35,048 bases of DNA from Planctomycetia bacterium (GTDB taxonomy: Bacteria > Planctomycetota > UBA8108 > SXIK01). Made by a program: the position numbers and the translations under genes. Below the pieces are notes generated by a model. It saw only the letters and a list, made by a program, of their open reading frames with translations. It was not told the DNA's origin and did no database searches. Positions 1-35,048 of the stretch are shown here, piece after piece. Every line of letters begins with the position of its first letter. The first letter of the stretch is position 1. The stretch lies in the NCBI GenBank assembly GCA_005772855.1, contig SXIK01000128.1, forward strand, positions 1 to 35,048, read 5' to 3'.

Positions 1-73
1 AAACGAGCAGCAGACTTGAGATGGTCCTCCTCTGCCCATTCGGAATGTCTCACATCTGGGCGCGCGAGGTATA
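1..73 (+). repeat. Dispersed ~73-bp repeat, copy A (inverted relative to copy B at 34809-34881)
   Basis: Positions 1-73 match the reverse complement of 34809-34881 with five mismatches; the first 51 bases have one mismatch. Read in the sense of the neighbouring gene, both copies lie 3' of a coding region (the small Cys protein here, the OsmC protein at the other end). Inside it are short self-complementary arms: TGAGA/TCTCA as outer arms and CATT/AATG as inner arms. One frame of the repeat (entering from the left and stopping at 78-80) shows mostly conservative changes between copies, so it could be a gene remnant. It could also be a non-coding intergenic repeat. Its place at both extremes suggests the assembly stopped at it. 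Confidence 0.85.
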
Positions 74-145
74 TTCTTGATACTCGGGACAAGACTTTCC
101 ACGCTGACCCGAGACCGTGAAGCTTCTGGGTAGAGCTTGTGAGTC

Positions 146-469
146 TTATTCTTCAGGCTCACCGGATGCGGCAGTTCCATGGCCTTGTCGCTTGAGCCCG
201 CGGATCGGATCGCGCAGATACTGCGTCCAGCACCGAGCGCACAGGTCGAACGAAAAGGTCCGGTGCACTTGGTCTTGAGCCTCCCTGGCGGAGGTCTTTT
301 CCAACTGCGCAAGAAGCTCCTTCATCTCCACTTCGAAGTCCCGCGCAAGATCCTCCTGCGTTATTTCCATGGGGTCGTAAGCCGCGAACCCCTCGACGCG
401 CACCACGTAACGAACGTCGTCCGCAAGCAGGAGAGGCTCTCCACAGCCGTCGCAGACGAGTCCGTCCAT
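146..469 (-). CDS. Small four-cysteine (zinc-ribbon-like) protein of unknown function
   Basis: A 107-residue soluble protein with two CxxC pairs, C6/C9 (CDGC) near the N-terminus and C77/C80 (CARC) near the C-terminus. They are separated by an acidic, probably helical middle (about residues 37-68). Four cysteines in two CxxC knuckles are the usual layout of a structural zinc site, which is an inference here. It starts two bases after the stop of the DUF4340 gene (TAA-GA-ATG, with GGGGAAG upstream as ribosome-binding site), so it is the last cistron of the ABC operon and is probably translationally coupled. It has no signal peptide or membrane segment, so it should be cytoplasmic. I do not recognise a named family. 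A role as an accessory or regulator of the transporter is only suggested by position. Confidence 0.75.
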   Translation of the reverse strand: MDGLVCDGCGEPLLLADDVRYVVRVEGFAAYDPMEITQEDLARDFEVEMKELLAQLEKTSAREAQDQVHRTFSFDLCARCWTQYLRDPIRGLKRQGHGTAASGEPEE

Positions 470-471
470 TC

Positions 472-2358
472 TTACTTCCCCGTGACCTCGTGAAGATGAG
501 CCACGAGCGCCGTGAAAGCCTCCACGGCCTCGGTCTCGATCACAAACGGCGGCAATCCAACGGTCTCGACTCGTCCCAGCGTGTCGCCATGGGGGCCCAC
601 CGGACCTCCCAGAATGAGCTTCCGGAAGGATACGGGGTCGTCGCCCTCGACTCGCTCAAGAATCAGCGCACGCTTCGGGGCTTGAAGCTCGAGGTCATTC
701 CCGACGAGGTCGATGATTCCTGGCTCGTACCGTTTCACTCGAAAGTTCTCCCGTTGAAGCTGCAACAGAAGTTTGTTCACCAGGGCCGAGTTGAGCTCTT
801 TCCCTTGAGCAACTGGGGTCTTCAAGTCCAACATCCACGGCTCACCTGGCTGCACCTGAGCGAGGGACCAATCGGAGACCCCTTCAACAATCCGCAGCTC
901 TCGGACCCGAGCGGGATCGAGGGTTGACAGGTTCTTCTGGCGAAATGAGTGCGCCCCCGCTTCGAACTTCATTGGCAAGTCTGTGCTCACGAGATACGAC
1001 CCGGGCTCGCCCTCAACTCGAGCGGGATAAAGGTTCTGCCCCCGATGCTCGGGTAGCATCGAGATGTCGCCGAGCCGCAGCTCGAGCGTCCTCTTCCCGC
1101 TTGTTCTGAAGATTAATTTTCGCGTTGGCCTTTCGAGTGCTTGGGTCAGGAACTGCTGGATGGTGAGCGATCGATGCCAGCTGACAGCGGCGTCGATCTC
1201 AACCTTGTCGCCGGAAAACAAGACGCTTCCATCCCTGTCGAGCACCTGCCAGGAGTCAGAGTCACCACGAGCACCCTTTTCCTTGATTCTTTTCAAGGTG
1301 CTGTGAACTGTGAGGGACTCGTAGGAGATCTCTTCGACGTCCTCGAGGCCGAAATCAAATACATGACGGCTTCGAAGCTCCTCGTGGCTTTTCAAGAGCA
1401 TCGTCAGCGGCGCCGCCGAGGCCTTGAAAATAAAAGAGCTGAGGGGATGACGCACAAAGACCTCGGCCTCCTTCCCATCCGCAGAAGTGGCGGCTGTCCC
1501 GCCAATCTCCAGCGCCACTCCAAGACGGTCCTTTCGCTGGATCCGCACCTGCGCCCGGGGCGACTTCAGCCCGCAGGCTTCGAGGTCAGCGTCCGTCGCC
1601 GCATCGCGGTGGAAGGTCCCCACGGTCCAGGAGTTCAACTCCCTGAGCAGCTCTTCCACGAGCTGTCGGTCGGCAGCAGCGTCCAGCGGCTCCTTGAGCC
1701 TCCAGCGGTCTGACAGGCCGTCACGGACAACCACCTTGGCGAACCGTGCCCCGCCCAACACCTCGAGCCGAACCGAGTCCGGTGGTGCGATCCCCAGGAG
1801 AGCCCGTGACCTCAAGTCGGTCAACGAAACGAGCAGGCTTCTTCGAAACTCTTTTCGAATCACAAAGGGCGAAGCTTCAGGCTTCGTCTCTCGGGCGTAA
1901 ACGAGGTCAAGCCTGGAATCTGGATGCTCTGCACCGAGCTCAAGCCCAAAGAACTGGCCGTCGCGCGTCTTGAAGGAGAGCGCCAGGTCCACTCCTTTTT
2001 CAAAGGGGTCGGCGCCCTCCCCGGAGGCGACATCCGCAATTCTGAGGAGTTCGGCAATGTCAAACGCAAGCGTTTGCACCCGGGGATGGAATGCCTCAAA
2101 GTGGATCGGATCAACGATCCACCACTCCGGCGGGCTCCCTTCCTTTCGCAACTGGATGGGGCGAGCATCGATGCCTAGCGCAGCGTCCCTCGCGAAGCCG
2201 GGCCTCTCGAGACGCAACTCGACAATCTCGTTCGGATCAAGGTCCGGATAAAGCCGGCCCCGCTGCGTCCAGACAGGCGAACCCGCCTCAAACACCCAGG
2301 CATGGGCCGTGAGCAAGATCGCAATACCCAACAAGATCCAGTTGCCTCGCGCCGACAT
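472..2358 (-). CDS. DUF4340-domain membrane-anchored protein of a Gld-like ABC system
   Basis: A 628-residue protein with one N-terminal hydrophobic segment (about residues 7-22) followed by a long extracytoplasmic region. The opening after the anchor (leucine-rich, with a DLDPNEIVELRLERPG stretch) and the repeated mixed alpha/beta blocks fit the DUF4340 family. That family is typically encoded directly after GldF/GldG-like ABC genes and its function is unknown. It follows the GldG-like gene by one base. Its ribosome-binding site AGGAGG lies inside the 3' end of that gene, seven bases before the ATG. The order ATPase, permease, GldG-like, DUF4340 is the standard arrangement of these loci. The protein presumably sits in the inner membrane with its domain in the periplasm, as a transporter partner. 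The substrate is unknown. Confidence 0.85.
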   Translation of the reverse strand: MSARGNWILLGIAILLTAHAWVFEAGSPVWTQRGRLYPDLDPNEIVELRLERPGFARDAALGIDARPIQLRKEGSPPEWWIVDPIHFEAFHPRVQTLAFDIAELLRIADVASGEGADPFEKGVDLALSFKTRDGQFFGLELGAEHPDSRLDLVYARETKPEASPFVIRKEFRRSLLVSLTDLRSRALLGIAPPDSVRLEVLGGARFAKVVVRDGLSDRWRLKEPLDAAADRQLVEELLRELNSWTVGTFHRDAATDADLEACGLKSPRAQVRIQRKDRLGVALEIGGTAATSADGKEAEVFVRHPLSSFIFKASAAPLTMLLKSHEELRSRHVFDFGLEDVEEISYESLTVHSTLKRIKEKGARGDSDSWQVLDRDGSVLFSGDKVEIDAAVSWHRSLTIQQFLTQALERPTRKLIFRTSGKRTLELRLGDISMLPEHRGQNLYPARVEGEPGSYLVSTDLPMKFEAGAHSFRQKNLSTLDPARVRELRIVEGVSDWSLAQVQPGEPWMLDLKTPVAQGKELNSALVNKLLLQLQRENFRVKRYEPGIIDLVGNDLELQAPKRALILERVEGDDPVSFRKLILGGPVGPHGDTLGRVETVGLPPFVIETEAVEAFTALVAHLHEVTGK

Positions 2359-2359
2359 A

Positions 2360-3904
2360 TCACGTCCTCCTCACATGGTAGACCAGCACACCAGCGGTCA
2401 AGAAAATCCCCGGCAGGAGGAAAATGGGGACCCAAAAAAGATACCGCTCGATCGAGGGATCCGTCCGCAGCGTGCGCTTCGTCCACTCGGTGCCGCCCTC
2501 GGTACTCCTCACTTCATCACCGAGAAGCCACCGCAGACAGTTCATCAGGAAGTCGCGGTTGGAGGACCTCAAGAAGTACTGGTCGCCAAGAAAGGTTGCA
2601 GAGCCCGTCACGACAAGCCTCGTGTCGCGGCGCTGAAATTCGGGTGGCGGCCGTTCCGGAATCACTTGGCTGACGGCAAGGACAAGATCAAAATCAGCCG
2701 GTTTCGGAAGCTCCCGTGAGCCCGGCAGGCCCACGAGATAGTAGTCCACGCCTCGATGCGATACGGCGCTCAGGATTGGCGCAGCATCGAACCCCTTGCC
2801 CTTTCCTCCCGGCACGAGAGGACGAGGCAACTCCAGCTGCACCTCGAACCTCGGGACGTTCACGAAGATGCTGGTCGCCGGATGGCTCCTCGAAAATTGC
2901 CTCGCCGCAACAACGGCGTGGCTGGTCTTCGAAAGCGGCGTGTCGATGTAACTTTGCACCTGTCCTTCCAGCACACGCACCCCCCAATCCTCCAGGCAGC
3001 TCTCAATCCCCGTGCGGCGCACTCCCAGGGCCACAAGCAGCTTGCCACCACGCTCAAGGTAAGCATCGATGACGCGAAGCTCCTCGGGTAAGAAGATCTG
3101 ACTCGCTCCGGCGATGACGAGCACGGAACAATCAACTGGGATTTCCCTGAGTCCAGTAATTGAAAGCGGCCGGCCTTCAAGGCCCTGGCTGTCAAGCTCC
3201 CCCAGAAGCACTCGAATTCCACCGACGCCGACCGCCTTCTCGGAGGTGGGGCGAAACTGCGCCTCGCCTTTGTCTTGCGTGAAATAGACGGCTCTTCGGT
3301 CGACCGTGACGAGACGGTTCAAGGCAGAAGTGATCGCCCGTTCTCCACGGAAGGCCTTCACCTCGGGAACGTCCGTCCCCGGATCACGAACGGAGCCGAA
3401 AAAAGCCAGGTCATTGGGCGTCACGGTCTGACGACGCTCCCTGCCCTTACCCGCAAAGAAAATGAAGCGATTCAGCTGGGAGGACTCGAGCTTGTACTCG
3501 GCCCGGATCCGCTCCCATCGATCGGGGTGTTCCAACACATCCACCTCGGCAGCCACCTGAATCAAGGGCTGCGCCGCCAGGTACTCACTCAAGAGAAGGC
3601 GAGCGCGAGTCAGGACATCGTGCTGAGCGAGGTGATCGGGGTTGTCTCTCAGGAGCAATGTGGGAATCACCACCTCCACCGGCTCGGTGATGAGTTTGAG
3701 GCGCTCCAGCGAGTCTCTCGAGAGGCTCAGGAGCTTTTCCTCCGTCAAGTCGATCCGGACGGGGTGCCTGAAGACGATTCCATTGGCCAGGAAGAGACTG
3801 TAGAAGGCAAGGAAGAGCCCCACGAGGAAAGACAATCGCATGCTCCAACGCTTTCTCGTGCTGAAACTGGCCCGAGCAGCAGTTTTCTTCCCGGTCATCT
3901 CCAT
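2360..3904 (-). CDS. GldG-like ABC transporter auxiliary protein
   Basis: A 514-residue protein with a basic N-terminus, a membrane segment at about residues 23-42, a large extracytoplasmic domain and a second membrane segment at the extreme C-terminus (about 488-508, ending HVRRT). Two flanking helices around a periplasmic domain are the hallmark of the GldG / ABC_transp_aux family. After the first helix comes RIDLTEEKLLSLS, the typical start of that domain. It overlaps the upstream permease gene by 10 bases, so translation is coupled. In Bacteroidota GldAFG supports gliding, but homologues in non-gliding phyla are of unknown function, and the gliding label should not be carried over. The ATG at 3904 could be replaced by the internal ATG two codons later. 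Confidence 0.87.
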   Translation of the reverse strand: MEMTGKKTAARASFSTRKRWSMRLSFLVGLFLAFYSLFLANGIVFRHPVRIDLTEEKLLSLSRDSLERLKLITEPVEVVIPTLLLRDNPDHLAQHDVLTRARLLLSEYLAAQPLIQVAAEVDVLEHPDRWERIRAEYKLESSQLNRFIFFAGKGRERRQTVTPNDLAFFGSVRDPGTDVPEVKAFRGERAITSALNRLVTVDRRAVYFTQDKGEAQFRPTSEKAVGVGGIRVLLGELDSQGLEGRPLSITGLREIPVDCSVLVIAGASQIFLPEELRVIDAYLERGGKLLVALGVRRTGIESCLEDWGVRVLEGQVQSYIDTPLSKTSHAVVAARQFSRSHPATSIFVNVPRFEVQLELPRPLVPGGKGKGFDAAPILSAVSHRGVDYYLVGLPGSRELPKPADFDLVLAVSQVIPERPPPEFQRRDTRLVVTGSATFLGDQYFLRSSNRDFLMNCLRWLLGDEVRSTEGGTEWTKRTLRTDPSIERYLFWVPIFLLPGIFLTAGVLVYHVRRT

Positions 3905-4644
3905 TTCCGAGCCTCCACGGTACGAACCGCAAGAAAGAGGAAAAAGACGGCCAGACTGGCGTACAGAAAGAGATACCTGAGGTCGACGATCCCGCGCGAG
4001 TACTCACCCTCGAAGTGCGACGTGAAGCTCAAAAAGCGGATCCAGCGGCGGGCCTCCAGCGCGTCCTCTGGCACGAGCGACTGTCCCATTTGGAGGAAAA
4101 ACAGGAGGAGGTTCCCGCTGAGGGCGAGGACAGCGGACACAAGCTGGTTGCGGGTCGAGGCCGAGGCAAGGAGGCCCATGGCGTTGGTGAGTAAACCAAG
4201 GAAGAACAGCCCCACGTAGAGGGCCCAGATCGGCCCCCAGTCAGGATCACCGAGGACTTCGAGCATGACCAGGAGCGGCAGCAGGGAGGCCCAGACAATC
4301 GTGTAAAAGGCCTGGGCGGCGACAAACTTCCCAAGCACGACCTGGAACTCGGTCACGGGGGCCGTCATGAGAAGCTCCAGACTCCCCGACCGTTTCTCCT
4401 CGGCGAACAAACGCATGGTCAGGATGGGGGAGAGCGGCAGAATCCAGAAGATTGAAAATTCGAAGAGAGACTCCACCACCATCGTAATCTGGCGAGGTTG
4501 CCCCGTGAGGACGCTGGAGAAAGCATAAAACATGCTCCCGTTGATCACGAGGAAGAGAAAAATGACGATCCAGGCAATGGGAGAGAAGAAGTACGCTCCC
4601 ATCTCCCGCAGGAATATCGCCCACGCCTTCAGGAGGCCGCTCAT
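3895..4644 (-). CDS. ABC-2 type transporter permease, GldF-like
   Basis: A 249-residue integral membrane protein with about six hydrophobic helices. The conserved cytoplasmic stretch EEKRSGSLELLMTAPV, near residues 86-101, is the signature region of the GldF/NatB/NosY-type ABC-2 permeases. It would form the channel driven by the adjacent ATPase. The ATG overlaps the ATPase stop by four bases (ATGA), and its own 3' end overlaps the GldG-like gene by ten, so the three are one translational unit. Its length is normal for GldF. The direction and substrate of transport cannot be read from the sequence. Confidence 0.9.
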   Translation of the reverse strand: MSGLLKAWAIFLREMGAYFFSPIAWIVIFLFLVINGSMFYAFSSVLTGQPRQITMVVESLFEFSIFWILPLSPILTMRLFAEEKRSGSLELLMTAPVTEFQVVLGKFVAAQAFYTIVWASLLPLLVMLEVLGDPDWGPIWALYVGLFFLGLLTNAMGLLASASTRNQLVSAVLALSGNLLLFFLQMGQSLVPEDALEARRWIRFLSFTSHFEGEYSRGIVDLRYLFLYASLAVFFLFLAVRTVEARKWR

Positions 4645-5612
4645 GTCCTTTCGCCTCCGACGATCTCCACGAAGACGTCTTCGAGCGTTATGGCCTCGCG
4701 TCGCAACTCCCGCAGGGTCCAGCCACCCCGGGCGACCGCGCGGTAGACAGCCTCGCGCAAGTCGTCAGTCTGGGCCGCCTCCAGCGTAAAGCGGTGGTAG
4801 CCAAAGCGCGTGGAAGCGTCGACCGGCTCCACCCCCGGCGAAAGGGGAGAGGAGAGGACGCGCGCGACTCCCTCGATTTTCCCCAGGGCGCACACGATCT
4901 CGGAGAGCGGGCCACTGATCTCCGCCACGGTCCGCTCCGCCGCCCCATACTTCCGCCTGAGGCTCTGCGCCGTGTCACGCGCCACGATCCGTCCCTTGTG
5001 GATAATCACGACATGGGAGCAGACGATCTCGACCTCGCTCAGGATATGCGTGGAGAGGATGACCGTCCGGTCGCGCCCGACCTCCTTCAGAAGCTGTCGG
5101 AACTGCCGGACCTGTTCGGGATCCAACCCCACGGTAGGCTCGTCGAGGACCAGCACCCTCGGCTTTGCAAGCAGCGCGTCGGCCAGCCCAACTCGCTGCC
5201 GATAGCCCCGAGATAGAGTCCCGATGACCCGGTTCGCAACGTCCTCGATATGGGTGTCCGCGAGCGCCTGTGCCACTGCCCCTCGACGATCAGCGCGGCT
5301 CACACCCTTCAGCCTGGAGCGAAACCGCAAGTACTCCGAAACGCGCATCTCGGGGTAGATCGGAACTCCCTCCGGCAAGTACCCCAGGATCTGGCGCACG
5401 CGAAGGGACTCGGAGCAAACATCGTGCCCGCCAACGCGCACGCTGCCTGAATCCCCGGGGAGGAAGCCGGTCAGGATGCGCATTGTCGTCGACTTCCCGG
5501 CCCCATTGGGCCCGAGGAATCCCAGAATCTGCCCGTCTTCGGCACGGAAGCTCACCTTGTCGAGCGCCCGCACCGGACCAAAGCTCTTCGAGAGCTCCAA
5601 TACTTCGATCAC
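4641..5612 (-). CDS. ABC transporter ATP-binding protein, GldA-like
   Basis: A 323-residue ATPase. The Walker A motif GPNGAGKST is at residues 34-42, the signature is LSRGYRQRVGLADAL, Walker B is VLVLDEPTVGLDP, and the H-loop His is in LSTHIL. A C-terminal extension of about 80 residues follows the nucleotide-binding domain, as in the CcmA/NatA/GldA group. The start is GTG at 5612, preceded by a strong GGAGGAG ribosome-binding site (5623-5629) at ten bases. The first codons (IEVLELSKSFG) match the usual start of the fold. It is the first gene of the five-gene operon and lies 95 bp downstream of rpoN on the same strand. It powers the permease next to it. Confidence 0.93.
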   Translation of the reverse strand: MIEVLELSKSFGPVRALDKVSFRAEDGQILGFLGPNGAGKSTTMRILTGFLPGDSGSVRVGGHDVCSESLRVRQILGYLPEGVPIYPEMRVSEYLRFRSRLKGVSRADRRGAVAQALADTHIEDVANRVIGTLSRGYRQRVGLADALLAKPRVLVLDEPTVGLDPEQVRQFRQLLKEVGRDRTVILSTHILSEVEIVCSHVVIIHKGRIVARDTAQSLRRKYGAAERTVAEISGPLSEIVCALGKIEGVARVLSSPLSPGVEPVDASTRFGYHRFTLEAAQTDDLREAVYRAVARGGWTLRELRREAITLEDVFVEIVGGERT

Positions 5613-5707
5613 GTTGGGTGAACTCCTCCGGTGTGCAACACTGGGAAGACGAAGCCTGCGCCTCGGCGTTGCGAAGACATCAAGGCCTCAGCCTTACCCC
5701 CGGACCA

Positions 5708-7189
5708 TCAATAACTGCGCCGCTCCCTCGAGGAGGCAATCGATTCGGCCTCGCGGTACTTCGTGACGGTCCGACGTGAGAGCTTGATATTCGACTCGGC
5801 AAGCCTCTTCACGATGTCGATGTCGCTCAAAGGGTTGGCCTTGTCCTCGTTGGCGACGAGCTCCTTGATCCGCTGGATCACACTGCCACGGGCCTCAGTG
5901 GTTCCGTCCGACTTGGAGGCGCCTCCCGTGAAGAAGGTCTTCATGGAGAGGATCCCCCTGGAAGTCTGCATGTACTTGCCGCTGATCGCCCGGCTAATCG
6001 TCGAGACATGAACCCCAACCCGTTCAGCAACTTCGACCATCTTGAGCGGCTTCAGGTGGGAGACTCCGTGATCGAGGAAGTCTTTTTGAATATCGACCAG
6101 CTCCTGCGCAATCCGGCGCAGAGTCGCCTGACGCTGGCGCACAGCCGCAAGGAGCCACTCCGCGCTGTCGAGCTTCTTCTTGAGATACTGCTTTAGCTCG
6201 GGGTTCTTTCTTGAAGTCTTGTAGAGGTCTCGATAGTGCGGTGCGATCTGCAGGCGCGGGAGGTAATCGAAGTCCACCCGGACTTCATAATGCCCCTCGA
6301 CCTCGTCCACAATCACATCCGGCTTGACGAAGCTCGCTGCCTCGCCGCCGAAGAGTTTCCCGGGGAGCGGATTCAAGCTCACAATCGTCTCGACCGCCTC
6401 CTTGACCTCCTCCATCGAGATTCCCAGCGCTTTGGCGATCTTCGGAAGGCGGTTGTGCCCTAGCTCTTCGAGGTGGTCCCGGATAATGCTCTCCTCGACG
6501 GGATACTGCTGCTTGTCGCGATGGAGTTGAAGGAGGAGGCACTCCTTGAGGTCGCGCCCGCCCACGCCCGGGGGGTCCAGAGATTGCACAAGACGCAAGG
6601 CCTTTCCCAGGGCAACGAGTGACGGCTTGGACTCGAGCGACGATTGGATCTCCTCGAGCGAGTACATCAGGTACCCACGATTGTCGATGTTGTAGACAAT
6701 ATCGACGCAAAGATCGGTGATTTGCGATAGCTCCTCGTCGGTGACCTTCCCGAGGATGTGCTCGAATTCGGAGCGGTCGAGCAGGTGCAACTCCTCTTCC
6801 AGATGCTCCTGAAGGCTCGTCGGGCGCCCTTCAGTGTTGCTCAAGGCCTCGAGTTTCTCATCCTTGTCGCCAGCGTAGCTCGAAACACTTCGGGAGGTCG
6901 CGTACTCTTCGCGGCTATAGTCCTGCCAGTCCTCGAAGTGCTTCTCAAAGGACTCCGCAGGTTCCTGGACTGGCTCGGACGCGACTGGCGCCTCGGAACC
7001 CGGCAACTCCTCGGACTTCGTCTTCTCGGTGAGCTCGAGAGTCTCGTTGTTCTCGAGTTCGGTGTCGATCCGCTCTTCAAGATCGAGCGAATTCAGACAC
7101 AGAATCTCCATGGACATGTACATCTGGGGAGATAAGGTCTGAATTTGCCGGATCGCCTGGTGCTGGGAGAACCCCAGTTCCATTCGCAT
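5708..7189 (-). CDS. rpoN: RNA polymerase sigma-54 factor RpoN
   Basis: A 493-residue sigma-54 that binds core RNA polymerase and directs it to -24/-12 promoters, where an AAA+ activator must open the complex. Region I is at the N-terminus (MRMELGFSQHQA, then a QIQTLSPQM stretch). An acidic, variable region II follows (about 50-115). The core-binding domain contains SLDPPGVGGRDLKECLLLQL, and a helix-turn-helix domain lies at about 379-412. The RpoN box reads SRRTVTKYRE (about 471-480), with Ser replacing the usual first Ala. The length is normal. The AAAGGG upstream of the ATG is a plausible ribosome-binding site. It lies between lnt and the ABC operon, and no activator gene is visible in the window. 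Confidence 0.96.
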   Translation of the reverse strand: MRMELGFSQHQAIRQIQTLSPQMYMSMEILCLNSLDLEERIDTELENNETLELTEKTKSEELPGSEAPVASEPVQEPAESFEKHFEDWQDYSREEYATSRSVSSYAGDKDEKLEALSNTEGRPTSLQEHLEEELHLLDRSEFEHILGKVTDEELSQITDLCVDIVYNIDNRGYLMYSLEEIQSSLESKPSLVALGKALRLVQSLDPPGVGGRDLKECLLLQLHRDKQQYPVEESIIRDHLEELGHNRLPKIAKALGISMEEVKEAVETIVSLNPLPGKLFGGEAASFVKPDVIVDEVEGHYEVRVDFDYLPRLQIAPHYRDLYKTSRKNPELKQYLKKKLDSAEWLLAAVRQRQATLRRIAQELVDIQKDFLDHGVSHLKPLKMVEVAERVGVHVSTISRAISGKYMQTSRGILSMKTFFTGGASKSDGTTEARGSVIQRIKELVANEDKANPLSDIDIVKRLAESNIKLSRRTVTKYREAESIASSRERRSY

Positions 7190-7364
7190 TGCAAAGCCCT
7201 TTCCCGTAAGGAGCAGAGGAGGGAGAACTCAAAAGTCGCCCTGATTATAGGAAGGCAGCCTCGCGCTGTCAAGGCGGGCGGGAGTACGTAAACTTTTGTG
7301 GCGCAACGACTAAGACAGGAACTGGGGTGTGGCCCAGGGGCATTACTCGTTCGAGGTGAACAAG

Positions 7365-8966
7365 TTACAATGCAATTTTCTTACCCTGACGGCCCGCCAA
7401 ATCAGCCTTCGCAAGATTCGCGCGTCGGAGGCGGCGCACGATCCACTCCAGGCCGACGAGAACCAGTATCGCAAGTGGCAGGTGGCGCCCCCAGGACCTG
7501 TAGACTGTCGGCAGACTGCGCGGCCTGAGCTCGCTCCAGACTCCTTCTGGCGCAAAGACCTTCTTGCCCCGTTCGAACCGTCCCGTCGCGTGGATCACTC
7601 CGGACGGTCCCATGTTCGCGCACCGCACGAGCGGTGTTCGGTTCTCCACTACCCGAAGGATCAAGACCGAAACATGCTGTGAGATGTGGGCTGTTTGACC
7701 GTACCAGACGTCCTCGGTAATGTTGACAAGGAAATCAGCTCCCCTGGATGACTCGCAGATGTAACCTGGAAGTACGGCCTCGTAACAGATGAGGTTCTTG
7801 AAAGTGGCGTTCCCCAGGCGCATCGGCGGATTGCCTTCGCCGGGCCATAGGGTCCCGATGTTTTGGAATATCTCTCTTCGCCAGCTCTCTGGCAGCCAGC
7901 CGATGCACGGGACATGCTCACCAAAAAGAATCCTCCGATTCTTCTCGTAGAAAAACGGTTGCTTGCCAGGCTCCAGAAAAAATGCGACATTCGAAAACTC
8001 AGGTAGCCGCCCCCGCGCATACCCGGCGCTACCCGCCACCAGGGGCGCGGTGATACGTCGGATGAGTCGCTCCGGTGGCACGTGGCCCTTGTGAAAGAGC
8101 CACGGCGATTCCCGCGGAGTCAGGTTGAAGGGGTACTGGTCGGCACCCTCGGGCCAGACGATCAGGTCCGGCCCTCCAGAGCTCTCAAGGAGCTTCTCGG
8201 TCTCGGAAATGTAGTGCTCAAGGCCCCTGTCACTGCGTTGCGCGGGATCGAGGGCTCCCTGGACGAGGAGCACGCGCAGTGAAGGCGCTTCGCCGGTCAC
8301 GCCAGTGACGTACTCGAGCCGGGAACGGCCATAGAGAAGAGCAGCCGCCAGGAGCACGACCGACACGACGGCCAACCCATACGGCAGGCCGCGCTTCCCT
8401 CGGAGCCAGCCAACCACGGTGAAAACGAGCGCGTTCCAGAGGAAGACCAGCGCCGTTAGCCCACTGGCCCCCAGGAGATCGGCGCACTGGACGATCCATT
8501 CCCGACCATGGAGCGCCCCTCCCAGGTGCCACGGGAAAAGCCGCGGAAAGAGTCCTTCGATCGAGACCCAGCACAGAAGCGCCCTACTGAGGCTCGACGA
8601 GCGGCCCGATGCGCCCAGGAGGCCGCCCAGAAGTGCCCAGGGGATTGAGGCGTAGAGGACCCAGAGAGAAAAAATGAGCGCAGCAACAGGTGAAGGCAAC
8701 CCCGTGAAGCGGCGGATCGCGAGCAATATCCAGCAGAATCCTGAGGACTCGAGTACAAGCCCGGTGCACCAGCCGAGGAGAAGACCCCGACGCAAGCCGG
8801 TCCCCACGCTGGATAAGAAGAGTGGCACCAGTCCGACCCAGACGAGCCCATCGAGTCCCATCTCGGAACCGTACTGCGGAAACGCCAGCAAGAGGAGCAA
8901 CCCCGAGAGAAGAGCCCCGAGGACCTGGAGTATGGATTGGCGCTGGCCGGAGGTCAAAGTGGGCAA
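7365..8966 (-). CDS. lnt: Apolipoprotein N-acyltransferase Lnt
   Basis: A 533-residue inner-membrane enzyme that adds the third acyl chain to the N-terminal Cys of lipoproteins, the last step of lipoprotein maturation in Gram-negative bacteria. About six N-terminal membrane helices are followed by a periplasmic nitrilase-like domain and a C-terminal helix. The catalytic triad is visible: E273 (VWPEGADQ), K342 (YEKNRRILFGE) and C394 (NLICYEA). The positions match E. coli E267/K335/C387 almost exactly. The only in-frame initiation codon after the upstream stop is TTG at 8966, with no clear ribosome-binding site. It diverges from the giant repeat protein, with about 100 bp between the starts. 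Confidence 0.95.
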   Translation of the reverse strand: MPTLTSGQRQSILQVLGALLSGLLLLLAFPQYGSEMGLDGLVWVGLVPLFLSSVGTGLRRGLLLGWCTGLVLESSGFCWILLAIRRFTGLPSPVAALIFSLWVLYASIPWALLGGLLGASGRSSSLSRALLCWVSIEGLFPRLFPWHLGGALHGREWIVQCADLLGASGLTALVFLWNALVFTVVGWLRGKRGLPYGLAVVSVVLLAAALLYGRSRLEYVTGVTGEAPSLRVLLVQGALDPAQRSDRGLEHYISETEKLLESSGGPDLIVWPEGADQYPFNLTPRESPWLFHKGHVPPERLIRRITAPLVAGSAGYARGRLPEFSNVAFFLEPGKQPFFYEKNRRILFGEHVPCIGWLPESWRREIFQNIGTLWPGEGNPPMRLGNATFKNLICYEAVLPGYICESSRGADFLVNITEDVWYGQTAHISQHVSVLILRVVENRTPLVRCANMGPSGVIHATGRFERGKKVFAPEGVWSELRPRSLPTVYRSWGRHLPLAILVLVGLEWIVRRLRRANLAKADLAGRQGKKIAL

Positions 8967-9067
8967 GAGGATACGTGCGAAGAGCCAGTGTTGCCAGGGG
9001 GAGGCGAGCGGAGGCTCTCCCCAGGCCGCCCTTGATTCTTCCCACCCTGACGGTTAACTAATGCCCC

Positions 9068-12000
9068 ATGTCTTGCCCTGCTCGGTCGACTTGCGCGTCG
9101 TTTGCGCTCCTGGCGGCCCTCCTCTCCCACCCAGCCTTTGGCCAGGAACCGGCAGCTCCCGCGGAAATCCCACCGTCTGTGCCACGGGACGATGCCTACC
9201 GCCCATTGGGCCCCGAGTTGTTTCCACTGTATCAACATTACCTCCAGACCGCCGACCAGACAGAGGTCCGAAATGTCCTCTATCTCTACGCCTCGAGCGA
9301 CAACCCCAACGGCACCTGGTCGAGGCTCCTGGTCCCTCTTTTCTTGCGTGCTGCAGCCAAGGAGCCCCGGGAAAGTCGGCTTTACCTCTTCCCGCTGCTC
9401 TTTTTTCACAAGTCGAGCGAACTGGAGTCCTACAACTTTTCCCTGCCCCTCTTCTACGACTACCGGACTCCCGACGAGTCCTTCCAGTTGCTATTGCCCG
9501 CATGGCTCCGCACCAAGTCCGACATGATCACACGGAATCATGTACTCTTTCCGCTCTACCGACACACTCAGGACGACGGCACAGCCGAGACACCCGTCAC
9601 AAGCAGTCGCGCGGGCCTCTGGAAGATCCTGGATGTGTGGGAGTCCCGCAGCGAGCCCGGAGTCACTGACTACCGCGCGCTCAACCTGTTGAATTGGCGT
9701 GAGGAGACGAAGAGCGGGCTCGCGCTACTTTTCTCCTACTCCTGGATACAAGGCGAAGACTCAAGCGACGGACAGACCTATCTCTTTCCTTTCTACTGGC
9801 ACGGGCGCACGGGGAGCACCGAATACCGTTGGATTGTTCCCTTCTACGGCTATTCCCGCAGCCCCGGAGAGTCGGATCACTTTCTCCTTCCTCTCCTCTC
9901 GCGGTTCGGCGGCGATTCGCAAAACGAGTCTCGCCTCGACTTGCTCTTCCCGCTGTTTCACTACGCCGCTGGGCCCAAGGACTTCTCCGTCGCCTCCTTC
10001 CCACTTTTTGGCTACTCGAGCTCCCAGAGCGAATCCTCCTGGAACGTGCTCTTCTGGCCGTACCGGACGTCACACATATTCGCGACAGGAAAGCGCACTC
10101 ACTCCTTTTTTTTCCCCCTTTCCAACTTCGACGTGGAGCCAGATGAATCCGCGGGCTCGCGGTGGTTCTTCCCCTACATCGAGACCTTCAACGAGAAGCG
10201 ACTCTGGCGCTTCGGAGTGCCGCTCTACTACGAATATCAAACGCTCGCCGGCGGGTCGACGGATTGGTTTTTCCGCACCGGCTTGCCGCTTTTTTGGTCG
10301 TGGGGCTATCCCGACGACTACTTCTCGATGGGATTCCCACTTTACTGGGCCTCTCGCAATGGCCCCCGGGGCTGGCAGCTCTTTTTGCCCCTTTTCCTGA
10401 GCACGTACTCGGCCAGCTCCCTTGGAGTGCACGTCTTCCCGCTCGTCAGCTACCGCTCGCTCCCCTCGCGAAAGCAGCTCTTCATCCTGGGCCCCACGTA
10501 CTTCCACGAGAGCTTCCATGGACTGGAGGGCGAGCCGACAGGCTCGGGCAACCACGTACTTTGGCCCTTCTTCGGAGTCGAGAACCGCAAAGACGGATAC
10601 CTCTACCGCTTCCTTCCTTTCTTCTGGACCTCCCGGGACGGGGACGCCACGGACCTCCTGGCAACCCCATTTTATTATCAATCCAGTGGACCGGACGGCA
10701 CCCATCGCTACTTCATGCCATTCTATGGCCGCTATCGGACGTCGAAGCTGACGCGAGACTATTACGCCGCCGCCTCCTACATCCGGACCACCGAGAAGAC
10801 CGAGTCGGGCACACTGGCGAGGGAGCGTGACGATATCCTCTGGTCTCTGCTAAGCTTCGAGCAAGAGCACACGGTCGGCGCAAGCCACCAGCACATCCTG
10901 CCACTCGGCTACTGGAACACGCGGACCCAGGCGGAGGACTACACGGTCGCCGGCCCACTCTACTACGCCCACCGTATTGTGGACGGCGACGAGGAGCACT
11001 ACCTGAACCTTGTCCTTGGCAATCTCTTCTTTTCCAAGCTCATCGAGGGCACTCCCCCCGAGGCGCCGCAACCCATACTCGAGACTTCCACGAGCCCAGC
11101 ACCCACGGCAACGCCCACGGGTACGGAGGCGGAAGCGATTCCACCGTCCGTGGAAGGTTCCACGGACTTGGCCGTGAGGCCTGATCCTCGAGCGATCCAG
11201 GAAAAAGTGAGGCTCTGGAGCGACCAGGGGGTCCTGTGGCCGCTCACACGGTGGTACAAGGACGCCTCAGGAGGGGAAGGCACCTGGGCAATGCCTCTTT
11301 TCTGGAGCCTGAAGGACAGCCTGTCGAGTCACTTCGCACTCTTCCCGCTCATCTTCTCCCAGAAGGAGGAGACGCCGTATAACTTGAACTACTTCCGCTA
11401 CTTCTTCCTCTTCGACCAGGAGCAATGGCGCGGTGGGCACCGATTCACGGTGGGCCAACTCCTCTTCGACTGGCTGGCCGAGGAGACAACTGAAACCCAT
11501 CGCTGGCGCTTTCTCTATCCGGTTCTCGAGCACGAGTGGAGCCGTGATGGATACTCCTTCCAGTTCACGCCTCTGTTCAACCTCTCGAGAAAGGAAGGGA
11601 AGACAGCTCACTGGCTCTTTCCATTTTTCTGGCTCGGCGGCTCCGAACGAAAACTTGCCACGGGAGAGACCCGGTTCGATTCACACCACTTTTTCCTCTT
11701 CCCACTCTATGGCATCTACGAGCGGCCCGCTCACACGGACCACTACGTGCTCTTCCCGTTGCTGCACTTCCAGACCTCAAATGAGGCGTTCCGATTTGAG
11801 CTCTGGCCCTCCTTTTTCTACCGGGACGAGCCCACCCTCTTCGCTGCTCGCATCTGGCCGCTCCACGCCGAGGAGAAGGGGGTGACGGCCGGAGACTTCT
11901 GGGTCTCACGCTACCTCTTTCCTTCGAAACACTTCGTGAAGGGCGAGGATTCCGAATACCGGCTTGATCCGTTCCTCTTTCGAACCTCGTCGGGCCCCAA

Positions 12001-12493
12001 CAAGTTCGGTATGGGCGGCCCCTTCGAGCTATTTGCCTACGACCGGGAAGGCTCCGACTCCTCCTTCCGGGCGATCCCGCTTGTCTTCGGCTACTCGAAG
12101 GAAGAGCGTGGCGCGGTGGGCGTGATACCAATCTATTTCGGAAAGGACTTTGGTAAAGACCCGATCGATTACTTCCTGCCCTGGCGGGTTCTCTTCCTCT
12201 CCCATCACCTGAAGGGCGCAAACGGCGAACGTCACACGGGTGTCCTGTGGAAGCTCTTCGAGCGGACAAGCAACTCCAACAGGCCAGAGTTCGGAGAGCT
12301 GGGTCTTCTTTACCGCTTCTTCTTCGCACGACATACGGAGACGTCACAACAGCTCCAGGTGAACCCGCTGTTCAGCTACTTCCACGACGAGACCCAGGAC
12401 GAATCACGGTGGAGCTTCCTCTTCTCGCTCTACAGTCAGCACTCGGTGAAGGGACAAAAAGAGCACACGCTCTTTTACTTCATTAACTTTTAG
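9068..12493 (+). CDS. Secreted ~40-unit, 17-residue-repeat protein, possible giant outer-membrane beta-structure
   Basis: A 1141-residue protein of unknown family. A signal peptide is visible (hydrophobic core about 11-20, likely cleavage after AFG at 25). The rest is almost wholly a repeat of [aromatic/aliphatic]2-Pro-[LF]-[FYL], followed by polar, often charged residues. Counting the central Pro gives positions 241, 258, 275, 295, 312, 331, 350, 369, then 407, 424, 441, 458 and 500, 517, 534, 551, so the commonest step is 17. The same spacing recurs at 818-852, 897-931 and 1004-1038. A Pro/Thr/Glu-rich linker (about 660-715) splits it into two repeat arrays. The last residue is Phe (LFYFINF), as in many outer-membrane barrels. 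Beta structure and surface location are inferences. The ATG at 9068 is the first start after an in-frame TAA at 9059, and no ribosome-binding site is evident. The 3' end overlaps murJ by 11 bases. Confidence 0.9.
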   Translation: MSCPARSTCASFALLAALLSHPAFGQEPAAPAEIPPSVPRDDAYRPLGPELFPLYQHYLQTADQTEVRNVLYLYASSDNPNGTWSRLLVPLFLRAAAKEPRESRLYLFPLLFFHKSSELESYNFSLPLFYDYRTPDESFQLLLPAWLRTKSDMITRNHVLFPLYRHTQDDGTAETPVTSSRAGLWKILDVWESRSEPGVTDYRALNLLNWREETKSGLALLFSYSWIQGEDSSDGQTYLFPFYWHGRTGSTEYRWIVPFYGYSRSPGESDHFLLPLLSRFGGDSQNESRLDLLFPLFHYAAGPKDFSVASFPLFGYSSSQSESSWNVLFWPYRTSHIFATGKRTHSFFFPLSNFDVEPDESAGSRWFFPYIETFNEKRLWRFGVPLYYEYQTLAGGSTDWFFRTGLPLFWSWGYPDDYFSMGFPLYWASRNGPRGWQLFLPLFLSTYSASSLGVHVFPLVSYRSLPSRKQLFILGPTYFHESFHGLEGEPTGSGNHVLWPFFGVENRKDGYLYRFLPFFWTSRDGDATDLLATPFYYQSSGPDGTHRYFMPFYGRYRTSKLTRDYYAAASYIRTTEKTESGTLARERDDILWSLLSFEQEHTVGASHQHILPLGYWNTRTQAEDYTVAGPLYYAHRIVDGDEEHYLNLVLGNLFFSKLIEGTPPEAPQPILETSTSPAPTATPTGTEAEAIPPSVEGSTDLAVRPDPRAIQEKVRLWSDQGVLWPLTRWYKDASGGEGTWAMPLFWSLKDSLSSHFALFPLIFSQKEETPYNLNYFRYFFLFDQEQWRGGHRFTVGQLLFDWLAEETTETHRWRFLYPVLEHEWSRDGYSFQFTPLFNLSRKEGKTAHWLFPFFWLGGSERKLATGETRFDSHHFFLFPLYGIYERPAHTDHYVLFPLLHFQTSNEAFRFELWPSFFYRDEPTLFAARIWPLHAEEKGVTAGDFWVSRYLFPSKHFVKGEDSEYRLDPFLFRTSSGPNKFGMGGPFELFAYDREGSDSSFRAIPLVFGYSKEERGAVGVIPIYFGKDFGKDPIDYFLPWRVLFLSHHLKGANGERHTGVLWKLFERTSNSNRPEFGELGLLYRFFFARHTETSQQLQVNPLFSYFHDETQDESRWSFLFSLYSQHSVKGQKEHTLFYFINF

Positions 12494-14144
12494 AGCCCGC
12501 TCCGGGGCGTTGTCGCGCAAGTCCCCTCGTCAGCATCCCGAGTTCCCCCATCCTCAGAACCCACGCCAGCACAAAAAATACCACCACGCCGGCTGCGACC
12601 ACAGTACTTATCGACCCGGCAAGTGACAGCTTGGAGGTCACTGCCGGAGTCCAGACGAAACCAAGAATCCACGCACAGGCAAGGCCCATCCCGCCGGCAG
12701 CGACGAGCGTCTTCCACATTGTGCTCACGACGCCTGGGAGTCGAAGCCCCCGCATCCGGCGGAAGAGAGCGACGACGAGGCTTGCTGTCTGCAGCAGAGC
12801 AGCGATCGTGGATGCGAGCGCAATTCCAGCGTGCCCCATCCTCACGGAAAGCCCGTAGGCCAGGCTCAGGTGAAGGATCATGTTCACGGCGCCCTGGAGG
12901 AGAGGGGTCCTCAAGTCTTTTTGCGCGTGAAAGCATGCCACGAGGAGCCGGTTCGAGCCCACAAAGGCCATGCCGAGGACATGCCAGCGAAAGGCCGCCT
13001 GCGTCAGGTCGAGGGATCGCTCGTTGAATTCACCACCCTCGAAGAGGATTGAAAGCACGGGCCGCCGAAGCAGGTAGAGCCCCACCGTACTCGGCACCGT
13101 AATAAAGACGGTGAGTCGCAGCACCTCGCTGACCGTACGCTCGAAGGACGCTCGATCGTTCGCGGCCACATGACGGGCCAGCGCCGTCAGGCTCACGGTC
13201 GAGAGAGCAAAGACGAAGATCCCGAGCACGAACTCCATGAGCCGGTTGGAATAGTTGAGAGAGGAAGCAGCCCCGGCTCCAAGCCGGCTGGCGAGCGATG
13301 TCGACGCTGCGACGTTGAGCTGGTAGATCCCGGCTCCCACGGTGCCCGGAACGAGCAGCCTCATCACCTCGCGCACGCCGGCGTGGTTGAAGGGATTCGT
13401 CAGCCGAAAGCGGATTCCGAGCGACAAGATCTGCGGCAAGAGCACGAGGAGTTGAACAACCCCGGCGACGAGAACAGCTATCGATACAGCCAATGCCTGC
13501 TGTCCCGGCCCCAGCCTCGGGACGAGAATCCAGACCACGGCCGCAAACGCCAGGTTGAACGCGACGGGAGCAAAGGCCGGCATGCCGAAGAACCCCCGGG
13601 CATTCAGAATGCCCTGGATCGCAGCGACGGCGCCAATCAGAAGGAGGTACCAGAACAGAATCCGCGTGAGGTCGGTCGTGAGCTGAATTGTTCCCGGGTC
13701 GTTGAACTCGCCCCAGCCAAAGCCCCACAGCACGATCCAGCCAGCCAGCGCAATGCCACCCAATGTCATGGCAGAGACCACGAGAAGCCAGAACACGAGG
13801 AATTTTTCCGCGAACGTTCGCCCCTCATCTGCGCCCCCGTGAATCAAGTGCTGGGTGTAAACGGGGACGAAGGCGCTGGTGATCGCCCCCTCACCCACGA
13901 GGCGGCGCATGAGATTCGGAAGCAGAAACGCAATCCGAAAAGCGTCGGCAGCCACGGTCGTACCGAGGTAGCTGGCCTGAATCGCCTCCCTCAGCAGCCC
14001 GGTGATCCGACTCAGGAGCGTGATGACGCCCACGACCGACGCGCTTCTCACCATCTTCGCGCTCGCAGCGCCGGGCTCCTGAGGAGCCCTTGAGGGGGGC
14101 GTCGAAACGTGGCTGGACGCGGCAGTGGGGTTAATTTCTGACAT
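12483..14144 (-). CDS. murJ: Lipid II flippase MurJ (MviN)
   Basis: A 553-residue MOP-superfamily membrane protein with about 14 hydrophobic helices. It moves lipid-linked peptidoglycan precursor across the inner membrane. The N-terminal signature SASVVGVITLLSRITGLLRE, then ADAFRIAFLLPN and the GEGAITSAFVPVY motif, are diagnostic. The reading frame stays open upstream to 14384, but the extra residues are not MurJ-like. ATG 14144 (MSEINPTAAS) is chosen, and an alternative start at MVRSAS, 30 codons in, would also give a complete fold. No strong ribosome-binding site precedes either. It converges on the giant repeat protein with an 11-base overlap and diverges from rpsU across about 290 bp. Confidence 0.95.
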   Translation of the reverse strand: MSEINPTAASSHVSTPPSRAPQEPGAASAKMVRSASVVGVITLLSRITGLLREAIQASYLGTTVAADAFRIAFLLPNLMRRLVGEGAITSAFVPVYTQHLIHGGADEGRTFAEKFLVFWLLVVSAMTLGGIALAGWIVLWGFGWGEFNDPGTIQLTTDLTRILFWYLLLIGAVAAIQGILNARGFFGMPAFAPVAFNLAFAAVVWILVPRLGPGQQALAVSIAVLVAGVVQLLVLLPQILSLGIRFRLTNPFNHAGVREVMRLLVPGTVGAGIYQLNVAASTSLASRLGAGAASSLNYSNRLMEFVLGIFVFALSTVSLTALARHVAANDRASFERTVSEVLRLTVFITVPSTVGLYLLRRPVLSILFEGGEFNERSLDLTQAAFRWHVLGMAFVGSNRLLVACFHAQKDLRTPLLQGAVNMILHLSLAYGLSVRMGHAGIALASTIAALLQTASLVVALFRRMRGLRLPGVVSTMWKTLVAAGGMGLACAWILGFVWTPAVTSKLSLAGSISTVVAAGVVVFFVLAWVLRMGELGMLTRGLARQRPGAGSKS

Positions 14145-14313
14145 GACTGGGAGGGAACCTGGCTCCAAATACCCGTTGTGAGGGGAACTGCGCCAGGGAG
14201 CCAGCCTCGCTGCCTCTTCCCGACAATTCACGAACCTGGGCAACTTGGCAGGGATCAGCAGAGTTGCGACGCAACCGGCAGAAGCCTGCGCATTGAACCC
14301 TGGCAAATTCCCA

Positions 14314-14342
14314 TTGCAACTCCTTGGCGCCGTCCATAGACT
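14314..14342 (+). promoter_or_regulatory. Putative sigma-70-type promoter of rpsU
   Basis: TTGCAA at 14314-14319 and TAGACT at 14337-14342 are separated by exactly 17 bases. Each box matches the consensus at four of six positions. It lies about 90 bp before the rpsU start in the rpsU/murJ divergent region. It was found by eye only. Confidence 0.4.
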
Positions 14343-14416
14343 CAGGTCCCTTTCTGGCCAGGCGACCCTTTGGCCGCCGGCCACAAGTGCTCAAACCAAG
14401 TCCACCAACACCCGAC

Positions 14417-14422
14417 AGGAGA
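14417..14422 (+). promoter_or_regulatory. Ribosome-binding site fixing the GTG start of rpsU
   Basis: AGGAGA at 14417-14422 sits nine bases before GTG 14432. It supports initiation there rather than at the in-frame ATG at 14324, whose extra 36 residues have no counterpart in S21 proteins. Confidence 0.75.
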
Positions 14423-14431
14423 CAGCCAGGA

Positions 14432-14635
14432 GTGATCAAGGTAGCTATTCGCACGGGCGAATCCCCGGAGAAGTTTTTGCAGCGATTCAAGCGGATTTGC
14501 TCGAAAGAAGGCGTTCTGAAGGAAATCAAGAAGCGCGCCTACTTCGAAAAGCCATCGGACAAGAAGCGCCGCCGTGAAAAAGAGCAGAAACGAAGCCTCC
14601 GCAAGAAGCCACGCGTGCCACGCGTGAAGGAATAA
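14432..14635 (+). CDS. rpsU: 30S ribosomal protein S21
   Basis: A 67-residue very basic protein of the small ribosomal subunit, which assists mRNA binding during initiation. The sequence begins VIKVAIRTGESPEKFLQRFK, continues with a KEIKKRAYFEKPSDKKRRREK stretch and ends in a basic tail, which is the S21 pattern and length. The start is GTG 14432, with AGGAGA nine bases upstream. It stands alone on the plus strand, divergent from murJ and convergent with the trp genes. A short GGCCC/GGGCC stem with a 3-base loop (14639-14651) follows the stop directly but has no clear T-run. Confidence 0.96.
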   Translation: MIKVAIRTGESPEKFLQRFKRICSKEGVLKEIKKRAYFEKPSDKKRRREKEQKRSLRKKPRVPRVKE

Positions 14636-14638
14636 GCC

Positions 14639-14651
14639 GGCCCATCGGGCC
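14639..14651 (+). terminator. Short hairpin just after rpsU
   Basis: A perfect 5-bp GGCCC/GGGCC stem with an ATC loop starts four bases after the rpsU stop. Only CCTTGT follows, so a factor-independent terminator is a weak call. Confidence 0.3.
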
Positions 14652-14685
14652 CTTGTATCGCTGAAAACTCCTCGCTCTGGTAATC

Positions 14686-14793
14686 TTGCCTCCGTACTGG
14701 TACTTGATCATCGGGGTTGTTGTGCTCACGCCGCTCTACTTTCTCCTGAGCGGCCCTCGAAAGCGACGGATGTCCTCCCGCTGGAAGGGGTAG
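14686..14793 (+). CDS. Candidate 35-residue single-pass membrane peptide
   Basis: A short frame 50 bp after rpsU, from TTG 14686 to TAG 14791-14793. It encodes MPPYWYLIIGVVVLTPLY, then FLLSG and a basic tail PRKRRMSSRWKG. This is one hydrophobic helix of about 19 residues followed by a positive-inside cluster. About 80% of third codon positions are G or C, like the real genes around it. Against it: there is no ATG, no ribosome-binding site can be seen, the frame opens only at the TGA at 14662, and the region also contains an inverted repeat (14730-14754) that may serve as terminator. No family is recognised. Confidence 0.35.
   Translation: MPPYWYLIIGVVVLTPLYFLLSGPRKRRMSSRWKG
14730..14754. 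terminator. Inverted repeat between convergent rpsU and trpF
   Basis: A perfect 7-bp GCCGCTC/GAGCGGC arm pair with an 11-base loop lies between the 3' ends of rpsU and trpF. It could stop transcription from either side, although no strong T-run follows on either strand. It lies inside the candidate small membrane peptide, so the two readings compete. Confidence 0.35.
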
Positions 14794-14809
14794 TCGTGCT
14801 TCCACCACT

Positions 14810-15430
14810 TCAAGGCTCTTCCGCGGCGCGGATGGCCTCGAATAGCCGGAGAATACGCCCGGGATCCTTGACCCCGGGTGAGACTTCAACACCGCTCGAC
14901 ACATCGATCGCCCAGGGCTTCGCCCTTCGGATCGCCAGGGCCACGTTCTCGGGCCGAATACCGCCCGCAAGGATCACTTGGGCCTTCTCCCCAGCCTTTC
15001 GCGCAACACTCCAATCGAACGATGTCCCCGTCCCGCCCGCTGCGCTCGGATGGTAGGCGTCAAGCAGGACAGGGTGACCTGCGAAAGCTTCGAGCTGACC
15101 AGGATCAAAGTCGTCACCCACTCGAAAGGCCTTGATCACCTGCTCGGCCTCGACCCTCGCCGCATAGGCGGCATCCTCGCTCCCGTGCAGCTGGGCCGCT
15201 CGCAAACCCGCGCGTCGTACAAAATCGTTCAGGACATCGATCGGAGCGTCGACAAAAACCCCGACGGTAAGAATCTCACCCGGCAGACAGCGCGTGATTT
15301 CCTGGACCGCCTCGGGTTCGATATACCTCATCGACGAGCGATGAAAAATAAAACCGATCGCCCAGGCGCCGGCCTTCACCGCAGCCTCGGCATCCTCGAG
15401 CCGTCGAATGCCACAGACCTTCACTCTCAT
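14810..15430 (-). CDS. trpF: Phosphoribosylanthranilate isomerase TrpF
   Basis: A 206-residue TIM-barrel enzyme that isomerises N-(5-phosphoribosyl)anthranilate to CdRP, the third step of tryptophan synthesis. The general-base Cys is in VKVCGI (residue 6), and the acid Asp is in LLDAYHPSAAGGTGTSFDW. The phosphate-binding loops are LAGGIRPENV and DVSSGVEVSPGVKD. It is monofunctional and of normal length. The start overlaps the trpC stop by four bases. It is the last trp gene here; beyond it come only a non-coding or small-peptide region and the convergent rpsU, so trpB and trpA do not follow. Confidence 0.96.
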   Translation of the reverse strand: MRVKVCGIRRLEDAEAAVKAGAWAIGFIFHRSSMRYIEPEAVQEITRCLPGEILTVGVFVDAPIDVLNDFVRRAGLRAAQLHGSEDAAYAARVEAEQVIKAFRVGDDFDPGQLEAFAGHPVLLDAYHPSAAGGTGTSFDWSVARKAGEKAQVILAGGIRPENVALAIRRAKPWAIDVSSGVEVSPGVKDPGRILRLFEAIRAAEEP

Positions 15431-16251
15431 GCCGGATCCCTTGCCCTCGATCGCACGAGCTCTCGAAGCGCCTCGCCAGGGTCGGAGGCCCGCATGAGAG
15501 CCTCACCAATCAAGAAGGCGCCGACACCCCAGGCACGCATCCGGTCAAGCTCTTCCCTGCTCGAGAAACCGCTTTCGCTCACGCAGATCGAGCCCCGTGG
15601 GATCTCCGGCAGGAGCTGCCGCGTGGTTTCAAGCGAGACCTGGAAGGTGCGCAGGTCACGGTTGTTGACACCGACGAGCTTCGGCGAGAACTTGAGCAAT
15701 CGGCGCAGCTCGGCGAGATCATGCACCTCCCAGAGGATGTCCATGCCGAGGTTCTCGGCCTCGGCCCTCAGTCGCGTAATCTCCGAGTCCTCCGGCAAGG
15801 CCGCAAGGATCAGAAGGATCGCGTCGGCTCCAGCAGCACGAGCCTCCCAGATCTGGTAGGCGTCAACGATGAAGTCCTTGCGCAGGAGGGGCAAGCCCAC
15901 CTGCGCACGGATCAGGGTCAAGTACTCAAGCTTCCCCTGAAAATGCTGCTCGTCGGTGAGCACGCTGATCGCGGCCGCGCCGCCCCGCTCGTAGGCTTTC
16001 GCGATCCAGACGGGGTCGAAGTCCTCGCGAATGACCCCCCGTGATGGCGATGCCTTCTTCACCTCCGCGATAACGCGGTGGACGGCAATCCGGCGGCCTG
16101 CATCCTCTGGCGGCTCCAGTGCCCTCGAGAAACCCCTTGGAGGAAGGGCACTCTGCACGAGATCCCGGAGACTCTCCAGTGGGCGTCTGCGTGAGCTTTC
16201 GGCAACCTCGGATCGCTTCAGAGCAAGGATCTTCTCGAGCACGCTTTTCAT
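15427..16251 (-). CDS. trpC: Indole-3-glycerol phosphate synthase TrpC
   Basis: A 274-residue TIM-barrel enzyme that closes the indole ring (CdRP to indole-3-glycerol phosphate). The usual motifs are all present: IAEVKKASPSRG (catalytic Lys), VLTDEQHFQG, LRKDFIVD (catalytic Lys), VGVNNRDL and the phosphate-binding SESGF and GEALM regions. It is monofunctional, not fused to TrpF. It is joined to trpD upstream and trpF downstream by four-base ATGA overlaps, so it is translated as part of the trp operon. Confidence 0.96.
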   Translation of the reverse strand: MKSVLEKILALKRSEVAESSRRRPLESLRDLVQSALPPRGFSRALEPPEDAGRRIAVHRVIAEVKKASPSRGVIREDFDPVWIAKAYERGGAAAISVLTDEQHFQGKLEYLTLIRAQVGLPLLRKDFIVDAYQIWEARAAGADAILLILAALPEDSEITRLRAEAENLGMDILWEVHDLAELRRLLKFSPKLVGVNNRDLRTFQVSLETTRQLLPEIPRGSICVSESGFSSREELDRMRAWGVGAFLIGEALMRASDPGEALRELVRSRARDPA

Positions 16252-17288
16252 CGAAGCCTCCGCGCAAGGTCGAGGATCCGGTGGGCCTTGCCGGAGTCAA
16301 TCGACTCGCGTGCTCGCTCGATGCCCTCGCGCAAAGTCGACGCGAGTCCGGCCACGTGCACGGCCGCGCCGGCGTTGAGCAAGACGGCATCGCGGTGGGG
16401 TCCGGCCTCGCCTCCCAGGACCCGCTCGATGATCCGTGCGTTCTCCGCGGCATCTCCTCCGCGCAAGGAGTCAAGCGGCCTCGGGTCGATTCCGCACTCC
16501 TCGGGTCGCAGGGTAATTTCTCCGGCGCTTCGATCCTGAATCGCGACAGTTCCAGCCGCCGTCACGTGCGTCGGACCCGCGACACTGATCTCGTCAACGT
16601 TACCTGCACCGTGGACCACCCAAGCCTTACGGGCGCCCAGAAGCCCAAGCACACGTGCCATCAGGGGCCGTACGGAGTCGTCGTAGACACCGACGAGCTG
16701 GTAGGGAGCACCCGCAGGGTTTGACAGGGGTCCGAGCAGATTGAACACGGTGCGGATCTTGAGCTCCCTGCGCACAGGCCCCACGTGTTTCATGGCCGGG
16801 TGGTACAGCGGCGCGAAGAGAAAAGCGAAGCCAATATCATCAATCATGGCGCAAGCGCGCTCGGGGGCAAGGTCGATCGGCACTTGCAAGGCCTCGAGCA
16901 CGTCAGCGCTGCCGCATCGGCTCGAAGCCGAGCGGTTGCCGTGCTTGGCAACCGCGCATCCGCTTCCGGCAGCCACGAACGAGGCCGCCGTCGAAATGTT
17001 GAAGGTGCCGAGACCGTCACCACCAGTGCCGCAGAGGTCGACGAGCGGCCCTCGCCCGGGCGCAATTCGAACACCCGAATTGCGCATGGACTCGACGAGC
17101 CCGGCCACCTCCGCCTCCGTCTCACCCTTCATGCGCAAGCCCATGAGAAAAGCGCCCATCTGGGCCGGGGTTGCCTCGCCCCCCAGAAGGATCGTCATCG
17201 CCCTGCTGGCCTCCTCGCGGGAGAGGTTGCTTCGTGAGGCCAGCCGCCCCAGAGCGTCTGACAGCGAGAAATCCATTTGCGACGTCAT
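16248..17288 (-). CDS. trpD: Anthranilate phosphoribosyltransferase TrpD
   Basis: A 346-residue enzyme that transfers phosphoribose from PRPP to anthranilate. The PRPP/pyrophosphate loop CGTGGDGLGTFNIST, the KHGNRSASSRCGSADVLEAL motif and the metal-binding GAGNVDEIS are all intact. The length is normal for a stand-alone TrpD with no glutaminase fusion. Its ATG overlaps the last base of the trpG stop (TAATG) and its stop overlaps trpC by four bases, which indicates coupled translation. Confidence 0.96.
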   Translation of the reverse strand: MTSQMDFSLSDALGRLASRSNLSREEASRAMTILLGGEATPAQMGAFLMGLRMKGETEAEVAGLVESMRNSGVRIAPGRGPLVDLCGTGGDGLGTFNISTAASFVAAGSGCAVAKHGNRSASSRCGSADVLEALQVPIDLAPERACAMIDDIGFAFLFAPLYHPAMKHVGPVRRELKIRTVFNLLGPLSNPAGAPYQLVGVYDDSVRPLMARVLGLLGARKAWVVHGAGNVDEISVAGPTHVTAAGTVAIQDRSAGEITLRPEECGIDPRPLDSLRGGDAAENARIIERVLGGEAGPHRDAVLLNAGAAVHVAGLASTLREGIERARESIDSGKAHRILDLARRLR

Positions 17289-17863
17289 TACGGCACTTCC
17301 TTCGCGATGCGGAGAAAATTGTGGAGCAAGGTTTTCCCGTCCTGAGTCAGGATCGACTCCGGGTGGAACTGTACGCCAAAGGTCGCGTGCTCCCTGTGGC
17401 GCAAGCCCATCACGATCCCCTCGTCCGTCCTTGCAGTCACGCGAAGCTCCCGGGGCAGACCCTCGGGCTCGACAACGAGCGAATGATAGCGCCCAACGCG
17501 CAGCGGGTTCGCGAGCCCGGCAAAGACCTCGCTCGAGTCATGCCGCACAAGGCTCGACTTGCCGTGGAGCGGCGTGGTGCGGCCGATCTTGCCCCCAAAC
17601 GCCGCTCCGAGCGCCTGATGCCCCAAACAGACGCCCAGAATCGGGATCAGGCCCGAAAGCTCACGAATCACGGCCATTGAAACTCCGGCGTCAAAGGGTG
17701 TTCCAGGACCCGGCGAAATGATGATCCCGCGGGGTGACCGCTCACGGATCTGGGCCGGCTGGATGGCATCATTTCTGAAAACGATGGGCTCGGCACCCAG
17801 CTCCCCCACGAACTGGACGAGGTTGTAGGTGAATGAGTCGTAGTTGTCGATCACGAAAATCAT
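17288..17863 (-). CDS. trpG: Anthranilate synthase glutamine amidotransferase subunit TrpG
   Basis: A 191-residue class I glutamine amidotransferase. The nucleophile elbow is GVCLGHQALG, the oxyanion motif is PGPGTPFDAG, and the His/Glu pair is in VQFHPESILT. It supplies ammonia to TrpE and may also serve PabB, as this subunit often does, because no separate pabA is seen. It begins with an ATGA overlap on trpE and runs directly into trpD. Confidence 0.95.
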   Translation of the reverse strand: MIFVIDNYDSFTYNLVQFVGELGAEPIVFRNDAIQPAQIRERSPRGIIISPGPGTPFDAGVSMAVIRELSGLIPILGVCLGHQALGAAFGGKIGRTTPLHGKSSLVRHDSSEVFAGLANPLRVGRYHSLVVEPEGLPRELRVTARTDEGIVMGLRHREHATFGVQFHPESILTQDGKTLLHNFLRIAKEVP

Positions 17864-19365
17864 CGCTCGCTCCTCATCTCGGCGAGGCGGATGGCGTCAT
17901 ACATTGCCGAGGCCTTGTGGATCGTCTCGAAGTACTCCTGCTCCGGCACGGAGTCGGAGACTATCCCGGCGCCCGCTTGAAGCGTCGCAACGCCCTTGTG
18001 AATGAGCAGCGTGCGAATCGCGATGCACGTGTCAAGATTGCCGGCGTAGTCAAGGTAACCGACGGCACCGGCGTAGGTGCCACGGCGGGTTGGCTCGAGC
18101 GCATCGATGATCTCCATCGCCCGTATCTTCGGGGCTCCGGAGACCGTACCGGCCGGGAAGCAGGCGCAGAAGGCGTCCATCGCCGTCAGATTGTCCCGAA
18201 TCTCTCCCTCGACCTCGCTCACGATGTGCATGACATGCGAATAGCGCTCGATCGCTTCCAGCCTCGAGACTTTCACCGTGCCGAACTTGGCGACACGGCC
18301 GATGTCGTTGCGTCCGAGGTCGACCAGCATGCGATGCTCCGCAAGCTCCTTCTCGTCGCTTGCCAGCTCCTCGGCAAGCGCCCTGTCCTCTGCGAAATCG
18401 ACGCCGCGACGGCGAGTGCCAGCGATCGGGCATACCATGGCGCGACGGTTCTGCACACGCACCATCGTCTCTGGTGAGGATCCAAGAAGAGCTGTCCCCT
18501 CCCATTGGAGGAAAAACAGGTACGGTGACGGGTTCAGCGCCCGCAGGGCACGGTAGATGTCGAACGGATCGACTCGCACGGTCCGCTGGAATCTCTGGGA
18601 AAGCACGATCTGAAAAACGTCACCAGCGAGGATGTGCTCCTTCGCCAGCAGGACAGCCTCCTCAAAGCCCCGGCGAGTGAAATTGCTCGCCATGCCGTCG
18701 GCTACCGAGGCACGAGGGAGAGGCGTCAGCGTCTGCGGGATTTCAAGGTGCGGCAAGGGCCGCTGCAACGAATGCTGGAGGTCGTCGAGACGCTGCTGCG
18801 CACTGGCATGGGTGGACTCGAGCGTGCCCCGATCGACGCCGTCCCTCTCGACACGAACATTGGCGATGAGAAACAGGCGATGCTTCGCATGGTCGAAGGC
18901 CACGAGGTTGTCGTAGAAGTGGAACTGCGCGTCGGGAAGACTCGCCTCAAGGGGATGCCGATCGGGGATGCGCTCGAGCCAGCGAATTCCGTCGTACCCA
19001 ACGTAGCCGACAGCACCACCCGTCAAGGGAGGAAGACCTGGAACGTGGGCCGCCTTGAGAGCGCTGACACGATTCAAGAGCGCTGCGAAGAAGCCTCCTT
19101 CGAGGCGTTCGACGCGGCCGTCGCGCTCCAGGATGACGTCCCCCCCCGCTGAGGCGCTTAGCTTCTCGGCAGGGCCTCGAGCGAGAAACGAATACCGACC
19201 CAGCCGGTCGCCGCCCTCGACGCTCTCGAGCAGAAACGCGGGTTCGTCGTGCCGCCGAAGCCGCAAGAACGCGGTCACGGGAGTCAGGGTGTCGGCGCTT
19301 AGCTCCCGGTAAACGGGTACGATGGCGCCACCCTTTGCCAGGCTCAGAAACTCTTCAAATTGCAA
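17860..19365 (-). CDS. trpE: Anthranilate synthase component I TrpE
   Basis: A 501-residue chorismate-using enzyme of the TrpE/PabB/MenF fold and the committed step to tryptophan. C-terminal motifs include PIAGTRRRG, HRMLVDLGRNDIGRV and FPAGTVSGAPKIRAMEII. The N-terminal domain carries LLESVEGGDRLGRYSFLA, the region where tryptophan feedback inhibition acts in this family. The start is TTG at 19365 (reads QFEEFLSLAKGG), with a GAGAG stretch about seven bases upstream. The alignment pattern of short N-termini in TrpE supports it. It is first in the trpEGDCF operon and has its own promoter (19582-19610). Confidence 0.95.
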   Translation of the reverse strand: MQFEEFLSLAKGGAIVPVYRELSADTLTPVTAFLRLRRHDEPAFLLESVEGGDRLGRYSFLARGPAEKLSASAGGDVILERDGRVERLEGGFFAALLNRVSALKAAHVPGLPPLTGGAVGYVGYDGIRWLERIPDRHPLEASLPDAQFHFYDNLVAFDHAKHRLFLIANVRVERDGVDRGTLESTHASAQQRLDDLQHSLQRPLPHLEIPQTLTPLPRASVADGMASNFTRRGFEEAVLLAKEHILAGDVFQIVLSQRFQRTVRVDPFDIYRALRALNPSPYLFFLQWEGTALLGSSPETMVRVQNRRAMVCPIAGTRRRGVDFAEDRALAEELASDEKELAEHRMLVDLGRNDIGRVAKFGTVKVSRLEAIERYSHVMHIVSEVEGEIRDNLTAMDAFCACFPAGTVSGAPKIRAMEIIDALEPTRRGTYAGAVGYLDYAGNLDTCIAIRTLLIHKGVATLQAGAGIVSDSVPEQEYFETIHKASAMYDAIRLAEMRSER

Positions 19366-19574
19366 GGATCACTCTCAGTCTCAAGTCCACAAGGAAACCT
19401 CCCGTGGGCGAGGAGACTCCGAGCGCATCCGTCGACACGAAAACCGGGGTCAGACCACCCGTGGAAGTCGCCCGGAGCACAACCCGGCGAGACCAAGTGA
19501 GAAGACATGCAGGGTTCTCGGGATCAATGCGCTGACTCCTGGCCGTGGGAGGCCCTCAACTCGGGGCTTCCTGT

Positions 19575-19600
19575 GGGGTCGAGTATGCGATTTCGACCCC
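19575..19600. promoter_or_regulatory. Dyad over the trp promoter, candidate operator
   Basis: GGGGTCGA (19575-19582) and TCGACCCC (19593-19600) form a perfect 8-bp inverted repeat with a 10-bp centre. It covers the spacer, the -10 box and the probable start site of the trp promoter, which is where a repressor would bind. It does not look like the E. coli TrpR operator. It could also form a hairpin after the upstream flavoprotein gene, but no T-run follows. Confidence 0.5.
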
Positions 19601-19610
19601 GCTCTGTCAA
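19582..19610 (-). promoter_or_regulatory. Strong sigma-70-type promoter of the trp operon
   Basis: On the minus strand a perfect -35 box TTGACA (19610-19605) and a -10 box CATACT (19587-19582, four of six) are separated by exactly 17 bases. The -35 box overlaps the stop of the upstream flavoprotein gene. Transcription would begin near 19575, giving a leader of about 210 nt before trpE. Confidence 0.65.
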
Positions 19611-20893
19611 CTGGAGGGAGCCCCGCGGCTCTCCTCCAGATTCGTGGCAGCTGCTTCGCCTGCCCTTCGACCGGTGACCCAGGCCCACAGAAAGTTGAAC
19701 CCGCCTATTCGGCCGACGACATCGAGGATCTCGCCCGCAAAGTAAAGACCCGGCACGATACGGCTCTCGAGCGTGCGCGGCGAGATCTCCTCCAGGGGTA
19801 CGCCTCCAGCCGTCACCTCGGCTGTCGCGTAGCCTTCACTGCCAGCGACCTCGAGCGAACATGCCGTGAGGTGGCGTACCAGCTGCTCCCGCTCTTCTCG
19901 ACGCAGTTCGCTGGTCGTGCGCATCCCGGGGACTCGGGCGAGCAACAGGAGCTGGTCGGCCAGCCTGCGGGGCAAATGCTCTCCGAGGAGAACCGCCACC
20001 GATCGCCTGCCCGGTTCGCGCAGGATCGCCCCCCAGTCCGGGGCGTTACTTCCAAGCCAGGCCGCCTCGATTCGCACCTGCTCTCCCCCAGACCCCGTCA
20101 CGTGCCGGCTGAGGTCGAGAACGACGGGACCGCTGAATCCCCGGTGAGTGAAGAGAAGATCCCCCTCACGTTCCTCCAGCATTCGACCGCCTCCTGTGGT
20201 CCGCAGTCGTACGGGCAACGAGATCCCCGAGAGCTCGCGCCAGCGAGGGTCCACCGCCAGGAGCGGCACCAGCGCTGGATGAAGGCTTCGAACCGCGTGA
20301 CCCAGTGAGCGAGCCATCTCAAGACCGTGGCCGTCGCTTCCCGTCCTGGGCAGGGAGAGCCCGCCAGTCGCGAGGATGAGCCGCCCGCAGGCCATCGGCG
20401 ATCCGGCGGGGAATCCCAACCGAAACAATCTCCTCTTGTCCACCAGGAGGCTCTCGATCCTCTGGACGCTTCGCCCGCCAAGGATCGTCACGCCCCTGCG
20501 TTGGCACTCCTTCAAGAGCGCCGCAACGACGTCTTGCGAGCGGTCGCTTGAAGGGAATACTTTTCCGTTCGGCTCCACCTTCATGGAAATCCGGAGCTCC
20601 TCCTCGAAGAACCGCCTCACCTCATGGAGCGGCCAGGAGAAAAGCAAGTTCCGCATCGTGTTGCGTGAGCCGCTGGTCGCGTAGTCGCCGAGCTCGGCAC
20701 GCGAGGGCAAGATGTTGCACCTTCCGCCCCCACTCACGCGGATTTTCGCCCCCGGCACGGGACGCGTCTCGAGGGCAACGACTCTCGCGCCGGTGCGGGC
20801 CGCAAAGATCGCGGCAAGAAGCCCCGCAGCGCCAGCCCCAATGACGGCGACAGGCCAGGGCGGCTCGGGGAGCACTGGGGGGGGATCGCTCAC
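19607..20893 (-). CDS. HI0933/YhiN (BaiN-like) family FAD-dependent flavoprotein
   Basis: A 428-residue flavoprotein. The N-terminal dinucleotide fold is AVIGAGAAGLLAAIFAA, followed by the family signatures VSGGGRCN, LPRTGSDGHG and, at the C-terminus, FAGEILDVVGRIGGFNFLWAW. The family has a known fold, but its physiological reaction is unclear for most members; the BaiN name should not be taken as bile-acid metabolism here. It starts at GTG 20893, which overlaps the epmA stop by four bases (GTGA), so it is co-translated with the EF-P modification gene. The link to EF-P is positional only. Confidence 0.92.
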   Translation of the reverse strand: MSDPPPVLPEPPWPVAVIGAGAAGLLAAIFAARTGARVVALETRPVPGAKIRVSGGGRCNILPSRAELGDYATSGSRNTMRNLLFSWPLHEVRRFFEEELRISMKVEPNGKVFPSSDRSQDVVAALLKECQRRGVTILGGRSVQRIESLLVDKRRLFRLGFPAGSPMACGRLILATGGLSLPRTGSDGHGLEMARSLGHAVRSLHPALVPLLAVDPRWRELSGISLPVRLRTTGGGRMLEEREGDLLFTHRGFSGPVVLDLSRHVTGSGGEQVRIEAAWLGSNAPDWGAILREPGRRSVAVLLGEHLPRRLADQLLLLARVPGMRTTSELRREEREQLVRHLTACSLEVAGSEGYATAEVTAGGVPLEEISPRTLESRIVPGLYFAGEILDVVGRIGGFNFLWAWVTGRRAGEAAATNLEESRGAPSS

Positions 20894-21894
20894 GCTCGAT
20901 CGATGGGGAACGCGATGACGTCGTCAATCGTGCTCGAGCCGAGCGCGAGCATCGCCACTCGGTCGAGCCCGACGGCCACCCCGGCGCAAGGAGGCAACCC
21001 GGCCTCGAGAGCCGCGAGGAACCGCAGATCCATCGGCAACTGCGCTTTCCCCATTTCCCTCCGTTTCCGATTGGCCTCGTGAAACCGCGCCTCCTGCTCC
21101 TTTGGATCGCACAGCTCGTGGTAGCCATTGGCAATCTCGACGCCATACACGTAGAGCTCGAATCGCTCGGCCACCGGAACGTCGTCAAGCCTCACGCGGG
21201 CAAGCGCGGCCTGCGACGGCGGGTAGTCCAGAAGAAAGGCAGGCCGATCGAAGCCAAGCGTGCCTTCAACCCGGGCCAGGAGGAGGAGATTGAGCCAGGC
21301 GTCCCGGTCCTCTGCCTCGAGACCCGGCAGCGGCGGCACGCCCTCGAGGCCAGCGATTCGGCAGAGGTCCGAGGCGGAGACCTTGTGAGGATCGAAGCCG
21401 AGCGCGTCGAGAAAAGCCTGGCGATAGGTCCAGCGGTCAAAACGGCCCTCTGGAATCCGAGGACCGCCCGGCGCGGAACGCAGGATTTCCCCGACAAGCG
21501 CCTCCACCTCGTCCATGAGCTGGTGGTGATCCCATCCCGGCCTGTACCACTCGAGAATGGTGAACTCGGGGTTGTGAAGGCGGCCCCGTTCTCCATCGCG
21601 AAAAGCTCGAGAGATCTGATAAATCGGCCCGGAGCCCGCGGCGAGCAAGCGCTTCATCGAATGCTCGCTCGAGGTCACGAGCCAGCGATCTAGCGGTCGC
21701 TGACTCCCCGGCGGATGGTAGCGAGCAAGGATCGGATCGAGGTGCTGGTCAACGGCTCCCGCCTCGCACAGGAGAGGCGTCTCCACCTCAAGTACGCCGC
21801 GTGCGGCGAAGAAGTTTCTTGTCTGCGCAAGGATTCGAGCTCGCACCCGCAGACTCTCAAAGCTCGCGCCAGGACGAAAGTCGTGCGATTCCAT
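20890..21894 (-). CDS. epmA: EF-P lysyltransferase EpmA (PoxA/GenX/YjeA)
   Basis: A 334-residue class II aminoacyl-tRNA-synthetase paralogue that activates (R)-beta-lysine and attaches it to Lys34 of EF-P. It has the lysyl-tRNA-synthetase catalytic core but no anticodon-binding domain, as expected for EpmA. Motif 2 lies in ISRAFRDGERGRLHNPEFT, followed by ILEWYRPG. The substrate pocket segment is GVEIANGYHELCD, and motif 3 is GVAVGLDRVAML. It begins RARILAQTRNFFAARGVLEVE, close to E. coli EpmA. It lies 47 bp after efp and overlaps the flavoprotein gene by four bases. The divergent epmB completes the pathway. Confidence 0.95.
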   Translation of the reverse strand: MESHDFRPGASFESLRVRARILAQTRNFFAARGVLEVETPLLCEAGAVDQHLDPILARYHPPGSQRPLDRWLVTSSEHSMKRLLAAGSGPIYQISRAFRDGERGRLHNPEFTILEWYRPGWDHHQLMDEVEALVGEILRSAPGGPRIPEGRFDRWTYRQAFLDALGFDPHKVSASDLCRIAGLEGVPPLPGLEAEDRDAWLNLLLLARVEGTLGFDRPAFLLDYPPSQAALARVRLDDVPVAERFELYVYGVEIANGYHELCDPKEQEARFHEANRKRREMGKAQLPMDLRFLAALEAGLPPCAGVAVGLDRVAMLALGSSTIDDVIAFPIDRA

Positions 21895-21941
21895 CTAGGG
21901 CCTATCCCACCTCGACACCAGTGGGCGCCGAGGTCTTGACC

Positions 21942-22514
21942 TCAGGACTTACTGACTCGCTCCAGGTACTCACCTGTCTGCGTATTAATCTTTACGACAT
22001 CGCCAATATTGATGAAGGCAGGAACGAATACGTCCGCGCCCGTCTCAAGCTTGGCCGGCTTCTGCACGTTCGTGGCCGTGTTGCCGCGAGCCGCGGGCTC
22101 CGTGTACTCGACCTTCAACTCCACGTTCTTGGGAGCATCGACCGAGATGGGCTTGCCGTTCCAGAACGTGACTTCGACGTTCATGCCGTCCTTGAGCCAC
22201 TTGTGGACGTCCCCCAGAAACTCCTTGTCGATGGAGTACTGCTCAAACGACTCGGAGTTCATGAAGAACCAGTTGCGCGAGTCGTTGTAGAGGTACTGGA
22301 CGGCGTGCTCCTCGACCTCGGCAGCGTCGATGGAATCACCGCTCCGGTAGTTGCGGTCGATGACGTTCCCCCGGAGCATATTCTTGAGGCGGGTCCTGTA
22401 AACGGCCTGCCCCTTGCCGGGCTTCATGAACTCCATGTCGACCATGAGGTAGGGCTCATTGTCGATGACGACCTTCAAGCCCTTCCTGAACTCGCTCGTG
22501 TTGTAGTTTGCCAT
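21942..22514 (-). CDS. efp: Elongation factor P
   Basis: A 190-residue three-domain factor that binds ribosomes stalled at polyproline stretches and restores peptide-bond formation. The modifiable loop reads FMKPGKGQA and places a lysine exactly at position 34, the residue beta-lysylated by EpmA. The C-terminal domain ends GDVVKINTQTGEYLERV, as expected. It is first in the efp-epmA-flavoprotein series. AGAGG lies very close to the ATG. The promoter must lie within the ~50 bp shared with the divergent epmB or inside the epmB 5' end. No EpmC-like hydroxylase is visible, as in most bacteria outside Enterobacterales. Confidence 0.97.
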   Translation of the reverse strand: MANYNTSEFRKGLKVVIDNEPYLMVDMEFMKPGKGQAVYRTRLKNMLRGNVIDRNYRSGDSIDAAEVEEHAVQYLYNDSRNWFFMNSESFEQYSIDKEFLGDVHKWLKDGMNVEVTFWNGKPISVDAPKNVELKVEYTEPAARGNTATNVQKPAKLETGADVFVPAFINIGDVVKINTQTGEYLERVSKS

Positions 22515-22554
22515 ACCTCTACCGATCGAAAAATGGGTCTCGCACGTGGAAAAA

Positions 22555-22560
22555 AGAGGA
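22555..22560 (+). promoter_or_regulatory. Ribosome-binding site choosing the epmB start
   Basis: AGAGGA at 22555-22560 is four bases before the in-frame GTG at 22565. The longer frame beginning at 22508 would overlap the efp start codon on the opposite strand, and its extra 19 residues have no EpmB counterpart. Confidence 0.55.
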
Positions 22561-22564
22561 TGTA

Positions 22565-23596
22565 GTGTATCCTGTAGTGGCCGAGATTACAGAGGTTTTT
22601 ACCGCGGGGCGCAGTGCAGCGACAGCCTGGAAGATGGCTCTGGCGGGGGCAGTACGCGACCCCGACGAGCTCGTGGACCTTCTCGAGCTTCCCCCGGAAA
22701 CGCGCGAGGGCGCCCGGCGCTCCTCCAGACGTTTCCCGTTGGTCGTGCCCCGGGGCTTTATCGGACGCATGCGACGCGGGGACCCGCGCGATCCCCTCTT
22801 GCGGCAGGTCCTTCCGATCGGCGAGGAGGAGGAGGAAGCCGAGGGTTTTGTCGCCGACCCGGTCGGCGACCGTCGGGCCACAGTCCTCCCGGGTCTAATT
22901 CAAAAGTATGAGGGACGGGCCCTCCTTGTCCTCTCCAACGCGTGCGCCGTCAACTGCCGATACTGCTTCCGGCGGGAGTTCCCCTACCACGAGACGCCTC
23001 GCGGGTTCACCGCGTGGGAACCTGCCATCAGACAAATTGCCAGCGACCCAAGCCTGAACGAGGTGATTCTGAGCGGGGGCGACCCACTCGTCCTGAGCGA
23101 TGCGCCGCTCGAGCGCCTCGCGGTGGCGCTCGCCGATATCCCCCACCTCAAACGCCTGCGGGTGCATACTCGCCTGCCAATCGTGATCCCGGAGCGTGTG
23201 ACCGAGGACTTGATCGGTTGGCTGCGGGGAACGCGGCTGACGCCGGTCGTCGTGGTGCACGCAAACCACCCCGCAGAGCTTGACGAAAACTGTGGCCGGG
23301 CCCTCGAGCGCCTGGTGGAGGCCGGCCTTCCCGTCCTCAACCAGGCGGTGCTCCTGCGGGGCGTGAACGACGAGGCCGACACGCTCGCTCGCCTCTGCGA
23401 AAAGCTGCTCGAGCATCGCGTCCTGCCGTACTACCTGCACCAGCTCGATCCGGTACGTGGATCGGCACATTTCCATGTGGCCGAGTCGCGGGGGCTCGAG
23501 ATCCTGGCGGACCTTCGCCGCCGACTGCCGGGCTACGCCGTCCCGCGGTATGTCCGGGAGACCCCGGGCGCCCCGAGCAAGGTCGAGATCGGCTGA
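22565..23596 (+). CDS. epmB: EF-P (R)-beta-lysine-forming aminomutase EpmB (KamA-like radical SAM)
   Basis: A 343-residue radical-SAM, PLP-dependent lysine 2,3-aminomutase paralogue that makes (R)-beta-lysine for EpmA. The CxxxCxxC cluster motif is CAVNCRYCFRREFPY (C127, C131 and C134 from the chosen start; E. coli uses C120/C124/C127). The substrate stretch is LSGGDPLVLSD, and the probable PLP lysine is in the C-terminal GAPSK. The N-terminus has the EpmB-type DPDELVDLLEL and DPRDPLLRQVLP segments. The length equals E. coli EpmB (342). GTG 22565 is preferred on its ribosome-binding site; GTG 22577 is possible. It is divergent from efp, with which it shares a short promoter region. Confidence 0.94.
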   Translation: MYPVVAEITEVFTAGRSAATAWKMALAGAVRDPDELVDLLELPPETREGARRSSRRFPLVVPRGFIGRMRRGDPRDPLLRQVLPIGEEEEEAEGFVADPVGDRRATVLPGLIQKYEGRALLVLSNACAVNCRYCFRREFPYHETPRGFTAWEPAIRQIASDPSLNEVILSGGDPLVLSDAPLERLAVALADIPHLKRLRVHTRLPIVIPERVTEDLIGWLRGTRLTPVVVVHANHPAELDENCGRALERLVEAGLPVLNQAVLLRGVNDEADTLARLCEKLLEHRVLPYYLHQLDPVRGSAHFHVAESRGLEILADLRRRLPGYAVPRYVRETPGAPSKVEIG

Positions 23597-23762
23597 TGGG
23601 CCGGCGATTCTCCCTCGAGGTTGGCCAACTCTGTCTCGGCTCGCAGCCACCAGCAATCTCGCCGAATCGGCTGCTACCAGTTTATTGCGGACTTCCAATG
23701 CGTTATTTTGCTTCACTTGTGACGTTGGCCTGACTTCTCGTGATTCGACTCCAAAGGAACTT

Positions 23763-24752
23763 ATGCCGCGTATTTTAGTAGCTCCGAATGTGTATCGTGA
23801 TGGGCAGGGACCATGGCGTGCAGTGCTTGAGGCTGCCGGATTTGACATCGTGATTCCACCTGTGGATTGCTCGCAACTCGACAGGACCTCTTTTCTGAGT
23901 CACCTGCGAGAAATCGACGGCACGCTTGCGAGCGTCGAACGTTATGACCGCGAAGTGTTCGCAGGCTCTCGTTTGCGAGCGGTCGCGCGCGTCGGGGTGG
24001 GATACGATGCCATCGATGTCGAGAGCGCGACGAAGCATGGCGTCGTCGTCACCATCACTCCGGGCACGAACGAGCACTCCGTCGCCGAGCAGGCCATCGC
24101 CCTCATCACCGCCGTGTTTCGCGATACGGCCCGGCGCGATCGCGAGATCCGTCAAGGCATCTGGCGCCGCACCTCTCCCCGTCGCCTGGCGGGAAACACC
24201 ATCGGACTGGTCGGGCTAGGAAGAATCGGAAAGGCCATGCTGCCCCGCTGTCAAGGACTCGGGCTGAAAGTGCTCGGCTACGATCCGTACGCCGATGTGT
24301 CGTTCGCGGCCAAGAACCATGTCGAGCTCGTTTCCTTCAACGAGTTGCTCGAGCGAGCGGAGATCGTCAGCCTCCACCTGCCGTGTACAGCCGAGACGAC
24401 GAACCTGATCAACGCGACGACTCTGGGACGGATGAAGCGAGGATCGGTGCTCATCAATACGTCGCGTGGCGGACTCGTGGATGAGGATGCGCTCGCCACG
24501 GCACTGGCCAGTGAACACTTGTTCGGAGCAGGGCTGGATGTTTGCAAGATCGAACCTCTGCCCGCGAACAGCCCCTTGAGGGCGTTCGACAACATCGTCT
24601 TCGCACCCCATGTGGGAGGGCTCGATCAGGACGCTCTGGATGCGATGGGAAGGCTTGCGGCGCAGTGCCTGGTCGATCTCTTTGCCGGCCGCTGGCCCGA
24701 ACCTTGCGTGGTGAATCCCGCGGTGAAATCTGCGTGGGAACGGAGAAGATGA
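23763..24752 (+). CDS. D-isomer-specific 2-hydroxyacid dehydrogenase
   Basis: A 329-residue NAD(P)-dependent dehydrogenase of the SerA/hydroxypyruvate-reductase superfamily. The Rossmann motif GLVGLGRIGKAM is followed by the acidic residue of LGYDPYAD that usually selects NAD. The catalytic residues are complete: Arg in NTSRGGLVDEDAL, Glu in CKIEPLP and His in APHVGGLDQDAL. It lacks the C-terminal ACT domain of long SerA enzymes, so it is a phosphoglycerate- or hydroxypyruvate-type short form, and the exact substrate cannot be told. ATG 23763 is preceded by AAAGGA at four bases. The frame extends upstream but reads unlike the family there. It has no close operon partner. Confidence 0.9.
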   Translation: MPRILVAPNVYRDGQGPWRAVLEAAGFDIVIPPVDCSQLDRTSFLSHLREIDGTLASVERYDREVFAGSRLRAVARVGVGYDAIDVESATKHGVVVTITPGTNEHSVAEQAIALITAVFRDTARRDREIRQGIWRRTSPRRLAGNTIGLVGLGRIGKAMLPRCQGLGLKVLGYDPYADVSFAAKNHVELVSFNELLERAEIVSLHLPCTAETTNLINATTLGRMKRGSVLINTSRGGLVDEDALATALASEHLFGAGLDVCKIEPLPANSPLRAFDNIVFAPHVGGLDQDALDAMGRLAAQCLVDLFAGRWPEPCVVNPAVKSAWERRR

Positions 24753-24931
24753 AACCGCTTCGGGAGGAGCCAGCCATATCGACGTCCCCATGTCCCCCTC
24801 CAACCAGCCCTGGCGGTGCTTGCACAACAGCGCCTCCCGCCGGTCGAGCAGCGTCTGGCACTCGATTTCCCATGATCGATTCGCCCGTGCGCACTCGTGG
24901 CACCGACTTTGCTGTTGGTTTCGCAAGGCCA

Positions 24932-24953
24932 GGGGCCTGCTGGAACAGGCCCC
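24932..24953. terminator. GC-rich hairpin downstream of the dehydrogenase
   Basis: A perfect 8-bp GGGGCCTG/CAGGCCCC stem with a six-base loop (CTGGAA). It lacks a T-run, so it could be a terminator needing Rho or a leader structure for the small frame that begins 22 bp later. Confidence 0.35.
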
Positions 24954-24975
24954 AAGTACAGGCCAGGGAGATTTC

Positions 24976-25170
24976 ATGAAGCCCGGAGATCCACCGAAGC
25001 AGCCGAAGAAAAGAAAACCACCCCCCAGGAACCCGAACCGCAAGGGCCATGAGGCTCCGCAGGTCGAGCGCTTTCACGAGGAGCACCACCAGCCGCCCAA
25101 CCACGTTGAGCAGCCAGAGCGTCACGGAGGGCACGAGCCTCCACATTCCGGCTCTCAAGGGGAGGGCTGA
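24976..25170 (+). CDS. Candidate 64-residue Pro/His/Lys-rich peptide
   Basis: ATG 24976 is preceded by a good AGGGAG ribosome-binding site at five bases and opens a 64-codon frame beginning MKPGDPPKQPKKRKPPP. It is extremely polar, with a His/Glu-rich second half (FHEEHHQPPNHVEQPERH). No domain is recognised. The composition may simply mirror a GC-rich spacer, and the opposite strand has an equally open hydrophobic frame, so only the ribosome-binding site argues for it. Confidence 0.28.
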   Translation: MKPGDPPKQPKKRKPPPRNPNRKGHEAPQVERFHEEHHQPPNHVEQPERHGGHEPPHSGSQGEG

Positions 25171-25407
25171 TCGAGCCCTGGCTCACGAGAAATACCGCGG
25201 CAGCGCGCAAAAATGTGCTGCGGTCCCGGGGCGGCCATGGTGTTGGGCCCACGAACCGCAACGGCGTGTAGCTAAAGGCCGCCACCTCCAGCCGCCGTGG
25301 GGTCTCGAGCAGATGGGCACCACGTTTCACGGGGAGGTGGTGCCGAGATTGAGCCCACTGGATTGACCTTACATGCTCCCGGGAGCTCTGAAGCGCGGCA
25401 AAAGTCC

Positions 25408-25436
25408 TTGAGAGTCCCGCCCAAACAGTCGATAAA
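25408..25436 (+). promoter_or_regulatory. Putative promoter of the M29 peptidase/symporter pair
   Basis: TTGAGA (25408-25413, five of six to the -35 consensus) and GATAAA (25431-25436, four of six to the -10) are exactly 17 bases apart and lie about 90 bp before the peptidase ATG. Confidence 0.5.
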
Positions 25437-25441
25437 TCGAC
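25428..25441. promoter_or_regulatory. Palindrome over the -10 box, candidate operator
   Basis: GTCGAT-AA-ATCGAC is a perfect 6-bp inverted repeat with a two-base centre. It overlaps the -10 box of the promoter upstream of the peptidase. Together with the trp dyad it gives two promoters in the window with GTCGA/TCGAC half-sites, although at different spacings (4 and 10 bases). Confidence 0.4.
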
Positions 25442-25524
25442 GGTCCTGCGATCGTATCCACAATCCATTGCGTCAGGCACGATGACATTTCCCGCTGTAG
25501 CCGGGAGCATTTGAAAGAGTTCCC

Positions 25525-26628
25525 ATGCTGGATCCGCGTTACGTCGAGTTGGCCGAGATCATCACAAACCACTCCCTGCGCGTGGAGCCGGGCGAGAAGG
25601 TGCTGGTCGAGGCATTTGACATTCCTCCGGAGTTCACGGCAGCCTTGATCCGCTCCCTGGTCAAGGCGGGCGGGCTCCCCGTCTGCCTCACGAAACAGAA
25701 TCGGGTCCTGCGGGAGCTGTACAGAAACGCAACGGAGGAGCAGATGCGCTTCTGGGGCGAGGTGGAACGATTTCAAATGGAGCAGGTGGCGGGGTACGTG
25801 GGTCTTCGCGGTGCGCACAACTCCACCGAGATGAGCGACGTGCCTCCGGAGAAGCTTGACCTCTTTCAAAAACACCTCTGGCACCACGTGCATGCCGAGG
25901 TCCGCGTGCCACGCACCAAGTGGGTGGTTCTCAGATGGCCGACACCCTCCATGGCGCAACAGGCCAGGATGAGCACGGAGGCCTTTGAGGACTATTACTT
26001 CGGCGTCTGTACGGTCGACTACAAGGCCATGGCGAGGGCGATGACTCCGCTCCGGCAGAGGATGGAGCGCACACGGCGTGTGCACATCAAGGGCCCCGGG
26101 ACTGACCTCCGATTCTCGGTCGAGGGGATTCCAGCCGTGGGGTGCGCAGGAGACAAGAACATCCCGGACGGCGAGATGTTCACGGCCCCCGTGCGAGACT
26201 CGGTCGATGGAACGATCTTCGTCAACACAGCGAGCCTCTATCAGGGGATCGTCTTTCAGGACATCAAGCTCACGTTCAAGAAGGGAAAGATCGTGGAGGC
26301 GACATGCAACTACACGGATCGGCTGAACCGCTTCCTCAACACCGACGAGGGCGCCCGCCACATCGGTGAGTTCTCGCTGGGATTCAACCCCCGTATCCGG
26401 GAGCCAATGCTGGACACTCTCTTCGATGAAAAGATTGCGGGCTCCTTCCACTTCACGCCGGGCCAGGCCTATCCCGAGGCCGACAACGGCAATCGATCCC
26501 AGATCCACTGGGACCTCGTGACGATCCAGAGACCCGAATACGGTGGCGGGGAGATCTGGTTCGACGGCGAGTTGATTCGACGAGATGGGCTCTTCATTAC
26601 CGAGGACTTGAAGGGCCTGAACGGTTGA
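25525..26628 (+). CDS. M29-family metallo-aminopeptidase
   Basis: A 367-residue aminopeptidase of the thermophilic M29 family (AmpS/AmpT/PepS type), a cytoplasmic two-metal exopeptidase that releases N-terminal residues. The expected ligand segments occur in order: NIPDGEMFTAP (Glu), ARHIGEFSLGFNP (Glu), AGSFHFTPGQAYPEA (His) and SQIHWDLV (His and Asp). The N-terminal domain begins LAEIITNHSLRVEPGEKVLVE, typical of the family. It is slightly shorter than the ~410-residue enzymes but complete. It is followed after 13 bp by an amino-acid/dicarboxylate symporter, which suggests a peptide-use unit. The promoter is probably at 25408-25436. Confidence 0.93.
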   Translation: MLDPRYVELAEIITNHSLRVEPGEKVLVEAFDIPPEFTAALIRSLVKAGGLPVCLTKQNRVLRELYRNATEEQMRFWGEVERFQMEQVAGYVGLRGAHNSTEMSDVPPEKLDLFQKHLWHHVHAEVRVPRTKWVVLRWPTPSMAQQARMSTEAFEDYYFGVCTVDYKAMARAMTPLRQRMERTRRVHIKGPGTDLRFSVEGIPAVGCAGDKNIPDGEMFTAPVRDSVDGTIFVNTASLYQGIVFQDIKLTFKKGKIVEATCNYTDRLNRFLNTDEGARHIGEFSLGFNPRIREPMLDTLFDEKIAGSFHFTPGQAYPEADNGNRSQIHWDLVTIQRPEYGGGEIWFDGELIRRDGLFITEDLKGLNG

Positions 26629-26641
26629 TCCGGGACAGTGC

Positions 26642-27958
26642 ATGAAGCGAAACGTCCAACGATGGATCCTGATGGGCCTCGTCTTCGGGCTCGCTTCGGG
26701 CCTCCTTGCAAACTTTCTTGTTGGCAGCAATCCCGAGGCACAGAAGTCGCTCAAGGACGTCGTCGAGAGCTACATTCAGCCAGTCGGAAAGATCTTTCTC
26801 CGCCTCCTCTTCATGACGGTGCTGCCACTCGTCTTCTCCTGCCTCGCGCTAGGGGTGAGCGAGCTTGGCAATCTGCGTGAGCTTGGCCGCATGGGAGTGA
26901 AGACGATCGTCTTCACTCTCCTCCTGAGCGCGACCTCGGTCGGCGTCGGGCTTCTCCTCGTGAACGTAATCCAGCCCGGCAAGGGCATCAGCTCGGAACT
27001 GAAGGATGGCCTCTTCAAGGAGGTCGAGGCGAAGAAGGAGGAGATCTCGCAAAAAGCTGGCGGCGGGCAAGTCTCGAGGCTCGAGTCGCTTGTGAGCTCC
27101 TTCATTCCGCAGAACCCTGTCGCAAGCGCGGTGCGCGCCTTCGACGGGGAGATGCTCTCGTTCATGTTCTTCGCGCTGATCTTCGGAATAGCGCTCGGAG
27201 CCTGCCGCAGCGAACGCACAGGAGCGCTCACCGAGCTCTTGAAAGGTCTCTACGACGTCTCCATGTGGCTTGTGGGATTCGCGCTCGGGCTTGCGCCAGT
27301 TGGAGTCGCGGCGCTCACTTTCTCCATCGCGGCCCTCCTTGGAGGCTCAATCCTACGCACGCTGGGCGCCTACGTGTTGACGGTGCTTCTGGGCCTTGCG
27401 ATCCAGCAGTTTGTCGTCTACTCGCTCGTCCTGCGTGTCGCCTGCGGCGTCAATGCCCTGCGATTCTTCTCCAGCATCCGCCCGGTCATTGTCACTGCTT
27501 TCTCGACAAGCTCATCCAACGCGACGCTCCCCACGACGCTTCATGTAGCCCGCACAAGCCTCGGAATCCCGGCCAAGGTCGCCAATTTTGTGCTGACACT
27601 CGGCTCCACCTTCAACCAGAACGGTACCGCGCTCTTCGAGGGAGTCACGGTTCTCTTCCTCGCGCAACTTTACGGCGTCCACTTGACCCTCGACCAACAA
27701 GTCCAGGTACTCCTCATGTCAGTCCTGGCCGGGGTCGGCACAGCAGGCGTTCCAGGGGGATCGATTCCGCTCATTGTGCCAGTTCTCGTGTCAGTGGGCG
27801 TACCCGGGGAAGGAATCGGGGTGATCCTCGGCGTTGACCGATTCCTCGACATGTGCCGCACCGTGCTGAACGTCACCGGGGACCTTGTGGCCGCCCAATT
27901 CGTGGCAAGAGGCGAGCCGCGAATGGAGCTCAGTGCCAGGGCCGAATCACCACCTTGA
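26642..27958 (+). CDS. Dicarboxylate/amino acid:cation symporter (DAACS, GltP/DctA type)
   Basis: A 438-residue inner-membrane secondary transporter with the glutamate-transporter fold. The hairpin 1 serine motif is STSSSNATLPTT, the TM7 cation/substrate motif is NQNGTALFE, hairpin 2 is GVPGGSIPL and TM8 is DRFLDMCRTVLNVTGD. The Asp and Arg of LDMCRT correspond to GltPh D394 and R397, the Arg that binds the side-chain carboxylate, so an acidic substrate (glutamate, aspartate or a C4-dicarboxylate) is likely. A Cys sits between them where GltPh has Gly. It lies 13 bp after the peptidase. Its 3' end overlaps the convergent dehydrogenase gene by 29 bases. Confidence 0.93.
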   Translation: MKRNVQRWILMGLVFGLASGLLANFLVGSNPEAQKSLKDVVESYIQPVGKIFLRLLFMTVLPLVFSCLALGVSELGNLRELGRMGVKTIVFTLLLSATSVGVGLLLVNVIQPGKGISSELKDGLFKEVEAKKEEISQKAGGGQVSRLESLVSSFIPQNPVASAVRAFDGEMLSFMFFALIFGIALGACRSERTGALTELLKGLYDVSMWLVGFALGLAPVGVAALTFSIAALLGGSILRTLGAYVLTVLLGLAIQQFVVYSLVLRVACGVNALRFFSSIRPVIVTAFSTSSSNATLPTTLHVARTSLGIPAKVANFVLTLGSTFNQNGTALFEGVTVLFLAQLYGVHLTLDQQVQVLLMSVLAGVGTAGVPGGSIPLIVPVLVSVGVPGEGIGVILGVDRFLDMCRTVLNVTGDLVAAQFVARGEPRMELSARAESPP

Positions 27959-28970
27959 GCGCCTCCTTCTGAATCATGCTTCGAAGCGCCAGCTCGAGCT
28001 CCTCGAGCGGGCGTTCAGATGTGAGCAGCGATCGAGCATCGAAGGCCGCGGCGGCGAGCATCTCCAGTGCCCGGGCCATCGTCCGGGGCCGGTGGTGGTA
28101 GACACCCTTGAGCGTGATTTCCGAGTAGTGGATCCGGTACGTGTCAAGCGAGATGGACGTGCCCGGGGCACAGCCCCCAAAGAGATTGACCAGGCCGCCG
28201 GGCCGAACAGAGTCCGCGGCGTCAGACCAAACCTCGCTGACACCAGTGGCGTCAATGGCGCAGTCAAATCCGGCAGGGTCGTGGGCGTGCCGCCGTACCT
28301 CCCGTGCCTGCCCGCCGCCGCGGAGAATCAGCACCGAGCGATCAGCGCCGAGCTTGCGACCGACCTGGAGCCGCCCCTCGTTGGGATCGGCCAGCGCGAC
28401 CGAGTGCCCCGCGGTTCGCAGGGCACCGACAAAGAGCAGCCCGATCGGGCCGCCGCCGTAGACGACCACGTCCGATGATCGGATCAGATCACACGCCTCT
28501 AGCCCGTGCAGCACGCAAGCGAGCGGCTCGGTGAGTGACGCGATCTCGCTTGCGAGGCCGTCGGGGATTCGGTGCGTGTTGCGGTCCACAAATCGACGCG
28601 GCACGAGGAGCATCTCGGCAAACGCCCCGTTCAGATACTGGAGATCCGCGCACAGGTTTTCACGGCCGCGGTGGCAGTAATCGCAGTCGTGGCAAGGCGC
28701 CGAGTTACCGACGACGACACGGTCCCCCACCTTCCAGCGAGAGACGCCCACGCCAACTGCGGCCACTACCCCCGCAAGCTCGTGGCCGAAGGGCGTCGGC
28801 ACCTTGAGCATGCGTGGGTGTCCTCCGCGGCGAAAAACCTTGACGTCGGTGCCGCAGGTCGTCGCTGCCTCTATCCGGACGAGTATTTCACCAGGCCCTG
28901 GTTCGGGAACGGGCACGTGCCGGAGCTCCAGCATCTCCGGCCCCAGAAGATAGACGACTCGCTGGCTCAA
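27930..28970 (-). CDS. Zinc-dependent medium-chain alcohol dehydrogenase (polyol/threonine DH-like), second of a tandem pair
   Basis: A 346-residue MDR-superfamily enzyme. Catalytic zinc ligands are in TTCGTDVK and PFGHELAG, with the Glu in LTEPLACV. The structural zinc knuckle CHDCDYCHRGRENLC is intact. The nucleotide fold is VVYGGGPIGLLF, with Asp in ALADPNEGR suggesting NAD. The overall type is the sorbitol/threonine/galactitol dehydrogenase group; the substrate is unknown. The ATG overlaps the stop of the preceding paralogue by four bases, so the two are co-translated. The 3' end overlaps the convergent symporter by 29 bases. Confidence 0.92.
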   Translation of the reverse strand: MSQRVVYLLGPEMLELRHVPVPEPGPGEILVRIEAATTCGTDVKVFRRGGHPRMLKVPTPFGHELAGVVAAVGVGVSRWKVGDRVVVGNSAPCHDCDYCHRGRENLCADLQYLNGAFAEMLLVPRRFVDRNTHRIPDGLASEIASLTEPLACVLHGLEACDLIRSSDVVVYGGGPIGLLFVGALRTAGHSVALADPNEGRLQVGRKLGADRSVLILRGGGQAREVRRHAHDPAGFDCAIDATGVSEVWSDAADSVRPGGLVNLFGGCAPGTSISLDTYRIHYSEITLKGVYHHRPRTMARALEMLAAAAFDARSLLTSERPLEELELALRSMIQKEALKVVIRPWH

Positions 28971-30049
28971 GGAGACTCCTCCTCGCCCACAAAGAGGACC
29001 TTGAGGGCCTGCCGGCTCCGGACGAGTTCGACACCCTCAGCAAACCGAGAAAGCCCGAGGCGGTGCGTGATGAGAGACGAGGGGTCGAGCACTCCCGCGG
29101 CGATCAGATCAAAGATTCGAGACTGCTCCTCCAGCCCGCCAGAGTAGGAGCCCACCACGCGCCGCTCGTGCTTGAAGAGCTCGTTGAGGTCAAAGTCGGC
29201 TCGCTGACCCTCCGGAGCGTGCGCAAAAAGAACGACAGATCCGCCTTCCCGCGTGATTCCAAGTGCGCTTCGCAGCACTGTTGCCCCCCCCACCGTGTCG
29301 AACACCGCATCGGCACCGAGCCCCCGTGTCGAGTCGTGCACCACCTTCTCCACGCCGCCATCAATGGGTGAGGCGACGGCAAAAGCTCCCATGCGTTCAC
29401 TGATGCCCAGGCGCTCGGGCATCGTGTCGATCAGGATCACTCGCAGGAGAGGCGAAGTCGCACGCAGGACCAGCAGATGAAGAAGCCCCATGCTGCCGGC
29501 GCCCATCACGACGGCGCAGCCGTGCGCACCGCTCGCTCTCCCGCAAGACAACCCCGCGCGATCCATTGCCCGCAACACGCAGGCGGCGGGCTCAAGGAAA
29601 ACAGCAGCCTCGTCGCTCACGCCGTGGGGCACCTTGCGGAGTGCCCGCCGTACAGCGCGGTCTCGGACAATGACAAAGTCGCTGAAGCCGCCAGGTTCGA
29701 GCAGATTCTCGCGAAACTCCGGGCACATCGTCGAGCTCCCTCGTCGGCACAACTCGCAGTCACCGCAAGCCACATGGTGCGGAACAACGATTCGATCACC
29801 GATCTCGAACCCCGCGACGTCGGCTCCCAGAGCCTCCACCGATCCAACAACTTCGTGCCCGAGCACACTACCGGGCGTCGCCGTGTCATTGGTAAGCTTG
29901 AAGACATCCGTCCCACAAAGGCCAGAAACGGACATCCGCACGAGGAGCTCGCCCGCCTCCGGCTGCCGCAGTGCCCGTCGCTCGAGGCGCGTCGATCCTC
30001 TGCCGGCACAGGCAACAACACGTGAAATTCTCGGGTTCGCCGCATTCAT
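28967..30049 (-). CDS. Zinc-dependent medium-chain alcohol dehydrogenase, first of a tandem pair
   Basis: A 360-residue MDR enzyme with the catalytic Cys in GLCGTDVF, GHEVVGSV and the Glu in FLEPAACV. The structural-zinc loop CGDCELCRRGSSTMC and a nucleotide-binding VVMGAGSMGLLHL are present, with Asp in ILIDTMPER favouring NAD. It is clearly a paralogue of the next gene but diverged. The frame runs on upstream to 30208, but ATG 30049 (MNAANPRISRVVA) gives a normal N-terminus. The upstream residues would also overlap the divergent methyltransferase gene. It is probably expressed from the short (~50 bp) region shared with that gene. Confidence 0.9.
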   Translation of the reverse strand: MNAANPRISRVVACAGRGSTRLERRALRQPEAGELLVRMSVSGLCGTDVFKLTNDTATPGSVLGHEVVGSVEALGADVAGFEIGDRIVVPHHVACGDCELCRRGSSTMCPEFRENLLEPGGFSDFVIVRDRAVRRALRKVPHGVSDEAAVFLEPAACVLRAMDRAGLSCGRASGAHGCAVVMGAGSMGLLHLLVLRATSPLLRVILIDTMPERLGISERMGAFAVASPIDGGVEKVVHDSTRGLGADAVFDTVGGATVLRSALGITREGGSVVLFAHAPEGQRADFDLNELFKHERRVVGSYSGGLEEQSRIFDLIAAGVLDPSSLITHRLGLSRFAEGVELVRSRQALKVLFVGEEESP

Positions 30050-30100
30050 GGTGGCTACATTATGCCAGTAGAGGGGTCCATCGAGTATCCTTGCCGCCCG

Positions 30101-31294
30101 ATGAGACGCTCCAGACTTGAAGCAAAGGAAAACGCTCCCACGATTCAGATCGGCGAAGGCCAGGGAATCGGGCGTGAGATCTTTCTCGGTGGCCGCCTTG
30201 CGATCCACTCGCCCCGCGGCGTGCGAGGCGCGGACAGAGCGCTGCTCTCGGCTCTCCCCCTCGAAATGTCAGGCCGTGTGCTTGTGATTGGAACGCGCGA
30301 AGCCATCGCCGCGCTCGCCGTGGCCTCGCTCTGGCCACCAGGCGAGGTGCACATCTTCAACCTCGACTCCTTCGAGCACGAGCGAGCGATCCGAAGCCTC
30401 GGACGCAACCCCTCGCATTCGGTCAGGACGCACCTCGCGGCAGACTTGCCCGAACCCGGAACCTTTGACTGGGTCCTCCTGGCCATCCGGCACACCAGCG
30501 ACGCCATGTTAACTGGCGAGCTTCTCCGACAGGCGCACGGCGCCCTGAAGCCACGAGGTAAGCTTCTCGCGGCCACTGACAACCCCCGCGATCGATGGCT
30601 CCACGAGCGCGTGATGGAGACTTTTGGGGCTGCCACGATCCTTGACCCTGTCGACGACGGCGCCGCATATGTTGCCAGAAAACACTCGAACGAGCTCAGG
30701 CAACGGGACTTCGGGCGGACCTTCGAGGCGACGCTTTTTGGCCAAACGGTCAGGCTATTTACCCGGCCCGGGGTCTTCTCGCACGGAAGGCTCGACGACG
30801 GCGCCCTGGCCCTGTCGGAGGTCACCGAGCTGAAGCCTGGCACCACTTTGCTGGACATGGGTTGCGGCTCGGGGGCCATCGGAATCGCCTCTGCACGCGT
30901 CTCGGAGACAAACCAATCCGTGCTCGTGGACTCCAACACTCGCGCCGTACGCTGCGCGCTCAGGAACGCGGCCGAGAACAATGTCCTCGGCCGCACGCTA
31001 GTGGCCATGTCTCACGACTTCTCTTGCCTGCGAAACCAGGCCTTCGACCTCGTCCTCGCGAACCCTCCTTACTTTGGCGACTGGAGAATCGCGGAGCTGT
31101 TCATCCGGGAAGGCCACCGGGTTCTGCGTCCCGGAGGCAGCCTCTACCTGGTCACAAAGTCAGTGGACGAACCGACCGACATCCTGCGGAGGACATTCGG
31201 CGGCTCGACGCGATCGGAACGCAGAGGCTATTCGGTGTTGCGGTCGCTCAAACGGGATTCTGCCTCTTCCTCCCGAAGTCGAGAGCCGAAGTAG
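30101..31294 (+). CDS. RsmC/RlmG-like class I methyltransferase
   Basis: About 397 residues in two halves. The N-terminal half (to about residue 200) has a weak Rossmann-like core (GRVLVIGTREAIAALAVA) without a clear SAM loop. The C-terminal half is a complete SAM domain with LLDMGCGSGAIGIA, an acidic VLVDSN after strand 2 and the target-amine motif VLANPPYFGDW. This duplicated layout, with a degenerate first copy, is that of the rRNA guanine-N2 methyltransferases RsmC and RlmG, so rRNA modification is likely. NPPY rather than NPPF leaves the target open. ATG 30101 is preferred because ATG 30062 would leave only 12 bp to the divergent dehydrogenase. Neither has a good ribosome-binding site. 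The 3' end overlaps the MauE-like gene by 67 bases. Confidence 0.8.
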   Translation: MRRSRLEAKENAPTIQIGEGQGIGREIFLGGRLAIHSPRGVRGADRALLSALPLEMSGRVLVIGTREAIAALAVASLWPPGEVHIFNLDSFEHERAIRSLGRNPSHSVRTHLAADLPEPGTFDWVLLAIRHTSDAMLTGELLRQAHGALKPRGKLLAATDNPRDRWLHERVMETFGAATILDPVDDGAAYVARKHSNELRQRDFGRTFEATLFGQTVRLFTRPGVFSHGRLDDGALALSEVTELKPGTTLLDMGCGSGAIGIASARVSETNQSVLVDSNTRAVRCALRNAAENNVLGRTLVAMSHDFSCLRNQAFDLVLANPPYFGDWRIAELFIREGHRVLRPGGSLYLVTKSVDEPTDILRRTFGGSTRSERRGYSVLRSLKRDSASSSRSREPK

Positions 31295-31719
31295 ACGATC
31301 GCGGCCAGAGCCACAAACCCGAAGTCAAGCGCGACTTCTCTCTTCATTTTCCAGAACTTCTCGCCCGCCGTCATCGCGAGGCCGCGCGCGTGCGTATCGA
31401 AGCAACCGCAGATGGTCGGGTGACCACGGTAAAGATTGAAGGTCAGGGCCAGGATGAAGAAGCCTGCGAGAAGGCCCACTCCGAGGGCGGCCCCCTTGCG
31501 ACAAATACCAATGATGAGTGCAACGCCAGCGAGGAGCTCAAACCAGGGCAAGTAGATGGCTGCCAGGTTGATAAGCTGCGGCGGAATGAGCTTGTAGTTG
31601 TAGATGATCTTCGCGAAATCCGGTGGATCCAGGATCTTGTGATAGCTGGCGTAGACAAACGCCCCCCCCAGGACGAAGGACGCGATGAGGATGGTCCAGA
31701 AGTTCTTGATCAAGCTCAC
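31228..31719 (-). CDS. MauE/DoxX-family redox-associated membrane protein
   Basis: About 163 residues with four hydrophobic helices and a conserved TICGCF motif (two Cys) after the third, as in MauE/DoxX-type membrane proteins linked to periplasmic thiol redox chemistry. GTG 31719 is chosen: TAAGG (31728-31732) lies eight bases upstream, and the gene then begins ten bases after the rhodanese stop. The longer frame to 31758 would overlap the rhodanese gene by 28 bases. The C-terminal tail is charged and overlaps the convergent methyltransferase. With the periplasmic rhodanese upstream it probably forms a two-gene thiol/sulfur-handling unit, although no substrate is known. Confidence 0.85.
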   Translation of the reverse strand: MSLIKNFWTILIASFVLGGAFVYASYHKILDPPDFAKIIYNYKLIPPQLINLAAIYLPWFELLAGVALIIGICRKGAALGVGLLAGFFILALTFNLYRGHPTICGCFDTHARGLAMTAGEKFWKMKREVALDFGFVALAAIVYFGSRLREEEAESRLSDRNTE

Positions 31720-31729
31720 TGGTTTTGCC

Positions 31730-32440
31730 TTAATTTTTCTGCGGCGGGTTGAAAACACCCGGATCCTTGCCCCGGGCGATCAGATTCTGCTTCTCTCGCG
31801 ACCACTCGGGAAATCCGCCCTGATAAATCATCAGGTTGACGAAGCCAGCGGCCTTGAGCTGAGCGCAAACGAGCTTGGAGTCCTCGCACTCCTTGGAATC
31901 CCCACAGTAGACGACAAGAGGGGCCTCGAGGATCGCTCCTCCTTCGATAAGCTTTGCGATCTTGTCGGTGTAGTCAGCCTCCCAGGGACTGAGTGAAATG
32001 GCCGTCGGGATGTGCCCGTTCTCGTAGTCGCGCGTACGGCGGGCGTCGATGAAAAGCGTTCCGTCGACGAGATTCTGGTAGGCCTCCACGAGTGAGAGCA
32101 TCACATGCGCGCCCGGCGTGGCAGGCGGAACGACGGGAATCGGCGGCGGGTTGAGCGGAGTGGTAGCCAACGGCTTCAAGACGTCACCCGCTGGCGCCTT
32201 GACCGCACCATCAATCGGTGGCTTTGGAGCGATTGGCGGATCCGCAGGCTTCACGGGTGCAGCCGGCGGCGCAGTGGAATCCGCAACAGGTGGCTGCGCC
32301 GTATAGGGGTTGATGTAGAGACGCGCATCAACCCACTGCAAGTATTTCTGGGAATTGCCCGAGTTGGCGACGTTGTGGATCGTCCCTGCGGCCGCCATGA
32401 GCCCAACAAGCACGGCCAGTTGCAAGACAGCATTTCTCAT
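31730..32440 (-). CDS. Membrane-anchored periplasmic rhodanese-domain protein
   Basis: A 236-residue protein with an N-terminal hydrophobic anchor or signal (about 4-20), a Pro/Ala-rich linker (about 48-108) and a C-terminal rhodanese domain (about 112-225). The domain has the usual FIDARRTRDYENGHIPTA segment and an active-site loop VVYCGDSKEC with the sulfur-carrying Cys at 179 and a second Cys at 185, followed by the IYQGGFPEW motif. Rhodaneses move sulfane sulfur or act as thiol switches. The anchor places this one outside the cytoplasm. GGAG eight bases before ATG 32440 is a good ribosome-binding site. The MauE-like membrane protein follows after ten bases. Confidence 0.9.
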   Translation of the reverse strand: MRNAVLQLAVLVGLMAAAGTIHNVANSGNSQKYLQWVDARLYINPYTAQPPVADSTAPPAAPVKPADPPIAPKPPIDGAVKAPAGDVLKPLATTPLNPPPIPVVPPATPGAHVMLSLVEAYQNLVDGTLFIDARRTRDYENGHIPTAISLSPWEADYTDKIAKLIEGGAILEAPLVVYCGDSKECEDSKLVCAQLKAAGFVNLMIYQGGFPEWSREKQNLIARGKDPGVFNPPQKN

Positions 32441-32575
32441 TGCTTCAACTCCGTGAGGTTACCAGCGCACTCCCGAAAGCCGCCCTCGGACTTCCAAAAG
32501 GCGGATTGTTGTACTACTCGCGGCCACGATTGGGACATTTTCACCGGGGCTCACCCACCATCGGCGCAGGAGGCG

Positions 32576-32598
32576 CTTGGCGCTTACTGAGCGCCGAG
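32576..32598. terminator. 9-bp hairpin in the divergent region
   Basis: CTTGGCGCT and AGCGCCGAG form a nine-pair stem (one G-T wobble) with a TACTG loop. There is no T-run. In the rhodanese direction it would be a leader or operator element, because both flanking genes start away from it. Confidence 0.35.
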
Positions 32599-32729
32599 GC
32601 GGCCGGTGCGGGGGAGCTTTTCCTGCTCCTCGAGACGTCTATAAGGTACCACAAAGGTTCCCGGATTCGTAGCCGCGACGAGACTCCTTGCATCGTCTTG
32701 TGAGATCGTGCATTCTGACCGACTGATAA

Positions 32730-32756
32730 CTGTAACGATCGTAACGAAGCTGTAAC
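32730..32756 (+). promoter_or_regulatory. Three GTAAC direct repeats upstream of the Gfo/Idh gene
   Basis: GTAAC occurs at 32732-32736, 32741-32745 and 32752-32756. The first and third are extended to CTGTAAC and are exactly 20 bp apart, two helical turns. Direct repeats with about one-turn spacing are typical of OmpR/PhoB-type response-regulator sites. They end 28 bp before the ATG, which is close. Confidence 0.4.
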
Positions 32757-32784
32757 TTCAATTTGCCAGCAAGGAAGGGTTTCA

Positions 32785-34017
32785 ATGGAAGGACCAAAGC
32801 AGATCGGGAGGCGAAGGTTCCTGCGCAGAACCTCCGCTCTGGGCCTGGGAGCCCTGGCCGCTCCGGCCGTCTTCTCCCGCGCGAGCCAGGTGCTTGGAGC
32901 CAACGACAAGATCCGGATGGGGATCATGGGCTCGGGCAGCCGTGGACGAAACGTCATGAAGACGCACCTGGCCCAGGGCGCACAATTCATAGGAGTCTGC
33001 GACATCTTCAAGAAAAGCCTCTACGAGGGGTTGAAAGCCGCCGGTGAGCACGCACAGAGCTACAGCGATTACCGCAAGATGCTCGAGTCGAAGGATATCG
33101 ACGCGGTTCTCATCGGTACGCCGGAGCATTGGCACGGGCCCATGCTCATGGACGCCGTGGCCGCCGGCAAGGACGCCTACTGCGAGAAGCCCATGTCCCA
33201 CTCGATCGAGGAGGGAGTGCAGATGGTCAAGGCCGTACGCTCCACTGACCGGATTGTGCAAATCGGAATGCAAAGACGCAGCACGCCTTCCGTAATCGAG
33301 GCAAAACAGCTGATCCGCGAATGCGGTGAGATTTACCTCGTGAAAGCCTACTGGAACTGGGACTGGTCGAAACCCCTCAACACCGCTCCGCTCGACGAAG
33401 AGGTGGACTGGAAAGCATTTCTCGGTCCGGCGCCCTGGCACGCGTTTGCACCCGAGCGCGTTCGGCACTGGCGTTACTTCTGGGACTACTCGGGTGGCAA
33501 CTGCACGGATCAGGGCACGCACCTCATGGACGTCATCCAGTGGTACATGGGCTCTTCCGCTCCCCGCGTTGCAACCTGTCATGGCTCGGTTTTTTCGATG
33601 AAGGGTGCCGAAACCCCCGACGTGTTTTCCGCCACCTTCGAGTACCCGAACTACATAGCGACCTGGACCCTCGACTACGCCAGCACGCTGGACAATGGAT
33701 GGAACATTCAGTTCCAGGGTCGTAAGGCAACCCTGTGGCTCGACAATGACGGCGCGCGCCTCTACTCCGCCACCGCGCAACCAGGGACGACCTACAAACG
33801 CAACGCCAAGGAACTCCTTGTGAAGGAGGTCCCCGGAACGCTGAGCGATCAGGAGCACGTAAAGAACTTCCTTGATTGCTGTCGATCGCGCCAACAGCCG
33901 AACGCCCCCGTTGAGGTGGGTCACCTGGCTGTCTGCGGGCCGCACCTCGCCAACCTCGGATTTCTTAACCAAACGCGAGCGAGGCTCAACGAGGACGCCA
34001 CGAAGGTCTACTTGTAA
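32785..34017 (+). CDS. Tat-exported Gfo/Idh/MocA-family oxidoreductase
   Basis: A 410-residue NAD(P)-dependent sugar or cyclitol oxidoreductase. It starts with a twin-arginine signal, GRRRFLRRTSALGLGALAAP, so it is predicted to be folded in the cytoplasm with its cofactor and exported. The nucleotide fold is RMGIMGSGSRGRNV, followed by CDIFKK, GTPEHWHG and the catalytic-lysine motif YCEKPMSHS. The C-terminal domain has GGNCTDQGTHLMDVIQW, the active-site Asp/His segment of the family. AAGGAAGGG about five bases before ATG 32785 is a strong ribosome-binding site. Exported members are numerous in Planctomycetota, Verrucomicrobiota and Acidobacteriota; the substrates are mostly unknown. It stands alone. 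Confidence 0.93.
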   Translation: MEGPKQIGRRRFLRRTSALGLGALAAPAVFSRASQVLGANDKIRMGIMGSGSRGRNVMKTHLAQGAQFIGVCDIFKKSLYEGLKAAGEHAQSYSDYRKMLESKDIDAVLIGTPEHWHGPMLMDAVAAGKDAYCEKPMSHSIEEGVQMVKAVRSTDRIVQIGMQRRSTPSVIEAKQLIRECGEIYLVKAYWNWDWSKPLNTAPLDEEVDWKAFLGPAPWHAFAPERVRHWRYFWDYSGGNCTDQGTHLMDVIQWYMGSSAPRVATCHGSVFSMKGAETPDVFSATFEYPNYIATWTLDYASTLDNGWNIQFQGRKATLWLDNDGARLYSATAQPGTTYKRNAKELLVKEVPGTLSDQEHVKNFLDCCRSRQQPNAPVEVGHLAVCGPHLANLGFLNQTRARLNEDATKVYL

Positions 34018-34056
34018 TTCGGGATGACCGTGGATTCTTGCGGGGGTCAGGGCGAC

Positions 34057-34072
34057 CAGGGCGGCAGCCCTG
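34057..34072 (+). terminator. Hairpin after the Gfo/Idh gene
   Basis: A perfect 6-bp CAGGGC/GCCCTG stem with a four-base GGCA loop lies 40 bp past the stop. It is followed by a C-run rather than T-run, so termination is only suggested. Confidence 0.35.
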
Positions 34073-34095
34073 CCCCCCCGAGCCAGCGGGGTGAG

Positions 34096-34115
34096 GGGGG
34101 AGGTTTTCCTCCCCC
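34096..34115. repeat. Palindromic GGGGGAGG/CCTCCCCC element
   Basis: A perfect 8-bp stem with a TTTT loop, followed by GCGACG. A close relative (10-bp stem, followed by ACGACG) occurs at 34888-34912, so this looks like one member of a small palindromic repeat family and not a chance hairpin. It could still act as a terminator. Confidence 0.5.
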
Positions 34116-34159
34116 GCGACGAGTATGGCGACCTGCGAAGCCCGAATACGACCCTGGAG

Positions 34160-34208
34160 AGATCGCGAAACAGCGCCGGCCTTGAACGGGTGTGCTGTCT
34201 CGCGATCT
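34160..34208. promoter_or_regulatory. 15-bp inverted repeat upstream of the OsmC gene
   Basis: AGATCGCGAAACAGC (34160-34174) and GCTGTCTCGCGATCT (34194-34208) pair at 14 of 15 positions around a 19-base loop. It ends 46 bp before the osmC start, so it would lie in the leader or at the promoter of that gene. It could be an operator, an RNA stem in the 5' leader, or the remnant of an element. Confidence 0.5.
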
Positions 34209-34242
34209 ACCGAGTTTTCACTTGAAGGCGCGGGAATCAGAC

Positions 34243-34250
34243 AAAGGAGA
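34243..34250 (+). promoter_or_regulatory. Ribosome-binding site choosing the OsmC start
   Basis: AAAGGAGA lies four bases before ATG 34255. The open frame extends up to 34192, but that part has no OsmC similarity and contains the right arm of the inverted repeat. Confidence 0.7.
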
Positions 34251-34254
34251 GCCC

Positions 34255-34683
34255 ATGCATTCGTTCGATGTCGACATTCGGTGGAAAGAAGGCCTTCGCG
34301 GCGAGGCAACGGCCAGGGGAGCGACGCATTCCGTGCCTTTTTCGGTCCCCAGGGAGTTTGGAGGCCCCGGCGGCGAATGGACGCCTGAGCACTTCTTCGC
34401 GAGCGCAGTGGGGACGTGCGTCATGGCGACGTTTCTTTCGATCGCGCAGATGTCAAAGCTCACGATCGCCGGCTACGAGTCCAGCGCCTCCTGCACAATG
34501 GAGAAGGGGCCTGACGGCCTGCGCATTACGAAGGTGAAACTCTCCCCCCGGATCCTCGTCACAACGGAGAAGGACGTGGAACGAGCCCAACGCATGATCG
34601 AGAAGGCGGAGAAGATGTGCCCGATATCCAACAGCGTGAAGGCGACCGTGTCGTTGGAGGCAACGGTAGCGGCGCAGGGGTAG
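34255..34683 (+). CDS. OsmC/Ohr-family peroxide-detoxifying protein
   Basis: A 142-residue OsmC-superfamily protein. Both redox-active cysteines are present: C55 in ASAVGTCVMATF and C122 in AEKMCPISNSVK. The N-terminus has the family start (DVDIRWKEGLRGEATA) and GGEWTPEHFFASA. The family are homodimeric thiol peroxidases that reduce organic hydroperoxides. This one is nearer the YhfA/OsmC general group than canonical Ohr, and its substrate is not fixed by sequence. It is a single gene with a strong ribosome-binding site (AAAGGAGA) and an inverted repeat in its leader region. Confidence 0.92.
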   Translation: MHSFDVDIRWKEGLRGEATARGATHSVPFSVPREFGGPGGEWTPEHFFASAVGTCVMATFLSIAQMSKLTIAGYESSASCTMEKGPDGLRITKVKLSPRILVTTEKDVERAQRMIEKAEKMCPISNSVKATVSLEATVAAQG

Positions 34684-34808
34684 CCTCTCAAGGCGGCGGC
34701 TTCGCCCCGGCGAGGCTGTGTCTCTTGGCGGGGGCTCTCTTCTTCCACCAGCAATCCGCTCCCGCCCGGTACCCGACTCGGTGGTCGGCCGAAGGCCTGC
34801 CCACAACG

Positions 34809-34881
34809 TATACCTCGCTCGCCCACACATGAGACATTCCGAATGGGCAGAGGAAGACCATCTCAAGTCTGCTGCTCGTTT
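34809..34881 (-). repeat. Dispersed ~73-bp repeat, copy B
   Basis: The reverse complement of this segment matches positions 1-73 with five mismatches. Like copy A it lies 3' of a coding region (126 bp after the OsmC gene) and has the same orientation relative to that gene. Confidence 0.85.
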
Positions 34882-34887
34882 CTGCTG

Positions 34888-34912
34888 GTGGGGGAGGCGG
34901 ACCTTCCCCCAC
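34888..34912. repeat. Long GC-rich palindrome next to the dispersed repeat
   Basis: GTGGGGGAGG and CCTTCCCCCAC segments pair over ten positions (one G-T wobble) with a CGGAC loop. It shares the GGGGGAGG...CC-YCCCCC-RCGACG pattern with the element at 34096-34115. Confidence 0.5.
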
Positions 34913-34930
34913 GACGGCTCGCCTCCGAGC

Positions 34931-35033
34931 GGAGCGAGGGCGGAGCGAGGGCGGAGCGAGGGCGGAGCGAGGGCGGAGCGAGGGCGGAGCGAGGGCGGAG
35001 CGAGGGCGGAGCGAGGGCGGAGCGAGGGCGGAG
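34931..35033. repeat. 11-bp tandem repeat (minisatellite)
   Basis: GGAGCGAGGGC is repeated nine times without change from 34931 to 35029, followed by a partial GGAG. Perfect identity of the copies suggests recent expansion or active slippage. The true copy number may be larger than assembled. Because 11 is not a multiple of three, any reading frame through it repeats every 33 bases. Confidence 0.95.
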
Positions 35034-35048
35034 GCAACAACGACACGC

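What the first reader, a model, noticed from the sequence alone, without database searches (positions are those of the whole stretch)
9068..12493. Secreted protein of ~40 proline-centred 17-residue repeats, a possible giant beta-structure of unknown family
Seen directly: a signal peptide, about 40 repeats of a hydrophobic-Pro-hydrophobic core whose central Pro recurs most often every 17 residues (for example 241/258/275, 407/424/441/458, 500/517/534/551, 1004/1021/1038 on either side of a few 18-20 steps), two arrays separated by a Pro/Thr/Glu linker near 660-715, and a terminal Phe. Known: many outer-membrane barrels end in an aromatic residue; lnt and murJ, both envelope genes, flank it. Inference: each unit is a beta-strand or hairpin, giving either a very large barrel or a long solenoid in the outer membrane or on the surface. 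I know of no named family with this repeat.
Basis: partly seen in the sequence, partly recalled or inferred. Interest (0 to 1): 0.85.

Follow-up and report, generated by a model that had tools for sequence, protein, structure and literature searches.

The report
Giant β-hairpin protein, Mla-linked family
The gene encodes a giant secreted protein built from about 55-60 small β-hairpins, and its shorter lipid-anchored relatives sit as the first gene of the operon for a phospholipid transporter (MlaEFD) in every locus examined, so the family is a strong candidate for the missing outer-membrane-side part of lipid transport in planctomycete bacteria.

Summary
In detail: ORF 9068-12493 has a signal peptide, ~40 detectable Pro-centred units (mode 17 aa) in two arrays, and sits between lnt and murJ. 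The barrel reading is not supported. In a confident AlphaFold model of a homologous 454-aa planctomycete lipoprotein (pLDDT 89), every conserved Pro lies in the short turn between two ~6-residue strands, so a unit is a β-hairpin. Structure searches give no barrel; the high-probability matches are open single-layer sheets (CPAP TCP domain, OspA, MORN). The window protein is a ~2.5-fold longer homologue (profile score 143 bits; reversed 22, shuffles at most 5). The family is widespread in Planctomycetota (156 of 392 genomes) and has no Pfam entry; only a distant Leptospira family (LA_1737) matches, below its cut-off. The key result came from context: in 42 of 42 loci examined the shorter lipoprotein is directly upstream of mlaE-mlaF-mlaD, including in the window's own genome, where MlaA and MlaC were not found. 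Best explanation: a family of periplasmic hairpin ribbons with a greasy rim that serve outer-membrane lipid transport; the window protein is a giant, non-lipidated paralogue at a conserved lnt locus. Its own role remains inference.

The parts
9068..12493 (+). Gene of the giant hairpin-repeat protein (1141 aa)
   Evidence: orthologues at 59, 42 and 40% identity
9068..9142 (+). Signal peptide, residues 1-25, likely cut AFG|QE; no lipobox Cys
   Evidence: read from the sequence; no predictor available
9206..11032 (+). Repeat array 1 (residues ~47-655), about 34 hairpin units
   Evidence: profile segmentation; A5 profile domains 52-346 and 421-634
11045..11212 (+). Pro/Thr/Glu-rich linker (residues ~660-715), variable in orthologues
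11213..12490 (+). Repeat array 2 (residues ~716-1141), about 23 units, ending in the family's C-terminal strand LFYFINF
   Evidence: profile domain 4 aligns to position 469 of 472 of the lipoprotein family
7365..8966 (-). lnt, apolipoprotein N-acyltransferase; divergent partner of the repeat gene (101 bp between them), arrangement conserved
   Evidence: Pfam LNT_N 1.6e-14; same divergent pair in G001 and G003
5708..7189 (-). rpoN (sigma-54), conserved neighbour
12483..14384 (-). murJ, lipid II flippase, convergent neighbour
   Evidence: Pfam MurJ 5.7e-100; also downstream in G003 with two genes in between

Best explanation
The protein is a giant, secreted, non-lipidated member of an unnamed family of periplasmic or outer-membrane-side proteins made of 17-20 aa β-hairpins. 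Each unit runs: strand, polar turn (often DG), strand, then a hydrophobic-Pro-hydrophobic turn into the next hairpin. The strands form one long antiparallel meander, most likely an open ribbon, with the Pro-side edge lined by Leu, Phe, Tyr and Trp and the opposite edge polar. Shorter members are lipoproteins encoded as the first gene of mlaEFD operons; I infer that they are the outer-membrane-side partner of a planctomycete Mla (MCE) phospholipid transporter that usually lacks MlaA and MlaC, with the greasy rim holding or guiding lipid, or docking on MlaD. The window protein would be a longer relative doing similar lipid or envelope work from a conserved lnt locus. Shown: repeats, homology, hairpin architecture of a relative (predicted), operon linkage of the short members. 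Inferred: open single-layer shape, lipid contact, and that the window protein shares the role.
For: Hairpin architecture: AF2 of family member L102 with 29 rows, pLDDT 89.3, pTM 0.75; 41 strands of mean 5.9 aa; 0 of 16 conserved prolines in a strand, all in 2-4 aa turns. Open-sheet matches: CPAP TCP domain 4bxr (prob 1.00), OspA (0.98-1.00 for several entries), MORN proteins (1.00); the TCP domain is a free-standing single-layer meander of ~20 strands whose turns are often PDG (PMC3776556). Homology of the window protein: A5 profile 142.8 bits against 21.7 reversed and at most 4.9 shuffled; hhalign 99.2%, E 1.9e-19. Rim: positions -2, -1, +1, +2 round the Pro are 82-95% FWYLIVM, positions -8, -7 and +8 are 2-10%. 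Function: 42 of 42 loci, chosen without regard to context, have MlaE on the same strand -126 to +347 bp downstream, with MlaF and MlaD after it in all but one each (Pfam identities), including the window's genome. MlaA in 2 of 22 and MlaC in 1 of 22 such genomes, neither in the window's; the literature has MlaABC mostly in Proteobacteria and no MlaD barrel in PVC bacteria (PMC10665443).
Against: The window protein itself gave no usable model (pLDDT 27), is not beside mla genes, and has no lipobox. Foldseek TM-scores are low (at best 0.43 by target length for 4bxr), and some hits are β-propellers (E 1e-4, TM ~0.12); I could not see coordinates, so single-layer versus a rolled-up sheet is unresolved. 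No experiment shows lipid binding.
Confidence: 0.5

Rival explanations
1. The ribbon is a protein-protein scaffold or tether (like the CPAP TCP domain holding STIL): it links MlaD or other envelope complexes to the outer membrane and never touches lipid.
For: Closest fold match is a peptide-binding open sheet; operon linkage fits a scaffold as well as a lipid carrier; MORN repeats were long assumed to bind lipid and a re-evaluation questioned it (PMC7725318).
Against: The continuous, very hydrophobic rim is more than a soluble scaffold needs, and the TCP domain is described as hydrated on both sides.
Confidence: 0.22
2. The giant member is a surface or periplasmic structural filament unrelated to lipid transport, which only shares the fold with the Mla-linked lipoproteins.
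For: It is not beside mla genes in the window and orthologues were found only in the window's own family and one neighbouring family of its order; its genome already has an Mla-linked short paralogue.
Against: Its locus (lnt) is a lipoprotein-maturation locus conserved with it; no adhesin or surface-anchoring domain was found by Pfam.
Confidence: 0.18
3. The aromatic rim binds a glycan (cell wall, LPS or exopolysaccharide), as in choline-binding repeats.
For: Aromatics at 70% at position +2 and 35-50% at -1, +3 and +4.
Against: The rim is as aliphatic as aromatic, and the operon partner of the short members is a phospholipid transporter.
Confidence: 0.06
4. One reading: a very large outer-membrane β-barrel, one strand per unit.
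For: Secreted, β-rich, ends in Phe.
Against: Two ~6-aa strands per unit, too short to cross an outer membrane; no outer-membrane barrel among listed matches; terminal Phe not conserved; prolines sit between strands.
Confidence: 0.04

Closest known systems
LA_1737 family (NCBIfam NF047486, Leptospira, function unknown)
   Same: Sequence similarity in the repeat; 9 of 17 relatives match, best E 1e-7
   Different: The window protein scores 16.6 bits against a cut-off of 60; none of the 29 Mla-linked members match
CPAP/SAS-4 TCP domain (PDB 4bxr)
   Same: Consecutive antiparallel strands, hairpin = repeat, PDG-type turns, Foldseek prob 1.00
   Different: Eukaryotic, cytoplasmic, ~20 strands, hydrated on both sides; no Pfam match to our proteins
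MORN repeats
   Same: β-hairpin units of two 6-aa strands (PMC7725318); structural match prob 1.00 in the viral library
   Different: 23-residue unit with a GxG motif; no Pfam MORN match
MlaA / MlaC, and the elongated MlaD with C-terminal barrel (Veillonella)
   Same: Would fill the same slot: the periplasmic and outer-membrane side of MlaEFD (PMC10665443)
   Different: Unrelated sequence; the family co-occurs with MlaEFD where MlaA and MlaC are mostly missing
TamB / AsmA-like bridge proteins (from own knowledge)
   Same: Long β-rich periplasmic proteins with a hydrophobic surface and a lipid-transport role
   Different: No Pfam match to them; strands here are shorter and the repeat is a 17-aa hairpin

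Membership tests
The hairpin-repeat family defined here (profile A5) | Significant profile match including the C-terminal strand | tested here: met
   142.8 bits, reversed 21.7, shuffles at most 4.9; reaches profile position 469 of 472; hhalign 99.2%
The Mla-linked subfamily of short members | Gene directly upstream of mlaEFD | tested here: not met
   Met for 42 of 42 short members, not for the window gene, whose neighbours are lnt and murJ
Lipoprotein | Lipobox Cys after the signal peptide | tested here: not met
   Window protein has AFG|QE and no Cys there; the Cys column is over 90% conserved in the short members and the paralogue on C24 has LSGC
LA_1737 family NF047486 | Score over the curated cut-off (60 bits) | tested here: not met
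   16.6 bits
Outer-membrane β-barrel | Membrane-spanning strands / barrel fold match | tested here: not met
   On the homologue: strands of mean 5.9 aa, no outer-membrane barrel among the listed matches; no model for the window protein itself
Outer-membrane β-barrel | Conserved C-terminal aromatic | tested here: not met
   Two orthologues with intact ends finish in N and G; C-termini vary across the family
Open single-layer β-sheet (TCP / OspA / MORN kind) | Fold match | tested here: inconclusive
   Foldseek prob 0.98-1.00 but low TM-scores; tested on a homologue only
MORN | 23-aa repeat with GxG, Pfam match | tested here: not met
   Mode 17 aa, no Pfam match
Mla lipid-transport component | Binds or moves phospholipid with MlaEFD | not testable with these tools
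   Only operon linkage of short members is shown

The most novel reading that the evidence does not exclude
Planctomycetota use a lipid-anchored open β-hairpin ribbon as the outer-membrane-side conduit of MlaEFD in place of MlaA/MlaC, and some lineages, including this one, evolved giant versions (this one ~115 strands, up to ~55 nm contour length at 4.8 A per strand) that could span an enlarged periplasm: a new type of trans-envelope lipid bridge.
Probability: 0.3. Interest if true: 0.88.

Novelty: new variant of a known kind. Interest (0 to 1): 0.72.

Why it matters
How an MlaEFD transporter reaches the outer membrane without MlaA, MlaC or a barrel-bearing MlaD is open for the PVC bacteria: the published survey found MlaABC mostly in Proteobacteria and no MlaD barrel in PVC (PMC10665443). 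A lipoprotein family that heads the mlaEFD operon in every locus examined gives a concrete candidate and makes the question testable. It would also be a bacterial, much longer counterpart of an open-sheet architecture that was described as unique in 2013 (PMC3776556).

Tried and rejected
AF2 of the whole window protein with 4 orthologues failed (pLDDT 27) and was not used for any conclusion. Outer-membrane barrel: rejected (see above). One-coil-per-unit solenoid: disfavoured by tight turns at both ends of nearly every strand. Uniform two-unit or five-unit super-repeat across the family: not general; lag-2 similarity in L061, lag-5 in L051 and L054, a 7-unit duplication in L053. PDB sequence searches: nothing (the weak APC4 match at E 0.03 is treated as chance). 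Plasmid search with a relative: no match. The genome-contig scan reached only three close orthologues. Literature search for LA_1737 gave no relevant paper; a locus tag guessed from memory (LIC12048) proved to be another gene and was dropped.

Full report
Observation. The ORF at 9068-12493 encodes 1141 aa with an N-terminal signal peptide. Pro and hydrophobic residues both autocorrelate at lag 17 (z about 6). A unit profile trained without the window protein or its orthologues finds 40 units in it (score 319, shuffles 7.5 +/- 5.8); degenerate stretches between them suggest 55-60 in all. The linker near 660-715 is present and poorly conserved in orthologues. The terminal Phe is present but not conserved. 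The flanks are lnt, rpoN and an ABC transporter on one side and murJ and trp genes on the other.

Family. No Pfam family matches. NCBIfam gives LA_1737_Cterm at 16.6 bits, far under its cut-off, though 9 of 17 family members match it, best E 1e-7: a distant link to a Leptospira family of unknown function. Orthologues at 59, 42 and 40% identity lie in uncultured Planctomycetota. In two of them the block ABC transporter - rpoN - lnt - divergent repeat gene is kept, and in one murJ-trp follows after two other genes. The window's genome holds at least three paralogues, on contigs 156, 118 and 24.

Fold. AF2 on the window protein failed. A 3-unit profile then uncovered many relatives of 450-560 aa, and a 29-row alignment of these shows the unit prolines as invariant columns and a lipobox Cys in over 90% of rows that have a residue there. 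AF2 on one of them is confident (pLDDT 89.3, pTM 0.75): 41 strands, mean 5.9 aa, none of the 16 conserved prolines inside a strand, all in 2-4 residue turns. A unit is therefore a β-hairpin and the Pro marks the turn to the next hairpin. Foldseek gives low TM-scores overall, but its high-probability matches are open single-layer sheets: the TCP domain of CPAP, OspA and MORN proteins. The TCP domain is described as a free-standing single-layer meander of about 20 strands with PDG turns (PMC3776556). Several β-propellers also appear, at TM about 0.12. I take an open ribbon as most likely, not proven. The window protein is homologous to this set (142.8 bits, controls 21.7 and at most 4.9), so the hairpin architecture is transferred by homology. 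In its units the residues next to the Pro are 82-95% hydrophobic, while positions 6-8 away are mostly polar: one greasy rim, one polar rim.

Function. The short members were fetched by similarity alone. In the first set the next genes proved to be MlaE, an ABC ATPase and MlaD (Pfam). A systematic check of 42 loci in many families of the phylum, 20 of them chosen afterwards as a test set, found MlaE on the same strand -126 to +347 bp downstream in 42 of 42, with MlaF and MlaD following in all but one each, and a lipobox-like motif in 33. The window's own genome has this operon on contig 24. The profile finds the family in 156 of 392 Planctomycetota genomes. In 22 genomes with the family, MlaA was found in 2 and MlaC in 1, neither of them in the window's genome. 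The published survey reports MlaABC mostly in Proteobacteria and no MlaD barrel in PVC bacteria (PMC10665443). The family thus occupies the gene position, and plausibly the role, of the missing outer-membrane-side component.

What remains inference. That the lipoproteins contact lipid or MlaD; that the sheet is open; and that the giant window protein, which has no lipobox and no mla neighbours, does related work. Its conserved pairing with lnt is suggestive only. The contour length of ~55 nm assumes a fully extended ribbon at 4.8 A per strand; an enlarged periplasm is a reported planctomycete feature (PMC11958385), so a long bridge is conceivable.

Noticed in passing
L107, L109, L110, L111, L114 (upstream halves of 855-941 aa frames): In one planctomycete family (f23) the Mla-linked protein is in frame with ~400 upstream residues that, in L107, look FHA-like by eye (SAEHARI...DLGSKNGTFIDG), followed by a hydrophobic segment with LLAGC: possibly a cytoplasmic sensor-TM-ribbon fusion, or just an open frame read through from the gene before.
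   Followed up: no
L140:7542-12482, L141:1134-6074, L150, L156:7668-11999 (window's own genome): A 1400-1700 aa protein with PQQ/BamB-like and TPR matches lies just upstream of the lipoprotein-mlaEFD operon in four genomes.
   Followed up: partly
L053:7107-10169 (G090): A giant member with near-identical tandem duplications of 7 units (~123 aa), showing recent growth by copying an odd number of units.
   Followed up: partly
L049, contig G029:C318: Two giant members (open frames of 1150 and 1691 aa) lie on one contig.
   Followed up: no
L140 and L149, MlaD C-termini: Planctomycete MlaD proteins end in a similar aromatic tail (AFFSILFAPF, SLFTSVLFNAF), a possible docking motif.
   Followed up: no
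window 472-5612: ABC transporter genes including ABC_transp_aux (Gld-type) next to rpoN, conserved with the lnt/repeat-gene pair in two other genomes.
   Followed up: partly
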